DNA of 64,000 nucleotides from Planctomycetaceae bacterium (GTDB taxonomy: Bacteria; Planctomycetota; Planctomycetia; Planctomycetales; Planctomycetaceae): the NCBI GenBank assembly GCA_028284885.1, contig JANQQW010000022.1:1-64000 (forward strand), given 5' to 3'. The position numbers were made by a program, and so were the translations under genes. The notes under the pieces are model-generated. The model was not told the origin of the DNA. It made no database searches and saw nothing but the letters and a program-made list of their open reading frames with translations. Below, piece by piece: positions 1-64,000 of this stretch. The number at the start of each line of letters is the position of its first letter. Positions within the stretch are counted from its first letter, which is position 1.

Positions 1-282
1 GTTCGCGCCGTCGAGCGGCGCGCCGCCACTGGCGAACAGCACGGCCGGGTTCGACCAGTTGCGGGGCCGCGGGTCGCCGCCACCGTTCCGGATCGACGAC
101 GTCCGCCAGTTCGCGTAGCGGGCGACGGCCTGTGACCGTGACTTCACGAGACCAGCCGCTCCGACCACGTACATCAACGCCGCGATCGTGATGATGATCG
201 GGAGCGCGGCGACGAACTCCAGCGGAGCGAGTCCGCGTCGTCGCCGGGTCCGTGAGCGTTGCTGTTCGGGGCGTGATCGCAC
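1..282 (-). CDS. TadE-like pilus assembly protein (3' part cut by window edge)
   Basis: The reading frame starts at a GTG at 282 and runs off the left edge, so only about the first 94 residues are seen. After an Arg-rich stretch comes the pattern LAPLEFVAALPIIITIAALM, which is the TadE/TadG style amino-terminal transmembrane helix with a Glu near its start. The gene follows the TadG-like gene ending at 294 by only 11 bases and shares its strand, so it is probably the last visible member of the same Tad operon. TadE-type proteins are minor pseudopilins of Flp/Tad pili. The start is tentative because GTG is the first plausible codon after the upstream stop. Confidence 0.6.
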   Translation of the reverse strand, partial: MRSRPEQQRSRTRRRRGLAPLEFVAALPIIITIAALMYVVGAAGLVKSRSQAVARYANWRTSSIRNGGGDPRPRNWSNPAVLFASGGAPLDGAN

Positions 283-293
283 GGCGAGTCGCT

Positions 294-1835
294 CTAGTGG
301 AAGCTGATCGAGTCGAGGTCGTCCTCGTTGAGGCCCTCGAGCGGCAGCGGACGGAAGACGGGAACGAACTCCGGGGGTGGCGTCGCCGAGAGGACGGCCG
401 GCAACGTCCGTGACGTCGCCGGAACCAGCTTCGCCATCCAGTTCTGGTTGAACAGGTCCCAGTCGGTGGGCCAGCCGTCCCTGTGGTGAATCCAGTCGAC
501 CGTCCCGTCGACGCGGACGACTCGCGTGGCCCACGGACAGCAGCGGTGCCGACGCGCCGGGACGAACACCGTCACCTGGGCGAAGGCCATCGTGTCGACG
601 CCGTCCCGGTCGAGCGGGTTCTGGAACACACCGCGGGACTGTTCGGAGATGTGGTTCCAGTACGAGACGCCGACATAGGTGTGGTCACGGTCGAGCACCT
701 CGTTCGTGGGCAGGGTCGTCCAGTCGCGGCGGAGCACGTGTGGCAGGTTCGTGTACCGGAACTCGTCCTCCAGCATCCCGGAGAGCTCGGACCGGGTCGC
801 GGCCCGCATCATGTCGATGTAGCCCGACATCTTCGCCGTCTCGGCCCCACGCCACCGCGGCACCTGGCCGTGGAAACTCGCGAACCCGAAGTACGGGCCC
901 ATCCAGAACTGCGTCCAGTCCTCGAGGTACGTGCGGGCGAGGCTTCCGCGCCGGCTGCGGGCCAACTGGACGTAGTAGTCGCTGCCGTCCGGGTTGCTGT
1001 CGTCCGGTCGGTCTGGGCCGAACGGCGAGGGATCGACGGCGGGAATCGTCCGGGTCAACGGGTCCGCCTCGTTGTTCCCGGCGAGCGGCAACGGCTCGAC
1101 GGTGTGGGCCCGCCACATGACGGCCGTCAGTGGTACGCCGCCGTGCTGCTCCACCCAGCGGTCGTCGCTGCCGTCGAAGCGACCCGCGATTTCGCTGGCC
1201 GCCACCTGGGCGAGGGCGGGCGTCGTCCGTACCAGCGACCGCTGGAACTGCGGAATCGGCAGGTCGAACTGCTCGTCCGACTGGCCGAGCACCGACTCGA
1301 AGGATCCCCGGAACCGACTCGCGTGGTCGCGTGAGACCTGGGCGTACGCCTCGACGATCTGTCGTTCGTGCGGCAGCTTGGCTCGGATGGCGCGGGCAAG
1401 GCGGGAAAACTTGTCGACGCCGGAGACGTTGGCCGCATTCTCCATCGCGTCGGCCATCGCCCCCCATTCGGCGAGCACCGGCTCGGTCAACAGCCGGAAG
1501 TCGTTGTTCGTGTTGGACGCGACCCGCATGTAGGCGGTCAGCGCGAAGGACTCGCTGAGCAGGTGGTTCGTGAAGGCCAACGAGTTCATGCCTCGGGCGA
1601 CGACGACTCCGCCGGAATAGGCCGCGGCGTCGGCCGAGTTCTGCATGCGGGCCCGGTCGTCCACGTGGCGGGCGACGTTCACGATCATCCCCAAGATCAC
1701 CGTGAACATGAGCGCGACGAAAACCGTCAGCAGGCTGATCACGCCCCGCTCGTCCCGGTGCAGCCGCCGCGGCAGATCGCGCAGCGACTCGAGCAGCCGG
1801 TCGGCCGTTCGCTGGTTCGGTTGTCGGTCCGGCAT
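294..1835 (-). CDS. TadG-like Flp pilus assembly protein
   Basis: 513 residues. The amino end has the TadG/TadE layout: a basic segment with DERG at about 28-31, one hydrophobic helix at about 32-53, then QNSADAAA (65-72), a motif typical of the Tad_N region of TadG-like proteins. The remaining ~430 residues form a large extracytoplasmic domain rich in Trp and Tyr that I do not recognise; no von Willebrand A domain is evident. It lies between two TadE-like genes and downstream of a prepilin peptidase, so a role in a Tad/Flp secretion pilus on the cell surface is the best inference. Spacing to neighbours is 9-11 bases, consistent with an operon. Confidence 0.7.
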   Translation of the reverse strand: MPDRQPNQRTADRLLESLRDLPRRLHRDERGVISLLTVFVALMFTVILGMIVNVARHVDDRARMQNSADAAAYSGGVVVARGMNSLAFTNHLLSESFALTAYMRVASNTNNDFRLLTEPVLAEWGAMADAMENAANVSGVDKFSRLARAIRAKLPHERQIVEAYAQVSRDHASRFRGSFESVLGQSDEQFDLPIPQFQRSLVRTTPALAQVAASEIAGRFDGSDDRWVEQHGGVPLTAVMWRAHTVEPLPLAGNNEADPLTRTIPAVDPSPFGPDRPDDSNPDGSDYYVQLARSRRGSLARTYLEDWTQFWMGPYFGFASFHGQVPRWRGAETAKMSGYIDMMRAATRSELSGMLEDEFRYTNLPHVLRRDWTTLPTNEVLDRDHTYVGVSYWNHISEQSRGVFQNPLDRDGVDTMAFAQVTVFVPARRHRCCPWATRVVRVDGTVDWIHHRDGWPTDWDLFNQNWMAKLVPATSRTLPAVLSATPPPEFVPVFRPLPLEGLNEDDLDSISFH

Positions 1836-1844
1836 GGCCGAGAC

Positions 1845-2828
1845 TCAGTCGAGGTCGTGGAATCGAACGGGCTTCATGCCCTCGTTGGTGATCGTCGTCG
1901 AAGCGGACAGCAGCACGATCGGCTGCCCCGCGTCACCTGTCTCCGCGTCGAGCCAGTGCGGCGGGAGTTGACGCAGAACGCGTTGCGGCAGGCTCCTCCA
2001 GCCCGACAACCGCCCCGCCAGCATCCGCCCCGCCCCGCTGATCAACGCGTAGCGGTGGACGACGTGCACGGTGATCGCGTCCTCCCAGCCGACCTCGCTC
2101 GGGTCGAAGACGACCTCCGGGTCGGGGTGGGTCCGCGGGTTGTAGGTGCGCGGCCCGTCGACGGTCGCGTCGCGTGTGTCCCGCCACTCGACGACGACGA
2201 ACGTGTGATGGTCGCTGTAGACCACCTTGTTGACGATCCGCCGGTCGGTCGCCCCGTTCTCGCGGGAACTGGGAACCAGCCGGGGGTAGACGAGCCGGGC
2301 GACGTCGAGCGCCCGCGCCCCCCGAACCGAAGGGGCCGGCAGGCCGTAGGACCGCGACGGCGAGACTCCGGCACACGCCATCACGGCCGCCATGCGGATT
2401 CGTGCGAGTTTCTCGCTGTTCGTCCGCGCGGACTCGTCGATGCCGATCGTCATGACGTACTGGTCGAGGTCGAACGACTCGGACGGCACGAGGGCGACGC
2501 GGTTCATCGGCTCGAAGTCGTCGTCGAGGTGCGCCGGGATCCAGACCGAGGCGGACCGGGCTCCGGCGAACGACGCGTGGTTCACGACCATCATGCCGAC
2601 CAGAATCTGACTGATCTGCACGATGAAGACCGTGATCGTCATGAAGATCGGCAGCACGAGCACGAACGCGAGGCTCTGCACGCCGCCCCGCTCGCAGCGG
2701 TGCAGTTCGAGCAGGCGTCGCCAGTCGAACCGCACGGGGCCGATCCGCGAGAGCAGCAACAGAACAGCGAACCCGACACCGAGTGCGACGAGGGCGGGCG
2801 TGCAACTCTCGAGCAGTTGGCGATGCAC
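1845..2828 (-). CDS. TadE/TadG-like membrane protein
   Basis: 327 residues with an unusual amino end: a first hydrophobic segment at about 10-27, then an Arg/Cys-rich stretch, then a second hydrophobic segment at about 51-80 that looks like the TadE helix (preceded by CERGG). The rest is extracytoplasmic and unrecognised. Two membrane segments instead of one would put both termini outside, or make the first an uncleaved anchor. It sits 9 bases upstream of the TadG-like gene and 25 bases downstream of the prepilin peptidase gene, so it is likely co-transcribed with the Tad pilus genes. Confidence 0.6.
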   Translation of the reverse strand: MHRQLLESCTPALVALGVGFAVLLLLSRIGPVRFDWRRLLELHRCERGGVQSLAFVLVLPIFMTITVFIVQISQILVGMMVVNHASFAGARSASVWIPAHLDDDFEPMNRVALVPSESFDLDQYVMTIGIDESARTNSEKLARIRMAAVMACAGVSPSRSYGLPAPSVRGARALDVARLVYPRLVPSSRENGATDRRIVNKVVYSDHHTFVVVEWRDTRDATVDGPRTYNPRTHPDPEVVFDPSEVGWEDAITVHVVHRYALISGAGRMLAGRLSGWRSLPQRVLRQLPPHWLDAETGDAGQPIVLLSASTTITNEGMKPVRFHDLD

Positions 2829-2853
2829 GTCCCACTCTCCTTTCCGCCACGCG

Positions 2854-3420
2854 TTACGTGAGCACTCGCGTCCACATCTGTATGCCGACGGCCAGCAACG
2901 CCGCCAACGCGAGGAACAGCTCCTGTCCGAGGACGGCTCGGTCCTCCTCCGCCATCGGCATCTGCCGCCCGAGGCGCAGCACTTCCATGCCCCTGCGGAG
3001 ACTCCGCCGCACCAGATCGACGACGCCCAACTGCCAGATCAGGATGCCCAGCCCGATCACGGCGGCGACGACGAACGTCCACAGCATCGCCTCGAGACCG
3101 TGGTCGAGGCCGAGGAACGCTCCCGTCATCGCCAGCAGTTTCACGTCACCACCTCCCACCCCGAAGAAGACGAGGCAGACCACCATCAGGGCACCGCAGG
3201 TGAGGAAGCCCCAGAACCCGTGCATCAACCCCTCGAACGTGGCCTGCGTCACCGGCAGTTCGGCCGAGGCCCGCCCTGCTCCCAGAACGGCGTTCAGGAC
3301 CAGACCGACCACGATGCCGGGGTAGGTCAGCCAGTTCGGGATCGTCTGTCGCCGAGCGTCCGTCATCGTGGCGACGCACATGAACGGCAACAGCACGACG
3401 TACTGCCAAACGCCCGTCAC
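2854..3420 (-). CDS. Prepilin peptidase (TadV/CpaA-type, peptidase A24)
   Basis: 188 residues, almost entirely hydrophobic, with the two conserved aspartates of type IV prepilin peptidases: Asp21 in TDARRQTIPN and Asp92 in GGGDVKLL. The length suits the short TadV/CpaA subfamily, which lacks the methylase half of PilD. It would cleave the leader of the Flp-type pilins at the inner membrane. The GTG start lies two bases after the stop of the pilin gene at 3423, indicating translational coupling between substrate and processing enzyme. Confidence 0.85.
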   Translation of the reverse strand: MTGVWQYVVLLPFMCVATMTDARRQTIPNWLTYPGIVVGLVLNAVLGAGRASAELPVTQATFEGLMHGFWGFLTCGALMVVCLVFFGVGGGDVKLLAMTGAFLGLDHGLEAMLWTFVVAAVIGLGILIWQLGVVDLVRRSLRRGMEVLRLGRQMPMAEEDRAVLGQELFLALAALLAVGIQMWTRVLT

Positions 3421-3422
3421 GT

Positions 3423-3623
3423 TCAGGGAGCGGGGTTGGTCGCGCTGTCGTCGAGATCGTCGATGCGTCGCTCGAACATCTCCCGGATACGCGGCCAGCC
3501 GTCCTTCAACAGGTAGATCAGGATCGGCAGCGCGATGGCGCCGATGATCAAGATCGTCTCCAGGCTGACGGCGCCGCGTTCGTCTTGGTGAACGCGTCGC
3601 AGAAGCGACTTCAACTCGGACAT
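3423..3623 (-). CDS. Flp-type pilin-like small protein
   Basis: 66 residues if the inner ATG at 3623 is used; a longer frame begins at 3653 but its extra residues do not look like a leader. The sequence has DERG followed by AVSLE and a hydrophobic helix of about 20 residues, matching the class III leader pattern (Gly, short gap, Glu at +5) of Flp pilins cut by TadV. It is immediately upstream of the prepilin peptidase gene. The tail after the helix is about 30 charged residues, longer than in the most minimal Flp pilins. Confidence 0.65.
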   Translation of the reverse strand: MSELKSLLRRVHQDERGAVSLETILIIGAIALPILIYLLKDGWPRIREMFERRIDDLDDSATNPAP

Positions 3624-3687
3624 GGTGGGCTCCTCTCGGAAATTCGTCCGCACGGGACGGTGAGTTCAGCGGATTCGGTCAACTTGG

Positions 3688-3876
3688 CTACAGGAACGGC
3701 CAGGACAACATCACAAGGATCATTTCGTACACCAGTGTGATGATCCGCTGACCGGTCGGCAAGACGAACGCCACGATCGGCAGGATCACGCCCAACACAA
3801 GCACATAGTCCAGCGACGCCTGCCCTCGTCGAGCGGGCTGGTGTCGCAAGGACGGCCGTGTTCGGGTGGACTGCAT
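3688..3876 (-). CDS. Flp-type pilin-like small protein, second copy
   Basis: 62 residues. A basic leader ends in RRG, followed by QASLDYVLVLGVILPIV, which fits the Flp pilin pattern (Gly before the cut, Asp at +5 and a Tyr). Only a short hydrophobic stretch follows the helix, so the mature protein would be very small. It is the first gene of the minus-strand Tad block; a purine-rich GAGGAG lies about a dozen bases before the ATG. The two pilin-like genes differ in sequence, so one may be the major pilin and the other a minor one. Confidence 0.6.
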   Translation of the reverse strand: MQSTRTRPSLRHQPARRGQASLDYVLVLGVILPIVAFVLPTGQRIITLVYEMILVMLSWPFL

Positions 3877-4039
3877 GTTCGGTCGAAGCTCCTCTCGCCG
3901 AGATCCCGCGTCTACGGACGGAACACGTTCGCTGGTCGATGGTTTCGATCGTAAACCTTGGCGTCGTCACGTTCCAGCGGATTTCGACTTGGTGAGAACG
4001 CAAAACGGTCCGGTTACGCCACCGACTTGTCCGAAGTTC

Positions 4040-4067
4040 TTGAATCCACGGTGCTTTATGCGATAAT
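4040..4067 (+). promoter_or_regulatory. Candidate sigma70-type promoter for the cytochrome/DUF1549 gene
   Basis: TTGAAT at 4040-4045 and GATAAT at 4062-4067 are separated by 16 bases, in an AT-richer patch of the 270-base divergent spacer between the pilin gene (start 3876) and the gene starting at 4147. Inferred by eye only. Confidence 0.35.
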
Positions 4068-4146
4068 CGCCGAGTCCAGCGCATCGGAGCCTCGACGTGT
4101 TGACGCCTTCTCCCGCCCACCCGACTTCGACCGGATCGCACTCCCC

Positions 4147-6552
4147 ATGCGAGTCTCCGCCGTCGCCGCCGCACTGCTTCTCCTCGCTTCGCCCTCCCTA
4201 CGAGCGGAGGACTCGGCCGGGATCGAGTTCTTCGAGAAGAAGATTCGTCCGGTTCTCGCCAAGCACTGCTACTCGTGCCACTCGCCCGAGGCGAAGTCGG
4301 TGAAGGGGGGCCTCCGGGTCGATCACCGCTCCGCCATGCTCGAGGGGGGCGAGTCGGGCGAGGCCGTCGTGCCGGGCGAGCCGGACGAGAGTCTGCTCAT
4401 CAGTTCGCTGAAGTACGAGAGCTTCGAGATGCCGCCGACCGGGCAGCTTCCCGAGGCGGTGATCGCCGACTTCGAGAAGTGGGTCGAGATGGGGGCACCG
4501 GCGCCGGACTCGAAGCCGACCGCCGAGTCCAAAGAATCGGGGTACTCGGCGGCCGCGAACGACGACCTCTGGTCGCTCCGGCCAGTCGAGGTGGCCAACG
4601 TACCGGCGGTCGAGAAGACCGACTGGCCGCGGACCGACGTCGATCGATTCGTTCTGGCCGAACTCGAGGCCGCCGGCCTCGCCCCGGTTGGCGACGCGTC
4701 CAGGGAGACGCTGCTCCGTCGGCTCTGCTTCGACCTCACCGGCCTGCCGCCGACCCCGGAGCAGCGACGTGCGTTCCTCGCCGATGACTCACCCGACGCG
4801 GTCGCCCGCCTGGTGGACGAGTTGCTCGCCTCGCCGGCCTACGGTGAACGCTGGGGCCGCCACTGGCTGGACGTGGCCCGTTACGCCGAGTCGAACGGCA
4901 AGAGCCGCGACGTGCTGATGCCGGACGCGTGGCGGTACCGCAACTGGGTGGTCGATGCGTTCAACGCCGACCTCCCGTTCGACGAGTTCGTCACGCAGCA
5001 GCTCGCGGGCGACCTGCTTCCCGCCGACTCGCCCGAGCAACGGGATCGACAACTCGTCGCAACGGGCCTGCTCGCCGTCGGTTCGAAGCCCCTCGTCGGC
5101 GGAAACCTGCCGCTCGACCTCGCCGACGACCAGATCGACGTCGTCTCGAAGGCGTTCCTCGGCCTGACCGTCTCCTGTGCTCGCTGCCACGACCACAAGT
5201 TCGACCCGATCCCCACCGCCGACTACTACGCCCTCGCCGGCATCTTCCTCAGCACGGACACCCGCTACGGGGGCGGCCTCCGCGGGGCGAAGAACCAGCA
5301 GGGCAAGGCCCAGACACTCCTCGTCCTCGGGGAGAACGCTGACGAACGCCTCAAGGTGATCGCCGAGCGGGTGAAGCTGGGGGCGGCCGCGACCAAACGA
5401 CTGGCCGCGGAGAAGAAGAAGCTGCAGCAACTCCGCAAGAAGAAGGCCGACGAAGCCAAGATCACCGAGGTCGAGACGAAGATCGCATCCCTCGAAGAGG
5501 AGATCGCGGCACTCAAGAAGGCCCAACGGGACGAACCGCTTGAGTTCGCGTGCGGTGTCGTCGATGGAGACAAGCCGAGCGACTGCCGGATTCGCATCCG
5601 CGGCGAGAAGAACAAGCAGGGGGACAGCGTCCCCCGCGGCTTCCTCACCAGCATCGACGTCGAGGTTCCCGAGATCCCGCAGGACGCCAGCGGCCGGTTG
5701 GAGCTTGCGGCGTTCGTCACCCATCCGGACAACCCGCTCACGCCCCGCGTCGCCGTCAACCGGCTGTGGCACCACCTGTTCGGTCGCGGACTCGTCGAGA
5801 CGGTCGACAACTTCGGGAACACGGGCACCAAGCCGTCGCACCCCGAACTGCTCGACTATCTCGCCGGCCGCCTCGTTCAGAACGAGTGGTCCCTGAAGAG
5901 AACGATCCGCGAGATCGTCCTCAGCCGCACCTATCAACTCGCCGGCACGCTCGACGAGTCGAACTACGAACGCGACCCGGCCAACACGCTGCTGTGGCGG
6001 TCCAGCCGCCGCCGCCTGGAGGCCGAGGCCCTCCGTGATGCGATGCTGGCCGCCAGCGGCGAGCTCGTCCTCGAACGACCGGAGACGTCGGTCGTCGCCC
6101 GCATGGGCGACGGGGAGGTCGGCCGGACCATCAACCTGAAGCCGCTGTCCGAGCCGTTCCCCCACCGCAGCGTCTACCTGCCGATCATCCGCGGCATCGT
6201 CCCGGAGTTCCTGAAGACTTTCGACTTCCCCGAGCCGAGCAACGTCCTCGGTCGCCGCTCGACGACGAACGTCCCGATGCAGTCGCTGTTCCTGATGAAC
6301 AGTCCGTTCGTCGTCGCCCGCGCGGAACGACTCGCCACCCTGGCTGCGAAGACGGGTGACGACGACACGGCCGTCGCCACCGCCTACGAACGGGCCCTCG
6401 GTCGGTTGCCGCGTGACGACGAGCGTTCGCGGGCCGTCGAGTTCCTGTCGCGACACGCCGCCCAGCTGGACGGGGAGAACCCGCGACGCGAGGCACTCGT
6501 CAGCCTCTGTCAGGCCCTCTTCGCCAGTGCCGAGTTCCGCTTCGTCGAGTAG
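4147..6552 (+). CDS. Planctomycete cytochrome c / DUF1549 / DUF1553 protein
   Basis: 801 residues from the ATG at 4147; a longer frame opens at 3958 but the inner start gives a clean signal peptide (to about residue 20, SLRAE). Order: a PSCyt1 haem domain with CYSCH at 41-45, DUF1549 at about 155-365 with a second CxxCH (CARCH, 344-348, followed by DHKFDPI), a Lys/Glu-rich coiled coil at about 400-460, and DUF1553 over roughly 540-800. Such proteins are exported and occur in many copies in Planctomycetota next to DUF1501 genes, as here (42 bases to the next gene). The biochemical role is not established; a redox function linked to degradation of complex organic matter is a common suggestion. 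Confidence 0.9.
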   Translation: MRVSAVAAALLLLASPSLRAEDSAGIEFFEKKIRPVLAKHCYSCHSPEAKSVKGGLRVDHRSAMLEGGESGEAVVPGEPDESLLISSLKYESFEMPPTGQLPEAVIADFEKWVEMGAPAPDSKPTAESKESGYSAAANDDLWSLRPVEVANVPAVEKTDWPRTDVDRFVLAELEAAGLAPVGDASRETLLRRLCFDLTGLPPTPEQRRAFLADDSPDAVARLVDELLASPAYGERWGRHWLDVARYAESNGKSRDVLMPDAWRYRNWVVDAFNADLPFDEFVTQQLAGDLLPADSPEQRDRQLVATGLLAVGSKPLVGGNLPLDLADDQIDVVSKAFLGLTVSCARCHDHKFDPIPTADYYALAGIFLSTDTRYGGGLRGAKNQQGKAQTLLVLGENADERLKVIAERVKLGAAATKRLAAEKKKLQQLRKKKADEAKITEVETKIASLEEEIAALKKAQRDEPLEFACGVVDGDKPSDCRIRIRGEKNKQGDSVPRGFLTSIDVEVPEIPQDASGRLELAAFVTHPDNPLTPRVAVNRLWHHLFGRGLVETVDNFGNTGTKPSHPELLDYLAGRLVQNEWSLKRTIREIVLSRTYQLAGTLDESNYERDPANTLLWRSSRRRLEAEALRDAMLAASGELVLERPETSVVARMGDGEVGRTINLKPLSEPFPHRSVYLPIIRGIVPEFLKTFDFPEPSNVLGRRSTTNVPMQSLFLMNSPFVVARAERLATLAAKTGDDDTAVATAYERALGRLPRDDERSRAVEFLSRHAAQLDGENPRREALVSLCQALFASAEFRFVE

Positions 6553-6594
6553 CCGCCCTCCTCGCACTCACCGCTCACCCACACGGGAGTCACG

Positions 6595-7968
6595 ATGAAT
6601 CCCCTCTCTCGACGCCAACTGCTCCACGCCAGCACCTGCGGGTTCGGCACGCTCGCCCTCGCCTCCTTGATGAGCGAGTCGTCCCGAGCCGAGGAACGCG
6701 TGAACCCGCTCGCCCCGAAGCCGCCACACTTCGCGGCTCGGGCCAAGCACGTGATCTTCCTGCACATGCGCGGCGGCCCGTCGCACATGGAGACGTTCGA
6801 GTACAAGCCGGAGCTCACCAAGCGGAACGGCGAGGCCGGGCCCGCGAAGAACCGCAAGCTCGTGGGCAGCAAGTGGAAGTGGGCCCAGCACGGCGACAGC
6901 GGCCTCTGGATCTCCAGTCTGCTGCCGCACATCGCCTCGCAGGCGGACCACCTCTGCGTGCTCTCCGGGATGCACACGGACATCGCCAACCACACGCCCG
7001 CCATGCTGCAGCTGCACACGGGCAGCTTCGCCTTCACCCGGCCGTCGCTCGGCTCCTGGGTGCTGTACGGGCTGGGGACGGAGAACCAGAGCCTGCCCGG
7101 CTTCGTCAGCATCTCGCCGCCCCTCATCAACGGCGGCACCAAGAACTACGGGTCCGCGTTCCTGCCGGCCGTCTACCAGGGCATCGCCCTCGGCGACGTG
7201 AAGACCAAGGTCAAGGACGCCAAGATCAAGAACCTCCGCAACCCGCGGCTGGACGGCGCCGCCCAGCGAGACCAACTCGACCTGCTGCAGTCGCTGAACC
7301 GAGACCTCGCCGCAACGGACCCGATGGACTCGCAGCTCGAAGGGGTCATCGAGTCGTTCGAGCTGGGCTACCGCATGCAGGCCGAGCTGCCCGACGTCAT
7401 GGACCTCTCGAAGGAGACGGACGCCACGCGGAACGCGTACGGCATCGACGGCTCGGCCAGCGACGACTTCGGTCGCCAGTGCCTGCTCGCCCGCCGCATG
7501 GTCGAGTCGGGCGTGCGGTACGTCGAGGTCTGCGACGAGTTCTGGGACCAGCACGGTGCTCTCACGAAGGGCCACGGTGCACGGGCCGCGTCGGTCGACC
7601 AGCCGATCGCCGCGTTGATCGCCGACCTCGACGAACGCGGCCTGCTGGACGAGACGCTCGTCGTCTGGGGGGGCGAGTTCGGCCGCACGCCGGACACCGC
7701 GAAGAAGGACCTCGACGGCCGCGACCACAACGCCAACGGCTACACCATGTTCCTCGCGGGAGGCGGTTCCAAGGGGGGCACGCAATACGGTGCGACCGAC
7801 GAACTCGGCTACAAGGCCGTCGAGGGTCGCACGCACCTGCACGACCTGCACGCCACGATCCTGCACCTGCTCGGACTCGACCACGAACGGCTCACCTACC
7901 GCTACGCCGGTCGGGACTTCCGACTGACCGACGTGCACGGCCGCGTCGTCACCGAGGCGCTCGCCTGA
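6595..7968 (+). CDS. DUF1501 (sulfatase-fold) protein, Tat-exported
   Basis: 457 residues. The amino end SRRQLLHAS followed by a hydrophobic stretch is a twin-arginine signal. The body matches DUF1501: HMRGGPSHMETF early, DQHGAL near residue 320, and the late block GGEFGRTP followed by DGRDHNANGY. DUF1501 belongs to the alkaline phosphatase/sulfatase superfamily but its substrates are unknown. It follows the cytochrome/DUF1549 gene directly, the standard planctomycete pairing, so the two products probably work together outside the cytoplasm. Confidence 0.9.
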   Translation: MNPLSRRQLLHASTCGFGTLALASLMSESSRAEERVNPLAPKPPHFAARAKHVIFLHMRGGPSHMETFEYKPELTKRNGEAGPAKNRKLVGSKWKWAQHGDSGLWISSLLPHIASQADHLCVLSGMHTDIANHTPAMLQLHTGSFAFTRPSLGSWVLYGLGTENQSLPGFVSISPPLINGGTKNYGSAFLPAVYQGIALGDVKTKVKDAKIKNLRNPRLDGAAQRDQLDLLQSLNRDLAATDPMDSQLEGVIESFELGYRMQAELPDVMDLSKETDATRNAYGIDGSASDDFGRQCLLARRMVESGVRYVEVCDEFWDQHGALTKGHGARAASVDQPIAALIADLDERGLLDETLVVWGGEFGRTPDTAKKDLDGRDHNANGYTMFLAGGGSKGGTQYGATDELGYKAVEGRTHLHDLHATILHLLGLDHERLTYRYAGRDFRLTDVHGRVVTEALA

Positions 7969-8041
7969 CTCGGGCGGCTGGATCGACTCGTCGGACCGGG
8001 GTATCGTCGTTCGTCCCGTCCTGCAGCGCACCGTCCGCCCC

Positions 8042-9499
8042 GTGGCCGAGCCCTCGACCAACGACTCCTTCTCCGCCGTCCTCGCGACCCCGTCGCGGCG
8101 CTGGCTCGCCGCCACCACGGTCGTCGGGCTGCTCGCGCTCCCGTTCGTCGTCGGCTGGGGCCTGCACTTCTGGAACGACACGGGCGTCGTCACCATCGCC
8201 ACCGGTCCGCTCAACGGCCGTTACCGGGAGATCGGCAAGGGGCTCGAGCAGGCGATCGAGCGAGACTGGGACTACGAGGTCCGACTGATCGAGACCGAGG
8301 GGTCGATCGAGAACCTGAAGCTGCTCCGGAGCGGCGTCGCCGACTTCGCCATCGTGCAGGGCGACGTCGCATTCGACTCCTCGGCCGGCCCGGACGCCGA
8401 CGAGGTCGCCTTCGTCGCCAACGTCTACTCGGAGGTCGTCCACGTCCTCGCCCGTCGTGGCTTCGGCGTCAGCTCACCAGACGACCTCCGCGAGATGACG
8501 GTCTCCATCGGCGCGGAGGACTCCGGCGACCGCTTCACGGCCGATACTCTGCTCGAGCACTTCGGCCTCACCCACGGCGACCTCGACGTCCGCGGCTACT
8601 CGTACGCGGAAGTCGAGAAGCACTTCCGCGACGAGACGCTCGACGTCGCCTTCGTCACGTCCAGCCCCCGTTCCCCGGTGCTGCGGAAGCTGCTCTCGGA
8701 CGGCAACTGCGACGTGATCGACGTCCCGTTCGCCCCGGCGCTCTCACGTCGGGAACTGGCGATTTCGCCGTACGTCGTGCCGGCCGGGCTCTACCGTTCG
8801 CGGCCCCCGCACGAACCGCCGCACGACGTCCACACGGTCGCCGTCCGCTCACAACTGCTCTGCCGGACCGAGGTGCCGAACGTCGTCGTCACCCGGGTGA
8901 CGCGAGAACTTCTCGGCAAGGAGTTCGTGAAGGCGAACGAGCTCGAGGAGCTGTACCGGGACGGCGTGGCCTTCGCCGCCGAGAAGCCGACGTTCGACCT
9001 CCACCTCGGGGCGGAGCGGGTTTACGACCCGGCGTTCCGGCCGCTGCTCGACCCGGAGTTCGTCGAGGCGACCGAGGGCATCCGGTCGTTCGCCGTCTCG
9101 CTGCTGATCGGGCTGTTCCTGCTCTACCGCTGGTTGCGAGACCGCCGAATCCGCCGCGAGGAACATCGGCTGGACAAGTACGTCCACGATCTGCTCCAGA
9201 TCGAACGCCGGCAGAACAAGCTGGACCACGGTGCCGGCGAGGACGACCTCGTCCGACTCCGCGAACTCCAGGACGAGCTCACCCGACTTCGCCAGCACGC
9301 CCTCGAGGACTTCTCCGCCCACGACCTCCGCGAGGACCGGGCGACGGACTGCTTCCTCGAGATGTGTCACGCCCTCAGCGACCGCATCGACGCGAAGATC
9401 ACGCGTCAGCGGATCGAACAGGCACTCGTCTCCGCGACCAGCGGCAGCGAGGCGGGCGGCGAGAACGGGCAGGCGGACGACTCCCTCACCCCGGCGTGA
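8042..9499 (+). CDS. TAXI-family solute-binding protein with membrane anchor and cytoplasmic coiled coil
   Basis: 485 residues from a GTG start. A hydrophobic helix lies at about 20-40, then a TAXI-type binding fold (TIATGPLNGRY; later ETEGSIENLKLLRSGVADFAIVQ) to about residue 340. A second hydrophobic helix follows at about 350-366 (SFAVSLLIGLFLLY), then a strongly charged, helical tail of about 115 residues. Normal TAXI proteins are secreted receptors of TRAP transporters and end after the binding domain. No TRAP permease gene is nearby. A sensor or scaffold role is therefore as likely as transport. Its 3' end overlaps the convergent pyrE by 14 bases. Confidence 0.7.
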   Translation: MAEPSTNDSFSAVLATPSRRWLAATTVVGLLALPFVVGWGLHFWNDTGVVTIATGPLNGRYREIGKGLEQAIERDWDYEVRLIETEGSIENLKLLRSGVADFAIVQGDVAFDSSAGPDADEVAFVANVYSEVVHVLARRGFGVSSPDDLREMTVSIGAEDSGDRFTADTLLEHFGLTHGDLDVRGYSYAEVEKHFRDETLDVAFVTSSPRSPVLRKLLSDGNCDVIDVPFAPALSRRELAISPYVVPAGLYRSRPPHEPPHDVHTVAVRSQLLCRTEVPNVVVTRVTRELLGKEFVKANELEELYRDGVAFAAEKPTFDLHLGAERVYDPAFRPLLDPEFVEATEGIRSFAVSLLIGLFLLYRWLRDRRIRREEHRLDKYVHDLLQIERRQNKLDHGAGEDDLVRLRELQDELTRLRQHALEDFSAHDLREDRATDCFLEMCHALSDRIDAKITRQRIEQALVSATSGSEAGGENGQADDSLTPA

Positions 9500-10034
9500 T
9501 GCCGAGGTCCTCGATCGTCAGCAGCGAGCGGTACGGCAGGTTCCGTGCGGCGAACGCCTCGGCCCCGCCCTGAAGCCGGTCGACGATGCCCACGACGAGG
9601 GCGATCTCGCAGCCGAAGTCGACGAGTCGGTCGACCGCCTTGATCGCGCTGCCGCCCGTCGTGACGACGTCCTCGATGACGAGCACCTTCTGCCCGGGTG
9701 CCACGGGCCCCTCGATGAACTGTCCCGTGCCGTGCCCTTTCGCCTCCTTGCGGACGATGCACCCCACGAGGTCCCGACCCTGCTCGGCGGCGATGGTGAG
9801 CATGCTCCCGACGATCGGATCCGCCCCCAGCGTCATCCCGCCGACGGCGTCGAACTCCGTGTCGGCCGCGAGTTCCAACAGCCCGGCCGACGCGTTCCGC
9901 AACCCGGCCGCGTGCAGCGTGATCTGCATCTTGTCGACGTAGTAGCTCGACTTCTGCCCGGAGGCGAGTGTGAAGTCGCCGAAGCGGACGGCCCGCTCGC
10001 GGAACAGCTCGATCAGCCCGGACTTGTCGTACAC
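9486..10034 (-). CDS. pyrE: Orotate phosphoribosyltransferase
   Basis: 182 residues from a GTG at 10034, chosen because AGGAGA lies a few bases upstream and the protein then begins at the usual point for PyrE (VYDKSGLIELF). It carries the phosphoribosyl-pyrophosphate loop VLVIEDVVTTGGSA and the conserved LASGQKSSYYVD near the start. The enzyme joins orotate to PRPP to make orotidine 5'-phosphate in pyrimidine synthesis in the cytoplasm. No other pyr genes are near. A longer upstream extension of the frame exists, but it is Arg-rich and looks like noise. Confidence 0.93.
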   Translation of the reverse strand: MYDKSGLIELFRERAVRFGDFTLASGQKSSYYVDKMQITLHAAGLRNASAGLLELAADTEFDAVGGMTLGADPIVGSMLTIAAEQGRDLVGCIVRKEAKGHGTGQFIEGPVAPGQKVLVIEDVVTTGGSAIKAVDRLVDFGCEIALVVGIVDRLQGGAEAFAARNLPYRSLLTIEDLGITPG

Positions 10035-10279
10035 CTCGAGTCTCCTCGCGTTCTCGGTCGCGGCAGACGGTAGCAGGACGCCGTCCGGATGACGACGCCC
10101 ACGACGCGGAAAGTCGTCTGGCGTCGATCTCGACGAACTGCTAGAAGCTCGGCCTTTCACCACCTCTCCAAGGACTCTCCGTCCTTCTGGTCCGCTCGAC
10201 ACCCGTCGTCGGACCGAGTTGCGTTCACTCCCCCACCACTCTCCACGCTCGAACTCCCCTCGCCCGAGGACCGCTCCCC

Positions 10280-11494
10280 ATGCGCGACGACGAACCCTCG
10301 ACCTCGTCCCGAATCGTCTGGAGTGTCGCCCTGGTCGCCGGCCTGCTGCTCCTCGTCTGGGGGACCGGCTGGCTGCCCGTCGACTTCGGCGGCGGCGAGA
10401 CCGGCGAGCTCGCTCCGGACTTGAACGACGTCCAACTCGGCGACGCGACGTTCGACGCCCCGATGCCGTTCGACCCGTCGCAGATTCCGCCGCAGTCCGA
10501 ACCGGAGATCGTCGACGTCCCGATGGCGTCCGACGCGGCCCCGCAGTACGGGGAGGTACCAGGCGACTTAGTGGCCGGCCACGAAGTCGGCGAGCCGCCG
10601 CCGTCGGCCTTCGACGTGCCGTCGTTCGACGTACCAACGCTGCGGGAGTCGCCCGTCCAGGAACCGGTCGACCGGCACGTTGCGGCGAAACCGATCGTGA
10701 AACGGCCGGTCTGGCGGACTGCCGAGAACGGGCCGGAGTCGGGCGAGCTGAGCCCGTTCGAGCTGGTGCGGGCGGAACGTGTCGCGCCGCCGGAGCAGGC
10801 GGCCGGGCCGCAGCTCGATCTCGGTGCGATCGACACGATGGTCCGCAAGGGCCGCGTCGCCGAGGCGCACTCGCAGCTCTCCCGCATCTGGTGGGAGCAC
10901 CCGGGGGCTCGCCCGTCGATCCAGTCCCGCATCGAGCGTACGGCCTCGGTCGTGTTCTTCGAGCCGGACGTCCACTTCGTGGAACCCTACGTGCTCCAGT
11001 CGGGCGACCGGCTCTCCTCGATCGGCGAACGGTACGACGTGCCGTGGCAGTACCTCGTCCGGATGAACCGCAAGGACCCGAGGTCCCTCCGGCCGGGCGA
11101 CGAGCTGAAGGTGGTCCCCGGCCCGTTCCACGCCACGATCGACCTGTCGGACTTCACGCTGGTCGTGCACAACAACGGGCTGTTCGTTCGTCGGTACACG
11201 ATCGGCGTCGGCCTGTACGACCAGACGCCGCCCGGTCGGTTCAGCGTGATGGAGAAGCGGACGAACCCCGAGTTCCCCACGCCGGACGGCCGGACCATTC
11301 CCGGCGGCGACCCGCGGAACCCGCTCGGCGGCCGCTGGATCGGCCTCGGCAGCGGCTACGCGCTGCACGGGACCAACGACGCCACCCGCATCGGTCGCGC
11401 GGCGAAGTTCGGCTGCCTGTTCCTGAAGAACGACGACCTCGCCGAACTGTACGACCTGCTCGGCGTCGGGTCGGAGGTGACGGTCGTCGAGTAG
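10280..11494 (+). CDS. LysM and L,D-transpeptidase (YkuD)-like protein
   Basis: 404 residues. A membrane anchor lies at about 12-32, followed by a low-complexity Pro/Asp-rich linker of about 150 residues. A LysM domain (YVLQSGDRLSSIGERY, about 236-280) and a YkuD-like domain to the end follow. The first catalytic-site motif is present (YALHGTNDATRIG), but the second, normally Ser/Thr-x-Gly-Cys-x-Arg, reads AKFGCLFL: the Cys is kept while the Ser/Thr and Arg are changed. The protein is therefore predicted to sit in the envelope and bind peptidoglycan, with uncertain cross-linking activity. Divergent from pyrE with 245 bases between. Confidence 0.75.
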   Translation: MRDDEPSTSSRIVWSVALVAGLLLLVWGTGWLPVDFGGGETGELAPDLNDVQLGDATFDAPMPFDPSQIPPQSEPEIVDVPMASDAAPQYGEVPGDLVAGHEVGEPPPSAFDVPSFDVPTLRESPVQEPVDRHVAAKPIVKRPVWRTAENGPESGELSPFELVRAERVAPPEQAAGPQLDLGAIDTMVRKGRVAEAHSQLSRIWWEHPGARPSIQSRIERTASVVFFEPDVHFVEPYVLQSGDRLSSIGERYDVPWQYLVRMNRKDPRSLRPGDELKVVPGPFHATIDLSDFTLVVHNNGLFVRRYTIGVGLYDQTPPGRFSVMEKRTNPEFPTPDGRTIPGGDPRNPLGGRWIGLGSGYALHGTNDATRIGRAAKFGCLFLKNDDLAELYDLLGVGSEVTVVE

Positions 11495-11510
11495 CCCGCA
11501 CGGCAGGCGG

Positions 11511-12317
11511 CTACAGTTCCACGCCCATGTCCCGGAACAGGAACTTCATGTCCTCCCACACGTCCTTCTTCGCCGCGGGGTTCCGCAGCAGGTAGGACGG
11601 GTGGTAGGTGCACAGGACCTTCGCCCGACCGTGCTCGTGGAAGCGGCCGCGGAGCTTGCCGATCGGCGACTTGGTCGCGAGCAGGTTCTTCGCGGCGATC
11701 GAGCCCCAGCAGACGACGTACTCGGGATCGACGGTCGCCAGCTGGGCGTCGAGGTACTCGCGGCAGTTCGCCGCCTCCTCGTCGGTCGGGTTCCGGTTCC
11801 CCGGCGGCCGGCACTTGAGGACGTTGCAGATGTAGACCTCCTCGCGCTTCAGCCCGCACGCCTCGATGATCTTCGTCAGCAGCTGCCCGGCCCGGCCGAC
11901 GAACGGTTCCCCCTGCTTGTCCTCGTCCGCCCCCGGGGCCTCGCCGATGAACAGGATCCGTGCGTTCGGATCCCCGACGCCGAAGACCGTCTGCGTCCGC
12001 GTCTCGGCCAGTTCGGTGCAGCGGCGGCAGTCCGCCACCACGCCGGACACCGCGCACAGTCGCTCCTCGCGGGTTCCCTCGATCGACATCACGGGCTCCT
12101 TCCTCGGTCTCTCCGGGGGACTCGGTTCGGCGGGCTCCGCGACTGGTTGCGCGGCGGCGGCTGGGGACGACGCCTCCGAAACAACCGTCTCGGGAGCGGC
12201 GGTCGACGGTGGGGGCTCGGGCGGTTCGCCGCGGGGCAGGTGAGAGACCCCGCTGGTCGCAAGCGACTCGAGGTACTGCCGAAGGGCCCGCTCGGTGCGG
12301 CCATCGTGGTCCGTCAT
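11511..12317 (-). CDS. Family 4 uracil-DNA glycosylase (Fe-S)
   Basis: 268 residues from the ATG at 12317; a longer frame starts at 12344 but would overlap the upstream gene. The first ~85 residues are a Pro/Ala/Glu-rich linker. The catalytic domain then shows the family 4 signatures: DCRRC as first two cluster cysteines, [20 protein letters not shown], a third cysteine in [11 protein letters not shown], a fourth about 15 residues later, and TYHPSYLL near the end. It removes uracil from DNA as the first step of base-excision repair. It lies 13 bases after the HEAT-repeat gene on the same strand. Confidence 0.92.
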
Positions 12318-12330
12318 GCGGTCGCCGTGG

Positions 12331-13602
12331 TCAAGACGTCCCACCGCTCTTCCGCGAGGCCCACCACAGGGTCCACGTCCGTTCGTTGTAGCCGAAGTCC
12401 TGGCCGGTCAGCTTCACGAGGGCGGTGTGCACCTCGGTGTTGCGGACGTCGGCCTTCACGGTCACCCACTTCACGCGGGCGTGGGGATTCGACTGCGGTG
12501 TCTGGACGATCGCCCCGTTCCGCATCATCGCCTGCAGCTCCAGCGGGAGACTGAGCTGGCCGGGGTTCGTCATGCCGGAGCCGTCGCTGCGGAAGCCGAG
12601 CGTGCCGGCCGTCGAACGCTTGGCGACCTTGTACTTGTGCTGCGTGACGAGCGCGTCGATTAGGTGCGGCACGACCGACTGGCCACCGTAGCGGGCCAGG
12701 CCGTTCGCGGCGCGGCGGACGACGTTGTTGTCGTCGCTCTTCAGCGACCTCGCGAGCAGTGGGACGGCCGCCTCGGCCCGCTCCTCGCCGATCAGGTTGA
12801 GGGCCCGGTAACGCACCTCGTAGTCGGCGTCCTTCAGCACGCGGTCCACGAGCGGCGCGATCGGTGCCGGTCCGGCAATGCTGCCGAGCACGTTCACGTA
12901 GACCATCCGCACGGCGGCGTGCTCGGCGGAGGCAAAGTTCTTGACCAAGGCCGGCACGGCCGCCGGGTCGGTGATCGCCTCGAGTTCGGCGAGGGCCGCC
13001 GCTCGACGTCGGGTGGAGCGGTGCTCGAGTCCCGAGACGACGCGCCGCACGTCTGCGTACCACTTCTTCTCGGTCTCGCGCTGCAGGTCCGTCTTCTGGA
13101 TGAGTTCCAGTTCCTGCGGCGTGATGTAGCGGTTGCGGTACTTGACGTAACCCTGCGCCCGCATCGCCGCCTCCTGCGTCGTCCACTCTCCGCGGAACTT
13201 GACGTGCCGCAGCAGCCGCCGGGCCTCCTCGTGGTCCGGGTCGAACTCGACGACCCGCTCGAGATGCCGAACCCGCTCGTCGAGCAACCCGTTCTCGCGG
13301 CACCACTGGGCGAGGGCCCACTGCGAGTCCAGGTCGTCGGCCGCCAGCCGGGCGCGGGTCTCGTACTCCTCGACGACGAGGCGGCGGTAGGTGACGAACT
13401 CCACGTCGGCTCGCTCGACGGTCACGACGACCCCCGAGAGGGTTTCGATCGAAAGGGTCGTGTCGGTCGTGCCGGCCCCCTTGTCCACCTCGCCCCGAAT
13501 CTCCCCCCCGTTCCGCAGGCGGACGAGATCGGCAGAACAGGTCGCGAGGGGAATCGCCGCGAGTGCCAGCAGCGTGGCGACGAACGAGATTCGAGGGCTC
13601 AT
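12331..13602 (-). CDS. Secreted HEAT-repeat protein
   Basis: 423 residues from the inner ATG at 13602, which gives a signal peptide ([18 protein letters not shown]). The mature part begins with a short beta segment ([13 protein letters not shown]) seen at the start of many planctomycete exported proteins. It is followed by helical repeats; [21 protein letters not shown] and the next three ~32-residue units look like HEAT repeats. The last ~60 residues carry [12 protein letters not shown]. Probably a periplasmic binding or scaffold protein; partner unknown. It is the first gene of a two-gene operon with the DNA glycosylase. Confidence 0.7.
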
Positions 13603-13888
13603 GGTGTCGTTCCGGCTGGTTCTAGAGACGTCCGATCCAGCGATGCGATTGTACGGTTCCGCGAGCGCGACCTTCAACGAGATTCTCTCCCCGAGTGGCG
13701 TCTCGGTTCGTATCGATCCTCGGACCACCCGCGGCCCAATCAAAACGAAAATCCCCTGCCACACGGGGACGGGGTGGTTCGCCGTCCCGTGCGGCGGATA
13801 CGATCCAGTCGTGAACGCACCGGCCGTCGGCGGTCCGTGACGCCCACCGCTCGGCGGACCGACTCACGTTCCTCCCATCGGGACTCTC

Positions 13889-15163
13889 ATGCACTCGCTC
13901 ACTCGCCGTTCGTTCCTCGCCGGACTCGCCTCGCTCCCGCTCGCGGGCTCGGCCCTCGGTCAACAGCGTGGCAACCTGCTGCCGTCGGTCCGGGAACTCA
14001 ACCGGCTCGGACTGGAGCGGATGTGGTGGAGCCGGGCCGTCATCGACCCCCGCCGCGACGTCGTGACGCACGTCTCCTCGGACGACCACAACGTCTACGT
14101 CCAGTCGTCGGCCGGGATGACGACCGCCTTCGACGCCGAGTCCGGCCGCAAGCTGTGGGCCGCCCAACTGGGCCGGGCGGACGCGACCAGCTTCCCCGTC
14201 ACCTCGAACGACGAGTTCGCCATCGTCTGCGGCGGCCCGATGATGTTCGCGGTCGACAAGTTCTCCGGCGAGTCGATTTGGCGGATCCGCCTGCCAGCCA
14301 TGCCCTCTGCTCAGCCCTCGATGGACGACGAGTACATCTACGTTCCGTCCCTCACCGGCAGCATCTACGCGCTCGAACTCCGGAAGATCAAGGAACTGTT
14401 CCAGCAGCAGCGGCTACCGGAGTGGTCCGGGGAAGCGGTTGCGTGGCGGTACCAGTCGGGCGAGGAGATCACCACCTCCCCGGTCTCCACCCAGAGCGAG
14501 TCAGCTGACGGGGACGGCCTCGTCGTCAACTTCGCCAGCAAGGACAAGTCGCTGTACTCGGTGGAGCGGGACACCCGGAAGCTGCGGTGGCAGTTCGAGA
14601 CCGACTCGGCCATCATCGCTCCGCTCGCCTACGACGGTCGCTTCCTCTACCTCGCCACCCAGGACTTCAACTTCTACTGCCTGGACGCGGAGAAGGGGTC
14701 GGTGCAGTGGGAGTTCGTCTCCGGGCTGCCGGTCGCCAACTCGCCGCGGGTCGTCGGCGATCAGGTCTTCCTCGTCCCAACGCGGGGCGGCATCTACGCC
14801 CTCGACACCGTCTCCGGCCGGTCGCTGTGGTGGGAACCAAAGCTGATCGAGTACGTCGCCGCGTCCCCCACCACGCTGTACGCCACGGACCGAGTGGGGA
14901 ACCTCGTGCTGGTCGACCGGGCCGACGGCTCGATCCGTGGGGCCCTGCCACTGCGGAGCTTCGGGAAGCGGTACGAGAACGACCACACGGACCGCATCTA
15001 CGTCGCCACGAACAGCGGGGTGGTCCTCGCCCTCCGCGAGAAGGGGCAGGAGTTCCCGATCTTCCACAAGTACCCGGAACGCCGGCCGCTGCTGCCCGAA
15101 CTGGCCCCCGAGGAGCCGCCCGCACCCGCGGACGCCGGAGAGGCCGACTTCCAACTGCCGTGA
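13889..15163 (+). CDS. PQQ-like beta-propeller protein, Tat-exported
   Basis: 424 residues. The start SLTRRSFLAGLASLPLAGSA is a twin-arginine signal. The body is built of BamB/PQQ-like blades with repeats such as FDAESGRKLWAAQL, AVDKFSGESIWRI and LDAEKGSVQWEFV, enough for a seven- or eight-bladed propeller. The residues needed for a true PQQ dehydrogenase cannot be judged by eye, so a scaffold role is as likely as an enzyme. The carboxyl end is Pro/Ala/Glu-rich. The next gene, 114 bases on, encodes another propeller of the same family. Confidence 0.8.
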   Translation: MHSLTRRSFLAGLASLPLAGSALGQQRGNLLPSVRELNRLGLERMWWSRAVIDPRRDVVTHVSSDDHNVYVQSSAGMTTAFDAESGRKLWAAQLGRADATSFPVTSNDEFAIVCGGPMMFAVDKFSGESIWRIRLPAMPSAQPSMDDEYIYVPSLTGSIYALELRKIKELFQQQRLPEWSGEAVAWRYQSGEEITTSPVSTQSESADGDGLVVNFASKDKSLYSVERDTRKLRWQFETDSAIIAPLAYDGRFLYLATQDFNFYCLDAEKGSVQWEFVSGLPVANSPRVVGDQVFLVPTRGGIYALDTVSGRSLWWEPKLIEYVAASPTTLYATDRVGNLVLVDRADGSIRGALPLRSFGKRYENDHTDRIYVATNSGVVLALREKGQEFPIFHKYPERRPLLPELAPEEPPAPADAGEADFQLP

Positions 15164-15277
15164 CGCGACACGCCGCACGACCGGAATTCCGGGAACTCGG
15201 GTAACGCCGACCGCACCTGACGGCCACCACGGAGTCGAACAGACCTTCGACGAACCGCTCCCCGTGGAATCCGAATC

Positions 15278-16597
15278 GTGACCACCTCCGACGACCGACG
15301 TCAGGCGCTTCCCGTTCTCCTCGGCCTGCTGGTCGTGCTGCTGTTGGCGATGACGGCCTTCGCCGGGGACTGGCCACACTGGCGCGGCCCGAACCGCAAC
15401 GGCCACGTGGACGAGTCGTCCGGCTGGAACGGCAAGACCTGGGTGGGCGACCCCGCCTGGCAGACGAACGTCGGCGAGGGATCGACCACGCCGGTCGTCG
15501 TCGACGACCGCCTCTACACGGCCGGGCACCGGGACGGACGTGACGTCGTCGTCTGCCTCGACACGGCGAACGGCCGCACGCTCTGGTCGCAGGACTACGA
15601 GTCCCCGCGCTACGGCCGCCTGAGCACCGGCGACAAGGGCGTGTACGCCGCCATCTGCTCGACCCCCGAGTACGACCCCGCGACCAGACTCCTCTACACG
15701 CTCGGCATCGACGGCGACCTGCACTGCTGGGACACGGCGAACGCGGGCCGCCCGGTCTGGAACCGGAACCTGTACGACGACTACGAGGTGCCGCGGCGCC
15801 CTCGCGTCGGTCGCAGCGGCCAGCGGGACTACGGCTACACGTCCAGCCCGCTCGTCCACGCCGACTGGCTGCTCGTCGAAGTCGGTTCGACGAACGGCAA
15901 CCTGATCGCCTTCGACAAGAAGACCGGCAAGGAGGTCTGGCGGTCCGAGAACACCGACCCGCCCGGCCACACCGGTGGCCCGGTCCCGTTCGAGATCGCC
16001 GGGCCGAAGGGCCCCGTGCCCGCTGTCGCCGTGCAGACGTTCGAGGGACTGCTCGTCGTCCGCCTCGACGGCCCCAACCGCGGCCGCACGGTTGGCACCT
16101 TCCCCTGGAAGACCGACTTCGCGAACGCGATTCCGACCCCCGCGGTGCACGGCTCGTCGGTCCTGATCACGTCCGCCTACAACCACAAGCGAATCGCCCG
16201 CATCGACGTCTCCCTCGACGGGTTGAAGGAGCGCTGGCGAGTCCGCCCGGGGGCGAACGTCTGCTCGCCGGTCGTCGTCGACGGCTGCGTGCTCAACGTG
16301 CAGGGCCGCATGCACTGCATCGACTTCGAGACGGGCGAACCGAAGTGGGAAGGGGGCCGGTACGGTGCCCCGGCCAGTATCGTCGCGACGAACGACGGCC
16401 GCCTCGTCACGTGGGCCAACCGCGGCGACCTCGTCCTCATCGAGGGCCCGGGCCGCTCGCCGGACCAGTACACCGAGCTCGCCCGCATCGACCGCGTCTT
16501 CAAGCGGGACGCCTGGCCGCACGTCGTCCTCGCCCACGGCCGCCTCTACGGCAAAGACCGCGACGGCAACCTCGCCTGCTGGACGTTGCCCCGCTGA
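15278..16597 (+). CDS. PQQ-like beta-propeller protein
   Basis: 439 residues from a GTG at 15278. A hydrophobic leader at about 10-27 is followed by WPHWRGPNRNGHV, the hallmark start of a very common planctomycete exported propeller family. Blades such as CLDTANGRTLWSQ, AFDKKTGKEVWRS and CIDFETGEPKWEG follow. Catalytic function is not demonstrated for this family. It ends 21 bases before a strong hairpin that probably terminates transcription. Confidence 0.85.
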   Translation: MTTSDDRRQALPVLLGLLVVLLLAMTAFAGDWPHWRGPNRNGHVDESSGWNGKTWVGDPAWQTNVGEGSTTPVVVDDRLYTAGHRDGRDVVVCLDTANGRTLWSQDYESPRYGRLSTGDKGVYAAICSTPEYDPATRLLYTLGIDGDLHCWDTANAGRPVWNRNLYDDYEVPRRPRVGRSGQRDYGYTSSPLVHADWLLVEVGSTNGNLIAFDKKTGKEVWRSENTDPPGHTGGPVPFEIAGPKGPVPAVAVQTFEGLLVVRLDGPNRGRTVGTFPWKTDFANAIPTPAVHGSSVLITSAYNHKRIARIDVSLDGLKERWRVRPGANVCSPVVVDGCVLNVQGRMHCIDFETGEPKWEGGRYGAPASIVATNDGRLVTWANRGDLVLIEGPGRSPDQYTELARIDRVFKRDAWPHVVLAHGRLYGKDRDGNLACWTLPR

Positions 16598-16618
16598 AAG
16601 GCACTCTCCCAACGAAGA

Positions 16619-16652
16619 ACGAGGGACGCACCCGGTGGAGTGCGTCCCTCGT
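16619..16652. terminator. Bidirectional hairpin terminator
   Basis: A perfect 13-bp inverted repeat (16619-16631 with 16640-16652, ACGAGGGACGCAC against its complement) closes an 8-base loop. It lies between the convergent genes ending at 16597 and 16686. There is no long T run, but stem length and position argue for a shared terminator. Confidence 0.7.
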
Positions 16653-16685
16653 CGGAGACAGTTCACGGCAGCAGCGGGTGCGACG

Positions 16686-18212
16686 TCACTCGTCGACGTC
16701 GACCGGATCGGGAACGAGCCCGCCGTCGTACTTCGGCTGAACGGCGTCCAGCACGTCCGAACGGTTGTCGGCGATGCGGCCCGGCTTGCTGCCGAGACGC
16801 GTGGCCGAACGGCGGTTCATGATCACCCGAGCGGCCGACCGCAGTTCCTCGTCGTCCAGACGGCGGAGGTCGGTCAGCTCACGCAGCGGCTCGACCACGT
16901 CCATCGCCCGGCCCAGGGCCGTCTGCATCAGGACGATCTCCATCATCTGCCGGCGAACGGTCTCCAGCGACTGGGCGTGGTCGAAGAGCTCGTCCTCGAA
17001 GTCGCTGAGAATCTCGAGCGTGCCGATCGCCGAGGCGACCTCGTTCGTGCGGCTCGTCAGCAGCTCCTGCATGTCGAGGAGCGTGCCGAGGTTCCGCTGG
17101 GCCGTCTCCATCGACTCCTCGTCGACGATCAGGACCCGCTGCATGTCGAGCAGCTGGTCGGCGTTCGCACGGGCGACCGCCACGTCCTCGCCACGGTCGA
17201 CGAGATCCCGCTGCAGCGTCAGCAGGTTCTCCGCGGCGTCGCGGGCGATGTAGACCTCCTCCGCGGCCTCGGCCACACGGTCCTTCACCCCGTCCAGGGC
17301 GGCGATCGTCTCGCGAACGTCGCCGAGGTCGGCCCCCTGCTCCACGATGCGGGCGTGGGCGTCGTCGATCTCGTTGACGACGTCGATCGCATCCTGGGCG
17401 GCCACGCGGGCGTGCTCCTTCAGGTCGGCGAGCCGGCTCACGCCCTCCCGCACGACGTCGAGGTCCGCCGTCACGTCGAGCACCTCGTCCTTCACGGCGA
17501 CCAGGTTCTCGATGCCGAACTGGGCGGCCGGCGTCTCGACCGCCTCGTCGAGGATCGTGTCCTGCAGATAGTCGATCGCCTCGATCGCGGCCAGCACGTC
17601 TGCGTTCCGACGCGAGCCGACGATCAGGCGGTCGCGGATGGCGACGATCTCGGCGAGAGCGGCCGCAGCCATCGCGTTCTCCGCCTCGACCTCGACGATC
17701 CGGTCCTGCAGCACGGCGACCTCGTCGATCGCGGTCCGGCTGTCCGCCACGCGGTCGCGAACCTCGACGATCTTGGCGAGAGCCGCCGTCGCGATCGCGT
17801 TGTCGACGTCGGTCTCGACGATGCGGTCCTGCAGCGACGCGACGTTGGCGATCGTCGTCTGGCTGTCGGCGAGTCGCCCCGCCTCGACCGCGACCGCGTC
17901 CTGCAGCTCACCCGCCGCGGTGACCGCCTCGCGGGCCGTCGCGAGCGACTCGGTCTGCTGCTGCAGTTCGGCGAGCAGGCTGTTCACCCGCCGGACACCG
18001 CTGCGCGTCTCGGCAAGCCGACCCATGTCGGTCCGCATGGAGACCACGTCGCTGCGGAGGTCCCGGACCTCCTGCCCCAACGGCCGGACGGCCGCGACGT
18101 GCGTCGCCACCAGACCGACTCCCAATCCCAGCATCAACGCGACCGCAAGGTGCAGTCGATGCTGGCGAACCTCCGCTTCGTACTCTGCTTCGCTCGGATG
18201 ACTCGTGGCCAA
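16686..18212 (-). CDS. Large coiled-coil membrane-anchored protein with internal repeats
   Basis: 508 residues. A short cytoplasmic amino end is followed by one hydrophobic helix (about 20-42, LAVALMLGLGVGLVATHVAAV). About 400 residues of almost unbroken helix with heptad spacing come next. Repeats are visible: SLQDRIVETDVDNAIATAAL and VLQDRIVEVEAENAMAAAAL are near copies about 43 residues apart, and more diverged units continue. The last 60 residues are basic then disordered, ending DPVDVDE. No enzyme motif is seen. Probably a structural or spacer protein reaching into the periplasm or wall. Confidence 0.6.
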   Translation of the reverse strand: MATSHPSEAEYEAEVRQHRLHLAVALMLGLGVGLVATHVAAVRPLGQEVRDLRSDVVSMRTDMGRLAETRSGVRRVNSLLAELQQQTESLATAREAVTAAGELQDAVAVEAGRLADSQTTIANVASLQDRIVETDVDNAIATAALAKIVEVRDRVADSRTAIDEVAVLQDRIVEVEAENAMAAAALAEIVAIRDRLIVGSRRNADVLAAIEAIDYLQDTILDEAVETPAAQFGIENLVAVKDEVLDVTADLDVVREGVSRLADLKEHARVAAQDAIDVVNEIDDAHARIVEQGADLGDVRETIAALDGVKDRVAEAAEEVYIARDAAENLLTLQRDLVDRGEDVAVARANADQLLDMQRVLIVDEESMETAQRNLGTLLDMQELLTSRTNEVASAIGTLEILSDFEDELFDHAQSLETVRRQMMEIVLMQTALGRAMDVVEPLRELTDLRRLDDEELRSAARVIMNRRSATRLGSKPGRIADNRSDVLDAVQPKYDGGLVPDPVDVDE

Positions 18213-18526
18213 GGTACCGTCTCCTTCGGTGTGTGCTGCCGGCAGGTATGGAGCGCAACCGCCGTGATTCGCGCTCGCGGGGAAGCCTCGATCCGTCGAC
18301 CGTCCCGCAGAATCGTCGTGATCGCCCGCGTCCCTGTGGGCTCTCCACCTTTGTTGTTATCGCCAGTTTGACAGCCCGGGATTCGACGGAACGCCCCCGT
18401 TTGCCCGGCCTTCACATTCGGACTGCCGCGGGAACTGAAACGCCGCAGGGACGTTACTTGGCGAACTTCGTGGCCTTTCCTAAAGTCACAGCTCCGGTCG
18501 AGGGTCGAGGGGGCGGAGTCAGAAAG
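18213..18526. other. Divergent intergenic region, 314 bases
   Basis: No gene recognised. It separates the coiled-coil gene (minus) from the acetyltransferase gene (plus) and should hold both promoters. The only candidate seen is TTGGCG at 18458-18463 and TAAAGT at 18481-18486 with a 17-base spacer, about 40 bases before the acetyltransferase start. Confidence 0.4.
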
Positions 18527-19009
18527 GTGTCCGAACTGCTGATTCGCCCTGCGAACGAGTCCGACGTCGACGTGGTCGTCGAGTTCAACCGGCGACTCGC
18601 CGCGGAGACGGAGGACAAGGCACTCGACGCGGAGACGCTTCGCGCCGGAGTCCTCGCCGGGCTGGCCGACGCCCGTCGCGCTCGCTACTTCCTCGCCGAA
18701 GTCGAAGGCTGGGTCGTCGGGCAGCTGATGCTGACCACCGAGTGGAGCGACTGGCGGAACGGCGACCTGTGGTGGTTTCAGAGCGTGTACGTCGCCGCCG
18801 ACCATCGCCGCCGGGGCGTGTTCCGGCGGTTGTTCGAGCACGTGCTCGCGACCGCGGAACGAGACCCGGGGGTCGTCGGACTGCGGTTGTACGTCGAGGA
18901 CCAGAACGAGGTCGCCCAACGGACGTACCGCCAGCTCGGCCTGTCCAAGGGTGGCTACCACGTGATGGAACGAATCTTCGTCCGCCCAGAGGAACCGACT
19001 CGTGTTTGA
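18527..19009 (+). CDS. GNAT-family N-acetyltransferase
   Basis: 160 residues from a GTG at 18527 (AGAAAG just upstream). A longer frame to 18233 exists, but homology-like sequence begins only here (LLIRPANESD). The acetyl-CoA binding motif is visible as VYVAADHRRRGVFRRLFEH, and the end (YVEDQNEVAQRTYRQLGL) is the usual GNAT tail. The substrate is unknown. Its stop overlaps the GTG start of the next gene by 8 bases, so the two are translationally coupled. Confidence 0.85.
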   Translation: MSELLIRPANESDVDVVVEFNRRLAAETEDKALDAETLRAGVLAGLADARRARYFLAEVEGWVVGQLMLTTEWSDWRNGDLWWFQSVYVAADHRRRGVFRRLFEHVLATAERDPGVVGLRLYVEDQNEVAQRTYRQLGLSKGGYHVMERIFVRPEEPTRV

Positions 19010-19715
19010 GCCCCTTCTCGTCGGTCAGCTCACGCGGCGCGAGTTCCGCGAGCGGATGCAGTCCGGGGAACTGCAGGCCGCGATCCTGCCCGTCGCTGCG
19101 ACGGAGCAGCATCTCGAGCATCTCGCGATGGAGCACGACTGGCGGAGCGTGATGCACGTCGCGACCGCCGTCGCCGAACGGCTCGCCCCGCACGTCCTCG
19201 TCGCCCCGGCCGTCACCGTCGGCATCAGCGAGCACCACACCAGGCACCCCGGCACGCTGACCGCTTCACCCGGCAGCTGGCTCGGCCTCCTGCAGGACAC
19301 CATCCGCAGCCTCGTCCGCTCCGGCTTCCAGAACGTCCTCGTCCTCAACGGCCACGGCGGCAACGAGGCCCCCGTCCGCGGCAGCTGGTCGCAGTACCAG
19401 CAGATCTTCGAGACGACGAACCTCCACTTCCGTTCCTACTGGGAGTTCCTGCCGAAAGACGTCGCCGCGGCGAGCCTGAAGACCGGCCGCACACCCGGCC
19501 ACGCCCAGGAGTTCGAGACCGCCTTCGCGCTCGCCGCCTTCCCGGAGATCGTCCGCGCGGACGCCATGCAGGATCAAGAGGACCGCGAACCGCTCGAGGC
19601 GACCGCCGAAGCCGGGGCCGCGATGATCGAGTCGATCGTCACCGGAACGAGCGAGTTCCTACAGGGCATGATCGACGGCGAGCACACGTCCGACGTCCCG
19701 CCCTTCATGCCATGA
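19002..19715 (+). CDS. Creatininase-family amidohydrolase
   Basis: 237 residues from GTG. Creatininase-fold metal-binding motifs are present: LPVAATEQHLEHL near residue 30, where the usual Gly is Ala, and VLVLNGHGGN near 110. A later Glu (GHAQEFETAF) sits where a metal ligand is expected. The family includes creatininase and the MftE-type peptidase; the substrate here is unknown. Coupling to the acetyltransferase upstream suggests a shared small-molecule pathway. Confidence 0.8.
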   Translation: MFEPLLVGQLTRREFRERMQSGELQAAILPVAATEQHLEHLAMEHDWRSVMHVATAVAERLAPHVLVAPAVTVGISEHHTRHPGTLTASPGSWLGLLQDTIRSLVRSGFQNVLVLNGHGGNEAPVRGSWSQYQQIFETTNLHFRSYWEFLPKDVAAASLKTGRTPGHAQEFETAFALAAFPEIVRADAMQDQEDREPLEATAEAGAAMIESIVTGTSEFLQGMIDGEHTSDVPPFMP

Positions 19716-19738
19716 CGGTGCCATTGCCCTCGCGGACG

Positions 19739-20479
19739 TCAACGTCGTGCCTGCGGGACGAACTCGGGAACCACTTCGGCACGTTCCGGGCCCCGCGAAC
19801 CCCAGAAGTGTTCGGGGCCGAGAAACTCGGTCACCCGTTCCTGTCTGCGTGCGAACCCCTCTGGATTTGTGTTGTAGTCCGCGGGCGACTCCGTTAGCTG
19901 ACAATACAACTGCCCGCCTGGAAGCGCCTCCACGCATTCGAAGGGAGCCTCCGAAAGGCGGTCCACACCCCAAAGATCCGTGAACGGCTTGCCGAAGCAG
20001 GACGCCCACGCCAGTGTCGGCAACCCGACCTTCAAGTGGTGCGACGTCAATCCTTGGAGTGTTTCGTCTGACTTCGTGTGTGGCTCGCCAGCGAAGTAGT
20101 GACAACTTGAGTGGTCAACGCGCAATAGCGTGCTCGCTTCCTGCAGGAAGCAGACCCAGTTCGAGGAGTGGGCGACGTTGTCGCTCTTGAAGTACATCCT
20201 CACCCACGTGTGCCAGTGCGGAGCGTGGGCCGCGCATCCATAACCCTCGGGTGACTGCCAGAAGACGTTTTGTTCCCACGCGTCCGCGGGGCCGTCGAGC
20301 GCGGCGCCGTCAGCATCGCCCAACCGACTGCGTAGCGGTTCGTGTACGCCGTACTTGCCCAACGTCGCGCCGTCCAGATGCGACCTCACGAGCTCGAAGA
20401 ACTCCGCACCATGACGCTTTGAAGAGACGTCTTCGTTGGTGAGGAAGTTGAAGAACACCCGCTCTTCCTGCGAATCCAT
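19739..20479 (-). CDS. Unrecognised orphan protein, possibly immunity-like
   Basis: 246 residues, no signal peptide or membrane segment. It is rich in Trp, His and Cys. The late block VGLPTLAWASCFGKPF, then GQLYCQLTESP and EFLGPEHFW, reminds me of orphan proteins resembling polymorphic-toxin immunity proteins found scattered in actinobacteria and myxobacteria; this is recollection, not a search. Codon use is less GC-biased than in its neighbours, which suits recent transfer. No toxin gene is adjacent. It is tail-to-tail with the creatininase gene, 23 bases apart. Confidence 0.5.
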   Translation of the reverse strand: MDSQEERVFFNFLTNEDVSSKRHGAEFFELVRSHLDGATLGKYGVHEPLRSRLGDADGAALDGPADAWEQNVFWQSPEGYGCAAHAPHWHTWVRMYFKSDNVAHSSNWVCFLQEASTLLRVDHSSCHYFAGEPHTKSDETLQGLTSHHLKVGLPTLAWASCFGKPFTDLWGVDRLSEAPFECVEALPGGQLYCQLTESPADYNTNPEGFARRQERVTEFLGPEHFWGSRGPERAEVVPEFVPQARR

Positions 20480-20510
20480 CGCTCTTCACTCGCAAGTCGG
20501 GAGACCGCGT

Positions 20511-21722
20511 TCAGCTCCCGCTGCTCTCGCCGTCATTGGACAGCACCGGCAGCAGTTCGTCGCCGGTCGAGAGTTCGACGACCTCGGGCGGCTTGCTCGT
20601 CGTGACGACGCGGCTGCCGTCGCCGCTCTCCGGGATCTCGTCGCGTCCCGGGAGGAACGTCTTCAACAGCAGGTCGCCGGTGTAGATGGCGGACGGGAGC
20701 ACCTCGCACTCGGCCCAGCAGCCGGGGCACTTGCGAACCCACTCCCGCTGCTCGCGGCCCTTCGCTCCGGTCCAGACCTCCTCGAACGACTGCTCCCGCA
20801 GGTTGCCGGCCGTCTTGCTGTTGAACTGACAGGTCGGCACGTCGCCGTTCGGGAAGATCCGCAGGTGCGCGTTCAGGGCGACGCACTTGGGGTTCGGCTC
20901 GGCCGGGCCGCCCAACAGGCGGTTCTTGATGCCCCGCAGGTAGTACTTCTTCGCCAGCCGCTGCAGCAGCGGGAAGCTGGGGAGGTCCGCCTCGATCTCG
21001 GCGACGAGCTCGCGGATGTGGTCCTCGGTGAACTCGCCGAACGTGGTGAACTCGCCGATCTGCGTGGGGGCGACGTCGATCTCGCGTTCGAGGTTGTAGG
21101 TCGCCGAGACGTCGTACGCCATCACGACGTTGTTTCGCACGTCGTACGGCCGCAGCACCTCGCGGAGTCGGCGGTAGTGGTCGATGCCGTCCGCGTCGAC
21201 GATCGTCTGGTTCACGGAGAGGTTGAGGTTCAGTTCCTTCTTCCGTGGGGCGAGCGCCTCGATCGTCTTGATGCAGCTGTCGTACGCGGTGGTGTTGCCG
21301 CGGATGTGGTTGTGCTTCTCGCCCACGCCGTCCATGGAGACGAGCAGGTCGAGTTTCGTCCCCCGCGGCCGTTGCTCGCAGAACTCGACGATGCGGTCGG
21401 TGAGGAAGCCGTTGGTGGTGACGTGGATCATCAACGGCTTCAACTTCGCCGTCGCGAGTTCGGCGATCTCGATCATGTCCTTGCGGACGAACGGCTCGCC
21501 GCCGGTCAGCCGGACGCCGTCGAGATTGGGCAGCTGGTCGAAGATGCGACCGATCTCCTCCAGCGACAGGTCCCCCTTCTCGGACATCTTCCACGAGTCG
21601 CACATGATGCACTTCGCGTTGCACGCGAACGTGACCGTGTACGTGAGGAACCGCGGGAGGTCGTCCCGTTGCCGGCGGTTGCGGAGCAGGCTGCGGGTGT
21701 AGCCGAGGAGTCGTCCGATCAT
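20511..21722 (-). CDS. Radical SAM protein with SPASM-like carboxyl end
   Basis: 403 residues; the start is the ATG at 21722, in a four-base ATGA overlap with the upstream glycosyltransferase stop. The radical SAM cluster motif is CNAKCIMC near residue 36, followed by RLTGGEPF. The carboxyl half carries several cysteines (PKCVAL, PTCQF, KCPGCWAEC), as in SPASM domains that hold extra Fe-S clusters. Acts in the cytoplasm; substrate unknown. Coupling to a glycosyltransferase and a nearby deacetylase points to modification of a glycan or glycolipid rather than a peptide, although no precursor peptide gene was excluded. Confidence 0.8.
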   Translation of the reverse strand: MIGRLLGYTRSLLRNRRQRDDLPRFLTYTVTFACNAKCIMCDSWKMSEKGDLSLEEIGRIFDQLPNLDGVRLTGGEPFVRKDMIEIAELATAKLKPLMIHVTTNGFLTDRIVEFCEQRPRGTKLDLLVSMDGVGEKHNHIRGNTTAYDSCIKTIEALAPRKKELNLNLSVNQTIVDADGIDHYRRLREVLRPYDVRNNVVMAYDVSATYNLEREIDVAPTQIGEFTTFGEFTEDHIRELVAEIEADLPSFPLLQRLAKKYYLRGIKNRLLGGPAEPNPKCVALNAHLRIFPNGDVPTCQFNSKTAGNLREQSFEEVWTGAKGREQREWVRKCPGCWAECEVLPSAIYTGDLLLKTFLPGRDEIPESGDGSRVVTTSKPPEVVELSTGDELLPVLSNDGESSGS

Positions 21723-22849
21723 GCGCTGATGGTCTCCAACGAATCCCGAGGCGCGACGGGGTCGGCGGCGCCGTTCGAGAGGAACTGTCGAATCACGTCG
21801 AGGGCGACCTCGTTGCCGTTCAGGCGGTCGGGTTCGATGCGAGCCCGGTACTCGTCGAGTCTGGACAGGAACTCGCGGAGCCGTTCGGCCGAGACGTCGC
21901 CGACGTCGCACCAGTCCCCGCCGCCCCCTTCTCGCAGGAAGTGGGCGTTGATCGACTGCTCCGAGTTTCCCGCCTCCGGGAAGACGAAGCAGGGCTTGTG
22001 GAGGAACAGGGCCTCGCCGACGAGCTGGTTGCCGGCGTTCGAGATCAACGCGTCGCAGGTGGCGAGATCCTGGAGGAAGCCGTCCTCGCTGACCGGATGG
22101 TAGGACAGCCTGCCCTCGGACGGCTTCTCGCCGAGACCGTAGATCCGCACGTCGCGACCGCAGTTCGCGAGGGCCTCGATGACGTTCGGGTCGGCGAAGC
22201 GGCGAAGGTAGACGACGACGTGCTGGCCGTGCTCGGCGTTCCCGCCCTGCCTCCGACGGGCCTCGATCACTCCGGGCCGCATCAACACGCCGATCTGCAC
22301 CACGTCCTCGTACCCGCGCCGCAGCGGAGGGAAGTAGAACGACGAGACGATCGACTTCGCCTGGCCGCTGTAGTACAGGCCGACGACCCAGCCCATGAAC
22401 CGGGCCTTCCACCGCAGCGTTCGCGGCAGCGACGAGAGGTCGTTGACGACGAGGAAGTGCTGGTGGTCCAGGCTGACGAACGGCACCTTCGCCCGCCGGG
22501 CCGCACGCGCGAGCGACGGCTCGAAGTCGGTGATGACGAGGTCCGGCTGCTCGCTTCGGACGAGCCGCTCCATCGAACTGATCAGTCCGGGCAGCCGTGC
22601 GAGGTAGGCGATCGCGGCCTTCGTCGTCTTCCAAATGCTGAGCCGTCGCCCGGTGTAGTGGAAGAACAGGCCGGGAATGCGGTGCACGCGGACCTCGCTG
22701 TCGGCGTACGCGGCCTCCAACAGGTCGAACGCGGCCCCGGAGGCGAACAGCGAAACTTCGTGCTCCGACCGCAGCGACTCGACGATCGTCCGCACACGCG
22801 TCGCGTGTCCTCGGCCCTCACCCGCCATGCTGTAGAAGAGCTTCGCCAT
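21719..22849 (-). CDS. Glycosyltransferase, GT-B (family 28/MurG-like) type
   Basis: 376 residues from the ATG at 22849, where MAKLFYSMAGEGRGHATR gives the expected first strand and nucleotide-binding loop. The second half holds CDALISNAGNQLVGEALFL and KPCFVFPEAGNSEQ, the donor-binding region of GT-B enzymes of the MurG/diacylglycerol glucosyltransferase group. Likely uses a nucleotide sugar at the membrane; the acceptor is unknown. Translationally coupled to the radical SAM gene downstream. Confidence 0.8.
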   Translation of the reverse strand: MAKLFYSMAGEGRGHATRVRTIVESLRSEHEVSLFASGAAFDLLEAAYADSEVRVHRIPGLFFHYTGRRLSIWKTTKAAIAYLARLPGLISSMERLVRSEQPDLVITDFEPSLARAARRAKVPFVSLDHQHFLVVNDLSSLPRTLRWKARFMGWVVGLYYSGQAKSIVSSFYFPPLRRGYEDVVQIGVLMRPGVIEARRRQGGNAEHGQHVVVYLRRFADPNVIEALANCGRDVRIYGLGEKPSEGRLSYHPVSEDGFLQDLATCDALISNAGNQLVGEALFLHKPCFVFPEAGNSEQSINAHFLREGGGGDWCDVGDVSAERLREFLSRLDEYRARIEPDRLNGNEVALDVIRQFLSNGAADPVAPRDSLETISA

Positions 22850-23060
22850 CTGGCCCCGTCCGCCAGGCGTTCGATTCGCCTCACGGTACGCGAACCCAAC
22901 CGGGTCTGCAACGTGTTGTCGCCGTTGTCCGAAGGACTTACGCAAATTGCTCGCCCGCCGGTCCGCCGGGCTCCCGCAGACACCTTCACGGCCCCGACCG
23001 ATCTTGTCCGAAATCCCGCCCCAGTCGATACTCTCGCCCCACTCGACTCGAGGAAACGGC

Positions 23061-23744
23061 ATGCGAGCCCGCCTGGGAACCTGGTACGCCCGAATCGCGT
23101 CACGCCTTGTCCCCGGCGTGACCGGCCGCCTCCCGAAGGCCGACCACGGGCCCCGGACCGTTCACCTCTCCTTCGACGACGGTCCCACCGAGAGCACCCT
23201 CGAACTGCTCGAACTGCTCGACGAGTTCGCGATCCCAGCGACCTTCTATCTTCTGGGTGAGCAAGCCGAGCGGTTTCCCGGCCAAGTCGCCGAGATCGTC
23301 CGCCGCGGTCATGCTGTCGGCAACCATTCGATGACCCATCGCGACGCGTGGAAGTCGAGCCGCGACGAGATCGAACGCGACCTCGACGAGGGCTCGAACA
23401 TCCTCGAGAAACTCACGGGAACCCGCCCGGCGACCATGCGGCCACCGTTCGGCCGACTCAACCGCGACGTCGTCCGCTGGAGTCGCCGCAACGAACAGCC
23501 GATCACGCTCTGGGACCTGATGCCACCGGACTTCGACGTGGCGGCGACCGCGGGCCAGGTGAGCCGGACCCTCGAGCGGGGGCTCCGGTCACGCTCGATC
23601 GTCGTCATGCACGACAACGAGAAGTCGCGCGGCCGCACGATTCCGGCACTCCGCGAGTCGCTGCCGCGGTTGCTGAAGGCGGGGTGGCGGTTCGTGCCGT
23701 TGTCTCTCGTCGAACAGCCGGAACCTGGGCGCCGCGCGGCGTAG
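23061..23744 (+). CDS. Polysaccharide deacetylase (NodB homology)
   Basis: 227 residues from the ATG at 23061. It shows the NodB motifs: LSFDDGPT near residue 38 (catalytic and metal Asp), the metal-binding HSMTH near 94, MRPPFG near 130, and VVMHDNEKS late. No clear signal peptide; the amino end is basic and might associate with the membrane. It would remove N- or O-acetyl groups from a glycan. Divergent from the glycosyltransferase gene with 211 bases between, a layout consistent with shared control. Confidence 0.88.
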   Translation: MRARLGTWYARIASRLVPGVTGRLPKADHGPRTVHLSFDDGPTESTLELLELLDEFAIPATFYLLGEQAERFPGQVAEIVRRGHAVGNHSMTHRDAWKSSRDEIERDLDEGSNILEKLTGTRPATMRPPFGRLNRDVVRWSRRNEQPITLWDLMPPDFDVAATAGQVSRTLERGLRSRSIVVMHDNEKSRGRTIPALRESLPRLLKAGWRFVPLSLVEQPEPGRRAA

Positions 23745-24035
23745 TCCGCCACCGACGAGTCGCCCGGTCTCTGTTGTCACTTGGCGGTTGCTGAACGTCA
23801 GCTCCGACGTTCCGGCAGCCCGACTGTCGCCGGGCCACGAGACGTCGCCCCCCCGCGACCTCGCCGCTGAGTGCTCGGCAGAGCCGGTGCGACCAGAGGA
23901 ATCGCCACCGCCCCGAGCTGGTGGGAAGCCGATCGGCCGCACCTTCCGGCGTCCTCGGCCGTGTGACCTAGAGTTGCAGCACGGCCTGCGCGTACATGGA
24001 CCGATCTGCCATAAAGTGACAGATACTGCTACCTC
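23745..24035. other. Intergenic region upstream of the BMC operon, 291 bases
   Basis: No gene recognised. It should hold the promoter and operator of the microcompartment operon, and the last ~60 bases are noticeably more AT-rich than the surroundings. GATACT at about 24013-24018 could be a -10 element, but no convincing -35 or inverted-repeat operator was found. Confidence 0.35.
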
Positions 24036-24860
24036 ATGCTTGATTCGGATTCGCAACTTGGGCAAAGTGGTGATGAAGGGAGTTCCGTAACGCCACCGGT
24101 GCGAACCATGCTGGTCGATGAACGACGCGAGCAGATTCGCGGAATAGCCGAGAAAATGGGTTTCGTCTCCCTGCAGGAGCTGGCAGACGAAGTTGGCGTC
24201 AGCGAGTCAACCGTCCGGAGAGATTTGGAGCATCTTGACGGAATCGGACAGATTCGCCGCACAAGAGGTGGGGCAGTCTACGTTGGAGAGGGGCTCCACG
24301 CATTCGAGGAACGGGTCTCGAAGGCCCTCAACGAGAAGCGACGGATCGCCCGAGCCGTCGCCGAACTCATCGAACCGGGCGAGGCCATCCTGCTCGACGG
24401 CGGCACCACGACACTCGAAGTCGCCCGGCAGCTTCACGGCAGACCACTCCACGTTGTGACCAACTCCCTGCCCATCGTGAACGCCCTCGCGACCGACCCG
24501 AACGTCGAGCTCGTGTTCGTCGGCGGGTACGTCTACCCGAACTCCGGGGTCGCGCTCGGGCCGCTCACGGTCGAGGCCCTCTCGCGAATCAACGCTCGCC
24601 GCCTCGTCATGGGTGTCGGCGGCATCACCGAACGGGGCCTCTACAACGGAAACACGCTGCTCGTCGAAACCGAACGGCAGATGATGGCAGCGGCCGAGGA
24701 GGTCATCGTCGTCGCGGACAGCAGCAAGTTCGACCACACCGCCCTCGCCCATCTCTGCACGCTGGACAAGGTCGATCGCTTCGTCGTCGACAAGGGCCTC
24801 TCGCCCGTCTGGCGGAACCGCATCGACCGGGCCGGTGCCGAACTGATCGTCGCGGACTAG
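24036..24860 (+). CDS. DeoR/GlpR-family transcriptional regulator of the BMC operon
   Basis: 274 residues. An alternative ATG at 24108 would trim a poorly conserved lead. The helix-turn-helix is [24 protein letters not shown] at about 48-71, followed by the sugar-phosphate-sensing domain with [15 protein letters not shown] and [12 protein letters not shown]. DeoR regulators usually bind a phosphorylated sugar and repress the operon they head. Only 31 bases separate it from the PduL gene, so it is probably co-transcribed and self-regulating. Fuculose- or rhamnulose-1-phosphate would be a logical inducer (inference). Confidence 0.88.
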
Positions 24861-24891
24861 CACACACGACACACACCCACGGAATCGAAGC

Positions 24892-25611
24892 GTGATCGAG
24901 ACCGCCAGCAAACTCAGCCGATCCGACGTCGAACGCATCGTGCGGTCGATCGTCGCCGAGCGTCTCGGCCAGTCCGCCCCCGCGGCGTCGGCCCCGGTCG
25001 CGGACGGCAAGCCGAACCCGCTCGTCGTCAACATCTCGGCCCGCCACGTGCACCTCTCCGAGGAGCACGTCGAGCAGCTCTTCGGGCCCGGCCACCAGCT
25101 CGAGCCGGTGAAGGACCTCTACCAGGACGGCTACTACGCCGCGAAGGAGACGGTTGCCGTCGTCGGACCGCGTCGCCGTATGCTGCCGGAGGTTCGCGTC
25201 CTCGGCCCCTGCCGTGGGGCCTCGCAGGTCGAACTCGCCTTCACCGACGGCATTTCGCTCGGCATCGACCTGCCGGTTCGGATCAGCGGCAACATCGAGG
25301 GGACGCCCGGGTGCCTGCTCGTCGGGCCGCACGGCAGCGTCGAACTCGAACAAGGCGTCATCCGCGCCATGCGGCACGTGCACATGGGCCCGGCCGACCT
25401 CGATTGGTACGGCGTGAAGGCGGGCGACTCCATGCACCTCCGCATCGAGTCGGCCGGCTGCACCACCGTCCTCGAGGACGTCGTCGTGCGGGCCGGCGAG
25501 AACATCAAGCTCGAGGTCCACCTCGACACCGACGAGGGGAACGCGATCCACCTCGACGGGGCGACGAACGTCGAACTGGTCAAACCCGAGCCGTGCAAGT
25601 GTCACGGCTGA
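24892..25611 (+). CDS. pduL: PduL-type phosphotransacylase, BMC lumen enzyme
   Basis: 239 residues from GTG. An amphipathic helix at about 9-26 ([16 protein letters not shown]) followed by a Pro/Ala linker is a typical encapsulation peptide. The PduL fold follows, with the zinc-site motifs [11 protein letters not shown] near 51 and [15 protein letters not shown] near 164. It exchanges acyl-CoA for acyl phosphate, here probably lactyl-CoA to lactyl-phosphate, recycling CoA inside the compartment for the aldehyde dehydrogenase. Ends in CKCHG. Confidence 0.93.
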
Positions 25612-25661
25612 GCAGGATGCCCAAGCAACTCTGAAGTCCCACTACCCCGGAGACCCTGAAG

Positions 25662-25946
25662 ATGGCGAAGACGATGGAAGCACTCGGCATGATCGAGACG
25701 AAGGGCCTCGTGTCCCTCGTCGAAGCGTCCGACGCGATGCTCAAGGCGGCCAACGTGCAGATGGTCGGCTGGGAGAAGGTCGGCAGCGGACTCGTCACGG
25801 CGTTCGTCGTCGGTGACGTGGCGGCCGTGAAGGCGGCCGTCGACGCCGGCGCCTCCGCTGCCAGCAAGATCGGCGAGGTCGTCAGCGTGCAGGTCATTCC
25901 GCGGCCGCACGAGGAACTCTCGAGCGTCCTGCCGACGAAGGCCTGA
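25662..25946 (+). CDS. BMC-H hexameric shell protein
   Basis: 94 residues, a single canonical BMC domain: [21 protein letters not shown], then [24 protein letters not shown] and [12 protein letters not shown]. The loop that lines the hexamer pore reads KVGSG. It is followed after three bases by a second BMC-H gene, so the two are made together and may form mixed facets. Confidence 0.96.
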
Positions 25947-25949
25947 GTC

Positions 25950-26285
25950 ATGGCCAAGCGCGCCACGCGCCGCCGAACGGCGGCGAAACCCACCACCACG
26001 GAAGTAGAGAAACCGAAACCGATGAACGAAGCCATTGGACTCGTCGAGACGAAGGGGCTCATCGCCCAGATCGAGGCGAGCGACGCCATGCTGAAGGCCG
26101 CCAACGTCTCCCTGTCGAAGCAGGTGCAGATCGGCGGCGGATTCGTGACCACGATCATCAAGGGTGACGTCGGCAGCGTTCGCGCCGCCGTCGACGCCGG
26201 AGCAGCCGCCGCCTCCCAGGTCGGCGAGCTCGTCTCGGCCCACGTCATCCCCCGCCCCTCGAACGGGCTGATCGAGCAGTTTTGA
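25950..26285 (+). CDS. BMC-H hexameric shell protein with basic amino-terminal extension
   Basis: 111 residues. The BMC domain starts near residue 25 ([20 protein letters not shown]) and closely resembles the preceding shell protein, indicating tandem duplication. It has an extra ~24-residue lead rich in Lys, Arg and Thr ([11 protein letters not shown]). An inner ATG just before NEAIG could give a canonical-length protein, so both forms might be made. The pore loop reads QIGGG. Confidence 0.95.
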
Positions 26286-26380
26286 AGAGTTGAGAGTGGA
26301 GTGTTGAGAGTTGAGAGACGCCCCGAATCGGGGCCACCTCCAACTCCGTGGCACTCTCTCGACTCTCAACCCTCAACTCC
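26286..26380. repeat. Opposed 7-bp tandem repeats in BMC spacer 1
   Basis: Directly after the BMC-H stop lie four heptamers of the GAGTTGA type (26287-26314). About 37 bases later come four heptamers of the complementary CTCAACT type (26352-26379). The arms can pair; between them is a small GC hairpin around 26320-26334. Confidence 0.8.
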
Positions 26381-26385
26381 CCACC

Positions 26386-26400
26386 GGACACGGAGTGTCC
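26386..26400 (+). promoter_or_regulatory. Small hairpin next to the acetate kinase start
   Basis: A perfect 6-bp stem (GGACAC at 26386-26391 with GTGTCC at 26395-26400, 3-base loop) ends two bases before the ATG at 26403. The only Shine-Dalgarno-like GGAG overlaps the loop and second arm, so folding could limit translation. Inferred from sequence only. Confidence 0.3.
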
Positions 26401-26402
26401 TC

Positions 26403-27593
26403 ATGAAGATCCTCGTGGCCAACCTCGGCTCGACGAGTTTCAAGTACCGAGTGATCGAGATGCCCGGCGAGCAACAGCTCGGACGGGGCGGGATCGATCG
26501 CATAGGCGACGAGACGAGTCACTGCTTCGTCGAGATCGGCGAGCACCGCGACGAGCGGAGCGAACACGTGGCCAACCACGCCGCGGCGGTCGGGATGTGT
26601 CTCGACCAGCTGACCGGCGAGGGGGGCTGCCTCGACTCCGTCGAAGAGGTCGCGGCGATCGCCTTCAAGACGGTCCACGCCGGCAACCTGTCCGGGGTGC
26701 GGATCGTCGACGAGGAACTGTTGGCGAAGATGGAGGAACTCGTGGACGTCGCCCCGGCGCACAACCCGCCCTACGTGCGGGCCATGCGGCAACTTCGCGA
26801 CGCCTACCCCGCGATTCCGCTCGTGGCGGCCCTCGAGACCGGCTTCCACGACACGATCCCCGACGCCAACCGCATCTACGCCGTGCCGCTGGAGTGGCGG
26901 GACGAACACGACGTGCAGCGGTGGGGCTTCCACGGAGCGAGCCATCGCTTCGTCTCGGGCCGCATCGCGGAGCTGCTCGGACGGAACGGACTGCGAGTCG
27001 TCACCTGCCACCTCGGCGGGAGCAGTTCGCTGTGCGCGTCGCTCGACGGACGGTCGCTCGCCACCACGATGGGCATGAGTCCGCAGGGAGGCGTGCCGCA
27101 GAACAACCGGGTCGGCGACTTCGACCCGTTCTGCCTGCCGTACCTGATGCGGCGGACCGGGAAGTCGCTGGACGAGTTGCTGTCCGAGATGTCCACCAAC
27201 GGCGGGCTGCTCGGCATCAGCGGTCTCAGCGGCGACCTGCGCGATCTCGAGGAGGCGACGGCGAACGGTCACGAGCGAGCCCGGCTCGCCCTCGACCACT
27301 TCGTCGGACAGATTCGCCACCACCTCGGCGGCTACATGGTGCTGCTAGGCGGCCTCGACGCGATCGTCTTCAGCGGTGGCATCGGCGAGAACTCGTCGGC
27401 CATCCGCAAGGCGGTCACCGCCGACCTGCAGTGGGCCGGCGTGCGGCTCGACGACGCCGTCAACGACGACACCCGCAGCACGGAGACGCGAGTCTCCACG
27501 CTCGACAGTGACGTCGAGGTGTGGGTCGTCCCGACGAACGAGGAGGTCGTGCTGGCGCGGCAGAGCGCGGACGCCCTGGGGAGGACGAACTGA
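26403..27593 (+). CDS. ackA: Acetate kinase family enzyme of the BMC operon
   Basis: 396 residues from the ATG at 26403. It shows the acetate kinase signatures: [10 protein letters not shown] at the start, [26 protein letters not shown] and [13 protein letters not shown]. It would turn acyl phosphate and ADP into the acid and ATP, here probably lactyl- or propionyl-phosphate as well as acetyl phosphate. The usual FDTAFH motif holding the catalytic Asp reads LETGFH, an Asp to Glu change. The stop shares a base with the next start (TGATG), coupling it to the pentamer gene. Confidence 0.92.
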
Positions 27594-27904
27594 TGTTTCT
27601 CGCGAAGGTCACCGGCTCCGTCGTCTCCACGCAGAAGGTCGACGAGATGGTCGGCCAGAAGCTCCTCGTCGTGGAGCCGCTCCGAGTCGACGAGAAGAAG
27701 CGGGACCGCCTGCAGGGAACCGGGCGGACGTTCATCGCCGTCGACACCGTGGGTGCCGGCGAGGGAGAGGTCGTGTTGATCGTGCAGGGCTCGAGTGCCC
27801 GCTTCACGCCCGACACGAAGACTCTGCCGATCGACTGTGCCATCGTCGGCATCGTCGACCGGGTCACGGTCGAATCGGACTCGATCTTCAACGCGAACGA
27901 CTGA
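27593..27904 (+). CDS. BMC-P pentameric shell protein (EutN/CcmL), first copy
   Basis: 103 residues. FLAKVTGSVVSTQKVDEMVG at the start and VDTVGAGEGEVVLIVQGSSA in the middle are hallmark EutN/CcmL features; the end PIDCAIVGIVD is the usual last strand. Such pentamers cap the vertices of the compartment. The start ATG overlaps the kinase stop, and the frame could be extended upstream only through the kinase gene. Confidence 0.95.
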   Translation: MFLAKVTGSVVSTQKVDEMVGQKLLVVEPLRVDEKKRDRLQGTGRTFIAVDTVGAGEGEVVLIVQGSSARFTPDTKTLPIDCAIVGIVDRVTVESDSIFNAND

Positions 27905-27914
27905 AGGAGTCGCC

Positions 27915-28394
27915 ATGCCGTCGGACCAGAAGCCGTCCGTCCTCACCTGTCAGATCATCGTCGCGGCGTTGATCGCGGGAGTCGTCACGTTCAGCGGGTT
28001 CGCCCTGTTCGCGGGACTCGGCGACGGAGCCGAGCAGGACGGGCAGCCGTCGCTCTCGTTCGTGATGGTGGCCGTGGCCGTCGTGACGGTTCTTGCCCGA
28101 TTCGTCGTCCCGCCCGTCCTGGTCGCGTCTCAGCGGAGGAACGCGTTGGACGGCAACGAGGAGATCGAGCGAGAGAACTTCCTCGGTCTGTTCGTCACGA
28201 AGACGATCGTCGAGAACGCCCTGCCCGAAGGGGCCTGCTTCATGTGCATCGTCGCGTACGTCGTCGAGGGGCAGTGGTGGCTGTTCGCGGTCGTCGGGGC
28301 GGTGGTCGCCCTGATGGCGATCGGCTTCCCGACCCAGGGCAAGTTCGAGAACTGGTACCGCACTCAACGTGAACTCGCCGACCTGAGCCGCTGA
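27915..28394 (+). CDS. Small polytopic membrane protein inside the BMC operon
   Basis: 159 residues with about four hydrophobic segments at roughly 12-34, 48-70, 105-119 and 122-141, and a charged loop (NEEIERENF) before the third. No transporter or enzyme signature recognised. A good ribosome site (AAGGAG) lies just upstream, and the gene is tightly packed between a shell protein and the aldehyde dehydrogenase, so co-expression is likely. It could act in substrate entry, product export or anchoring; all of these are guesses. Confidence 0.75.
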   Translation: MPSDQKPSVLTCQIIVAALIAGVVTFSGFALFAGLGDGAEQDGQPSLSFVMVAVAVVTVLARFVVPPVLVASQRRNALDGNEEIERENFLGLFVTKTIVENALPEGACFMCIVAYVVEGQWWLFAVVGAVVALMAIGFPTQGKFENWYRTQRELADLSR

Positions 28395-28439
28395 AGCTCG
28401 CTCGGCCACACCGAAACCCAACTCCGAGTCCACAACGTC

Positions 28440-29867
28440 ATGCAAGCAACCGAAGCCGCCATTCGCAGCGTCGTCCAGGAGGTGCTGGCGCAGCTCAACA
28501 CGTCGAACGGAGCCCGCAAGAACGGCTCGGCCGTCCGCACGGGCGACTGGGGCGTGCACGACTGCGTCGACCAGGCCGTCGACGCGGCGACCGACGGGTT
28601 CCACGCCCTCGGCCGGGCCAGCATGGACACGAGACGACAGATCGTCGAGATCGTGAAGTCGATGTGCGAGCAGCGGGCCACGGAGTGGGGCAAGGCCGAG
28701 CTGGGCGAGACCCGCATCGGCCGGCTCGACCACAAGATCGGCAAGCTCGAGGCGATTCGGCAGGTGCCGGGCGTCGAGTTCCTCCGCACGGACGCCGTCA
28801 GCGGCGACAACGGGCTGACCGTCACGGAGTACGCCCCGTTCGGCGTCGTCGGGGCGATCACGCCGGTCACGCACTCGCTGCCCACGGTGGCCGGCAACGT
28901 GGTCAACATGATCGCGGCCGGGAACACCGTCCTCTTCAACCCGCACCCGTCCGGGGCCCGCATTGCCTGCGAGGGGGTGAAGGAGTTCAACAAGGCGATC
29001 CACGCTGCGACCGGGCTCGAGAACCTGATCAACATCGTCCGCGATCCGACGCTCGAGTCGGCCGAGGCGATCTTCAACCACCGCGGCATCCCGCTGCTGT
29101 GCGTCACCGGCGGCCCCGGCGTCGCGAGGGCGGCCCTCTCGGCGAAGAAGCGGGCCATCGTCGCCGGCCCCGGCAACCCGCCGGTCGTCGTCGACGGGTC
29201 GGCCGACCTCGACGTCGCCGCGAAGGGGATCGTCGACGGCGGGGCGTTCGACAACAACCTGCTCTGCATTGGCGAGAAGGAGGTCTTCGCCGTCGAGTCG
29301 ATCTTCGACGACCTGCTGTCCGCGATGGGCCGGCACGGCGGCTTCCAGCTGAACGCGCAGCAGACCGACAAGCTGACGTCGCTCGCCTTCAGCCCGCCGA
29401 AGGAGCCGGGCGGCCACGCCGTCCTCAACCGCGACCTCATCGGCAAGGACGCAACCGTGCTCGCCGACATGATCGGCGTCGCCGTCCCCGAGAACACACA
29501 GCTCCTCTTCGGCGAGACCGACACGAACAACCCGTTCGTGCCCGAGGAACAGATGATGCCCTTCGTCCCGTTCGTCCGTGCCCGCAACGCAAGCGACGCG
29601 ATCGAGATGGCGAAGCACTTCGAGCACGACTTCCGGCACACGGCCATCATCCACTCGCGGAACGTCCGCCACATGACGGAGATGGGCCGTTACCTGAACA
29701 CGACGCTGTTCATCAAGAACGGCCCCTGCATGGCCGGCCTCGGCCTCGGCGGCGAGGGTTTCCTCAGCTTCTCCATCGCCACCCCGACCGGCGAGGGAGT
29801 GACGAGCCCGCTGACGTTCACGCGGCAACGACGCTGCACCATGGTCGACGACCTTCGCATTGTGTGA
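28440..29867 (+). CDS. CoA-acylating aldehyde dehydrogenase (PduP/EutE type)
   Basis: 475 residues. An amphipathic amino-terminal helix ([16 protein letters not shown]) plus linker is an encapsulation peptide. The body is of the CoA-dependent aldehyde dehydrogenase family: catalytic Cys276 in [13 protein letters not shown], nucleotide-binding [16 protein letters not shown] and late LGLGGEGF. It would oxidise lactaldehyde to lactyl-CoA with NAD+ inside the shell. Its end lies next to a spacer with heptamer repeats; the first repeat unit overlaps the stop codon. Confidence 0.95.
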
Positions 29868-30003
29868 GTGGTCAGTCGTCAGTCGTCAGTTGGCGCAAAC
29901 GGGGGGCGGAGCCGAACAACGATTGACTTGCCGCGACAGATCGACCTCGATGCCAACGCGAAACGACGGACGCAGAACCACGACTGACAACGGACCACGA
30001 ACC
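29864..30003. repeat. Opposed 7-bp tandem repeats in BMC spacer 2
   Basis: Units of the GTCAGTC type occupy 29864-29891 and overlap the dehydrogenase stop codon. Diverged complementary units of the GACTGAC type lie at about 29976-30003, just before the next ATG. GTGGTCAGTCGTCAGT pairs with 29983-29998 at 14 of 16 positions. Confidence 0.65.
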
Positions 30004-30006
30004 AAG

Positions 30007-30264
30007 ATGCAACTCGGCGAAGTCCTCGGCCAGGCGACGGCGACGATGAAGCACGGGGCGCTCGACCGCTGGCGTCTGCTCGTCGTGCAGCCGCTCGGGA
30101 TTCGCGGGCAGGACGACGGAACGCCGCAACTCGTCATCGACGAGCTCGGGGCGGGACGCGGGGACAAGGTGATCATCAGCAGCGACGGGAAAGCCGTCCG
30201 AGAGATGACGGGACGAAACGACGCCCCGGTCCGCTGGGCCGTCATGGGAATCGTGGACGAGTAG
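30007..30264 (+). CDS. BMC-P pentameric shell protein (EutN/CcmL), second copy
   Basis: 85 residues from the ATG at 30007; an upstream extension of the frame through the repeat spacer is not protein-like. It shows QLGEVLGQATATMKH at the start, LVIDELGAGRGDKVIISSDGKA in the middle and AVMGIVDE at the end, a minimal EutN/CcmL domain. Three different pentamer genes are typical of the planctomycete-type BMC. Confidence 0.94.
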   Translation: MQLGEVLGQATATMKHGALDRWRLLVVQPLGIRGQDDGTPQLVIDELGAGRGDKVIISSDGKAVREMTGRNDAPVRWAVMGIVDE

Positions 30265-30377
30265 GAACCACGAAACACACGAAAGGGTTGGCCCGCGAAT
30301 TGACACGAATCGGATCAGGAGGCTGAGAGGCCTTCCACCCTTCGCACTCTTCGTGACCTTCCTGGTGAACCAGACGC

Positions 30378-31025
30378 ATGACCGACTTCGACGCACAATT
30401 CGTGGAACGCATCGTCCGGGACGTGATGTCACGTCTCGCCGGCGACGTCCCCGTTGCGTCGTACGACTCGTCCGCGGCCCTCGTCGTCGACGACGCGGTC
30501 CTCACCGAGGAGTCGCTGGTGTCGCGGCTGAACGGTCACGGCAGCATCGTCGTCGGCCCGAAGACGGTCATCACGCCGACGGCCCGCGACGTCTTGCGGA
30601 AGCGAAACGTCGCCGTCAGCCGAGGCGTTGCGGCAACGAGCGGTCCCGCGAGCGGCGAGCGTCGGGTGATCGACGTCACGGACTCGGCGACCGTGGCCGC
30701 GGTCGTTCAGGCCGTCGGTCTCTCACGCGAAGCCGAGTCGTGCTGGAAGGTCGCGGCCGACGATGCCGTTGCGTTCGTACGTACCGCCGGGGCCGGAGTC
30801 GTCGTCTTCACGAACCGTGCGGCCGCGGTGACCTGCCGGGCAAATCGACAGGCTCATGTTCGCGCCGCCGTCGCGACGGATGGAGACGAGCTTCGCCAAC
30901 AGCAGAAGTCGCTCGGACCGAACGTTCTCGCAGTCGATCCGGTCGGCCAGTCGTTCGTCACGCTGCGGGCGATCCTGAAGACGTTCGCCACACCGATCGT
31001 CGTCCCCGACGGATGGGAGGACTGA
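30378..31025 (+). CDS. BMC-associated protein with RpiB-like carboxyl half
   Basis: 215 residues. The start FVERIVRDVMSRLAGDV looks like an encapsulation helix, and the middle has SIVVGPKTVITPTARDVLRK, a motif seen in several BMC-associated proteins. The second half resembles sugar-phosphate isomerases of the RpiB/LacAB family: ANRQAHVRAAVATD followed by NVLAVDP aligns by eye with the NKVPGIRAA and HNNANVL motifs of RpiB. Some catalytic residues of RpiB seem absent. It may be an enzyme core protein or a degenerate isomerase. It sits between two pentamer genes. Confidence 0.6.
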   Translation: MTDFDAQFVERIVRDVMSRLAGDVPVASYDSSAALVVDDAVLTEESLVSRLNGHGSIVVGPKTVITPTARDVLRKRNVAVSRGVAATSGPASGERRVIDVTDSATVAAVVQAVGLSREAESCWKVAADDAVAFVRTAGAGVVVFTNRAAAVTCRANRQAHVRAAVATDGDELRQQQKSLGPNVLAVDPVGQSFVTLRAILKTFATPIVVPDGWED

Positions 31026-31028
31026 GGC

Positions 31029-31355
31029 ATGCGGATCGGCGAGATCATCGGCAAGGTCACGCTCTCGCGGTGGCATCCTTCGTTGAGTGGAGCCACTTGG
31101 CGGATCGCCGTGCCGCTCTCGCGGGCGGGACTCTCGGGCGACCCGTCCGGCCGAGGCGAACCGTTCGTCGTCTACGACGAACTCGGACCGGGCGACGGTT
31201 CGCTCGTCGGCATCACGGAAGGAGCCGAGGCGGCCGCCCCCTTCAACCCGGACACCAAACCGATCGACGGCTACGTCGCCGCGATCCTCGATGCGATCGA
31301 CATCGGACAGACGAAACCACCCGTAACCCGACAACGAAACCTGTTTGGCGAGTGA
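31029..31355 (+). CDS. BMC-P pentameric shell protein (EutN/CcmL), third copy
   Basis: 108 residues, three bases after the preceding stop. RIGEIIGKVTLSRWHPSL at the start, VVYDELGPGDGSLVGITEGAEA in the middle and GYVAAILDAIDI late identify the EutN/CcmL fold. It has a ~15-residue tail (TKPPVTRQRNLFGE) lacking in the second copy. Confidence 0.93.
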   Translation: MRIGEIIGKVTLSRWHPSLSGATWRIAVPLSRAGLSGDPSGRGEPFVVYDELGPGDGSLVGITEGAEAAAPFNPDTKPIDGYVAAILDAIDIGQTKPPVTRQRNLFGE

Positions 31356-31359
31356 TGGT

Positions 31360-31436
31360 GAGGGAGTAGGGAGTAGGGAGTAGGGAGTAGCCCGAATGCA
31401 GGGGCTACTCGCTACTCCCTACTCACTACTCGCTAC
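31360..31436. repeat. Opposed 7-bp tandem repeats in BMC spacer 3
   Basis: Four perfect AGGGAGT heptamers (31361-31388) are followed after about 18 bases by four complementary units of the ACTCNCT type (31407-31434). The arms could form a stem of roughly 28 bp with few mismatches. Confidence 0.85.
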
Positions 31437-31468
31437 GCCCCACTCGCTCCAACTTGGAGCAACCCACC

Positions 31469-32362
31469 ATGTCCAACTGGAACAGCGGCATTCACGACCG
31501 GAAGCTCAAGGAGCAGATCTGTGAGATCGGTCAGCGGGTCTACAACAAGGGCTTCGCCGCGGCGAACGACGGCAACATCTCGATCCGCGTCGGCGAGAAC
31601 GAGGTGCTCTGCTCGCCCACGATGATCTGCAAGGGCTTCATGCAGCCCGACGACATCTGTGCGGTCGACCTCGACGGCAACCAGATCGCGGGCAAGCGGA
31701 AGCGGACCAGCGAGGTGCTGCTGCACCTGACGATCATGAAGCACCGCCCGGACGTGAAGGCGGTGGTGCACTGCCACCCGCCGCACGCGACGGCGTTCGC
31801 CATCGCCAACGAGCCGATTCCGCAGTGCGTGCTGCCGGAGATCGAGGTCTTCATGGGCGAGATTCCGATCGCCCCGTACGAGACCCCCGGAGGCCAGGAG
31901 TTCGCGGACACGGTGATCCCGTTCCTCGACTCGACGAACACGATCATCCTGAAGAACCACGGCACGGTCAGCTTCGGCAAGGACCTGCAGGAGGCTTACT
32001 GGAAGACGGAAATTCTCGACGCCTACTGCCGCATCCTGCTGCTCTCGAAGCAGCTTGGCGTGCAGTTCGACTACCTGAATGAGCAAGAGTCGCGGGAGCT
32101 TCTGGACCTGAAGAAGAAGCTCGGCTTCGACGATCCGCGGTTCCACAAGGAGGACTGCGACCTATGCGGCAACTCCGCCTTCCGCGACGGGTACCAGGAG
32201 AACATGCCCCGCCCGCGTGCGTTCGCCCCGCCGCCGAGCTTCCCGAGCTACCTCGGCGAGCCGTGCGGCGACGCCTGCGACCCGGCGAAGAACGGAGCCA
32301 CAGCCAACGACGACCTCGTGCAGGCGATCACGGACAAGGTAATGGCGGCGTTGGGAAGTTGA
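31469..32362 (+). CDS. Class II (zinc) aldolase of the BMC operon
   Basis: 297 residues from the ATG at 31469 (a TTG 15 bases earlier is less likely). It belongs to the AraD/FucA class II aldolase family: zinc ligands in VHCHPPHATAF and LKNHGTVSFG, and a likely catalytic Glu in LPEIEVFMG. After a Cys/Pro-rich linker the protein ends in DDLVQAITDKVMAALGS, an amphipathic helix that is probably a carboxyl-terminal encapsulation peptide. Expected reaction: fuculose- or rhamnulose-1-phosphate to dihydroxyacetone phosphate plus lactaldehyde. Confidence 0.93.
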   Translation: MSNWNSGIHDRKLKEQICEIGQRVYNKGFAAANDGNISIRVGENEVLCSPTMICKGFMQPDDICAVDLDGNQIAGKRKRTSEVLLHLTIMKHRPDVKAVVHCHPPHATAFAIANEPIPQCVLPEIEVFMGEIPIAPYETPGGQEFADTVIPFLDSTNTIILKNHGTVSFGKDLQEAYWKTEILDAYCRILLLSKQLGVQFDYLNEQESRELLDLKKKLGFDDPRFHKEDCDLCGNSAFRDGYQENMPRPRAFAPPPSFPSYLGEPCGDACDPAKNGATANDDLVQAITDKVMAALGS

Positions 32363-32363
32363 C

Positions 32364-32463
32364 GGCGAGCGGGGGGTGTCAGCCCCCCGGTTTCGCGTCA
32401 CAAGGCTAGTCGCGTCGAACACACGGGAATGCGTAACCGGCTGGCTCACACCGGCCGCTCGCC
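32364..32463. repeat. REPIN-like pair of inverted 29-bp palindromic repeats
   Basis: Two 29-base units face each other, 32364-32392 and 32435-32463. Each begins at its outer end with GGCGAGCGG and ends at its inner end with CCGGTT, and each can form its own hairpin (GGGGGG with CCCCCC in the left one). They match at about 24 of 29 positions when one is reverse-complemented. It starts one base after the aldolase stop. Confidence 0.75.
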
Positions 32464-32498
32464 ATTCACTCTCAACTCTCAACTCTGGACTCTCAACT
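32464..32498. repeat. 7-bp tandem repeats in BMC spacer 4
   Basis: Five in-phase heptamers of the CTCAACT type (32464-32498; units 2, 3 and 5 identical) directly follow the REPIN-like pair and end four bases before the next ATG. No opposing arm is present. The unit is the complement of the one in spacer 1. Confidence 0.75.
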
Positions 32499-32502
32499 CC
32501 CC

Positions 32503-33426
32503 ATGAAAGTCTCCATCATCGGTGCCGGCGGGCTCGTCGGTTCGTGTGCGGCCTCAGCCCTGCAGTTCGGCGGAATCGTCCGCGAGATCGCCCTCGTCGA
32601 CGTCAACCAGGACGTGGCCGAGGGGCAGGCCCTCGACCTGTTGCACGGGGCGTCGCTCACGAGCGACCAGCGAATCTACGCGGCCGGCCCGGAGGACAAC
32701 GCGGACGCCGACGTGATCTGCATCACGGCCGGGCTGCGTCGCAAGCCGGACGAGAGCCGGCTCGACCTCATCAACCGGAACGTCGAGCTGTTCCAGAAGA
32801 TCCTCGCCGGGCTGAAGTCGTCGGGGACGAAGAAGGACGCGATCGTGTTCGTCGTCTCGAACCCGGTCGACGTGCTGACGTACCTCGCCGTGAAGGAACT
32901 CGGCCTGCCGCCCGCCCAGGTCATCGGGCTGGGCACGGTGCTCGACACGACGCGTCTCCGCAGCATGCTCGCCCAGCGGCTGGGAACGCCGCCGTCGCAG
33001 ACGAACGTGATCATCCTCGGCGAGCACGGCGACAGCATGGTCCCCGTCTGGTCGGCCGCGCAGGTGGGCAACCTGCCGCTGGAGAAGTGGCCCGGCGTCA
33101 CGCCCGGCCTGATCGCCGAGGTCGAGAAGAAGACCCGCGGCAGCGGCGCGGAGGTCATCAAGAAGAAGGGGGGAGCCGGCTTCGCCGTGGGCGTCTCGAT
33201 CGCCGACGTGATCCACTCCATCGCCCTCGACCAGCACCGCATCCTGCCGGTCTCGTCGCTGCAGAACGGAGCGTACGGCCTGCGAGACGTCTGCATCAGC
33301 GTGCCGACGATCCTCGGTCGGACCGGCGTCGTCGAGCAGGTCGAGATCGACCTGTGGCCGAAGGAGAAGACCGGCCTGCAGAACAGCGGCCGCGTGCTGC
33401 AGGAGACGATCGCGAAGGTCCTGTGA
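32503..33426 (+). CDS. Lactate/malate dehydrogenase-family enzyme of the BMC operon
   Basis: 307 residues. It has the dinucleotide loop IGAGGLVGS, the catalytic-loop region AGLRRKPDESRLDLINRN, LGTVLDTTRLR and the catalytic His in GEHGDSM. At the residue that separates lactate (Gln) from malate (Arg) dehydrogenases the protein has Arg in LRRKP, but the following Glu is lactate-dehydrogenase-like, so substrate choice is uncertain. In this operon it could recycle NAD+ by reducing a 2-oxo or aldehyde product. The last helix (GRVLQETIAKVL) may be a targeting peptide. Confidence 0.9.
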   Translation: MKVSIIGAGGLVGSCAASALQFGGIVREIALVDVNQDVAEGQALDLLHGASLTSDQRIYAAGPEDNADADVICITAGLRRKPDESRLDLINRNVELFQKILAGLKSSGTKKDAIVFVVSNPVDVLTYLAVKELGLPPAQVIGLGTVLDTTRLRSMLAQRLGTPPSQTNVIILGEHGDSMVPVWSAAQVGNLPLEKWPGVTPGLIAEVEKKTRGSGAEVIKKKGGAGFAVGVSIADVIHSIALDQHRILPVSSLQNGAYGLRDVCISVPTILGRTGVVEQVEIDLWPKEKTGLQNSGRVLQETIAKVL

Positions 33427-33466
33427 GATCGGGTAGGCTCGGTCGTCCCTCTTCCGGGAGACAAGC

Positions 33467-33988
33467 ATGCGATCGACCACGACACTGACGATCTTCTTCG
33501 CACTGACGGCGGCCGTGCACGCCGAGGACAACGGCCCGGCCGAGAAGTCGCAGGCGGTCAGGGACGCCACCCTCATCGCCGAGTGGCTCCACGGCGGGGA
33601 TGCCGGTAGCACCTTCGGGAAGGATCGTTTCGGCGACCGAAGCTACCTGACGAAGGGCAAGGACATCGTCTTCTACTCCGACGTTCCCGGACTCACGGCT
33701 CCGAAGTGGAGCCGCCGGGTCACGTTCGAGGGGATGCAATCCCGCTCGCAAGCACTCAAGGCGGGACACGATCTCGCCCCGCTCGTTCTGATCACCCTGT
33801 CCACACGCGAAAGACCGGAGGAGGGTGTGCTCAAGTCGGCGCGGGAGGTGTGGGTGAAGGTTGAGAACCCCCGGTACTACTACGTCGAAGTCGGTATCGG
33901 GAACCTCGCGTGGCACTGGATTCGCTTCGAGTTCTACGACGAGGACGGCAAGACGCGGGCCCGGATCACCTCGTCGGCCATCAGCTGA
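33467..33988 (+). CDS. Small secreted protein of unknown function
   Basis: 173 residues with a signal peptide (TTLTIFFALTAAVHAED). The mature part is rich in Tyr, Trp and charged residues with alternating strands; no motif recognised. Forty bases after the dehydrogenase stop, it could be read through from the BMC operon, but its product would be exported, so a link with the compartment is doubtful. Confidence 0.6.
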   Translation: MRSTTTLTIFFALTAAVHAEDNGPAEKSQAVRDATLIAEWLHGGDAGSTFGKDRFGDRSYLTKGKDIVFYSDVPGLTAPKWSRRVTFEGMQSRSQALKAGHDLAPLVLITLSTRERPEEGVLKSAREVWVKVENPRYYYVEVGIGNLAWHWIRFEFYDEDGKTRARITSSAIS

Positions 33989-34050
33989 CCGGTCGACGAG
34001 CCACCGCCCCCGAACGTACACTCCCGACTTCCTCGTGAAGGGAGTGCGGT

Positions 34051-34929
34051 GTGGCGGCGAATTCGGGAGCGGCGGGAGAACCGTGGACGGTTCGCCGTGT
34101 GCTCGACTGGACGATCGAGCATCTCAAGAAGCACGGCAGCGACTCGCCGCGGCTCGATGCGGAGGTGCTGTTGGCCCACGCCCGCGGTTGCGACCGCATT
34201 CAGCTCTACACCCGCTACGACGAGCCGCTCGGCGACGAGGAGCGTGCCGTGATGCGGGAACTCGTGCAGCGGCGAGCCGGTCATGAACCGGTCGCGTACC
34301 TCGTGGGGCACCGGGAGTTCTTCGGACTCGACTTCCAAGTCGGTCCCGGCGTGCTCGTCCCGAGGCCCGAGACCGAGACACTCGTGCTCGAGGTGGTCGA
34401 GCGACTGATGGGGCACGAGGCGCCCCGGATTCTCGACCTCTGCACCGGGACGGGTTGCGTCGCGGTCGCCTTGGCGAAGAACCTGCCGAGTGCCCGCGTC
34501 ACGGCCGTCGAGCTCGACGAGACGGCGATGGGGTTCGCAGAGGGGAACGTCGAACGCCACGAGCTCGCGAGTCGTGTCGATCTTCGACAAGGCGACCTGT
34601 TCGAGGCGCTCGACGCGGGCACGTTCCACGCGATTGCCTCGAACCCGCCGTACGTCACGACGTCGGAGTTCGACGAACTCGACCCCGACGTCCGCCTGCA
34701 CGAACCGCGGACGGCCCTCGTCGCGGGGGCGGACGGGCTCGACGTCGTACGCAGACTCGTCGCCGAGGCGCCGGGCCGGCTCGAGCCGGGGGGCTGGTTG
34801 CTGGTCGAACTCGATCCCGCTCAGGCGGGACCGGTCGCCGGCCTGTTCCGAGACGCCGGGCTGCTCGACGTGACGACGGTTCGAGACGCGAACGGAGCCG
34901 ATCGCGTCGTTCTGGGGAAGCAGGGGTGA
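34051..34929 (+). CDS. prmC: Release factor glutamine methyltransferase
   Basis: 292 residues from GTG. The amino-terminal helical domain (DSPRLDAEVLLAHA) and REFFGLDFQV, PRPETE, the SAM site LDLCTGTGCVAVALA and the catalytic NPPY (in IASNPPYVTTSEF) are all in the standard PrmC order. It methylates the Gln of the GGQ loop of release factors. The ppa gene follows 98 bases downstream on the same strand. Confidence 0.94.
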   Translation: MAANSGAAGEPWTVRRVLDWTIEHLKKHGSDSPRLDAEVLLAHARGCDRIQLYTRYDEPLGDEERAVMRELVQRRAGHEPVAYLVGHREFFGLDFQVGPGVLVPRPETETLVLEVVERLMGHEAPRILDLCTGTGCVAVALAKNLPSARVTAVELDETAMGFAEGNVERHELASRVDLRQGDLFEALDAGTFHAIASNPPYVTTSEFDELDPDVRLHEPRTALVAGADGLDVVRRLVAEAPGRLEPGGWLLVELDPAQAGPVAGLFRDAGLLDVTTVRDANGADRVVLGKQG

Positions 34930-35027
34930 TCGGGCTCGCCGGTCCCGGAGCCGTTCACTAAGATCCCGGCCCGACGCGCCAGCCGCTCGAATCCACCACG
35001 TTCTCCCGCTGCAGCGGCCCACCATCC

Positions 35028-35576
35028 ATGACCCACGCCTGGCACGACGTCACCCCCGGCGAACGACTGCCCACCGAGTTCACGGCCGTCATCGAGATCC
35101 CTCGCGGGTCGAGCGTGAAGTACGAGCTCGACAAGGAGACGGGGCTCCTGCGGATGGACCGCGTGCTCCACTCTGCCGTCTACTACCCGGCGAACTACGG
35201 ATTCATCCCGCAGACGTACGCCGAGGACGACGACCCGCTGGACGTACTCGTCCTCTGCCAGGAGGCGGTCGACCCGCTGACGCTGGTCGAGGCACGGACG
35301 ATCGGCTTGATGACGATGGTCGACAGCGGCAAGAAGGACCACAAGATCCTCGCCGTCGCGCTTGGCGACCCGGAGGTCAACAAGTTCGAGGAGGCGTCGG
35401 AGCTTCCACCGCACCGACTGCAAATCCTGCGGCGGTTTTTTCAGGACTACAAACAGCTCGAAGGCAAGACGGTCGCGGTCGACGAGATCCAGCCGGCCGA
35501 GGCGGCGATGCCGATCATCGAGGACGCCCTCGAGGTGTACAGCACGGTCCGGCGACGAGGATTCGCCGGCAAGTAA
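35028..35576 (+). CDS. ppa: Soluble inorganic pyrophosphatase
   Basis: 182 residues. Family I motifs: EIPRGSSVKYELDK, YPANYGFIPQTYAEDDDPLDVLVL with the metal-binding acidic residues, and KKDHKILAV. It hydrolyses pyrophosphate in the cytoplasm to drive biosynthesis. The murA gene starts 21 bases after its stop, so the two are probably co-transcribed. Confidence 0.95.
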   Translation: MTHAWHDVTPGERLPTEFTAVIEIPRGSSVKYELDKETGLLRMDRVLHSAVYYPANYGFIPQTYAEDDDPLDVLVLCQEAVDPLTLVEARTIGLMTMVDSGKKDHKILAVALGDPEVNKFEEASELPPHRLQILRRFFQDYKQLEGKTVAVDEIQPAEAAMPIIEDALEVYSTVRRRGFAGK

Positions 35577-35597
35577 CGCGGAGCGCGGAGTCCAAGG

Positions 35598-36917
35598 ATG
35601 GACATGTTCGTGGTGCGAGGCGGCCGGCCTCTCGCGGGTCGCGTGCGAGTCAGCGGCGCGAAGAACGCCGCGCTCCCCCTCCTCGCCGCCACGATTCTCT
35701 CCGACGGTGTCTCCGTCCTGCACGACGTGCCCGACCTCGTCGACGTCCGTTCGATGGAGCGGCTGCTTGCGTCGTTGGGGGTGAGCGTCGAGCGGAACGA
35801 CAGCGGTACCACGCAGGTCGGCGTCGTCGACGAGGCCCCCTGCATCGCCGACTACGAACTCGTTCGCCGCATGCGGGCCAGCATCTGCGTGCTGGGGCCA
35901 CTCGTCGCACGACGCGGGCGGGCCGTCGTCTCGTTGCCGGGCGGCTGCAACATCGGGACGCGACCGATCGACCTGCATCTCGCCGGGCTGCGGGCCCTCG
36001 GTGCCGAGGTCGAGACACGCAACGGCTACGTCGTCGCCCGGGCCGACAGGCTGGTCGGCGCACGAGTCGATCTCGCCGGACCGAACGGGACCACGGTGAC
36101 CGGAACGGCGAACGTTCTCTGTGCCGCGACGCTTGCGGAGGGGCGGACGACGATCACCTCGGCCGCTCGGGAGCCGGAGATCGTCGATCTCGGCCGGTTC
36201 CTGGTCGGTCTCGGGGCTCGCGTCGAGGGCCTCGGGACGTCCGAGTTGACGGTCGACGGTGTCGAGCGGCTCGGCGGGACGGAGCACGTCCTCGTGCCGG
36301 ACCGCATCGAGGCTGCGACGCTGATGATCGCAGCGGCCATCACCCGCGGACGAGTCGAACTCGACAACGTCGAACTCGAGCATCTCGGTTCCGTCGTCGA
36401 GGTTCTTCGTTCGACGGGGGTCGTGGTTCGAGAGTCCGACGACGCGATCGTGGTCGACGGAACCGGGACGCTACGTGCGGTCGACTGCGTGGCCCGACCG
36501 TTTCCCGGCGTGCCGACCGACGTGCAGGCTCAGTTGACGGCCCTGTTGGCGACGGTCCCCGGGCAGGCGGTCGTCCGGGACGACGTCTTTCCAGAGCGGT
36601 TCATGCACGCGGCCGAACTGCTCCGGCTGGGAGCCGACGTCCGGGCGGGCACCGGGTCGGTCACGGTTCGCGGCGTGAGCCGGCTCACGGGGGCGAACGT
36701 GATGGCGTCCGACCTCAGGGCGAGCGCGGCTCTCGTCCTCGCCGGTTTGGCGGCCGAGGGCGAGACGACCGTCCGCCGGATCTACCACCTCGACCGCGGG
36801 TACGAGGGGCTCGAGGTCAAGCTGCGAGCACTCGGGGCGGACGTCGAACGCGTGGTCGACGTGCCGGCAGCGGTCCCCGGAGAACTCGTCCCTGGCGAGC
36901 GTCGGCAGGCCGGCTGA
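35598..36917 (+). CDS. murA: UDP-N-acetylglucosamine 1-carboxyvinyltransferase
   Basis: 439 residues, usual MurA length. The substrate-binding Lys-Asn pair is in SGAKNAALPLL and the catalytic Cys in LPGGCNIGTRPIDLHL, so the protein is of the fosfomycin-sensitive Cys type. Late motifs VFPERFMHAAEL and SDLRASAALVLAGL are present. It catalyses the first committed step of peptidoglycan synthesis, in keeping with the L,D-transpeptidase-like gene in this window and the presence of a peptidoglycan wall in planctomycetes. Confidence 0.95.
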   Translation: MDMFVVRGGRPLAGRVRVSGAKNAALPLLAATILSDGVSVLHDVPDLVDVRSMERLLASLGVSVERNDSGTTQVGVVDEAPCIADYELVRRMRASICVLGPLVARRGRAVVSLPGGCNIGTRPIDLHLAGLRALGAEVETRNGYVVARADRLVGARVDLAGPNGTTVTGTANVLCAATLAEGRTTITSAAREPEIVDLGRFLVGLGARVEGLGTSELTVDGVERLGGTEHVLVPDRIEAATLMIAAAITRGRVELDNVELEHLGSVVEVLRSTGVVVRESDDAIVVDGTGTLRAVDCVARPFPGVPTDVQAQLTALLATVPGQAVVRDDVFPERFMHAAELLRLGADVRAGTGSVTVRGVSRLTGANVMASDLRASAALVLAGLAAEGETTVRRIYHLDRGYEGLEVKLRALGADVERVVDVPAAVPGELVPGERRQAG

Positions 36918-36923
36918 ACGAAG

Positions 36924-37805
36924 TCACTGGACGCCGCGGGACCGCCGGTCCAGTTCGATCCGGCCGGCGAGCCGGTTCTCCAGATCGTCGAGCGCCCCGG
37001 AAACGGCGGCCGTGAGTTCCTGCGGACCGACGGTCGCCGTCCGGTCGGCGGGCGGCACGTGGCGACGGACCTGGACCAGGAACTCCTTCGTCGAGCCGTG
37101 CGGGCCGGTCAGTGTCACCGTCGCGTCCATCTCGCAGGTGCAGCCGGCCTGGTAAGGCTGCAGCGACAGTTCGCGCGGCGGCCCGAACAGGTACCGCTTG
37201 CCGTCGCGAAGCAGCGTCGGCCGGAACATGCCGTCCCCCTGCCGAGCGAGGTCGTCGGCGAACGCGGAGTTGGGATCGACCGGGTCGCTGGAGACGGACA
37301 TTCCGAGCCCGATCTTGAACGGGCCGATCCGCGGCCCGGAGTTGCGTGCCACGCGGTTGAGGACGTCGTGGTCGTGGGCGAGTGCCTCGCGGTCGTCGAT
37401 CACGACACGGAACGACCGCATCTCGACGTCGGCGGAGACGGCCGGCACACCCATCCGGGCGACCGCCGACTGGACCCGCTGCTCGAGTTGTCCGGGAGGG
37501 TCGATGCTCTCGTAGGGGACGAAGCCGACGGCGTGTTCGTGCTGGGACGGTGCGACGGCGGGGGAACGAAACTGGCGTTCCCAGCCGGGTCGTCGGTCGA
37601 CGACGGTGACGCGACAGCCGGTCGCCTGACCGGTCGACGTGGCGAGTGCCTCGGCGTACGAGACCGGTCGGACCCCGGCACCGACCACACCCGCCGGGTG
37701 GACGGGGAACCGGGGAGCCTCGGCCAGGGGGTACTGCCGTTGGGCGCAGCCGAGCAACGAGACCGCCAGCGCAGCGGTGGCGGCGAGACCGGGGAGGGTC
37801 CGCAT
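36924..37805 (-). CDS. Lipoprotein of unknown function
   Basis: 293 residues from the ATG at 37805; upstream residues of a longer frame do not look like a leader. The lipobox is AVSLLGCAQ, with the lipidated Cys at about residue 19. The mature part has alternating strands and patterns such as AVARMGVPAVSADVEMRSF, somewhat like outer-membrane assembly lipoproteins, but I do not assign a family. Six bases from the convergent murA. Confidence 0.6.
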   Translation of the reverse strand: MRTLPGLAATAALAVSLLGCAQRQYPLAEAPRFPVHPAGVVGAGVRPVSYAEALATSTGQATGCRVTVVDRRPGWERQFRSPAVAPSQHEHAVGFVPYESIDPPGQLEQRVQSAVARMGVPAVSADVEMRSFRVVIDDREALAHDHDVLNRVARNSGPRIGPFKIGLGMSVSSDPVDPNSAFADDLARQGDGMFRPTLLRDGKRYLFGPPRELSLQPYQAGCTCEMDATVTLTGPHGSTKEFLVQVRRHVPPADRTATVGPQELTAAVSGALDDLENRLAGRIELDRRSRGVQ

Positions 37806-37901
37806 GGGATCGTCTCGTGGGAGGGGAGAGAGGAGAGGGCCGCGGATTATCGCCAACGGCCCCCTTCCCGCAAGACGAGTTCTCGCCCGGCTCGCCTCGG
37901 C

Positions 37902-38750
<849 letters not shown>

Positions 38751-38957
38751 TTCGGTCCTCGTAGGAACTGTGACGAACAGGGCGGAGAAATCGCCACTGG
38801 GCTGAGAAGTTGATCTGATACGGTAGCAGAAACCCGCACGCCGGGAACACGTCGCCCCGTCGTCCTTTCAGGGCTGCTCTCCGGCCGATTCTGCGAAACC
38901 GATCGGCGGCAGCGGGGTAGTAGTGGAACACCCCCGCACTTCTTGGAGTTGGCACTG

Positions 38958-40928
38958 ATGTCCCGCACGCTGGTCGTCCTGCTGGCTGTCTTGGTCACGT
39001 CTGGACTGGGAACGACCGTCTCCGCGGCCCCGAACGACCCGTTGCTGGGGCGACGGATCGAGGACTTCTCCCTCCGCGACTACCGCGGCAAGTCCTTTGC
39101 CTTGTCACAGTTCTCGGAGGCGAAACTGGTCGTCGTCGCGTTCCTCGGGACGGAATGCCCGCTGGCGAAGCTCTACGCTCCTGAACTACAACGGCTGTCC
39201 GACGAGTTCGCCGGCGACGGCGTCCAGTTCCTCGCCGTCAACTCGAACCGGCAGGACTCGATCACGGAGATCGCGGCCCACGCGAAAACACACGACCTCT
39301 CGATCCCCGTTCTGAAGGACGTGGGCAACAAGGTGGCCGACCAGTTCCGGGCGGCCCGGACCCCCGAGGTGTTCGTCCTCGACGGTGAGCAAAGAGTCGT
39401 CTACCACGGCCGCATCGACGACCGCTACGGCCGCGGCTGGGCACGCGACGAGGCCCGGCGGCACGACCTCCGCGTGGCGATCGAGGAACTCGTGGCCGGC
39501 AAGAAGGTGAGCGTCCCCTCGACCGAGCCGATCGGGTGCTTCATCGGGCGGGTGGGCAAGCCGAAGGCGGACGCCGCGGTGACCTACTCGAACCAGATCA
39601 GCCGGTTGCTGCAGAAGCGGTGCGTGGAGTGCCACCGCGAAGGGGAGGTCGCCCCGTTCGCCCTCGAGTCCTACGACGAGGTCGCCGGATGGGCGGAGAC
39701 GATGCTCGAGGTCGTCGAGGAGAACCGCATGCCGCCGTGGCACGCCAACCCGGACCACGGCGACTTCGCGAACGACCGTTCCCTGCCGGAGGCCGAGCGG
39801 GAACTGCTGCGGCGGTGGGTGAAGGACGGGGCCCCCGAGGGGAACCCGGCCGAGCTGCCCGAGCCGCGGACGTTCGTCGACGGCTGGCGGCTGCCGGTCG
39901 AGCCCGACCTTGTGATCCCCATGCGGGCCGAGCCGTTCCGCGTTCAGGCGGAAGGCGAAGTCGCGTACCAGTACTTCCGCGTCGATCCGGAGTTCACGGA
40001 GGACAAGTTCGTCCGCATGGCCGAGGTCGTCCCCGGTGACCGTCAGGTGGTTCACCACGTGCTCGTCCTGATCAAGCCGCCCGGCGGAGCGAAGCCCGAC
40101 GAACTCAGGAACTGGATCGCAGCGTACGTCCCCGGTGCAGAGCCGGGAGCCTTTCCGGAGGGAATGGCGAAGCGGATTCCGGCCGGTTCCGAACTCGTGT
40201 TCCAGGTCCACTACACGCCGGTCGGCAGCGAGCGGCTCGACCTCAGCAAGGTCGGATTCGTGTTCGCCGACCCCGCCGACGTGAAGGAACTCGTCGTCAC
40301 CCAGGCCGCGGCCAACCGACGAATCCGCATTCCGGCGGGAGCCGCCGAGCACGTGGAACTCGCGACGTACCCGCGTCGCGGTCGTTCCCCCCGTGACGCG
40401 GAACTGCTGGCGCTCATGCCGCACATGCACCTCCGCGGCAAGGCGTTCCGCTACGAAGCCGTGCTCCCGAACGGGACGCGTCGCGTGCTGCTGGACGTAC
40501 CTCAGTACGACTTCAACTGGCAGACGCGCTACGAACTGGCGAAGCCGTTCGAACTCCCGACCGGGTCACGCATCGAGTGCCGGGCGGTCTACGACAACTC
40601 AGACGGGAACGTCTGGAACCCGGACCCGGCGAAGGTCGTCGGCTGGGGGGACCAGACAGACGACGAGATGATGATCGGCTACTTCGACGTCGCCGTCCCG
40701 TTCGACGCCGACGCGGCCGATCGGGAACGAGCGCGGGTCGAGCAGGCACGCGAACGGATCGCCCGCCCGCTCTTCGACCGGTTGGACAAGGACGGCGACG
40801 GCGTCGTCGAACTCGACGAACTCACGGCGGCCCAGAAGCGTCAGTTCCCGCGGTTCGACACCAACGGCGACGAGCGCGTGACGTTCGACGAGTTCAAGGT
40901 TCGTCTGCCGACCGGCAACCGGAACTGA
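38958..40928 (+). CDS. Redoxin - cytochrome c - copper monooxygenase-like - EF-hand fusion
   Basis: 656 residues from the ATG at 38958, with a signal peptide. Order: peroxiredoxin-like domain (about 27-190; GTECPLAKLYAPEL has only one of the usual two cysteines), a single haem site CVECH at about 222-226, then a region like copper type II ascorbate-dependent monooxygenases. Candidate copper-binding histidines there are in QVVHHVLVLI, FQVHYTPVG and MPHMHLRGK. Two EF-hands close the protein (DKDGDGVVELDEL, DTNGDERVTFDEF). Predicted extracytoplasmic redox enzyme binding haem, copper and calcium; the substrate is unknown. Confidence 0.82.
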   Translation: MSRTLVVLLAVLVTSGLGTTVSAAPNDPLLGRRIEDFSLRDYRGKSFALSQFSEAKLVVVAFLGTECPLAKLYAPELQRLSDEFAGDGVQFLAVNSNRQDSITEIAAHAKTHDLSIPVLKDVGNKVADQFRAARTPEVFVLDGEQRVVYHGRIDDRYGRGWARDEARRHDLRVAIEELVAGKKVSVPSTEPIGCFIGRVGKPKADAAVTYSNQISRLLQKRCVECHREGEVAPFALESYDEVAGWAETMLEVVEENRMPPWHANPDHGDFANDRSLPEAERELLRRWVKDGAPEGNPAELPEPRTFVDGWRLPVEPDLVIPMRAEPFRVQAEGEVAYQYFRVDPEFTEDKFVRMAEVVPGDRQVVHHVLVLIKPPGGAKPDELRNWIAAYVPGAEPGAFPEGMAKRIPAGSELVFQVHYTPVGSERLDLSKVGFVFADPADVKELVVTQAAANRRIRIPAGAAEHVELATYPRRGRSPRDAELLALMPHMHLRGKAFRYEAVLPNGTRRVLLDVPQYDFNWQTRYELAKPFELPTGSRIECRAVYDNSDGNVWNPDPAKVVGWGDQTDDEMMIGYFDVAVPFDADAADRERARVEQARERIARPLFDRLDKDGDGVVELDELTAAQKRQFPRFDTNGDERVTFDEFKVRLPTGNRN

Positions 40929-40941
40929 CGCCGGTCCCTCG

Positions 40942-42015
40942 TCACGCTCCCTTGCGGGGCACCTTCGCGTCGTCGCCATCCGTCTTCGTCTCGATCGCGT
41001 CGGCGTCCCGCGGCTTCGGCGGAGCGAGCTTGCCGGTGATCAGGTCCGGGAGCACCTTGCGGACCTCGCTCGTCGGCAGGGCGTAGGTCTCGGTCCGCCC
41101 CGCCCGGGCGATGTTCACACCGACGACGCGACCGTCGAGATCGAGCAACGGACCGCCGCAGTCCTCGGGGTCGAGATACGAGTCGTGCTGCAGGACGAAG
41201 GGGAAGCCGGCGCGACGCGTGCTCAGGTCGCCCCCCATGCGGTTCTGCATTGCACCGCGGTTGAGAAGGTTCGGGAGTGGGTGGCCGAGTGTGACGCGAA
41301 CCTTGCTCTCGTCGCCGTCCTCGGCGTGCACTCGAAGCTCGACCGACTCCCCCGGTCCGTACTTCGCCAGCGTCTCGACCAGTTCCTTCCGGGTTGGCGT
41401 CTTCTTGCCGTTCACGCTGGAGATCTTGTCACCGGCCAGCAGGTCGGCCTTCTCGGCCCCGCTGTTCGGGAAGATCTGCGTGATCCGCGGGCCGGGCTCG
41501 TCTTCCTCGATCTGGATGCCGAGCACGCCGCGGGTCTTCGGGATCCGACGACGATCGACGCTCACGATGCCGACGGCCACCGGGTCCTCGACCGGAGCGG
41601 ACGAGACGACCCAACGCCCGACCGCCGGGTCCTTCCCCTCGGCCCACTCGACGATGGGGAGGTTCGCCCCGTCGATCTTCAGCAGGGCGAGGTCGGTCGG
41701 CTGGTGAATGCCGACGACGTCGGCGTCGAAGTCGAGCCCTTCGGACGTGTGGCAGGTGACCGGGCCGTCCAATTCGCTCGCCTTGGTGAGCACGTGGCCG
41801 TCGCTGGAGACGACGAAACCGAGGGCGGCCTTCTTCCCGGCGACCTTGACCCGGACCGTCGCCAGCGAGGCCTCTTCGACCACCGGCCGGAACGCCGCGC
41901 GGACGAGTGCCCCCGAACGAAACTGGTTGCGGGCCAGCGACTGGGCGCTCGCCGCGGTCGGCAGGGACAACGCGGCAGCCGTCGCGAGGACGAGGGCGAG
42001 GGACGATCTGGTCAT
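40942..42015 (-). CDS. Trypsin-like PDZ protein without the catalytic residues
   Basis: 357 residues from the inner ATG at 42015, with a signal peptide (LALVLATAAALSLPTAASA). The fold is that of Do/HtrA-like proteases with a PDZ domain near 190-270 (IFPNSGAEKADLLAGDKI). The expected catalytic His motif (TAAH in its partner) reads LTKASEL, and the GDSGGP site reads EDCGGP, so His and Ser are gone; the Ser position holds Cys. It is 46 bases downstream of the gene for an intact protease of the same type, suggesting it is a binding partner or regulator. Confidence 0.78.
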   Translation of the reverse strand: MTRSSLALVLATAAALSLPTAASAQSLARNQFRSGALVRAAFRPVVEEASLATVRVKVAGKKAALGFVVSSDGHVLTKASELDGPVTCHTSEGLDFDADVVGIHQPTDLALLKIDGANLPIVEWAEGKDPAVGRWVVSSAPVEDPVAVGIVSVDRRRIPKTRGVLGIQIEEDEPGPRITQIFPNSGAEKADLLAGDKISSVNGKKTPTRKELVETLAKYGPGESVELRVHAEDGDESKVRVTLGHPLPNLLNRGAMQNRMGGDLSTRRAGFPFVLQHDSYLDPEDCGGPLLDLDGRVVGVNIARAGRTETYALPTSEVRKVLPDLITGKLAPPKPRDADAIETKTDGDDAKVPRKGA

Positions 42016-42061
42016 GGACGACTCCTGGGGGAACGAACGAGCCTCGGTGGCTCGCCGAGAC

Positions 42062-43138
42062 TCAGCGTTCGTTGCGGTCGGCAAGGGTGACTTCGAACTC
42101 GATGGTCTTCCCGTCGCGGCGGACGACGACGCGAACCTTGTCGCCCGGCTTCTGCTTGCCGACGTACTCGGAGAGGTCCGTGAACCTCTTGATCGTCTCG
42201 TCGTCGACCTGTGTGATCACGTCGCCGTTCTGGATGCCGGCGACCTGGGCCGGGAATCCGTCGGGGGTGCCCGTCACGAGGGCTCCGCCGTCCGGGTGGT
42301 CCTCGCCGTTCACGCCGAGCACCGTCGGGCTCCGTGTCGAGCCGCCTCCCCACTCGTCGGCAGAGGCAAGGCGTTCCCAGTCCTCGGTGAACGCAGAGAT
42401 CGGCACGTGGAAGTTCCACGTGATCGACGGACCGATGCGACTGTGGATGCCGATCACCCGACCGCTCGCGTCGAACAGCGGGCCGCCGGAGTCGCCCCCG
42501 ACGAGGGCGTTGTCGGTCTGCAGCACGTTTCGTCGCTTCACGACGATGCGGCCGAGCCGGACGACCGGCCGTCGTCCCTTCTTGAAGCCACCGGGGTGTC
42601 CGATGGCGAGTGTCCAGTCGCCGGCGTCCACGTCGTCGATGTCGGCCATCGCGGCGAAGGGCCACACCTTGCCGGCGTTCGAGGTGATCTTGATCATGCC
42701 GGCGTCGATGCCGCGATTCGCGCCGAGCGTCTTCCCCTTCACCTCGCGGCCGTCTGGCAGGATGAGCGTGACGTTCCGGTCCGGCTTGCCGGAGACGTGG
42801 GCGGCCGTGAGCACGTAGCCGTCCTTGCTGACGATCACGCCGCTCCCCTGGGCACTGCCGATCCGGACTCCCACGACGCACGGCTCGAGACGCTTGGCCA
42901 AGGCCGCCACGTGCTCTTCGATCAGCTTGAGGTCGTCGATGCTCCGCGGGGCGTTCTGAGCGAGCACCTTCGTGACGTCCTCGGACGGCTCGATGAGAAT
43001 CGCGTCCTCGACGTCGGCGAGGACCGCTTCCAACCCCGAGTCGTCTGCGAGAAGGGCGTCTGGTCGAGCGAATCCGATCAGGGAGACGCTGAACAAGGCG
43101 ACGAACGCCAACACCCGAGACCGACGACCTCTCAACAT
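42062..43138 (-). CDS. Trypsin-like serine protease with PDZ domain (HtrA-like)
   Basis: 358 residues from the ATG at 43138, signal peptide included. The catalytic triad is complete: His in VLTAAHVSG, Asp in GIDAGMIKI, Ser in GGDSGGPLF. A PDZ domain at about 270-355 (GFPAQVAGIQNGDVI) follows. Expected to act on misfolded or signal proteins outside the cytoplasm. It is the first gene of a pair with a catalytically dead relative. Confidence 0.88.
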   Translation of the reverse strand: MLRGRRSRVLAFVALFSVSLIGFARPDALLADDSGLEAVLADVEDAILIEPSEDVTKVLAQNAPRSIDDLKLIEEHVAALAKRLEPCVVGVRIGSAQGSGVIVSKDGYVLTAAHVSGKPDRNVTLILPDGREVKGKTLGANRGIDAGMIKITSNAGKVWPFAAMADIDDVDAGDWTLAIGHPGGFKKGRRPVVRLGRIVVKRRNVLQTDNALVGGDSGGPLFDASGRVIGIHSRIGPSITWNFHVPISAFTEDWERLASADEWGGGSTRSPTVLGVNGEDHPDGGALVTGTPDGFPAQVAGIQNGDVITQVDDETIKRFTDLSEYVGKQKPGDKVRVVVRRDGKTIEFEVTLADRNER

Positions 43139-43452
43139 GGACGACCCTCGTTGCGTGTGCTCTCGGAAACAGACGATGCAGCCCGGCCCACCCCAAAGGA
43201 TAGGGCCGCCAGGGGCGAATTGACAACCAGCTCTGTCGGCAACTTTTGGACCGAGTCGGACGGCAATCCCTCCGTTGCGGCCCCCCGTGAGTCGGGTATC
43301 CTCTTGACGAACATCGACTTCCGTCGGGGTCGGACGCCAGACTTCTCTTTCGGCGTGGCCCCGGCCGTGTGAGAAGTCGCACGGGTTCTGCCGAAGGCGA
43401 CGGCGACTGTCGCCGCTCGACACGGCACTGCTGCTGGACTTGGAGTCACGAG

Positions 43453-44022
43453 ATGGAGGTGCTCACGACCGAGATGGACGGCCTGCTAGTGGTCGAGCCA
43501 CGCGTCTTCGGCGACGAGCGTGGATACTTTAAGGAAAGCTGGAACCGCCGCCGGTACGCCGATGCGGGGCTCGACGTCGACTTCGTCCAGGACAACTTCT
43601 CCCGCTCCCGCCAAGGCACGCTCCGCGGCCTGCACTACCAGATCGAACAACCGCAGGGGAAACTGGTCTCGGTCGTTCGCGGAGAGGTCTTCGACGTGGC
43701 CGTCGATCTGCGGAAATGGTCCGAGACGTTCGGCCGCTGGTACTGCGTGCGGCTGTCCGGCGAGAACCACCGGCAGTTGTACGTGCCGCCCGGATTCGCC
43801 CACGGGTTCCTCGTCCTCTCGGACTCGGCCGACTTCCAGTACAAGTGCACCGACTTCTACGCCCCCGAGCACGAGCGGACGCTGCAGTGGGACGACCCTT
43901 CGGTCGGCGTGGCGTGGCCGCTCGACGAGATGCCGGAGGAACCGATTCTCTCCGAGAAGGACCGTTGCGGCGTCCTGCTGGAGTCTGCCGAGTGCTACGA
44001 GAGCCCCGATGCCCTTGCCTGA
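43453..44022 (+). CDS. rfbC: dTDP-4-dehydrorhamnose 3,5-epimerase
   Basis: 189 residues from the ATG at 43453. The RmlC family signature is clear: PRVFGDERGYFKESW, FVQDNFSRS, LRGLHYQ with the catalytic His, VDLRKWSETFG, and YVPPGFAHGFLVLSD. It makes dTDP-4-dehydro-L-rhamnose for surface glycans. The other rfb genes are not in this window. The stop lies inside the next gene (14-base overlap). Confidence 0.94.
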   Translation: MEVLTTEMDGLLVVEPRVFGDERGYFKESWNRRRYADAGLDVDFVQDNFSRSRQGTLRGLHYQIEQPQGKLVSVVRGEVFDVAVDLRKWSETFGRWYCVRLSGENHRQLYVPPGFAHGFLVLSDSADFQYKCTDFYAPEHERTLQWDDPSVGVAWPLDEMPEEPILSEKDRCGVLLESAECYESPDALA

Positions 44023-45049
44023 CGACCGACCGCGGATCGCGTTGACGCTGGGCGACGTCGCGGGCACGGGCCCGGAACTCGTCGCGCGCGTGCTCGTCGA
44101 TCCCGGCGTGAAGACGATCTGTCGTCCGGTGGCCGTCGGGCCGGTGCGGGTTCTCGAACGAGCTCTCGCACTCGTCGGCGTCGGATCGACCGTCCGGGTC
44201 GCCGGTTCGTTCGCCGAACTGGCCGCCGTGGAGGAGTCGTCGGGGAGCATCGTCTGCGTCGATCCGACGGACGGGACACTCGACGACGTCGCGCCCGGTC
44301 GGATCGACGCCCGTTGCGGACAGGCCGCCTACGACGCCCTCGTTTCCTCGGTCGACGCGGCACTCGCCGGAAAGATCGACGCGATCACGACGGCCCCGCT
44401 CAACAAGGCGGCCCTGCACGCCGCCGGCATCCGACACCCCGGCCACACGGAGATCCTCGCCGAACGCTGTGGCCGGGAGTCGTTCGCCATGATGCTCTAC
44501 CTCCCCCCCGGCGACGCGGTGCAGGGGCCGCACGGGTTCGGCGTCGCACACGTCACGCTGCACACGTCGATCCGGAGCGTCCCCGACTTGATCACTCACA
44601 CCGCCGTCCGAGGGAAAATCGACTTGGTCGAGGAGTTCCTCACCTCGCTCGGCTGCGACCGGCCGCGGATCGGCGTCTGCGCTTTGAACCCGCACGCCGG
44701 CGAGGGCGGGCTCTTCGGGGACGAGGAGGGCAGGATCATTGAGCCTGCGGTCGAGGAGGCGGTGGCCGCGGGGACCGACGTCACCGGGCCGCTGCCGGCC
44801 GACACGTTGATGATGCGCGCGGCTGCCGGTGCTTTCGACGGCGTCGTTGCGATGTACCACGACCAAGGACACGTCGCACTCAAACTGCTCGACTTCGACC
44901 GCGCGGTGAACGTCACGCTCGGTTTGCCGATCGTCCGCACCAGCGCCAGTCAGGGGACCGCCTTCGACATCGCCTGGCAGGGCCGAGCCCGCCCGGAAGG
45001 GATGCTGTCCGCCGTCCGCGTCGCCGCTCGACTGGCGAGCTTCGCGTAA
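44009..45049 (+). CDS. pdxA: 4-hydroxythreonine-4-phosphate dehydrogenase family protein
   Basis: 346 residues from the ATG at 44009, overlapping rfbC by 14 bases. PdxA hallmarks: LTLGDVAGTGPEL at the start, TTAPLNKAALH, the metal-binding HPGHTEILAE, ALNPHAGEGGLFG, YHDQGHVALKLL and VRTSASQGTAFDIA. It catalyses an NAD-dependent step of pyridoxal phosphate synthesis; distant members act on other hydroxy acids, so the exact substrate is inferred. Confidence 0.92.
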   Translation: MPLPDDRPRIALTLGDVAGTGPELVARVLVDPGVKTICRPVAVGPVRVLERALALVGVGSTVRVAGSFAELAAVEESSGSIVCVDPTDGTLDDVAPGRIDARCGQAAYDALVSSVDAALAGKIDAITTAPLNKAALHAAGIRHPGHTEILAERCGRESFAMMLYLPPGDAVQGPHGFGVAHVTLHTSIRSVPDLITHTAVRGKIDLVEEFLTSLGCDRPRIGVCALNPHAGEGGLFGDEEGRIIEPAVEEAVAAGTDVTGPLPADTLMMRAAAGAFDGVVAMYHDQGHVALKLLDFDRAVNVTLGLPIVRTSASQGTAFDIAWQGRARPEGMLSAVRVAARLASFA

Positions 45050-45327
45050 CCGCGACGCCGAGAGCGAGAGAGAAGAGCACGGCCCCGAGATCGGTTCGGA
45101 ACTGTCGAAGCCGTTCCATCCTCGACGTCTCATTGCGAAACCGTGGTCGCTGACCACGACTCGCGAATCGAGATCGCGGCTGCCCCCGCTCCAGGGGGAA
45201 CCGACGGCGGTCGTTTCGCCAGCACCGCAGTGACTGGCCTCGAGTGGACGTCGACGACGGGTGACAACCAGCGTCAACGCATCGCGACGCGGGGGGAAGC
45301 AGACGCCCGGAGCTCCCGAGCGGCAGG

Positions 45328-45882
45328 CTACTCGATGAGTGCAAGCGAGCGGACCTCGAACTTCATCGAGGAGATGTCCAGCCCCAGCGTGCTCAACAGG
45401 TTCGGGACGGGCGTTCCGTTGCGGCTGGCGAGGACACAGACGGAGACGGAGATCCGCCCCTGCGTGGCAGACGGAAAGAAGGCGTCGGCCGGGACCACGC
45501 AACTGGGAACGTTCGTCGTGTCCCCTCGGATCAACGCCGGGGCGGTCGGCTGCGTGATCGTCGGATCGCCTGCACGCCGCAACTTGACGTCGATCCGCGC
45601 CCCGCCGTTTGCAGACAGATCCAAACCGTGCACGAGGAGGAACTGCTCGACGACCTCCTCGGCCTCGTCCCCGACCAGAGTGTCGTTCGTCGTCGCGGCG
45701 GCCACCTTTGCTGCCTCGCGTGCCGCCTCGACGGCAGCGGCCTGAACGGTCTGGTGGACCGTCATCGCGATCAGGAACTCGATCGCCGCGACGAACAGGA
45801 TCACGACCACCATCAGGGCGACGATGAACTCCAGCAGAACGACGCCGTGTCGCCGTCCGGTCTTGGCGTTCCGCCGAATCAC
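45328..45882 (-). CDS. TadE-like pilus assembly protein
   Basis: 184 residues. The amino end RRHGVVLLEFIVALMVVVIL is a TadE helix with Glu near its start, followed by an Ala-rich helical segment and a beta-rich domain with two cysteines (PSCVVP, VSVCVL) likely to form a disulphide. The next gene on the other strand (46103) encodes a related protein with the same cysteine layout, so this looks like a diverged duplicate. Part of a second Tad set in the window. Confidence 0.75.
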   Translation of the reverse strand: MIRRNAKTGRRHGVVLLEFIVALMVVVILFVAAIEFLIAMTVHQTVQAAAVEAAREAAKVAAATTNDTLVGDEAEEVVEQFLLVHGLDLSANGGARIDVKLRRAGDPTITQPTAPALIRGDTTNVPSCVVPADAFFPSATQGRISVSVCVLASRNGTPVPNLLSTLGLDISSMKFEVRSLALIE

Positions 45883-46102
45883 GATCTACTCCGCTGGTGG
45901 CATGTATCCCCACCGAATCCCAGCGCATCCGTTGGGAAGCGCTGGGACGGCTGGGGCCGGTTCGTCTCCGTTTCCGACGGGAGAAGCACGTCACGTGCCA
46001 CCTCGCGGACATTGTCGGGCCGGCTGCCGTGCCGCCAGTCGGGAGCGGAACGGGAAATGCAGCGTCAGCCGCCCTGTCACCCGACCTCCCCAAGGACCGA
46101 TG

Positions 46103-46627
46103 ATGTCACCCACTTCGCGGCCTCCCCACGCGACCGGCCGCCGTTCGCGTTCCGGGGTGATCGTCTTGGAGCTGATCCTGGGCGTGATGGTCGGACTGGT
46201 GCTGATCGTCGCCGTCGTCGAGTTCGGACTGCTGGTGGCCAACTACCAGCACGTGGTGCAGACGACCCAGTCCGTGGCCCGGTTCGCCTCCGAGGTGCCC
46301 GCCAACGGCCTGAACAGCATCGGCGAGACCCAGACCGTCACGAACGAGGCCCGGGACCTCGCCGACGACCTGCTCGCGGGCACAGGCTTGCCCACGAGCG
46401 CAACGGTGGGAGTCCACCTGCAGCACACGGTCGGCCCCACCGACTTCGGGGCGGAGGCCGGCACATGTCCCCTGGCTGTGGACCCGACCCAGCCGGACGA
46501 CACCGTGCGTGTCAGCGTCTGTGTCTCTGCCGATCGACTCGCGCCCGACCTGTTGAGCACGCTCGGCTTCACGCTGCAGGGTCGCACGGTGCAGTTCACC
46601 GTCACGGTGGCCCACGACAACCCTTGA
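46103..46627 (+). CDS. TadE-like pilus assembly protein, divergent paralogue
   Basis: 174 residues; two adjacent ATG codons (46100, 46103) are possible, and the second has the better distance from AAGGA. SGVIVLELILGVMVGLVLIV is the TadE helix, and the paired cysteines (GTCPLAV, VSVCVSA) and ending LLSTLGFTLQGRTVQF parallel the TadE gene on the opposite strand (LLSTLGLDISS). Twenty bases separate it from the TadG-like propeller gene downstream. Confidence 0.78.
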   Translation: MSPTSRPPHATGRRSRSGVIVLELILGVMVGLVLIVAVVEFGLLVANYQHVVQTTQSVARFASEVPANGLNSIGETQTVTNEARDLADDLLAGTGLPTSATVGVHLQHTVGPTDFGAEAGTCPLAVDPTQPDDTVRVSVCVSADRLAPDLLSTLGFTLQGRTVQFTVTVAHDNP

Positions 46628-46647
46628 GACGGTCTGGAGCATCGTCG

Positions 46648-48366
46648 ATGCAACCACTGAAGCGGCCCGGGAACGACAAACGACGTCGCGCGGACCAGCG
46701 ACGACGACGGAGCGGCTTCGTGTTCCTGCTCGTCGTCGGCGGGCTAGCCGTCTTCGTGGTCGCGTTCCTGTTCGTCCTCCGAATCGCGCTCACCTACGTC
46801 GTGCGACAGCAGCTCGAGGAGGCCGTGAAGGCGGGCGCCGTGGCAGGGGCCAAGGAGTGGTCGCGAAACGGCTCGACGACCAGTTCCGTCCGGACGCGGG
46901 CGAGGGACGTGGCCGAGGCGAACACGCTGATGCTGGGCTCGGTCACGGTTCCCCTCAACGAGAACCTCGGAAACGCGTTCGGCAACCTCGACGTGAACGC
47001 CGAAGGGATCGTGCTGGGGATCGCGAGCGGCGAGCCGACGTCACTCGAGTTCCAGACCAACCAGGCCAACAACCCGGCATTCGCCGCCGGAACCGGGGAG
47101 TTCGCAGCCCCGGTCACGACTCTGCTCGGCGGGAGCCCGACGAACCTGACGCGAGCCATCGCCGCAGGGGACTTCGACAACGACAATGTCACGGACGTCG
47201 TCATCGCGATCCGGTCGACGAACGAGGTGCGCGTGTTCCTCGGCGACGGGGCCGGGGCGTTCGCGCTCTCCGCGACGTTGTCCGCGCCGGGGCAGCCGCA
47301 GACCCCGGCCGTCGCCGACTTCGACGGAGACGGGAACCTCGACTTCGTCGTTACGCGGCTCACCGACGACGACGTGACCTGCTTCCGGGGCAACGGCGAC
47401 GGCACCTCCACGGACTTCGGCTACAGCCTGCCGACGAGCGTCTACCCGAGCCCCACGTCGGTCGCGATCGGCGACTTCGACAACGACACGAATCCCGACT
47501 TCGTCCTGGTCGCGGCCGACAACGACCAGGTCCAGGTCTTCCTCGGAATCGGCAACGGGCAGTTCAACGCCGCGCTGAACGTGCCGCCCACGGTCAGCAA
47601 CAACCCCGCGACCGGTGTCCCGTTCGCGATCACGGTGGCCGACTTCGACCAGGACGGCAACGACGACTGGGCGGTGACCAATCGGACCGAGAACCAGGTG
47701 CACGTCTACCTGGGCAACGGACTTCCGGTCAACCAGCTGGCCTTCGCCCCCGCCGCCAGCTCGCCGTACAACGTCGGTGCGAGCCCCAGGTCCATCGCCA
47801 CCGGCGACTTCGAAACGGCCGGGGGGGCTCCGGACCTGATCACCGGCAACTTCACCGACGGAACGGTCACGCGGTTGCAGAACGCCCTCCCAGCAGGCTT
47901 CAACCGGACGGACATCTCAGTGGGCGGGCCCGGCGCGAACACTCGTGGAGTGGACGTGGCCGACTTCAACGGCGACGGCGACCAAGACTGGGTCGCCGTC
48001 AACCAGGCGTTGAACACGCGTCGCGTCTTCCTCGGTGACGGGGCGGGGGGCTTCTCGCCCGCACCGGTCATCGCTCACATCAACGGTCCGATGTCGGTCG
48101 TCGCGGTCGACGTCGACGGCAGGTTCGGCGCCGACTTCATCTCCGTGGAGCAGTTCGACCCTCCACTCGACCGCCAGTTCTCGACATTCTTGAACCTCGG
48201 TGCCGGGGACCGGGCGGTTCGGCTGAAACGCACCGTCAGCTTCAACCTGTTCGACGACGTCTTCGGGCTGAACCTGCCGCCGGTGTCGGTCTCGGTCGAG
48301 GCAACCGCTCGCGTGCGCAAGGGGGACGAGGCCCGTGCCGTCCGCGTGGACGTGTTCACGCCGTAG
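46648..48366 (+). CDS. TadG-like membrane protein carrying an FG-GAP seven-bladed propeller
   Basis: 572 residues from the ATG at 46648; the frame is open far upstream, but that part overlaps the TadE gene and is not protein-like. A basic lead and one membrane helix (about 24-46, FVFLLVVGGLAVFVVAFLFV) are followed by QLEEAVKAGAVAGA, the TadG-like start. From about 165 to 505 there are seven FG-GAP/VCBS units with motifs such as GDFDNDNVTD, ADFDGDGNLD, GDFDNDTNPD and ADFNGDGDQD, i.e. calcium-binding blades. A TadG-like tail (VSVSVEATARVRKG) closes the protein. Predicted pilus-associated adhesin-like protein. Confidence 0.8.
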   Translation: MQPLKRPGNDKRRRADQRRRRSGFVFLLVVGGLAVFVVAFLFVLRIALTYVVRQQLEEAVKAGAVAGAKEWSRNGSTTSSVRTRARDVAEANTLMLGSVTVPLNENLGNAFGNLDVNAEGIVLGIASGEPTSLEFQTNQANNPAFAAGTGEFAAPVTTLLGGSPTNLTRAIAAGDFDNDNVTDVVIAIRSTNEVRVFLGDGAGAFALSATLSAPGQPQTPAVADFDGDGNLDFVVTRLTDDDVTCFRGNGDGTSTDFGYSLPTSVYPSPTSVAIGDFDNDTNPDFVLVAADNDQVQVFLGIGNGQFNAALNVPPTVSNNPATGVPFAITVADFDQDGNDDWAVTNRTENQVHVYLGNGLPVNQLAFAPAASSPYNVGASPRSIATGDFETAGGAPDLITGNFTDGTVTRLQNALPAGFNRTDISVGGPGANTRGVDVADFNGDGDQDWVAVNQALNTRRVFLGDGAGGFSPAPVIAHINGPMSVVAVDVDGRFGADFISVEQFDPPLDRQFSTFLNLGAGDRAVRLKRTVSFNLFDDVFGLNLPPVSVSVEATARVRKGDEARAVRVDVFTP

Positions 48367-48407
48367 CCGGCCTGTCACCGTCAACGAGTGTGAAGCGACG
48401 AGCCAGC

Positions 48408-48713
48408 CTACGCCGTCCCTCGGCGTTGCAACGTTCCGGAGCGGATCAGTTTCATGGCGACTGGTCGGTCCAGACTGGTCAGCCGCGCCTCGTCGACAAC
48501 TTCCGTCGAGCCGGCGCCGAGCATCTCAAGCAACTCGGAATTGCCGATCGTCTCGCCGACCGGCGTCTCGATCTCCGGCCTCACGGAGTCCCCGCCATCT
48601 CCGGTCTCCGTCAGACCCTCAGGGTTGAACACACCGGCTGCATCTCCGAACGGATGGAAGCCGCCTTGGCCGTCCGAAGCACCGTCGACCCCACGAAGCA
48701 GGGATTCGACCAT
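48408..48713 (-). pseudogene. Remnant of a serine/threonine protein kinase (amino-terminal part only)
   Basis: A minus-strand frame from 48713 (the frame is open to 48773) ends in ETIGNSELLEMLGAGSTEVV and then EARLTSLDRPVAMKLIRSG. This matches by eye the start of planctomycete kinases (IGNYELLEELGRGGMGVVY...ARQ..L.R.VALK.IRSG), but the Gly-rich loop is altered and a stop follows 10 residues after the VAMK lysine. The catalytic lobe is absent. The surrounding 437-base gap between genes (48367-48804) holds nothing else I can identify. Confidence 0.55.
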
Positions 48714-48804
48714 CGTCCGCCCGGCGGCGGACGAACGACGAGGGTCGCACGAGATCCGGCTGACGGCGTACAATGCACTTCCGTCGAGTCGCGAGACCGC
48801 TGTG

Positions 48805-51165
48805 ATGCAATCGGTTGCCCTACAGGTAGCAACGCTGTCACTCCTTGCCGTCGGCTACCTCGGTGAGGCCGAAGGTGCGCCGCCGCTGACGGACGACGGC
48901 TTCGAGAAACTCGTCACGCGGTACTGCGTGGACTGCCACGGGCCCGACCTCAAAGAGGGGGAACTCGATCTCACGGGGCTGCTCGACGACCCGGTCTCGG
49001 ATCACGTGGCGAAGTGGGAGCACGTCGTCCGCCGGCTCGACGGCCGGCAGATGCCTCCGGTCGCGGCGGAGCGCCCGAGTGAGGCCGACTACACGGGCCT
49101 CCGCCAGTATCTCGTCGAGCGGCTCGACGCGGCGGCGAAGCGGAGTCCGAGCCCCGGGCACGTCGACGGGCTGCGGCGACTCAACCGGACGGAGTACCGG
49201 AACGCTGTCCGCGACCTCCTAGGTGTCGAGATCAACGCGGCCGACCTGCTGCCGGCCGACCAGTCGAGCCACGGATTCGACAACGTCACCGTCGGAGACC
49301 TCTCGCCGGGCCTGCTCACGCGGTACGTGCGGGCCGCGGAGAAGATCGCCCGCCTCGCCGTCGGCACTCCGACCGGGCGACCGGACGGGACGACCTTCCG
49401 CATCAAGGCGGACGTCACGCAGGAGCGGCACGTGCCGGGACTGCCGCTGGGAACCCGGGGCGGCGGGCTGTTCCGGCACCACTTCCGGCAGGCCGGGGAC
49501 TACGAGTTGCAGATCCGGCTGACACGGGACCGGAACGACGAGGTCGAGGGACTCCACGGCAAACACCGGCTCGAGGTGCTGCTCGACCGGAAGCGGGTGG
49601 CCGCGTTCGACGTCGAGCGGCCGAAGAGCGGCAAGCTCGCGGACTTCGACGACAGCCGACTTCGTGCCCGCTTCAAGGCCCCGGCCGGGCCGCACGACCT
49701 CGGCGTCACGTTCGTCCGTCGCGGGGCGTCGGTCGAGGAGACGAAGCGGTAGCCTCTGAACGTCCACTTCAACCTGCACCGCCACCCGCGACTGAATCCG
49801 GCCGTCTACGAGGTCTCCCTGACCGGGCCGCTCGACGAAAGCGAGCCGTCCAAGCCAAGAGTCGAGCTTCCAGTCCGCTCGGGGATCATCGTCACGACTC
49901 CCGCAGAGGAGGGAGACGTCGAGCGCGAAGCTCGAAAGGTGCTGCGACCGCTCGCCCGTCGTGCCTACCGTCGTCCGGTCGACGAGGCCGACATGCAGCG
50001 GCTGCTGCGTTTCTTCGGCCGACGACACGAACAGGACGGCTTCGCGGCGGGAGTCGAGTCCGCGATCGCCGCGCTGCTGACCAGCCCGCACTTCCTGCTC
50101 AAGATCGAGCGGACACCCGAGGATGTCCCTCCGGGGACGCCGTACCCGCTGAGCGACCACGAACTGGCCTCGCGGCTGTCGTTCTTCCTGTGGAGCAGCC
50201 TGCCCGACGACGAACTGCTCGACGCTGCGGACCGTGGCGACCTCCGGCGGCCCGACGTCCTCGAGCGGCAGGTCGAGCGGATGCTGGCCGACGACCGCGC
50301 CTCGAACCTCGCAACGAACTTCGCCGGCCAGTGGCTGCACCTCCGGAACCTCGACGCGATCACGCCGGACGGCCGACTCCACCCGGACTTCGACGAGAAC
50401 CTTCGTCAGGCGATGCGACGCGAGACGGAGTTGCACGTCCGGGAACTCGTCGAGAAGGACGGCAGCCTGCTCGGTCTCCTGCGAGCCGACCACACGTACC
50501 TCAACGAGCGACTCGCGAAACACTACGGCATTCCGCACGTCTACGGCAGCCGGTTCCGCCGGGTCGAGTTGCCGTCCGGCAGCCACCGCGGCGGACTGCT
50601 GCGGCAGGGGAGCATCCTCACCGTCACGTCCTACGCCACGCGGACGTCGCCCGTCATCCGCGGCAACTGGGTGCTGGAGAACGTCCTCGGAACCCCGGCC
50701 CCGCCGCCTCCGGAGGACGTCCCCTCGCTCGACGCCACGAACGTCGTCTCCGAACGGCTCACGATTCGCGAACGGCTGAACCAGCACCGTGAGAACCCGG
50801 CCTGCGCGAGCTGCCACGACTTGATGGACCCTGTCGGGTTCGCGCTCGAGAACTTCGACGCAATCGGCCAGTGGCGGGAGCGGGAGGGGGACGAGCCGGT
50901 CGACGTGCGTGGCGGACTCCCCGACGGCAGCGAGTTCCGCGGCGTCGACGGACTCGAGGCGGCCATCCTCCGCCGGCCCGAGTTGTTCGTCACGGCGACG
51001 ACCGAGAAACTCCTGACCTTCGCGGTCGGTCGCGGCGTAGAGCCCACCGACGGCCCGGCCGTCCGGCAGATCGTCCGCGAGGCCGCGAAGAACGACTACC
51101 GCTTCTCGACAATCGTCTCGGGAATCGTCCGCAGCCCCCCCTTCCAGTCGAGGGTCGAACGATGA
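48805..51165 (+). pseudogene. DUF1592-family cytochrome c protein interrupted by an in-frame amber codon
   Basis: The frame is continuous over 786 codons except for TAG at 49750-49752. Before it: a signal peptide, a PSCyt1-like haem site CVDCH (41-45), and DUF1587 (RRLNRTEYRNAVRDLLGV). After it, without any shift: VHFNLHRHPRLNPAVYEV, DUF1595 (LARRAYRRPVDEAD), DUF1592, DUF1588 with CASCHDLMDPVGFALENFD, and DUF1585 to the end. The stop falls in ETKR-stop-PLNV, where relatives have Gln by my recollection, so CAG to TAG is likely. The last codon overlaps the next ATG (ATGA). Either a recent nonsense mutation, a read-through codon or a sequence error. Confidence 0.8.
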
Positions 51166-52508
51166 GCTTCCTCACCGGCAAGGCGCTGTCACGCCGCGCA
51201 GTCCTGCGAACCGCCGGCGCCGCCGTCGCGCTTCCCCTGTTGGACGCGATGGTTCCCGCCGGTCGCGCGGTCGCCGGGGCCCCCGGGGTCGAACCGGTCA
51301 AGCGACTGCAGTACGTGTACGTGCCGATGGGCTGTGACCACTCCCGTTGGACGCCCGAGGGCGAAACGCTCGACGAGCTCCCCTTCATCCTCGAACCGCT
51401 CGCCCCGGTGAAGGGGCAGGTCAACGTCGTCGGCAACCTCGAACTGGCGAATGCCTACCCCGGCTCGCACGCCACGTCGAACTCCGCCTTCCTCAGTTGT
51501 GCCCGGGCGAGGCACACCGAGTCGACCGACTACTACCTCGGCACGACGGCCGACCAGATCGCCGCCCAGCGGATCGGGCAGGGAACGAAGTTGCCGTCGA
51601 TGGAACTCTCGATGGACCTCGCCCAGACGGTCGGGCAGTGCGACAACGGCTACGCGTGCGTCTACCAGAACAACCTGTCGTGGTCCTCGCCGACGACCCC
51701 GTTGCCGTCCGAGGCCCATCCGCGACTCGTCTTCGAGGCGATGTTCGGCGAGGGTGGAACCGCCGGCGAGCGACGGACCGCCCTACGGCGACGGGCCAGC
51801 CTGCTCGACTCCATGGCAGAGGAGATCAGCGGCCTGAAGCGTGTCGTCGGTGCCGCTGACCGGCAACGGATCGACCGCTACCTCGAGTCGGTTCGCGAGG
51901 TCGAACGTCGCATCCGCAAAGCGGACTCGGACATCAACGCCGGCAAGCTGCGGGACCTCGAGCGGCCGCTCGGCGTGCCGGCCTCCTACCAGGAGCATGC
52001 CCAGCTGATGCTCGACTTGCAGGTGCTCGCCATGCAGGGAGACGTGACCCGCGTGATGACGTTCCAGCTCGCCCGCGAGACGTCGAACCGCAGCTACCCG
52101 GAGATCGGCGTCCGCGACTCGCACCACCCGCTCAGCCACCACGGGAACGATCCCGACAAGATCGCCCGACTGGCCAAGATCAACCGCTTCCACGTCTCGC
52201 TGTTCGCCTACTTCCTGGAGAAGCTCGCCGAGACGCCCGAGGGGGACGGGACGCTGCTCGACCACACCCTCTGCCTCTTCGGCAGCGGCATGGGGAACCC
52301 GAACGTGCACGACCACGTGAACGTCCCCACGATCGTCGCCGGCGGCGCGTCGTCCGGCCTGCGAGGAGGTCGGCACCTGCGGTACGAGAGGGCGACCCCG
52401 CTGGCGAACGTCCACCTCGCCCTGCTGCACCGGGCAGGCGTCGATCTCGAACGCTTCGCCGACTCGACCGGAACGTCACCCGAATTGTTCGAGCGGGCGA
52501 GCCTCTGA
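51162..52508 (+). CDS. DUF1552 protein, Tat-exported
   Basis: 448 residues. LSRRAVLRTAGAAVALPLLDAM is a twin-arginine signal. DUF1552 features follow: NNLSWSSPTTPLPSEAHPRLVFEAMFG, YLESVREVERRI, SHHPLSHHGNDPDKIARLAK and LCLFGSGMGN. The family is found beside DUF1592-type genes in Planctomycetota and related phyla; its fold is akin to DUF1501. It is intact although the upstream partner has an amber stop; its start overlaps that gene's final stop. Confidence 0.9.
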   Translation: MSFLTGKALSRRAVLRTAGAAVALPLLDAMVPAGRAVAGAPGVEPVKRLQYVYVPMGCDHSRWTPEGETLDELPFILEPLAPVKGQVNVVGNLELANAYPGSHATSNSAFLSCARARHTESTDYYLGTTADQIAAQRIGQGTKLPSMELSMDLAQTVGQCDNGYACVYQNNLSWSSPTTPLPSEAHPRLVFEAMFGEGGTAGERRTALRRRASLLDSMAEEISGLKRVVGAADRQRIDRYLESVREVERRIRKADSDINAGKLRDLERPLGVPASYQEHAQLMLDLQVLAMQGDVTRVMTFQLARETSNRSYPEIGVRDSHHPLSHHGNDPDKIARLAKINRFHVSLFAYFLEKLAETPEGDGTLLDHTLCLFGSGMGNPNVHDHVNVPTIVAGGASSGLRGGRHLRYERATPLANVHLALLHRAGVDLERFADSTGTSPELFERASL

Positions 52509-52509
52509 C

Positions 52510-54003
52510 ATGCCGTACGCGACCCCAGTCCGCTCGCTCGGTCTCGCGGCCATGGTTGCCGTGTGCAGCGTGTCGCTCGCGGAGGACGTGCCGGCCCGGC
52601 TGGCCGACGCCGTCGAGCGTCACGACCGTCTGGAGACCGCCCGCCTGCTCGAGACGGACGCGCCGCTCGACGCGAGGCAGGCCGACGGGACGACCGCCCT
52701 CGTCTGGGCCGCCTACCACGACGACGAGAAGCTTGTCCGTCGCCTCGTCGACGAGGGAGCAGACGTGACGGCGGCCAACCTTTACGGCTACAGCGCACTC
52801 GTGGCCGCGTGCGTGAACGGCAACGGCGGGATTGTCAAGACGCTGCTCGACGCCGGAGCCGACACGAACGCGGTTCGGGACGGCGGCGAAACCGTGCTGA
52901 TGACCGCCGCCCGCACGGGCGATCTCGACTCGGTGCGGGCACTCGTCGCCGCCGGTGCAGACGTTGACGCCAAGGAGCAACGCGGGCAGACGGCGCTGAT
53001 GTGGGCGGCGGCCGAGGGGCACGCCGACGTGGTTGACGCCCTGATCGAGTCCGGTGCCGAGTTCCTCGAACCGCTGAAGTCCGGGTTCACGCCGCTCGGC
53101 TTCGCCGTCCGCAACGGGCACGTCGACGTGACCAGGCGTCTCGTCGCGGCCGGCGTGGACGTCAACCGCGCCATGACCGAGGCCCGTGGCGGCCGCAACC
53201 GGCCGGAGAAGAACACCTCGCCGCTGTTGCTCGCGATGGAGAACGGCCACTTCGAACTGGCCGCCGTCCTGCTCGAGGCGGGGGCGGACGCGAACGACGA
53301 CCGCACGGGCTACGCCCCGCTGCACGCGATCTCTTGGATTCGCAAGCCGGAGCGGGGAGACAACGAACGGGGCACCCCGCCACCGAAGGGCTCCGGTCGC
53401 CTGACCAGTCTCGACTTCGTCCGCGTGCTGGTCGACCACGGGGCCGACGTGAACCTCGCACGGAAGACCGGTGGCGGGGGACGGCTTCGCATCTCCACGA
53501 AGGGAACGACGCCCTTTCTCTGTGCCGCTGCCACGGGGGACGTCGACTCCATGAAACTGCTGCTCGAACTCGGGGCGGATCCGAAGGCGGTCAACGACCG
53601 GGGCCAGAACGCCCTGATGATGGCGGCCGGCATCGACGAGCGTCCCGAAGGGGACGGTCCCGCCTCCCCGGCGGAACACTACGAGGCCGTCGAGTACGTC
53701 CTCGGCCTCGGCGTTCACGATCTCGACGCAACCGACCACGACGGACAGACCGCGATGCACGCAGCGGCGTACAAGTCGCTCCCGAAGGTCGTTCGCCTGC
53801 TCGACGAGCGCGGGGCCGACGTCCGGATCTGGTCCCGCAAGTCGAAGCAGGGTCGCACGCCGCTCTCCATCGCGCGGGGCTACCGGCCGGGCAACTTCAA
53901 GCCGAACGCCGCGACGGTGACCGCCGTCGAGCAGTTGATGCGAGCCCACGGCATGGAGATCCCCCCGCCGCCGAAGCGCGTGGACGGAAAGTGGCCGAAG
54001 TAG
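52510..54003 (+). CDS. Secreted ankyrin-repeat protein
   Basis: 497 residues with a signal peptide (LGLAAMVAVCSVSLAED). At least nine ankyrin units are visible, for example DGTTALVWAAYHDDEKLVRRLVDEGADV, here quoted as DGTTALVWAAYHDDEK, then GETVLMTAARTGDLDSVRAL, GQTALMWAAAEGHADVVDAL and GTTPFLCAAATGDVDSMKLL. It begins one base after the DUF1552 stop, forming a three-gene unit DUF1592-DUF1552-ankyrin that recurs in this phylum. Likely an extracytoplasmic binding protein for the other two products. Confidence 0.9.
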   Translation: MPYATPVRSLGLAAMVAVCSVSLAEDVPARLADAVERHDRLETARLLETDAPLDARQADGTTALVWAAYHDDEKLVRRLVDEGADVTAANLYGYSALVAACVNGNGGIVKTLLDAGADTNAVRDGGETVLMTAARTGDLDSVRALVAAGADVDAKEQRGQTALMWAAAEGHADVVDALIESGAEFLEPLKSGFTPLGFAVRNGHVDVTRRLVAAGVDVNRAMTEARGGRNRPEKNTSPLLLAMENGHFELAAVLLEAGADANDDRTGYAPLHAISWIRKPERGDNERGTPPPKGSGRLTSLDFVRVLVDHGADVNLARKTGGGGRLRISTKGTTPFLCAAATGDVDSMKLLLELGADPKAVNDRGQNALMMAAGIDERPEGDGPASPAEHYEAVEYVLGLGVHDLDATDHDGQTAMHAAAYKSLPKVVRLLDERGADVRIWSRKSKQGRTPLSIARGYRPGNFKPNAATVTAVEQLMRAHGMEIPPPPKRVDGKWPK

Positions 54004-54240
54004 GACTCGCCGTTCTTCGTCGACTCGGGTGAAGCAAGACCTCCGTCGATCGATCCGCCCCGAGGCGGAGTACGAGACCCGAGTACGCGAAGGCCCTAGC
54101 GAGCGGCCGACCCGACGAACCGTTCGACGCGCGTTCTACGAGAGCCCGACCTCGCCGGTCGGGGTGGCGAGAGGTGTGGCGATCGGCGGAGTCGTCTAGA
54201 CTGCCGTCTTCGCGCGTGTCACACGGTTCGAAGTCGTGCC

Positions 54241-57200
54241 ATGTCAGCCCCGAACCTCCTTCGTCTCGCAGTCCTCTTGCTCGTCGCGTCGGTGGAACTC
54301 CGGGCCGACGACCCGCTGCTCGGTGGAGCGGACGACCGGCGAGTCGACTTCTTCGAGACTCGCATCCGACCGCTGTTGGCCGAGCACTGCTACGAGTGCC
54401 ACAACAGCACGGGCAACCGGGAGGGAGAACTCGCGCTCGACTGGCAACGGCCGTTGCGCGCCGGCGGGGCCTCGGGGCCCGTCGTCGTTCCAGGGAAGCC
54501 GGCCGAGAGCCTGCTGCTGAAGGTCGTCCGCCACCAGATCGCCGACCTCGAGATGCCGAGCGGCGGTCCGAAACTGGACGCGAAGGCGGTCGGCGATCTC
54601 GAGCGGTGGATCCGGGACGGAGCCGTCGATCCGCGGACCGAGAAGCCGACCGAAGCCGATCTCGCCGCGGCGACGAGTTGGGAGGTGAAGTTCGCACGAC
54701 GCAAGAAGTGGTGGAGTTTCGAACCCGTTCGCGACGTCGAGTCACCGGAGGCGAGCGACCCGAGTGGCCCCGCGCATCCGGTCGACCGCTTCGTGCACGC
54801 CCGGCTCGACCGCAGCGGTCTCCGACCGTCCCCTCCTGCTGAGCCCGCGACGCTGGTCCGCCGTTACTACTTCACGCTGACCGGGCTCCCCCCGACGCGG
54901 GAGGAGGCGGTCCGCTGGGCGAAGCGACTGTCCGTCGACGACGCCACCGAGCGGACCGCAGCGATCGGCGAACTCGTCGACGAGTTGCTCGCGAGCCCGC
55001 ACTTCGGCGAGCGGTGGGCGCGGCACTGGATGGACTGGATTCGCTACGCCGAGTCCCACGGCTCCGAGGGCGACCCCGAGATCGTCGGGGCGTGGCGGTA
55101 CCGCGACTACCTGATCCGCGCCCTGAACGCCGACGTCCCCTACGACCAACTCGTCCGCGAGCACGTGGCCGGCGACCTGCTCGCCGAACCGCGGATCGAC
55201 GAGGAACTTGGGATCAACGAGTCGGTCGTCGGCACCGCTCACTGGCGAATGGTGTTTCACGGCTTCGCGCCGACCGACGCCCTCGACGAGCGGGTCCGCT
55301 TCACCGACGACCAGCTCAACGCCTTCACGAAGGCGTTCCTGGGACTCACGGTCTCCTGCGCGCGGTGTCACGACCACAAGTTCGACGCGATCAGCCAGCG
55401 AGACTACTACGCCCTGTTCGGCGTGCTGCGGTCGTCCCGGCCCGGCCGGAAGACGATCGACCTCGAGTCGAGGACGACGGTGAACGCGAAGGAGCTTCGG
55501 CGACTCAAGACACGGATCCGCGCTGCCCTCGCGGACGCGTGGTCGCGTTCGACCGAGTTCCTGCCGCAAAGGGTGCTCGCCGAGGGCGGACTCGCGGCGA
55601 ACGCGAAGGATTCGAGTCACCCGCTCCACGACGTCTACGCCGTGAAGAAGGAGATCGACGGCGGGAACGCGACCTTCCCGGTGGCGTGGCGGAAGCGTCT
55701 GGCGGACTGGCGATCGGGTCGTGGTGCCGAGGCACCGGACGGTGCCGTGGCACGCTGGGACCTCTCCGAGGTGGACGACCACGCGGCGTGGAACCGGACC
55801 GGCTTCGGGTTGCCCGCCGCACCGGCCGAGGCCGGACACTTCTCCGTCGCCACGACGGGCGCCGACGTCCTCGACGGAATCCACCCGGCGGGCGTCTACT
55901 CGCACTCGCTCTCGACCAAGCACGCCGCGCGGCTGACGTCGCCCGACGTTTCGCTGGAGGGCGAGTACGAACTCTGGGTCCGGGCGACCGGTGCCGGTGG
56001 GGCGTCGCTCCGCTACGCCGTTCACGACTACCCACGACGCGGAACCGTCTATCCCGTGCAGGGTCTAGGGCCTTGGCGATGGCACCGGTTCGACCTCGCG
56101 TACTGGAAGGGAGAACGGGTCCACGTCGAACTCTCCACCGCGGCGGACGCCCCGCTGCTGGTGAAGGACCAAACGCGTTCGTGGTTCGGCGTTCGCGAGG
56201 TGATCGTGCAGCGAAAGGGCGCGGCTCCTCCCAGGCAGCCTCGTGAGCTCGCGGGACCGCTGTTCGCACTCGCGGAGAAGAGGCCGCCGACCTCGCTCGA
56301 GTCGCTGGCCGAACTCCATCGTGAAGCGCTCGCGGGGTCGATTCGCCGCTGGCGCGACGGTGAGGCGACCGACGGCGATGCACTCTTCCTCGCCGCCGCG
56401 GTCGAACACGGCTTGCTGCCGAACCGGCTCGACGAACTTCAGTCCGTGGCCCCGTTGGTGGCGGAGTACCGCCGGCTCGAGTCGGCGATTCCGGTCCCGA
56501 CGCGAGTCCCGGCGCTCGAGGACGTCGGCGGCCGCGTTCAACACCTCTTCCAGCGCGGCGACCATCGCCGGCCAGGCGAGGTGGTTCCGGCAGGCTTCCT
56601 CTCGGCGATCGACGCGACCCCCTACCGAGAGAACCGGAGCGGCCGCCTGCAACTCGCCGACGACCTCCTCGACGACCGCAATCCGTTCGTCCGCCGGGTG
56701 ATCGTCAACCGGCTGTGGCATCATGCCTTCGGAGCGGGTCTCGTGCGGACGCCGGACAACCTCGGTCGGCTCGGCGACACCCCCTCGCACCCAGAGCTGC
56801 TCGACTGGCTCGCCACGCGATTCGCCGAGGAGGGCTGGTCGGTCAAGCGGTGCCTGAAACTGCTGGTGACTTCGCGGACGTGGCAGGCGACGGCCCGACC
56901 GACGGAGGAGGCGCGGCGACTCGACCCCGACAACCGGCTCCTGTCACACTTCAGCCTGAGACGCCTCGAGGCCGAGGCGATCCGAGACGGGCTTCTCGCC
57001 ACGGCAGGCGTCCTCGACCGGACGCGGTTCGGTCCGCCCGTCGCCGGCAACTCGAACCGCCGAAGCGTCTACGTCCGCGTTCGCCGCAACTCGCTCGACC
57101 CGTTCCTCCGCACGTTCGACTTCCCCGAACCCTTCTCCAGCACCGGCCGCCGCGGTGCGACGAACGTTCCCGCTCAGCCGCTGCTCTGGATGAACGACGA

Positions 57201-58332
57201 GCGGGTCCACGCTCTGGCCGCCTCGTGGGCGAGGCGCGTTCTCTCGAACGACTCGCTGACGACCGACGCGGACCGTGTGCGTGAGATGTTCTTGACGGCA
57301 CTCGGTCGGGAGCCGACCGCGAACGAGACGTCGCGAATGCTCGCCCACCTGAACGGGACGGACGAGGCTCTCGCCCGCACGGTCGCGCAGGCCGAGGAGT
57401 TGCGTACTCGAATTGCCGACGAACGGTCCGCGGCGGCGGCGATTCTGGATCCCGTTCGCGAGCGTCTGCTCGCCGAACGACGAAGACAGGCTCCCGCGGA
57501 CCGGCCGAAGGCGCCACGGCCTGTGGCGCGTTGGGACTTCGACGGCGACGCCCGCGACACGGTCGGTTCGCTGCACGCCACCCTGCACGGCGGGGCTCGC
57601 GTCGAGAACGGGGCACTCGTCCTCGACGGCCGCCGGGCCCACGCGCTGACGGGACGACTCGACCGCGACCTCTCCGAGAAAACACTCGAGGCGTGGGTTC
57701 GACTCGACGGACTCTCGCAACGCGGCGGAGGCGTTGTCTCCGTCCAGACGCCGAACGGCTCACAGTTCGACGCGATCGTGTTCGGCGAGCAGAAGCCGGG
57801 CGAGTGGCTGGCCGGCAGCGACTTCTTCCGTCGCACGAAGCCGTTCGGCGGCCCGGTGGAGACGGAGGCGTCGAGGCAGACCGTGCACGTCGCGATCGTC
57901 TACGCCAAGGACGGGACGATTACCGCGTACAGAGAAGGGAAGGTGCACGGGAAGCCTTACCAGAGCCGGACTCAGTCGTTCCGGAAGGGCGACGCGGTCG
58001 TCGGCTTCGGCGTCCGTCACCTCCCGGCCACCGGAAACCGGATGCTGGCAGGCCGCATCGACCGGGCCCAGCTGCACGCGAGGGCCCTCTCGGCGAACGA
58101 GATTGCCGCGTCCGCCGGGGTGCCTGGCGTGTTCGTCACCCACGAGGAGGTGCTGGCCGCACTCGCCCGGCCGGACCGCGAACGGCACGCGTCGCAAGTC
58201 GCCACGCTCGCCGACCTGGAAGCGGAACTGGCCGCACTCGGGCCGGTCGACGGGGCGTTGAGTCGCGACCGTGCTTGGAGCGACCTGGCGCTCGCGATCC
58301 TCTCCCTCAAGGAATTCGTCCACCTCCGCTAG
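54241..58332 (+). CDS. Large cytochrome c / DUF1549 / DUF1553 protein with added beta-sandwich segments
   Basis: 1363 residues from the ATG at 54241, with signal peptide. Order: PSCyt1 with CYECH (50-54); DUF1549 with a second CxxCH ([13 protein letters not shown], near 375); an inserted region at about 500-660 that reads like a carbohydrate-binding or discoidin-type sandwich; DUF1553 at about 800-1040; a helical linker; and a LamG/concanavalin-like domain at about 1095-1290 ([29 protein letters not shown]). Partner of the DUF1501 gene 8 bases downstream. The two sandwich segments suggest glycan binding. Confidence 0.87.
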
Positions 58333-58340
58333 GAGTTGCC

Positions 58341-59792
58341 GTGTTCGGAACGCCGATCCACCGACGCCGTTGGCTCGACCAGACCGTCCGAGGCGGATCG
58401 CTCGGATTCGGGGCGGTCGCCCTGTCGGCTCTGACGTCCGCGGAGAGTTCCGCGAGACCGACGGCTCTGCCGGCCGACGCAGCCCTCGAGCGGACGCACC
58501 ACCCGCCGCGGGCGAAGCACGTCGTCTTCTGCTACATGTCCGGCGGCGTGTCGCACGTCGACTCGTTCGACCCGAAGCCCCGGCTCGCCCGGGAGCACGG
58601 CAAGCCGATGCCCGTGCCGGTCGAGCGAACGCAGTTCGACAACAACGGGAACGTGATGCAGAGCCCGTTCGCCTTCGCCCCGGGCGGCGAGAGCGGACTC
58701 CCGGTGAGCGACCTGTTCCCCCACCTCAGGCAGGAGGCCGACGAACTCGCCGTCGTCCGCTCGATGACGACGCCCGTCAACGAGCACGCCCAGGGGAACT
58801 TCGTCGCCCACTCCGGCTTCCCGTTCATGGGGCATCCCAGTGCCGGGGCGTGGATCTCCTACGGGCTGGGCAGCGAGACGCAGGACCTGCCAGGGTTCGT
58901 CGTACTCCAGAGCGGATCGGCCGTCCCGCCTCACGGCGGCGTCGCCCTCTTCAGTAACGGGTTCCTGCCGGGGCAGCACCAGGGATCGACTCTGAAGGCC
59001 GACGAGCCAGAGGCGATCCGGAACGTCCGGCCCCGAGAACCGCTCGCTTCGCAACGGCGGCGACTCGACCTCGTCGGCGCGCTCGACGAGAACTTTCTGG
59101 AACGGACGGCAGGCGACGCCCGCATCGCCGCCGCGATCCGGAACCAGGAGACGGCGTTCCGCATGCAGGCCGCCGTGCCCGACCTCTGCGACGTCTCCGG
59201 CGAGACGAAGGCGACCCTGTCGCGGTACGGCGTCGACTCGGGCGACCGTGAGCTCTCGGCCTATGCACGGCAGTGTCTGCTCGCCCGACGGCTCGTCGAA
59301 CGGGGCGTGCGGTTCGTCGAACTGAGCTGCCTAACGCGGGGCATCGGGGCTGGCGGCGCGGCCAACCCGTGGGACCAGCACGGCGACCTCGCCCGCGGGC
59401 ACGCCGCGATGGCCAAGCAGGTCGACCAGCCGATCGCCGCCCTGATCGGCGACCTTCGCGACCGTGGCCTGCTCGACGACACGCTGATCGTCTGGTCCGG
59501 GGAGTTCGGCCGCACGCCGTTCTCGCAGGGGAGCAACGGGCGGGACCACAACCCGTTCGGATTCAGCGTCTGGCTGGCCGGCGGTGGGGTGAAGGGAGGC
59601 ACCACGTACGGTGCGACCGACGACTTCGGCTACCACGCCGTCGAGAACCCCTGCACCTTCTACGACCTGTGGGCAACCGTGTTGCACCAGCTGGGCGTCG
59701 ATCACGAGAGACTGACGTACCGACACGGTGGACGCGACTTTCGACTGACCGACGTCCACGGCCACGTCCTGAGCGAAGTGCTCGACGCGTAG
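58341..59792 (+). CDS. DUF1501 protein
   Basis: 483 residues from a GTG at 58341, supported by AGGAG six bases upstream; the longer frame overlaps the previous gene. The signal region ([24 protein letters not shown]) is Tat-like. DUF1501 motifs: [47 protein letters not shown]. It forms the usual pair with the cytochrome/DUF1549 gene just upstream. Confidence 0.9.
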
Positions 59793-59847
59793 TCGTCACG
59801 CTCGCGCCGAGAGGCGAGAACTCCAACTGGCTCGAGGCGACCACTCG

Positions 59848-60750
59848 ATGGACGACGCACATCACTGCCGACGACTTGGACGCCGGGCGTTCCTCCGTGA
59901 CGGCACGCTCCTGCTCACGGCGGCAGCCGTGTCGGGCCCGGACGCGTCGTTCGCCGCCGACCGGGAGCCGGGCCTGCGAGTCGGTCTGGTCACCGACCTG
60001 CACTACTCCGACAAGCCGTCCAGGGGATCGCGTCACTACCGGGAGACGCTGGCGAAGTTCGACGAAGCGGCGAGTCGGTTTCAACAGGCGAAACCGGACT
60101 TCGTCGTCGAGCTGGGCGACTTCATCGACGCCGCCGAGTCGGTCGAGCAGGAGTTGCGGTGGCTGAGCCGTGTCAACCGTGCCTTCTCGGCCGTCTCGAA
60201 GGACCGGCACTACGTTCTCGGCAACCACTGCGTCCACACACTGACCAAGACGGAGTTCCTCGACGGCGTCGAGCAGAAGCGGTCGTACGACTCGTTCGAC
60301 CGAGGCGGGGTGCACTTCGTGGTCCTCGACTCCTGTTTTCGCAGCGACGGCACGCCGTACGGCCGCAAGAACTTCGTGTGGACCGACGCCAACGTCCCGC
60401 CGGCGGAGATCGAGTGGCTGGAGGACGACCTGAAGAAGACCGACAAGCCTGTGATCGTCTTCGCCCACCAGCGTCTCGACGTCGGCAACAACCACGGCGT
60501 GAAGAACGGCCCCGACGTCCGGCGCGTGCTGGAGGCGTCCGGCAAGGTTCTGGCCGTCCTCCAAGGGCACAGCCACGCGAACGACCTCAAGGAGATCGGC
60601 GGCATCCACTACTGCACGCTGGTCGCCATGGTCGAGGGCTCGGGGGCCGAGAACAACGGCTACTCGCTGATGGACGTCGCCCGCGACGGCTCCATTCGCG
60701 TCACCGGCTTCCGCAAGCAGAAGGGCTACCGGTGGGACCGGGCAGGCTGA
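59848..60750 (+). CDS. Tat-exported metallophosphoesterase
   Basis: 300 residues. RRLGRRAFLRDGTLLLTAAAV is a Tat signal. Calcineurin-like metal motifs are all present: TDLHYSD, LGDFIDAAE, LGNHCVH (the usual Asp after NH is Cys here), FAHQRLD, and QGHSHAND. Probably hydrolyses a phosphate ester outside the cytoplasm. It follows the DUF1501 gene by 55 bases and may belong to the same transcription unit. Confidence 0.88.
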   Translation: MDDAHHCRRLGRRAFLRDGTLLLTAAAVSGPDASFAADREPGLRVGLVTDLHYSDKPSRGSRHYRETLAKFDEAASRFQQAKPDFVVELGDFIDAAESVEQELRWLSRVNRAFSAVSKDRHYVLGNHCVHTLTKTEFLDGVEQKRSYDSFDRGGVHFVVLDSCFRSDGTPYGRKNFVWTDANVPPAEIEWLEDDLKKTDKPVIVFAHQRLDVGNNHGVKNGPDVRRVLEASGKVLAVLQGHSHANDLKEIGGIHYCTLVAMVEGSGAENNGYSLMDVARDGSIRVTGFRKQKGYRWDRAG

Positions 60751-60805
60751 CCCCCCGTGTCGTTCGCCGGGCCTCGCCGCCGACCGTCTTCGCCCGCGAC
60801 CCCGC

Positions 60806-60902
60806 CCGGAAAAACCGGGACAACCCGCGTCGGGTGTGTGCATCGCGTTGGAGATCGCCGATCTGAAACGTAGAATACGTGGTCGAAGCGTTTCGCTTCG
60901 AC
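60806..60902. terminator. Cluster of three hairpins between the phosphoesterase and DUF1501 genes
   Basis: Three perfect small inverted repeats lie in the 196-base spacer: CCCGG-AAAAA-CCGGG (60806-60820), ACCCG-CGT-CGGGT (60824-60836) and GTCGAAGCG-TTT-CGCTTCGAC (60882-60902). The last is strongest. No T tract follows, so termination is inferred. Confidence 0.4.
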
Positions 60903-60946
60903 GACCACACGAGTACCCCGCCCCCACACCTCCCCGAGTCCCCACC

Positions 60947-62284
60947 ATGCTCAACGTTCTCGGCCGATCGTCGAATCGTCGTGACTTCTGTGACGGGTTG
61001 ACTCGCCGTCGAATGCTCCAGGTCGGTGCACTCGGAGCGTTCGGGCTGAGCCTGCCGACGCTGCTGCGTTCCGAAGAGAAGCGTGCGGCGTCCGGGAAGT
61101 CGGTCATCCTGATCTGGATGCACGGCGGCCCGTCGCAGCTCGACACGCTCGACATGAAACCGCTGGCTCCGAAGGAGTACCGCGGGCCGTTCGCTCCCGT
61201 TGCCTCGACACTGCCCGGGGCGGACGTCTGCGAGCTGCTGCCCGAGCACGCGAAGGTGATGGACCGTTGCACGGTGATCCGGAGCCTGTCGCACCGGAAC
61301 GGCGACCACTGGGCTGCGGCCCACTGGATGCTGACGGGACGGCTCGGCGCGACCGGCAGCAACCGCCCCGCACAGCAGCCCTCGATGGGGGCCGTCGCGT
61401 CGCACCTCCTCGGCCCCACCCTGCCCGGGGCGCTGGCCACGGTCAACGTGAACGACGGCGGGTTCGGCTACCACGGCGGTGCGTGGCTCGGCGTGAACCA
61501 CAACCCGTTCCGTTACGGCGAGTCCAGCTACGGCAACGAGGCGGGCCGCCTCCCGACCGGCGACCACAAGAGCTTCTCGCTCGTCGACGGACTCTCCGAA
61601 CAGCGGCTGGTGAACCGCGTGGCCCTGCAACGGCAACTCGACTCGTTGAACCGCCGAGTCGACGGCAACCGCACGTTCGATGCGCTGGACGACGTCGAGC
61701 AGCGAGCCCTCGACATCGTGCTCTCGGGCCGAGTCCGGCAGGCGTTCGACGTCTCCGAGGAGCCGGAGAAGCTCCGAGCCGAGTACGGTCCCGGGTGGGG
61801 CGAACAGGCCCTGCTGGCCCGTCGACTGGTCGAGGCGGGAGTTCGCTTCGTCTCGCTGAACACGGGCTACTTCGACGACCACGGAAACATCGAGCGCGCA
61901 CTTCGCGACAAGCTCCCCAGGCACGACAAGGCGGTCGGCGTGTTGATCCGTGACCTCGCCGACCGGGGAATGCTCGACGACACGCTCGTCGTCACCGCCG
62001 GGGAGTTCGGGCACACGCCCCGCATCAACGCCAACGCGGGACGCGACCACTGGCCCCAGGCCCAGAGTGTCCTACTCGCCGGGGGCGGCTTCCGGCACGG
62101 TCAGGTCATCGGCAGCACGAACGACAAGGCCGAGTACCCCACGTCGCGCAAGTTCGGCGTCGAGGACTTCTGCGCAACGGTCTACCACGCCCTCGGCTTG
62201 AAGCCCGACGACGAGATTCGCGACCTCTCCAATCGTCCCGTGCACCTGCTGCCCGGCGGTTCTGTTCCCGCGGAACTCCTGTGA
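60947..62284 (+). CDS. DUF1501 protein, third copy in the window
   Basis: 445 residues from the ATG at 60947. LTRRRMLQVGALGAFGLSLP is a Tat signal. DUF1501 motifs: LIWMHGGPSQLDTLDMKP, FDDHGNIERAL, TAGEFGHTPRIN and GRDHWPQAQS. In this copy no DUF1549 partner lies beside it; the adjacent region downstream is a patch of broken genes, so its partner may have been lost or may lie elsewhere. Confidence 0.9.
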   Translation: MLNVLGRSSNRRDFCDGLTRRRMLQVGALGAFGLSLPTLLRSEEKRAASGKSVILIWMHGGPSQLDTLDMKPLAPKEYRGPFAPVASTLPGADVCELLPEHAKVMDRCTVIRSLSHRNGDHWAAAHWMLTGRLGATGSNRPAQQPSMGAVASHLLGPTLPGALATVNVNDGGFGYHGGAWLGVNHNPFRYGESSYGNEAGRLPTGDHKSFSLVDGLSEQRLVNRVALQRQLDSLNRRVDGNRTFDALDDVEQRALDIVLSGRVRQAFDVSEEPEKLRAEYGPGWGEQALLARRLVEAGVRFVSLNTGYFDDHGNIERALRDKLPRHDKAVGVLIRDLADRGMLDDTLVVTAGEFGHTPRINANAGRDHWPQAQSVLLAGGGFRHGQVIGSTNDKAEYPTSRKFGVEDFCATVYHALGLKPDDEIRDLSNRPVHLLPGGSVPAELL

Positions 62285-62408
62285 CACGGCCGGCAGCCGG
62301 CAGCGACGAGGGCTCCTCCGACCAACGCCGCGATCGTCGAGGACCGTCGGCTCACGAAGGAACTTCGCGCGGCCTGACCGCTCCTCCAAGCGAACTGGCT
62401 CTGCGGGT

Positions 62409-63148
62409 TCAGGGCTTCGGGTCCGCCGGCTCTCGGACGACTCGAAACCGCGTGCAACAGCTCGCCTCGCTCGCCTCGGCGTACGTTCGCATCGCGGAGC
62501 GACAGGTCAACGGGGCCGTGAACCAGGAGCCGCCGCGAACGACACACCAGTCGCCGAACTCGTGCTGGTCGGTCGTCTCGGGGCCGGTCGGGTCGACGGT
62601 CAGGTGGTCGGTCCGCTGGGCTCGCGTGAGACCGACGAGCCGGCGCTCGTAGACGTCCTCGGCGTAGCGGTCAGCGGTCCACTCCCACACGTTGCCGTGC
62701 AGGTCGTGGAGCCCCCACGGGTTGGGCTTCTTGGAACCGACCGAGGCCGTGTAGACGAAGGCGTCGCCCTCCCCCTTCTTCAGCTTGACCGCGCTGAAGT
62801 CGCACGGTTCCCGGGTGGGCCGCCTCGAGCGCTCCGCAGCCGACGTTCCCGGAGTCGTAGGCGTCGTCCGGATCGTTCCCGAACGAGTAGACCGTGTCCA
62901 TTCCCGGCAGGCGAACTCCCACTCGGCTTCGGTCGGCAGCCGGTACTTGCGACCGCCTTTCTTCGAGAGCCACCGGCAGAACGCGGTTGCGTCGTTCCAG
63001 CTGACGCACACGACCGGGTGGGCGTCGGACTGCTCGAAGCCAGGCGACTTCCAGGAGATCTCGGAGTCGACGTGGAACCGTCGGGTCGCGTCCCGTTCGC
63101 CCGGGAAGAAGCCGAGGGCCCCGACCTTCCGCTCCGCGTCCCATGCCG
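62409..63148 (-). pseudogene. SUMF1/formylglycine-generating-enzyme-like gene with frameshifts
   Basis: Read on the minus strand from about 63148: WDAERKVGALGFFPGE, HPVVCVSWNDATAFCRWLS and RLPTEAEWEFACR. The frame then moves to the next register for GMDTVYSFGNDPDDAYDSGN and returns to the first near 62800-62830 for CDFSAVKLKKGEG, GLHDLHGNVWEWTAD and CVVRGGSW to the end at 62409. These are the SUMF1 signatures in order, so two compensating frameshifts have occurred. The amino end is missing and abuts a DUF1552 fragment in a different frame. The cysteines of true formylglycine-generating enzymes were not seen. Confidence 0.75.
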
Positions 63149-63800
63149 CTCGAGTAGCCGAGCAGCGTGTGGTCGAGGAGCGTGCCGTCGCCGTCGGGGA
63201 TGGAGCGGAGCCGGTCGAGGAACCTCGCCCAGTGGGTCTGGTAGATCGTGTCGACCTTGGCGAGTTCCTCGAGGTTCTTCGGGGCGTTCCCGTGGTGGGT
63301 GAGTTCGTGGTAGCCCTTGGTCACGCCGAACTCGGGGCAGACGCCCCCGGCGAGCTCGGTCCGCACGACGTACGAGACGACGCGGGTCGAGTCGGTCTGG
63401 GAAGCGAAGGCGATCAGGTCGTAAATCAACTTCGCGTAGGTGTCGTACTCGTACGCGCCGTTCCCCTCGGGGCGGCCGATCTCGAAGTTGCCCTCGCGGT
63501 CGTAGTCGCCGAAGCCGTCGAGGTTCGGCGTCGGCGTCGGCCGGCCGGCCCACTCGATCTCCCGTTCGAGGTCCTTCTCGACCTCCCGGATGGAGCCGAG
63601 GTACTGGTCGAGTCGTTCGCGGTCCTCCTTGCCGAGCCGACGGTCGAGCGACCGGGCGTCCTCGAGCACGGTGTCGACGACGCTCCGCCGCCGGAACTCG
63701 TCGTCGCGGCTCGCCCGCTCGGCCTCGCTGGCCGGCCGGAACAGACGGTCGAAGACCGCCTTCGGGTCGTTCTCCGCGGCGAGCGGCACGGCCAGGGCAC
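63140..63800 (-). pseudogene. DUF1552 gene fragment (carboxyl-terminal half, truncated at both ends)
   Basis: The minus-strand frame reads AAENDPKAVFDRLF, RLDQYLGSIREVEKDLE, YAKLIYDLIAFASQTDSTRV, GYHELTHHGNAPKNLEELAK and LLDHTLLGYSSGMG, which are DUF1552 motifs in order. The signal peptide and first ~200 residues are missing, and the end stops abruptly at the SSGMG motif, where the sequence joins the SUMF1-like fragment out of frame. Deletion or recombination scars are inferred at both ends. Confidence 0.8.
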
Positions 63801-64000
63801 GGACTTCGACCCGGAGCTGAACGTCAAAGGTCGGCGAAAGTGGTTCGAGGGTACACGACGGACGTCCTGACGGCGCGGGCACTCGAGTGGCTGAAGACCG
63901 GGCGTGACGAGTCGAGGCCGTTCTTACTGTGTCTCTCGTACAAGGCGGTGCACTATCCCTTCGAACCGGCTCCGCGGCACGACGGCCGCTACCACGACAA
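63795..64000 (+). pseudogene. Sulfatase gene fragment with a frameshift, cut by window edge
   Basis: On the plus strand FDPELNVKGRRKWFEG is followed, after a one-base loss near 63850, by YTTDVLTARALEWLKTG and then PFLLCLSYKAVHYPFEPAP in the next register. This is the conserved middle of N-acetylglucosamine-6-sulfatase-like arylsulfatases. The amino-terminal part with the Cys/Ser that becomes formylglycine is absent upstream, where the minus-strand DUF1552 fragment begins. The gene continues beyond the window, so its 3' state is unknown. Confidence 0.7.

Follow-up and report, generated by a model that had tools for sequence, protein, structure and literature searches.

A predicted pseudo-isomerase with an RpiB fold is a candidate shell-cargo adaptor of PVM-type microcompartments

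The gene and its locus

The window, by which we mean the whole stretch of 64,000 nucleotides of planctomycetal DNA that was analyzed, carries a bacterial microcompartment (BMC) operon in which a protein of 215 amino acids is encoded between two BMC-P genes. The genes of the locus, and the parts of this protein, are as follows.

24111..24860, + strand: DeoR-family regulator (2.1e-48)
24892..25611, + strand: PduL phosphotransacylase with an N-terminal encapsulation helix (PTAC, 6.9e-70)
25662..25946, + strand: BMC-H (PF00936 match at 25680-25907)
25950..26285, + strand: BMC-H (PF00936 match at 26031-26258)
26403..27593, + strand: acetate/propionate kinase (9e-100)
27593..27904, + strand: BMC-P, third copy (as a query, it matches BMC-P genes across loci)
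28440..29867, + strand: CoA-acylating aldehyde dehydrogenase (AldDH) with an N-terminal encapsulation helix (NF011927, 7.3e-180)
30007..30264, + strand: BMC-P (EutN_CcmL, Pfam 3.6e-24), upstream neighbor
30378..31025, + strand: gene of the candidate pseudo-isomerase adaptor, 215 aa, an ATG to TGA open reading frame and the subject of this study
30393..30440, + strand: N-terminal encapsulation-type amphipathic helix, residues 6-21, core FVERIVRDVMSRL (AlphaFold2 helix; PSSM score 9.8; pattern as in the PduL, AldDH, and aldolase helices)
30441..30479, + strand: flexible linker, residues 22-34 (pLDDT below 50 at residues 25-30)
30480..30623, + strand: TPxARD module, residues 35-82, beta-alpha-beta-alpha-beta in the model (genome-scan match at 30483-30626; related to the PduM C-terminus, EutQ 3-48, EutT 3-46, and TIGR02536)
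30648..31022, + strand: RpiB-fold domain, residues 91-215, catalytic residues lost (profile and structure searches, residue counts)
30834..30872, + strand: conserved CRANRQAHVRAAV motif, with C153, N156, R157, and A163 nearly invariant (family alignment)
30921..30941, + strand: conserved NVLAVDP motif, including N182 (family alignment)
31029..31355, + strand: BMC-P (EutN_CcmL, Pfam 1.3e-16), downstream neighbor, starting 3 bases past the stop codon
31454..32362, + strand: class II aldolase with a C-terminal encapsulation helix (Aldolase_II, 1.3e-49)
32503..33426, + strand: lactate/malate dehydrogenase (1.7e-37 and 1.2e-33)

With three BMC-P genes, two BMC-H genes, and all other members present, the PVM-type gene set is complete at this locus. 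The same set is given, in the relevant section of PMC4207490, for the PVM organelles of L-fucose and L-rhamnose degradation. The BMC operon setting named in a preliminary description of the gene is thus borne out, with BMC-P genes on both sides. No BMC-T gene of the EutL/PduB type was found within the window. The operon also encodes a probable membrane protein of 161 aa (27909-28391, +), which is unusual for such a locus and has a weak match to CitMHS (8.5e-5, under the cut-off).

An RpiB fold that has lost its active site

AlphaFold2, run with 41 aligned sequences, gave a model (pLDDT 89.1) consisting of a helix, a linker, the module (35-82), and an alpha/beta domain (91-215). Foldseek returned 16 PDB matches at E ≤ 0.001, 14 of them annotated as RpiB and the other two being the ketol-isomerase 4u8f. 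In VIA-align, the top 23 rows were of RpiB/LacAB type (Z 15.4-12.5 over 111-129 residues; next row 8.9). The window protein alone matches Pfam LacAB_rpiB (PF02502) at E 0.041 and 14.3 bits, under the gathering cut-off of 24.7, and a phmmer search of the PDB with this single protein gave no match. The same Pfam family is matched by 19 of 41 homologues (best 1.3e-4), and the 16 best PDB matches of the family profile are all RpiB/LacB chains (best 4.4e-5). The preliminary description had noted an RpiB/LacAB resemblance in the carboxyl half on the strength of two motifs. Both are present, CRANRQAHVRAAV from C153 and NVLAVDP from N182, and the resemblance is confirmed by the homologues' Pfam matches, the PDB profile search, and a predicted fold that is that of RpiB and not an unrelated one. 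Judged from sequences and a predicted structure, the resemblance is beyond chance.

We followed D9, H10, the C66 loop, H99, N100, and the tail Arg/His residues, which we take to be catalytic, with roles and numbering from E. coli RpiB. The counts come from 15 canonical RpiB, 35 BMC-linked RpiB, and 41 PVM proteins aligned together. D9, H10, H99, and N100 are kept in 15/15 canonical and 35/35 BMC RpiB, the D9/H10-type counts in the canonical set being partly circular, as 15 of 18 fetched loci passed a motif filter (L164 and L171, RpiB-like with “VEHDDMN”, and L166 were dropped). The BMC set comprises all full-length module-RpiB frames fetched, 32 taken by motif filter and three by hand. Position 66 is Cys in 13/15 canonical RpiB and Asp in 35/35 BMC RpiB, a replacement that may mean different chemistry.

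The PVM set consists of the window protein and 40 others, with start codons chosen by hand; four loci (L001, L032, L038, and L044) were excluded, being the window itself, close relatives of rows already present, or the same gene. Among these 41 proteins, D9 and N100 are never kept, H10 and H99 are kept once each (in L003 and L006, respectively), and C66 twice, with at most one of D9, H10, C66, and H99 in any protein. The C-terminal Arg/His tail is mostly gone (R133 6/41, H134 0/41, R137 2/41). None of the eight catalytic positions checked is kept in the window protein. Positions of the fold persist (N77 in 39/41, Arg at K78 in 40/41, N103 in 40/41), and Cys153 is nearly invariant at a place where RpiB has no Cys. 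The earlier remark that RpiB catalytic residues are not evident is therefore confirmed, now as a loss counted across 41 homologues.

Seven pairs were tried for selection, of which two were saturated; omega was 0.11-0.20 in the five measurable pairs, and 0.06-0.17 in the C-terminal half. Such purifying selection argues against decay, and the protein looks like a working pseudoenzyme rather than a relic. As far as its sequence can tell, it is a pseudo-isomerase from which the RpiB active site is gone.

An encapsulation-type helix

The helix at residues 6-21 of the AlphaFold2 model was scored with a PSSM trained solely on PduL, AldDH, and aldolase helices, whose 13-mers were aligned in register by hydrophobic pattern; the PSSM favors helices of that type. 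Thirty of 41 PVM N-termini score above 99% of shuffles, against 2/41 for an internal control stretch. At the window locus, FVERIVRDVMSRL scores 9.8, compared with -2.9 to 2.2 for seven other N-termini. Its hydrophobic moment of 0.71 is reached by 1.6% of shuffles. With an HMM built from these helices the signal was weak: 8/41 matched at i-E < 0.1, the window protein not being among them. The BMC targeting-type helix proposed in the preliminary description thus stands on the model and the PSSM, with a weak HMM. Among BMC RpiB, 6/35 N-termini pass the PSSM; these were scored on open frames whose start codons had not been set, so the score does not establish a helix in this group.

A module shared by microcompartment families

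The VVGPKTVITPTARD block, which the preliminary description had pointed out, is the core of a separate conserved module of about 48 residues. We compared 47 of 76 module peptides, hand-picked for variety, with 18,950 NCBIfam families at E ≤ 0.1. TIGR02536 was matched by 31/47 peptides (best 3.9e-8), PduM by 21/47 and 16/47 (two models), EutQ by 15/47 (best 9.5e-5), and EutT by 3/47 (best 0.016). All four are BMC families, and no other NCBIfam family was matched by more than one of the 47 peptides at this threshold. A module profile that contains none of the E. coli K-12 eut-region proteins was also searched against 16 of them, and only EutT (3-46, 1.5e-9) and EutQ (3-48, 4.1e-7) fell within the inclusion threshold. 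The EutQ model PRK15457 was matched by 6/41 family members (best 6.7e-4), with no match for the window protein itself.

A scan of 119 genomes of the window's phylum gave 53 module matches in 36 genomes at E ≤ 1e-4; at this threshold, the genome of the window protein gave no other module match. BMC-H (PF00936) is present in all 36, and the module occurs in 0/74 genomes without a BMC-H match. Nine of the 45 BMC-H-positive genomes have no module match, and one of the nine, G069, has just a 7.6e-4 BMC-H match. By a tally of gene maps and the window, 42/53 matches have a BMC-P or BMC-H gene no more than 6 kb away. The remaining 11 comprise four module-RpiB, two PVM pseudo-RpiB of genus g40, three TIM-domain frames, one class III aminotransferase, and one protein with a module and an ACT-like C-terminus, which is on a 5.9 kb contig.

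Modeled alone, the module reached pLDDT 90.9. This model had no Foldseek match at E ≤ 0.001, and its best VIA rows were Cas1 domains with Z 6.0 over 50 residues, under the guide value of 8; thus, we claim no fold relative for the module. A PDB sequence search gave four matches (best E 0.21), none usable. A link to PSBD was considered, with Pfam E3_binding found in 9/47 module peptides (best 3.9e-4), and was rejected; Foldseek and VIA gave it no support.

The module also occurs in other contexts. It is fused to an ACT domain in L096:6118-6786 (-) and L136:6538-7110 (+), the two scanned, both with Pfam ACT_6; similar ACT-type C-termini are present in L097, L098 (326 aa frame), and L099. These module-ACT proteins are mostly beside BMC-P or BMC-H genes. 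Small proteins whose genes adjoin BMC-H genes combine the module with a Cys/Gly-rich stretch and a VRDG tail (L098:6340-6732 (-) and L100:6092-6517 (+)), the L100 protein matching no Pfam family. In L133:5578-7230 (+), L141:183-2096 (-), and L147:4193-5842 (+), the module stands directly ahead of a triosephosphate isomerase domain. Encoded at a distance from shell genes, these proteins are possibly satellite microcompartment enzymes. A class III aminotransferase, L139:6149-7696 (-), carries the module C-terminally and has no shell gene in the fetched stretch.

Relatives and probable origin

A profile search of 288 genomes of the phylum found PVM orthologues in 22 genomes (E ≤ 1.4e-39; next best 7.9e-16). 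The other matches were partial ones to ordinary RpiB, module-only ones, and full-length distant relatives, in which the same module precedes a catalytically intact RpiB domain. The gene order in most of these full-length relatives is BMC-P / module-RpiB / BMC-P / BMC-P. This order resembles the “BMC-P triplet” that the pertinent passages of PMC8217296 report for FRAG, HO, ACI, and other types, and call unexpected. Loci with multiple BMC-P genes and an RpiB gene are L090, L092-L095, L102-L108, L112, L113, L116-L122, L126-L128, L130, and L132. Nine of the 35 BMC RpiB have no shell gene in the fetched stretch (L089, L091, L109-L111, L114, L115, L145, and L146). A scan of a contig collection with the single window protein found no relative; with profile A2, the scan found 14 loci, all Planctomycetota by title.

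A phylogenetic tree unites the PVM proteins in a single clade (100/99) and canonical RpiB in a single group (90/90); BMC RpiB fall between the two. The stem branch through which the PVM clade joins is long (3.47), and the program cautions about joins of this kind; the tree therefore supports, without proving, PVM descent from BMC RpiB. Taken together, the tree, the shared architecture, and the shared slot indicate a microcompartment RpiB as the probable ancestor of the PVM protein.

A stand-alone PduL frame 225-301 aa long occurs in 23 genomes, and 22 of these encode the full protein. The count leaves out G057, with its shorter PTAC frame (195 aa), and takes frames of at least 450 aa as another gene type. 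The 23rd genome, G306, has a full PVM locus, from DeoR to LDH, in which a reduced gene (L101:7161-7517, -) lies between BMC-P genes. It encodes only the helix, linker, and module (about 118 aa); the RpiB domain is absent, and the stop codon overlaps the start of the BMC-P gene that follows, leaving no room for such a domain. This one draft genome supports, without proving, the view that helix and module are the part that counts. In genus g40, the pseudo-isomerase is encoded away from the BMC operon (G125:C7:114252-114938 and G143:C1:727124-727807), with no shell gene in the fetched 16 kb.

Proposed role and alternatives

The window protein has both kinds of part, a module related to the stretch of EutQ published as shell-interacting and an encapsulation-type helix like that described for PduM. 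On this ground we favor, with moderate confidence, the reading that the catalytically dead isomerase is a shell-cargo adaptor of the PVM microcompartment, a counterpart of EutQ and PduM. Of the two functions offered in the preliminary description, the better fit is a lumen scaffold recruiting the other enzymes. By sequence and model, the parts of the protein are the encapsulation-type helix, the flexible linker, the TPxARD module, and the RpiB-fold domain without an active site. Going by homologous parts, the helix would join the PduL, AldDH, and aldolase helices in the enzyme core. The module would dock on the inner shell as EutQ residues 9-41 do, a role transferred from EutQ over an alignment of about 45 residues with modest E-values. 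The dead RpiB domain would act as a folded, probably oligomeric spacer, dispensable as in G306. The adaptor would have arisen from an active module-RpiB encoded between BMC-P genes, with its activity lost and its position and architecture kept. Since no BMC-T gene was found in the window, docking must take place on a surface other than the EutM/EutL interface, and would use BMC-H or BMC-P if it is EutQ-like. Counting against an adaptor, besides, are the g40 genes away from a BMC locus, the BMC-H-positive genomes (9/45) without a module match, and an order of parts that differs from that of EutQ.

Catalytically intact RpiB and TIM-domain proteins carry the module as well, so that, taken by itself, it could serve as a second tag for targeting. 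It may thus be a general docking tag rather than a mark of linkers only. A wider proposal, which we make tentatively and with slightly more doubt than belief, is that TPxARD is a general shell-docking domain across BMC types, for which the open-access literature gave no name, and that the PVM isomerase was stripped of catalysis and kept as a dedicated adaptor. The same proposal would unite EutQ, PduM, EutT, TIGR02536, BMC RpiB, and the ACT- and TIM-domain proteins.

The position of the gene lends itself to another explanation, in which the protein serves BMC-P pentamers, in folding, paralogue choice, or vertex placement, and does not link facets to cargo. Wherever the gene keeps its place in the PVM loci that were fetched (the window, L101, L150, L152, and L154-L157), it lies between two BMC-P genes, one of which the reduced G306 gene overlaps; the RpiB relatives have the arrangement described above, and the presence of three BMC-P paralogues is what PMC8217296, in the passages concerned, calls unexpected. 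We nevertheless regard this as unlikely: operon neighbors need not bind, module-ACT and small module proteins adjoin BMC-H genes, and the EutQ contacts given in the relevant published passages are EutM and EutL, not a pentamer. A little less likely again is an encapsulated sensor or regulatory subunit, whose dead RpiB domain would bind a phosphorylated metabolite and tune the aldolase or the shell. Purifying selection on the RpiB domain and the near-invariance of C153, N156, R157, and N182 would suit a sensor, but the Arg/His tail that is mostly gone from the 41 proteins, and the existence of G306 without the domain, would not.

RpiB ancestry, and a nearly invariant Cys153 where RpiB has none, are in keeping with an active enzyme of new chemistry, such as the sugar-phosphate enzyme acting before the aldolase that was the other function offered in the preliminary description. 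We consider that suggestion improbable and unsupported, because D9 and N100 are lost in 41/41 proteins, H10 and H99 in 40/41 each, and Cys66 in 39/41, and because G306 has no RpiB domain at all. The high divergence and the long stem branch might also be those of a functionless, decaying relic of BMC RpiB. This is scarcely credible, as purifying selection contradicts decay and the gene is kept in 22/23 PVM genomes.

Significance

The way in which cores are tethered to shells is understood in Eut (EutQ), in carboxysomes, and in part in Pdu (PduM and PduB); in the open-access literature, we found no account of it for PVM and many other microcompartments. That literature yielded no paper describing this PVM protein, which the original PVM paper (reportedly Erbilgin and others, 2014) may describe. 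Nor did we find an open-access report that joins PduM, EutQ, and EutT by a shared module. Through the module, PduM acquires relatives and is connected with the stretch of EutQ described as shell-interacting. It also suggests a testable rule, that module-bearing proteins dock on shells. The PVM protein would represent the conversion of an enzyme to a scaffold, with intact relatives still present in a similar genomic slot. In addition, the module is a possible docking tag for engineering, and could flag satellite proteins encoded far from BMC loci.

Comparison with known systems

The sections of PMC12487888 that deal with Salmonella EutQ describe H1/H2 (9-41) as interacting with the shell and H3/H4 (62-99) as interacting with cargo helices, and report that shell and cargo come apart when either of the two is lost. 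Removal of EutQ 1-100 apparently abolished EutM binding, according to the relevant part of PMC4827028. The module falls on E. coli EutQ 3-48, overlapping the published shell-interacting stretch. However, EutQ has a cupin domain, whereas the PVM protein has a dead RpiB domain after the module; no cupin match was found in the window protein with Pfam at E ≤ 1. Furthermore, the cargo-binding helices follow the module in EutQ, while the encapsulation helix precedes it in the PVM protein.

PduM is described in part of PMC12108088 as having an encapsulation helix at its N-terminus and in part of PMC9132943 as localizing to the core, its loss partly separating core and shell. Both PduM and the PVM protein thus combine an N-terminal encapsulation helix with the module, although the module is C-terminal in PduM (model positions 112-152 of 153) and central in the PVM protein. 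PduM was compared through NCBIfam/Pfam models alone, with scores under whole-protein cut-offs; the window protein scores 17.8 bits against TIGR04493, where the cut-off is 50. To our knowledge, PduM has no RpiB domain.

Dead enzyme domains have been suggested as BMC scaffolds in passages of PMC4207490 (the second AldDH of GRM1 and carboxysome cases). These resemble the PVM protein in suggested role, and derive from enzymes other than RpiB. As EutQ is also a known linker, the kind of protein proposed here is already known. The RpiB of SPU/FRAG-like BMC loci (pfam02502) share with the PVM protein the module, the RpiB domain, and a gene mostly placed between BMC-P genes; they differ in that their active-site residues are intact (35/35), whereas those of the PVM protein are lost.

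Follow-up and report, generated by a model that had tools for sequence, protein, structure and literature searches.

A propeller head inserted into the core of a TadG-like protein, a probable tip minor pilin of a planctomycete Tad pilus

Modular pilus tips and a proposed planctomycete counterpart

Trimers of TadE/F/G-like proteins with variable distal domains were modelled in 2025 at the tip of the Myxococcus Tad pilus, and genetic evidence gives these tip proteins a role in predation (PMC12075869). In the Kil Tip complexes of Myxococcus xanthus (KilL/KilM/KilN), three TadE/F/G-like minor pilins are co-encoded and the largest bears a variable head, with heads differing among sets (PMC12075869). 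CpaL, a minor pilin of the Caulobacter crescentus Tad pilus, is headed by a von Willebrand A (vWA) domain that follows its pilin module (PMC12607857). Head grafting likewise occurs in type IV pili, as PilB of Streptococcus sanguinis shows; PilB and other modular type IV pilins are defined by an N-methylation motif and have their module linked at the end (PMC8179133). PilY1/PilC, the type IVa tip adhesin, is a non-pilin that docks on minor pilins; its propeller has seven blades, including a calcium blade of the form Dx[DN]xDG (PMC3123361, PMC8179133). Integrin alpha propellers and bacterial FG-GAP proteins share seven blades and D-rich calcium loops, and a Cage motif marks the integrin-type blades (PMC3192720).

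Here we describe a protein of 572 aa, encoded at 46648–48366 on the plus strand of a planctomycete window (the whole stretch of DNA analysed, 64,000 nucleotides), in which an FG-GAP propeller lies inside a TadG-like core. The marker families DUF1501, DUF1549/DUF1553, PSCyt1 and DUF1559 point to a planctomycete as the source of the DNA. Synteny and head variation define, as in the Kil complexes, a trio of putative minor pilins encoded together, of which the largest bears a variable head. Whereas Kil heads are C-terminal and include one domain without a PDB relative, the head here lies inside the core and in another phylum; the Kil Tip paper never uses the word "propeller" (PMC12075869). Like CpaL, the protein couples a pilin-like module to a head with a metal site, but that head is an FG-GAP propeller within the module rather than a vWA domain after it (PMC12607857). 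FG-GAP is not named among the modular type IV pilin examples consulted in PMC8179133. Like PilY1, the protein has a seven-bladed propeller with calcium-type loops, but here the propeller belongs to the putative minor pilin itself (PMC3123361, PMC8179133); Pfam finds no Neisseria_PilC domain (PF05567) in the 572-aa protein.

A first-pass annotation of this DNA had called the propeller an integrin-like ligand-binding module. It shares the seven blades and D-rich loops of integrin alpha but is of the bacterial FG-GAP_3/VCBS type (PMC3192720). A motif scan found no strict integrin Cage motif in it, and we therefore rejected membership of the integrin type and consider the earlier label too strong. 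Our literature search, incomplete in coverage, found no paper that joins FG-GAP with TadG or with a minor pilin. The suggestion that the architecture had not been described thus holds for this exact form in the literature searched, but not for the wider idea, since variable Tad-tip heads are already published.

A TadG-like core interrupted by a propeller

The gene is an open, intact reading frame whose GC by codon position (0.66/0.47/0.90) has a coding pattern, alike in core, propeller and tail. Its product begins with a basic leader, MQPLKRPGNDKRRRADQRRRRSG (46648–46716), with a predicted prepilin-peptidase cut after Gly23. The leader–helix junction, here RRRRSG/FVFLLVVGG, is conserved in the family and combines a prepilin-type leader, a Gly cut site and a hydrophobic helix. 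Next come the helix and the TadG-like core's first half (residues 24–147; 46717–47088), then the propeller (about residues 148–519; 47089–48204, with approximate edges) and the second half of the core (residues 518–572; 48199–48363), all on the plus strand.

Two flank profiles were built from 66 relatives, with the protein itself left out to avoid circularity. Residues 12–108 matched the TadG-like family at E=2.8e-16 and residues 518–571 at E=2.5e-7; the best of 10,000 shuffled controls reached 0.11. Because both flanks match profiles built without the protein's own sequence, the propeller is an insertion within a TadG-like core. The fusion noted earlier, with TadG-like parts on either side of an FG-GAP propeller, is confirmed as real by the family HMMs and Pfam. 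Most members tested of the family of N-terminal-part relatives reach Pfam Tad (PF13400) above cut-off. The 572-aa protein itself reaches no Tad or TadE cut-off in Pfam or NCBIfam, its TIGR03816 match (2.2e-5) falling below the cut-off.

Relatives of about 200 aa have merely a short loop at the propeller position, and others carry inserts of roughly 200–300 aa at about the same place; the inserts tested contain no known domain. These short-loop and other-insert relatives indicate that the propeller was inserted into a pre-existing core. The first-pass annotation had located it where TadG proteins usually hold a vWA domain. Planctomycete vWA-TadGs, however, place vWA after a complete core, whereas the propeller lies within the core, and we therefore rejected replacement in a vWA slot. 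Pfam and NCBIfam detect no vWA domain in the 572-aa protein.

Pfam FG-GAP_3 matches seven stretches of the protein (E=1.4e-36), far above chance, with blade loops beginning at residues 175, 224, 276, 332, 387, 439 and 488. A calcium-loop motif count in Python, stricter than Pfam and used for counting alone, found a complete D-x-[DN]-x-[DN]-x-x-x-D loop in five of the seven blades (all on the plus strand): DFDNDNVTD in blade 1 (residue 175; 47170–47196), DFDGDGNLD in blade 2 (residue 224; 47317–47343), DFDNDTNPD in blade 3 (residue 276; 47473–47499), DFDQDGNDD in blade 4 (residue 332; 47641–47667) and DFNGDGDQD in blade 6 (residue 439; 47962–47988). The plus-strand loops of blade 5 (DFETAGGAPD, residue 387; 47806–47835) and blade 7 (DVDGRFGAD, residue 488; 48109–48135) are degenerate and lack the strict motif. 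The seven calcium-type units proposed earlier thus stand as seven units, but with an intact calcium loop in five rather than all seven; judged from these loops, calcium binding in up to five blades is plausible. The earlier limits were residues 165–505. The strand GEFAAPVTTLL (about residues 150–160) looks like the outer strand closing the last blade, and since the repeat register reads it so, the true span is probably a little wider, about 148–519.

AlphaFold2 predicted a seven-bladed propeller, as the first-pass annotation had anticipated, with strands through residues 167–502 and a pLDDT mostly of 75–90 in this block; exactly how the ring closes, and where blade 7 has its outer strand, is our own placement. 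The model has a helix at residues 10–73, a pLDDT below 50 at residues 79–165 and 504–572, and a mean pLDDT of 65. Its input was an 11-row alignment whose rows were FG-GAP proteins, not TadG relatives; the model is therefore fair support for the propeller fold and silent on the core, and the composition of the alignment may lie behind the poorly modelled core. Foldseek against the PDB matched propellers of BBSome subunits, CRTAC1, KICSTOR, aldos-2-ulose dehydratase and integrin alpha-V, and phmmer against PDB sequences matched nothing.

The gene set, its heads and its neighbours

Relatives were sought with the N-terminus, since whole-protein searching was swamped by ordinary FG-GAP proteins. 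Counts cover 170 genomes of the family and samples of about 400 each from the class and the phylum, and refer to 70 distinct members, some with short flanks; the genus of the window's organism is represented by one genome. Whole-protein searches returned two distant FG-GAP proteins from genome contigs and none from viral contigs.

The TadG-like gene is the third in a conserved set of divergent TadE, TadE and TadG. Directly upstream, ending 20 bp before it, lies a TadE-like partner (46103–46627, plus strand, with a predicted start) with Glu at +5 (GVIVLE). Its Pfam TadE match (0.0049) is below cut-off; the assignment draws on synteny and on a family HMM (1.1e-63, with its own sequence in the seed). 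The divergent partner (45328–45882, minus strand), also with Glu at +5 (GVVLLE), matches Pfam TadE above cut-off (6.6e-6) and is syntenic. By its position, the intergenic region at 45883–46102 presumably holds the promoters of the set. A TadE-like gene stands upstream on the same strand, mostly adjacent, in 64 of the 68 relatives with enough upstream sequence, and a divergent TadE is present in 21 of the 27 loci having more than 3.5 kb upstream.

With cut sites assigned by an automatic finder, the +5 residue after the leader was Trp in 65 of 73 TadG-like proteins and Glu in 105 of 117 TadE-like proteins; the 572-aa protein has Leu there, not the family Trp. GspK, the topmost pseudopilin of the type II system, also lacks Glu5, and the same lack supports, without proving, a tip position for the TadG-like subunit.

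Heads vary across the set, from none or an unknown insert to FG-GAP, YWTD and YCF48. A large insert is present in 36 of the 70 members and lacking in 34, and a search of these relatives for TadG plus FG-GAP retrieved a single FG-GAP member in 70, the 46648–48366 protein itself. At L053 (G051:C23; 457–1929, minus strand), a TadG-like protein bears an LDL-receptor-type YWTD propeller after its core (PF00058, 3.8e-23). TadE-like partners from two genera (G042 and G004) carry a YCF48/BNR propeller (PF14870, 3e-19 and 1.6e-13; L098 9854–11584 and L153 2011–3417, both on the minus strand). In several TadE partners, a tail of about 130 aa looks by eye like an Ig or PKD fold, but Pfam names no domain there. 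The window's genome is itself rich in FG-GAP units, with 46 matches spread over several ORFs; these are possible propeller donors.

Most interesting is the pattern itself: a single three-gene set has been fitted with three different propellers, which suggests that these bacteria change pilus grip by exchanging heads. We offer a broader idea tentatively: the planctomycete Tad tip set may have plug-in sites that take unrelated ready-made propellers, so that specificity would evolve by whole-propeller swaps, an independent counterpart of PilY1. Such sites would accommodate FG-GAP within the TadG core, YWTD behind it and YCF48/BNR on a TadE partner.

Three genomes (G064, G073 and G081) from another family of the class have the set inside a Tad locus, about 6–10 kb from TadA. 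These loci hold RcpC, prepilin peptidase, TadA, TadB and TadC, with a secretin in G064 and G081. Within the window's own family, the divergent TadE has a prepilin peptidase beside it in G006, in G058 and in five genomes belonging to a single genus. A secretin is near the set in G058, G003, G024 and G036, and TadABC is near it in G011. The first-pass annotation had named a lack of Tad linkage in relatives as counter-evidence; the linkage is present in several of them, so this objection does not arise. In the window's genome and many relatives, the set is isolated from tad machinery genes; this genome retains two TadABC sets, on contigs 233 and 251.

Another Tad-type group stands at the start of the window (297–3420, minus strand), with Pfam matches to Tad PF13400 (297–1835), TadE (1848–2828) and type IV leader peptidase (2857–3420). 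In Tad loci of another family, two conserved neighbouring ORFs of about 405 and 526 aa lie next to the divergent TadE (L101 11294–14085, minus strand; L099 6959–9804, plus strand), the larger without a Pfam match. In one genus of that family, a sulfatase-family gene (PF00884; L101 15850–17298, plus strand) lies between the TadE-like and TadG-like genes.

Proposed role at the pilus tip

We propose, with a probability of roughly two in three, that the 572-aa protein serves a Tad (type IVc) pilus as a modular minor pilin, with its propeller head displayed at the tip. Prepilin peptidase would cut the leader behind Gly23, and the TadG-like helix would pack against the helices of the two adjacently encoded TadE-like partners, the three proteins together capping the pilus. 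The TadG-like subunit, without the Glu+5 that both partners retain, would be topmost. Plugged into a core loop with its two ends meeting, the propeller would be displayed at the extremity, where it would hold calcium in up to five blades and bind a ligand on a surface; a glycan or protein of the substrate or host cell is the probable target. Adhesion dependent on calcium is plausible. The first-pass annotation had put the adhesion head at the base of the pilus; TadE/F/G proteins are now modelled at the tip (PMC12075869, PMC12607857), which is the likelier location.

This tip-pilin reading is favoured by the TadG-like flanks, the upstream TadE, the Tad-locus linkage in relatives, the +5 pattern, the head variation, the propeller model and the precedents. 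The three-gene set, the insertion, the tad linkage and the swapping of heads among relatives are supported directly here, and modelling supports the propeller fold; cleavage, trimer assembly, tip position, calcium binding and adhesion are what we infer. The reading is weakened by the separation of the set from the tad machinery in this genome, by the Leu at +5, by the failure to reach a Tad or TadE cut-off, and by the low confidence of the modelled core. Taken as a whole, the earlier interpretation is partly supported.

A tip minor pilin might instead use its propeller as a mechanosensor or assembly clamp, with calcium serving folding and pilus stability. There are parallels in CpaL, a vWA-headed minor pilin that affects surface sensing and piliation (PMC12607857), and in PilY1, whose calcium governs pilus assembly and motility (PMC3123361). 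However, the 34 of 70 family members that lack a large insert show a large head to be dispensable for assembly as such, and heads vary between relatives, as expected of ligand-binding parts; we consider a mechanical role rather unlikely. We judge it improbable that the TadG-like protein has left the pilus and now acts, with its TadE-like partners, as a membrane-anchored envelope receptor or matrix-binding protein. The isolation of the set in this genome and many relatives would fit such a departure, as would the abundance of FG-GAP proteins as common surface proteins in these genomes, but the prepilin-type junction and the Glu5 pattern are conserved, several relatives have the set within or next to a Tad locus, and two TadABC sets are kept in the genome.

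An assembly or fusion artefact would explain why this is the sole FG-GAP member among 70, found in a draft genome of 399 contigs in which FG-GAP proteins abound (46 matches). Yet the core runs on in frame beyond the propeller at either end, codon-position GC is alike in all three parts, and other inserts occur at about the same point in relatives. A join made by chance would not bring back the core's second half, and we regard an artefact as extremely improbable.

In our best reading, then, a propeller head on a Tad tip minor pilin extends the 2025 concept of the adaptable Tad tip. If the tip-pilin reading is true, that idea would reach a further phylum and take in propellers, a fold that type IVa pili have through PilY1. 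To our knowledge, little is known of how planctomycete pili choose their targets, and a conserved tip set with swappable heads would provide concrete candidates for binding tests.
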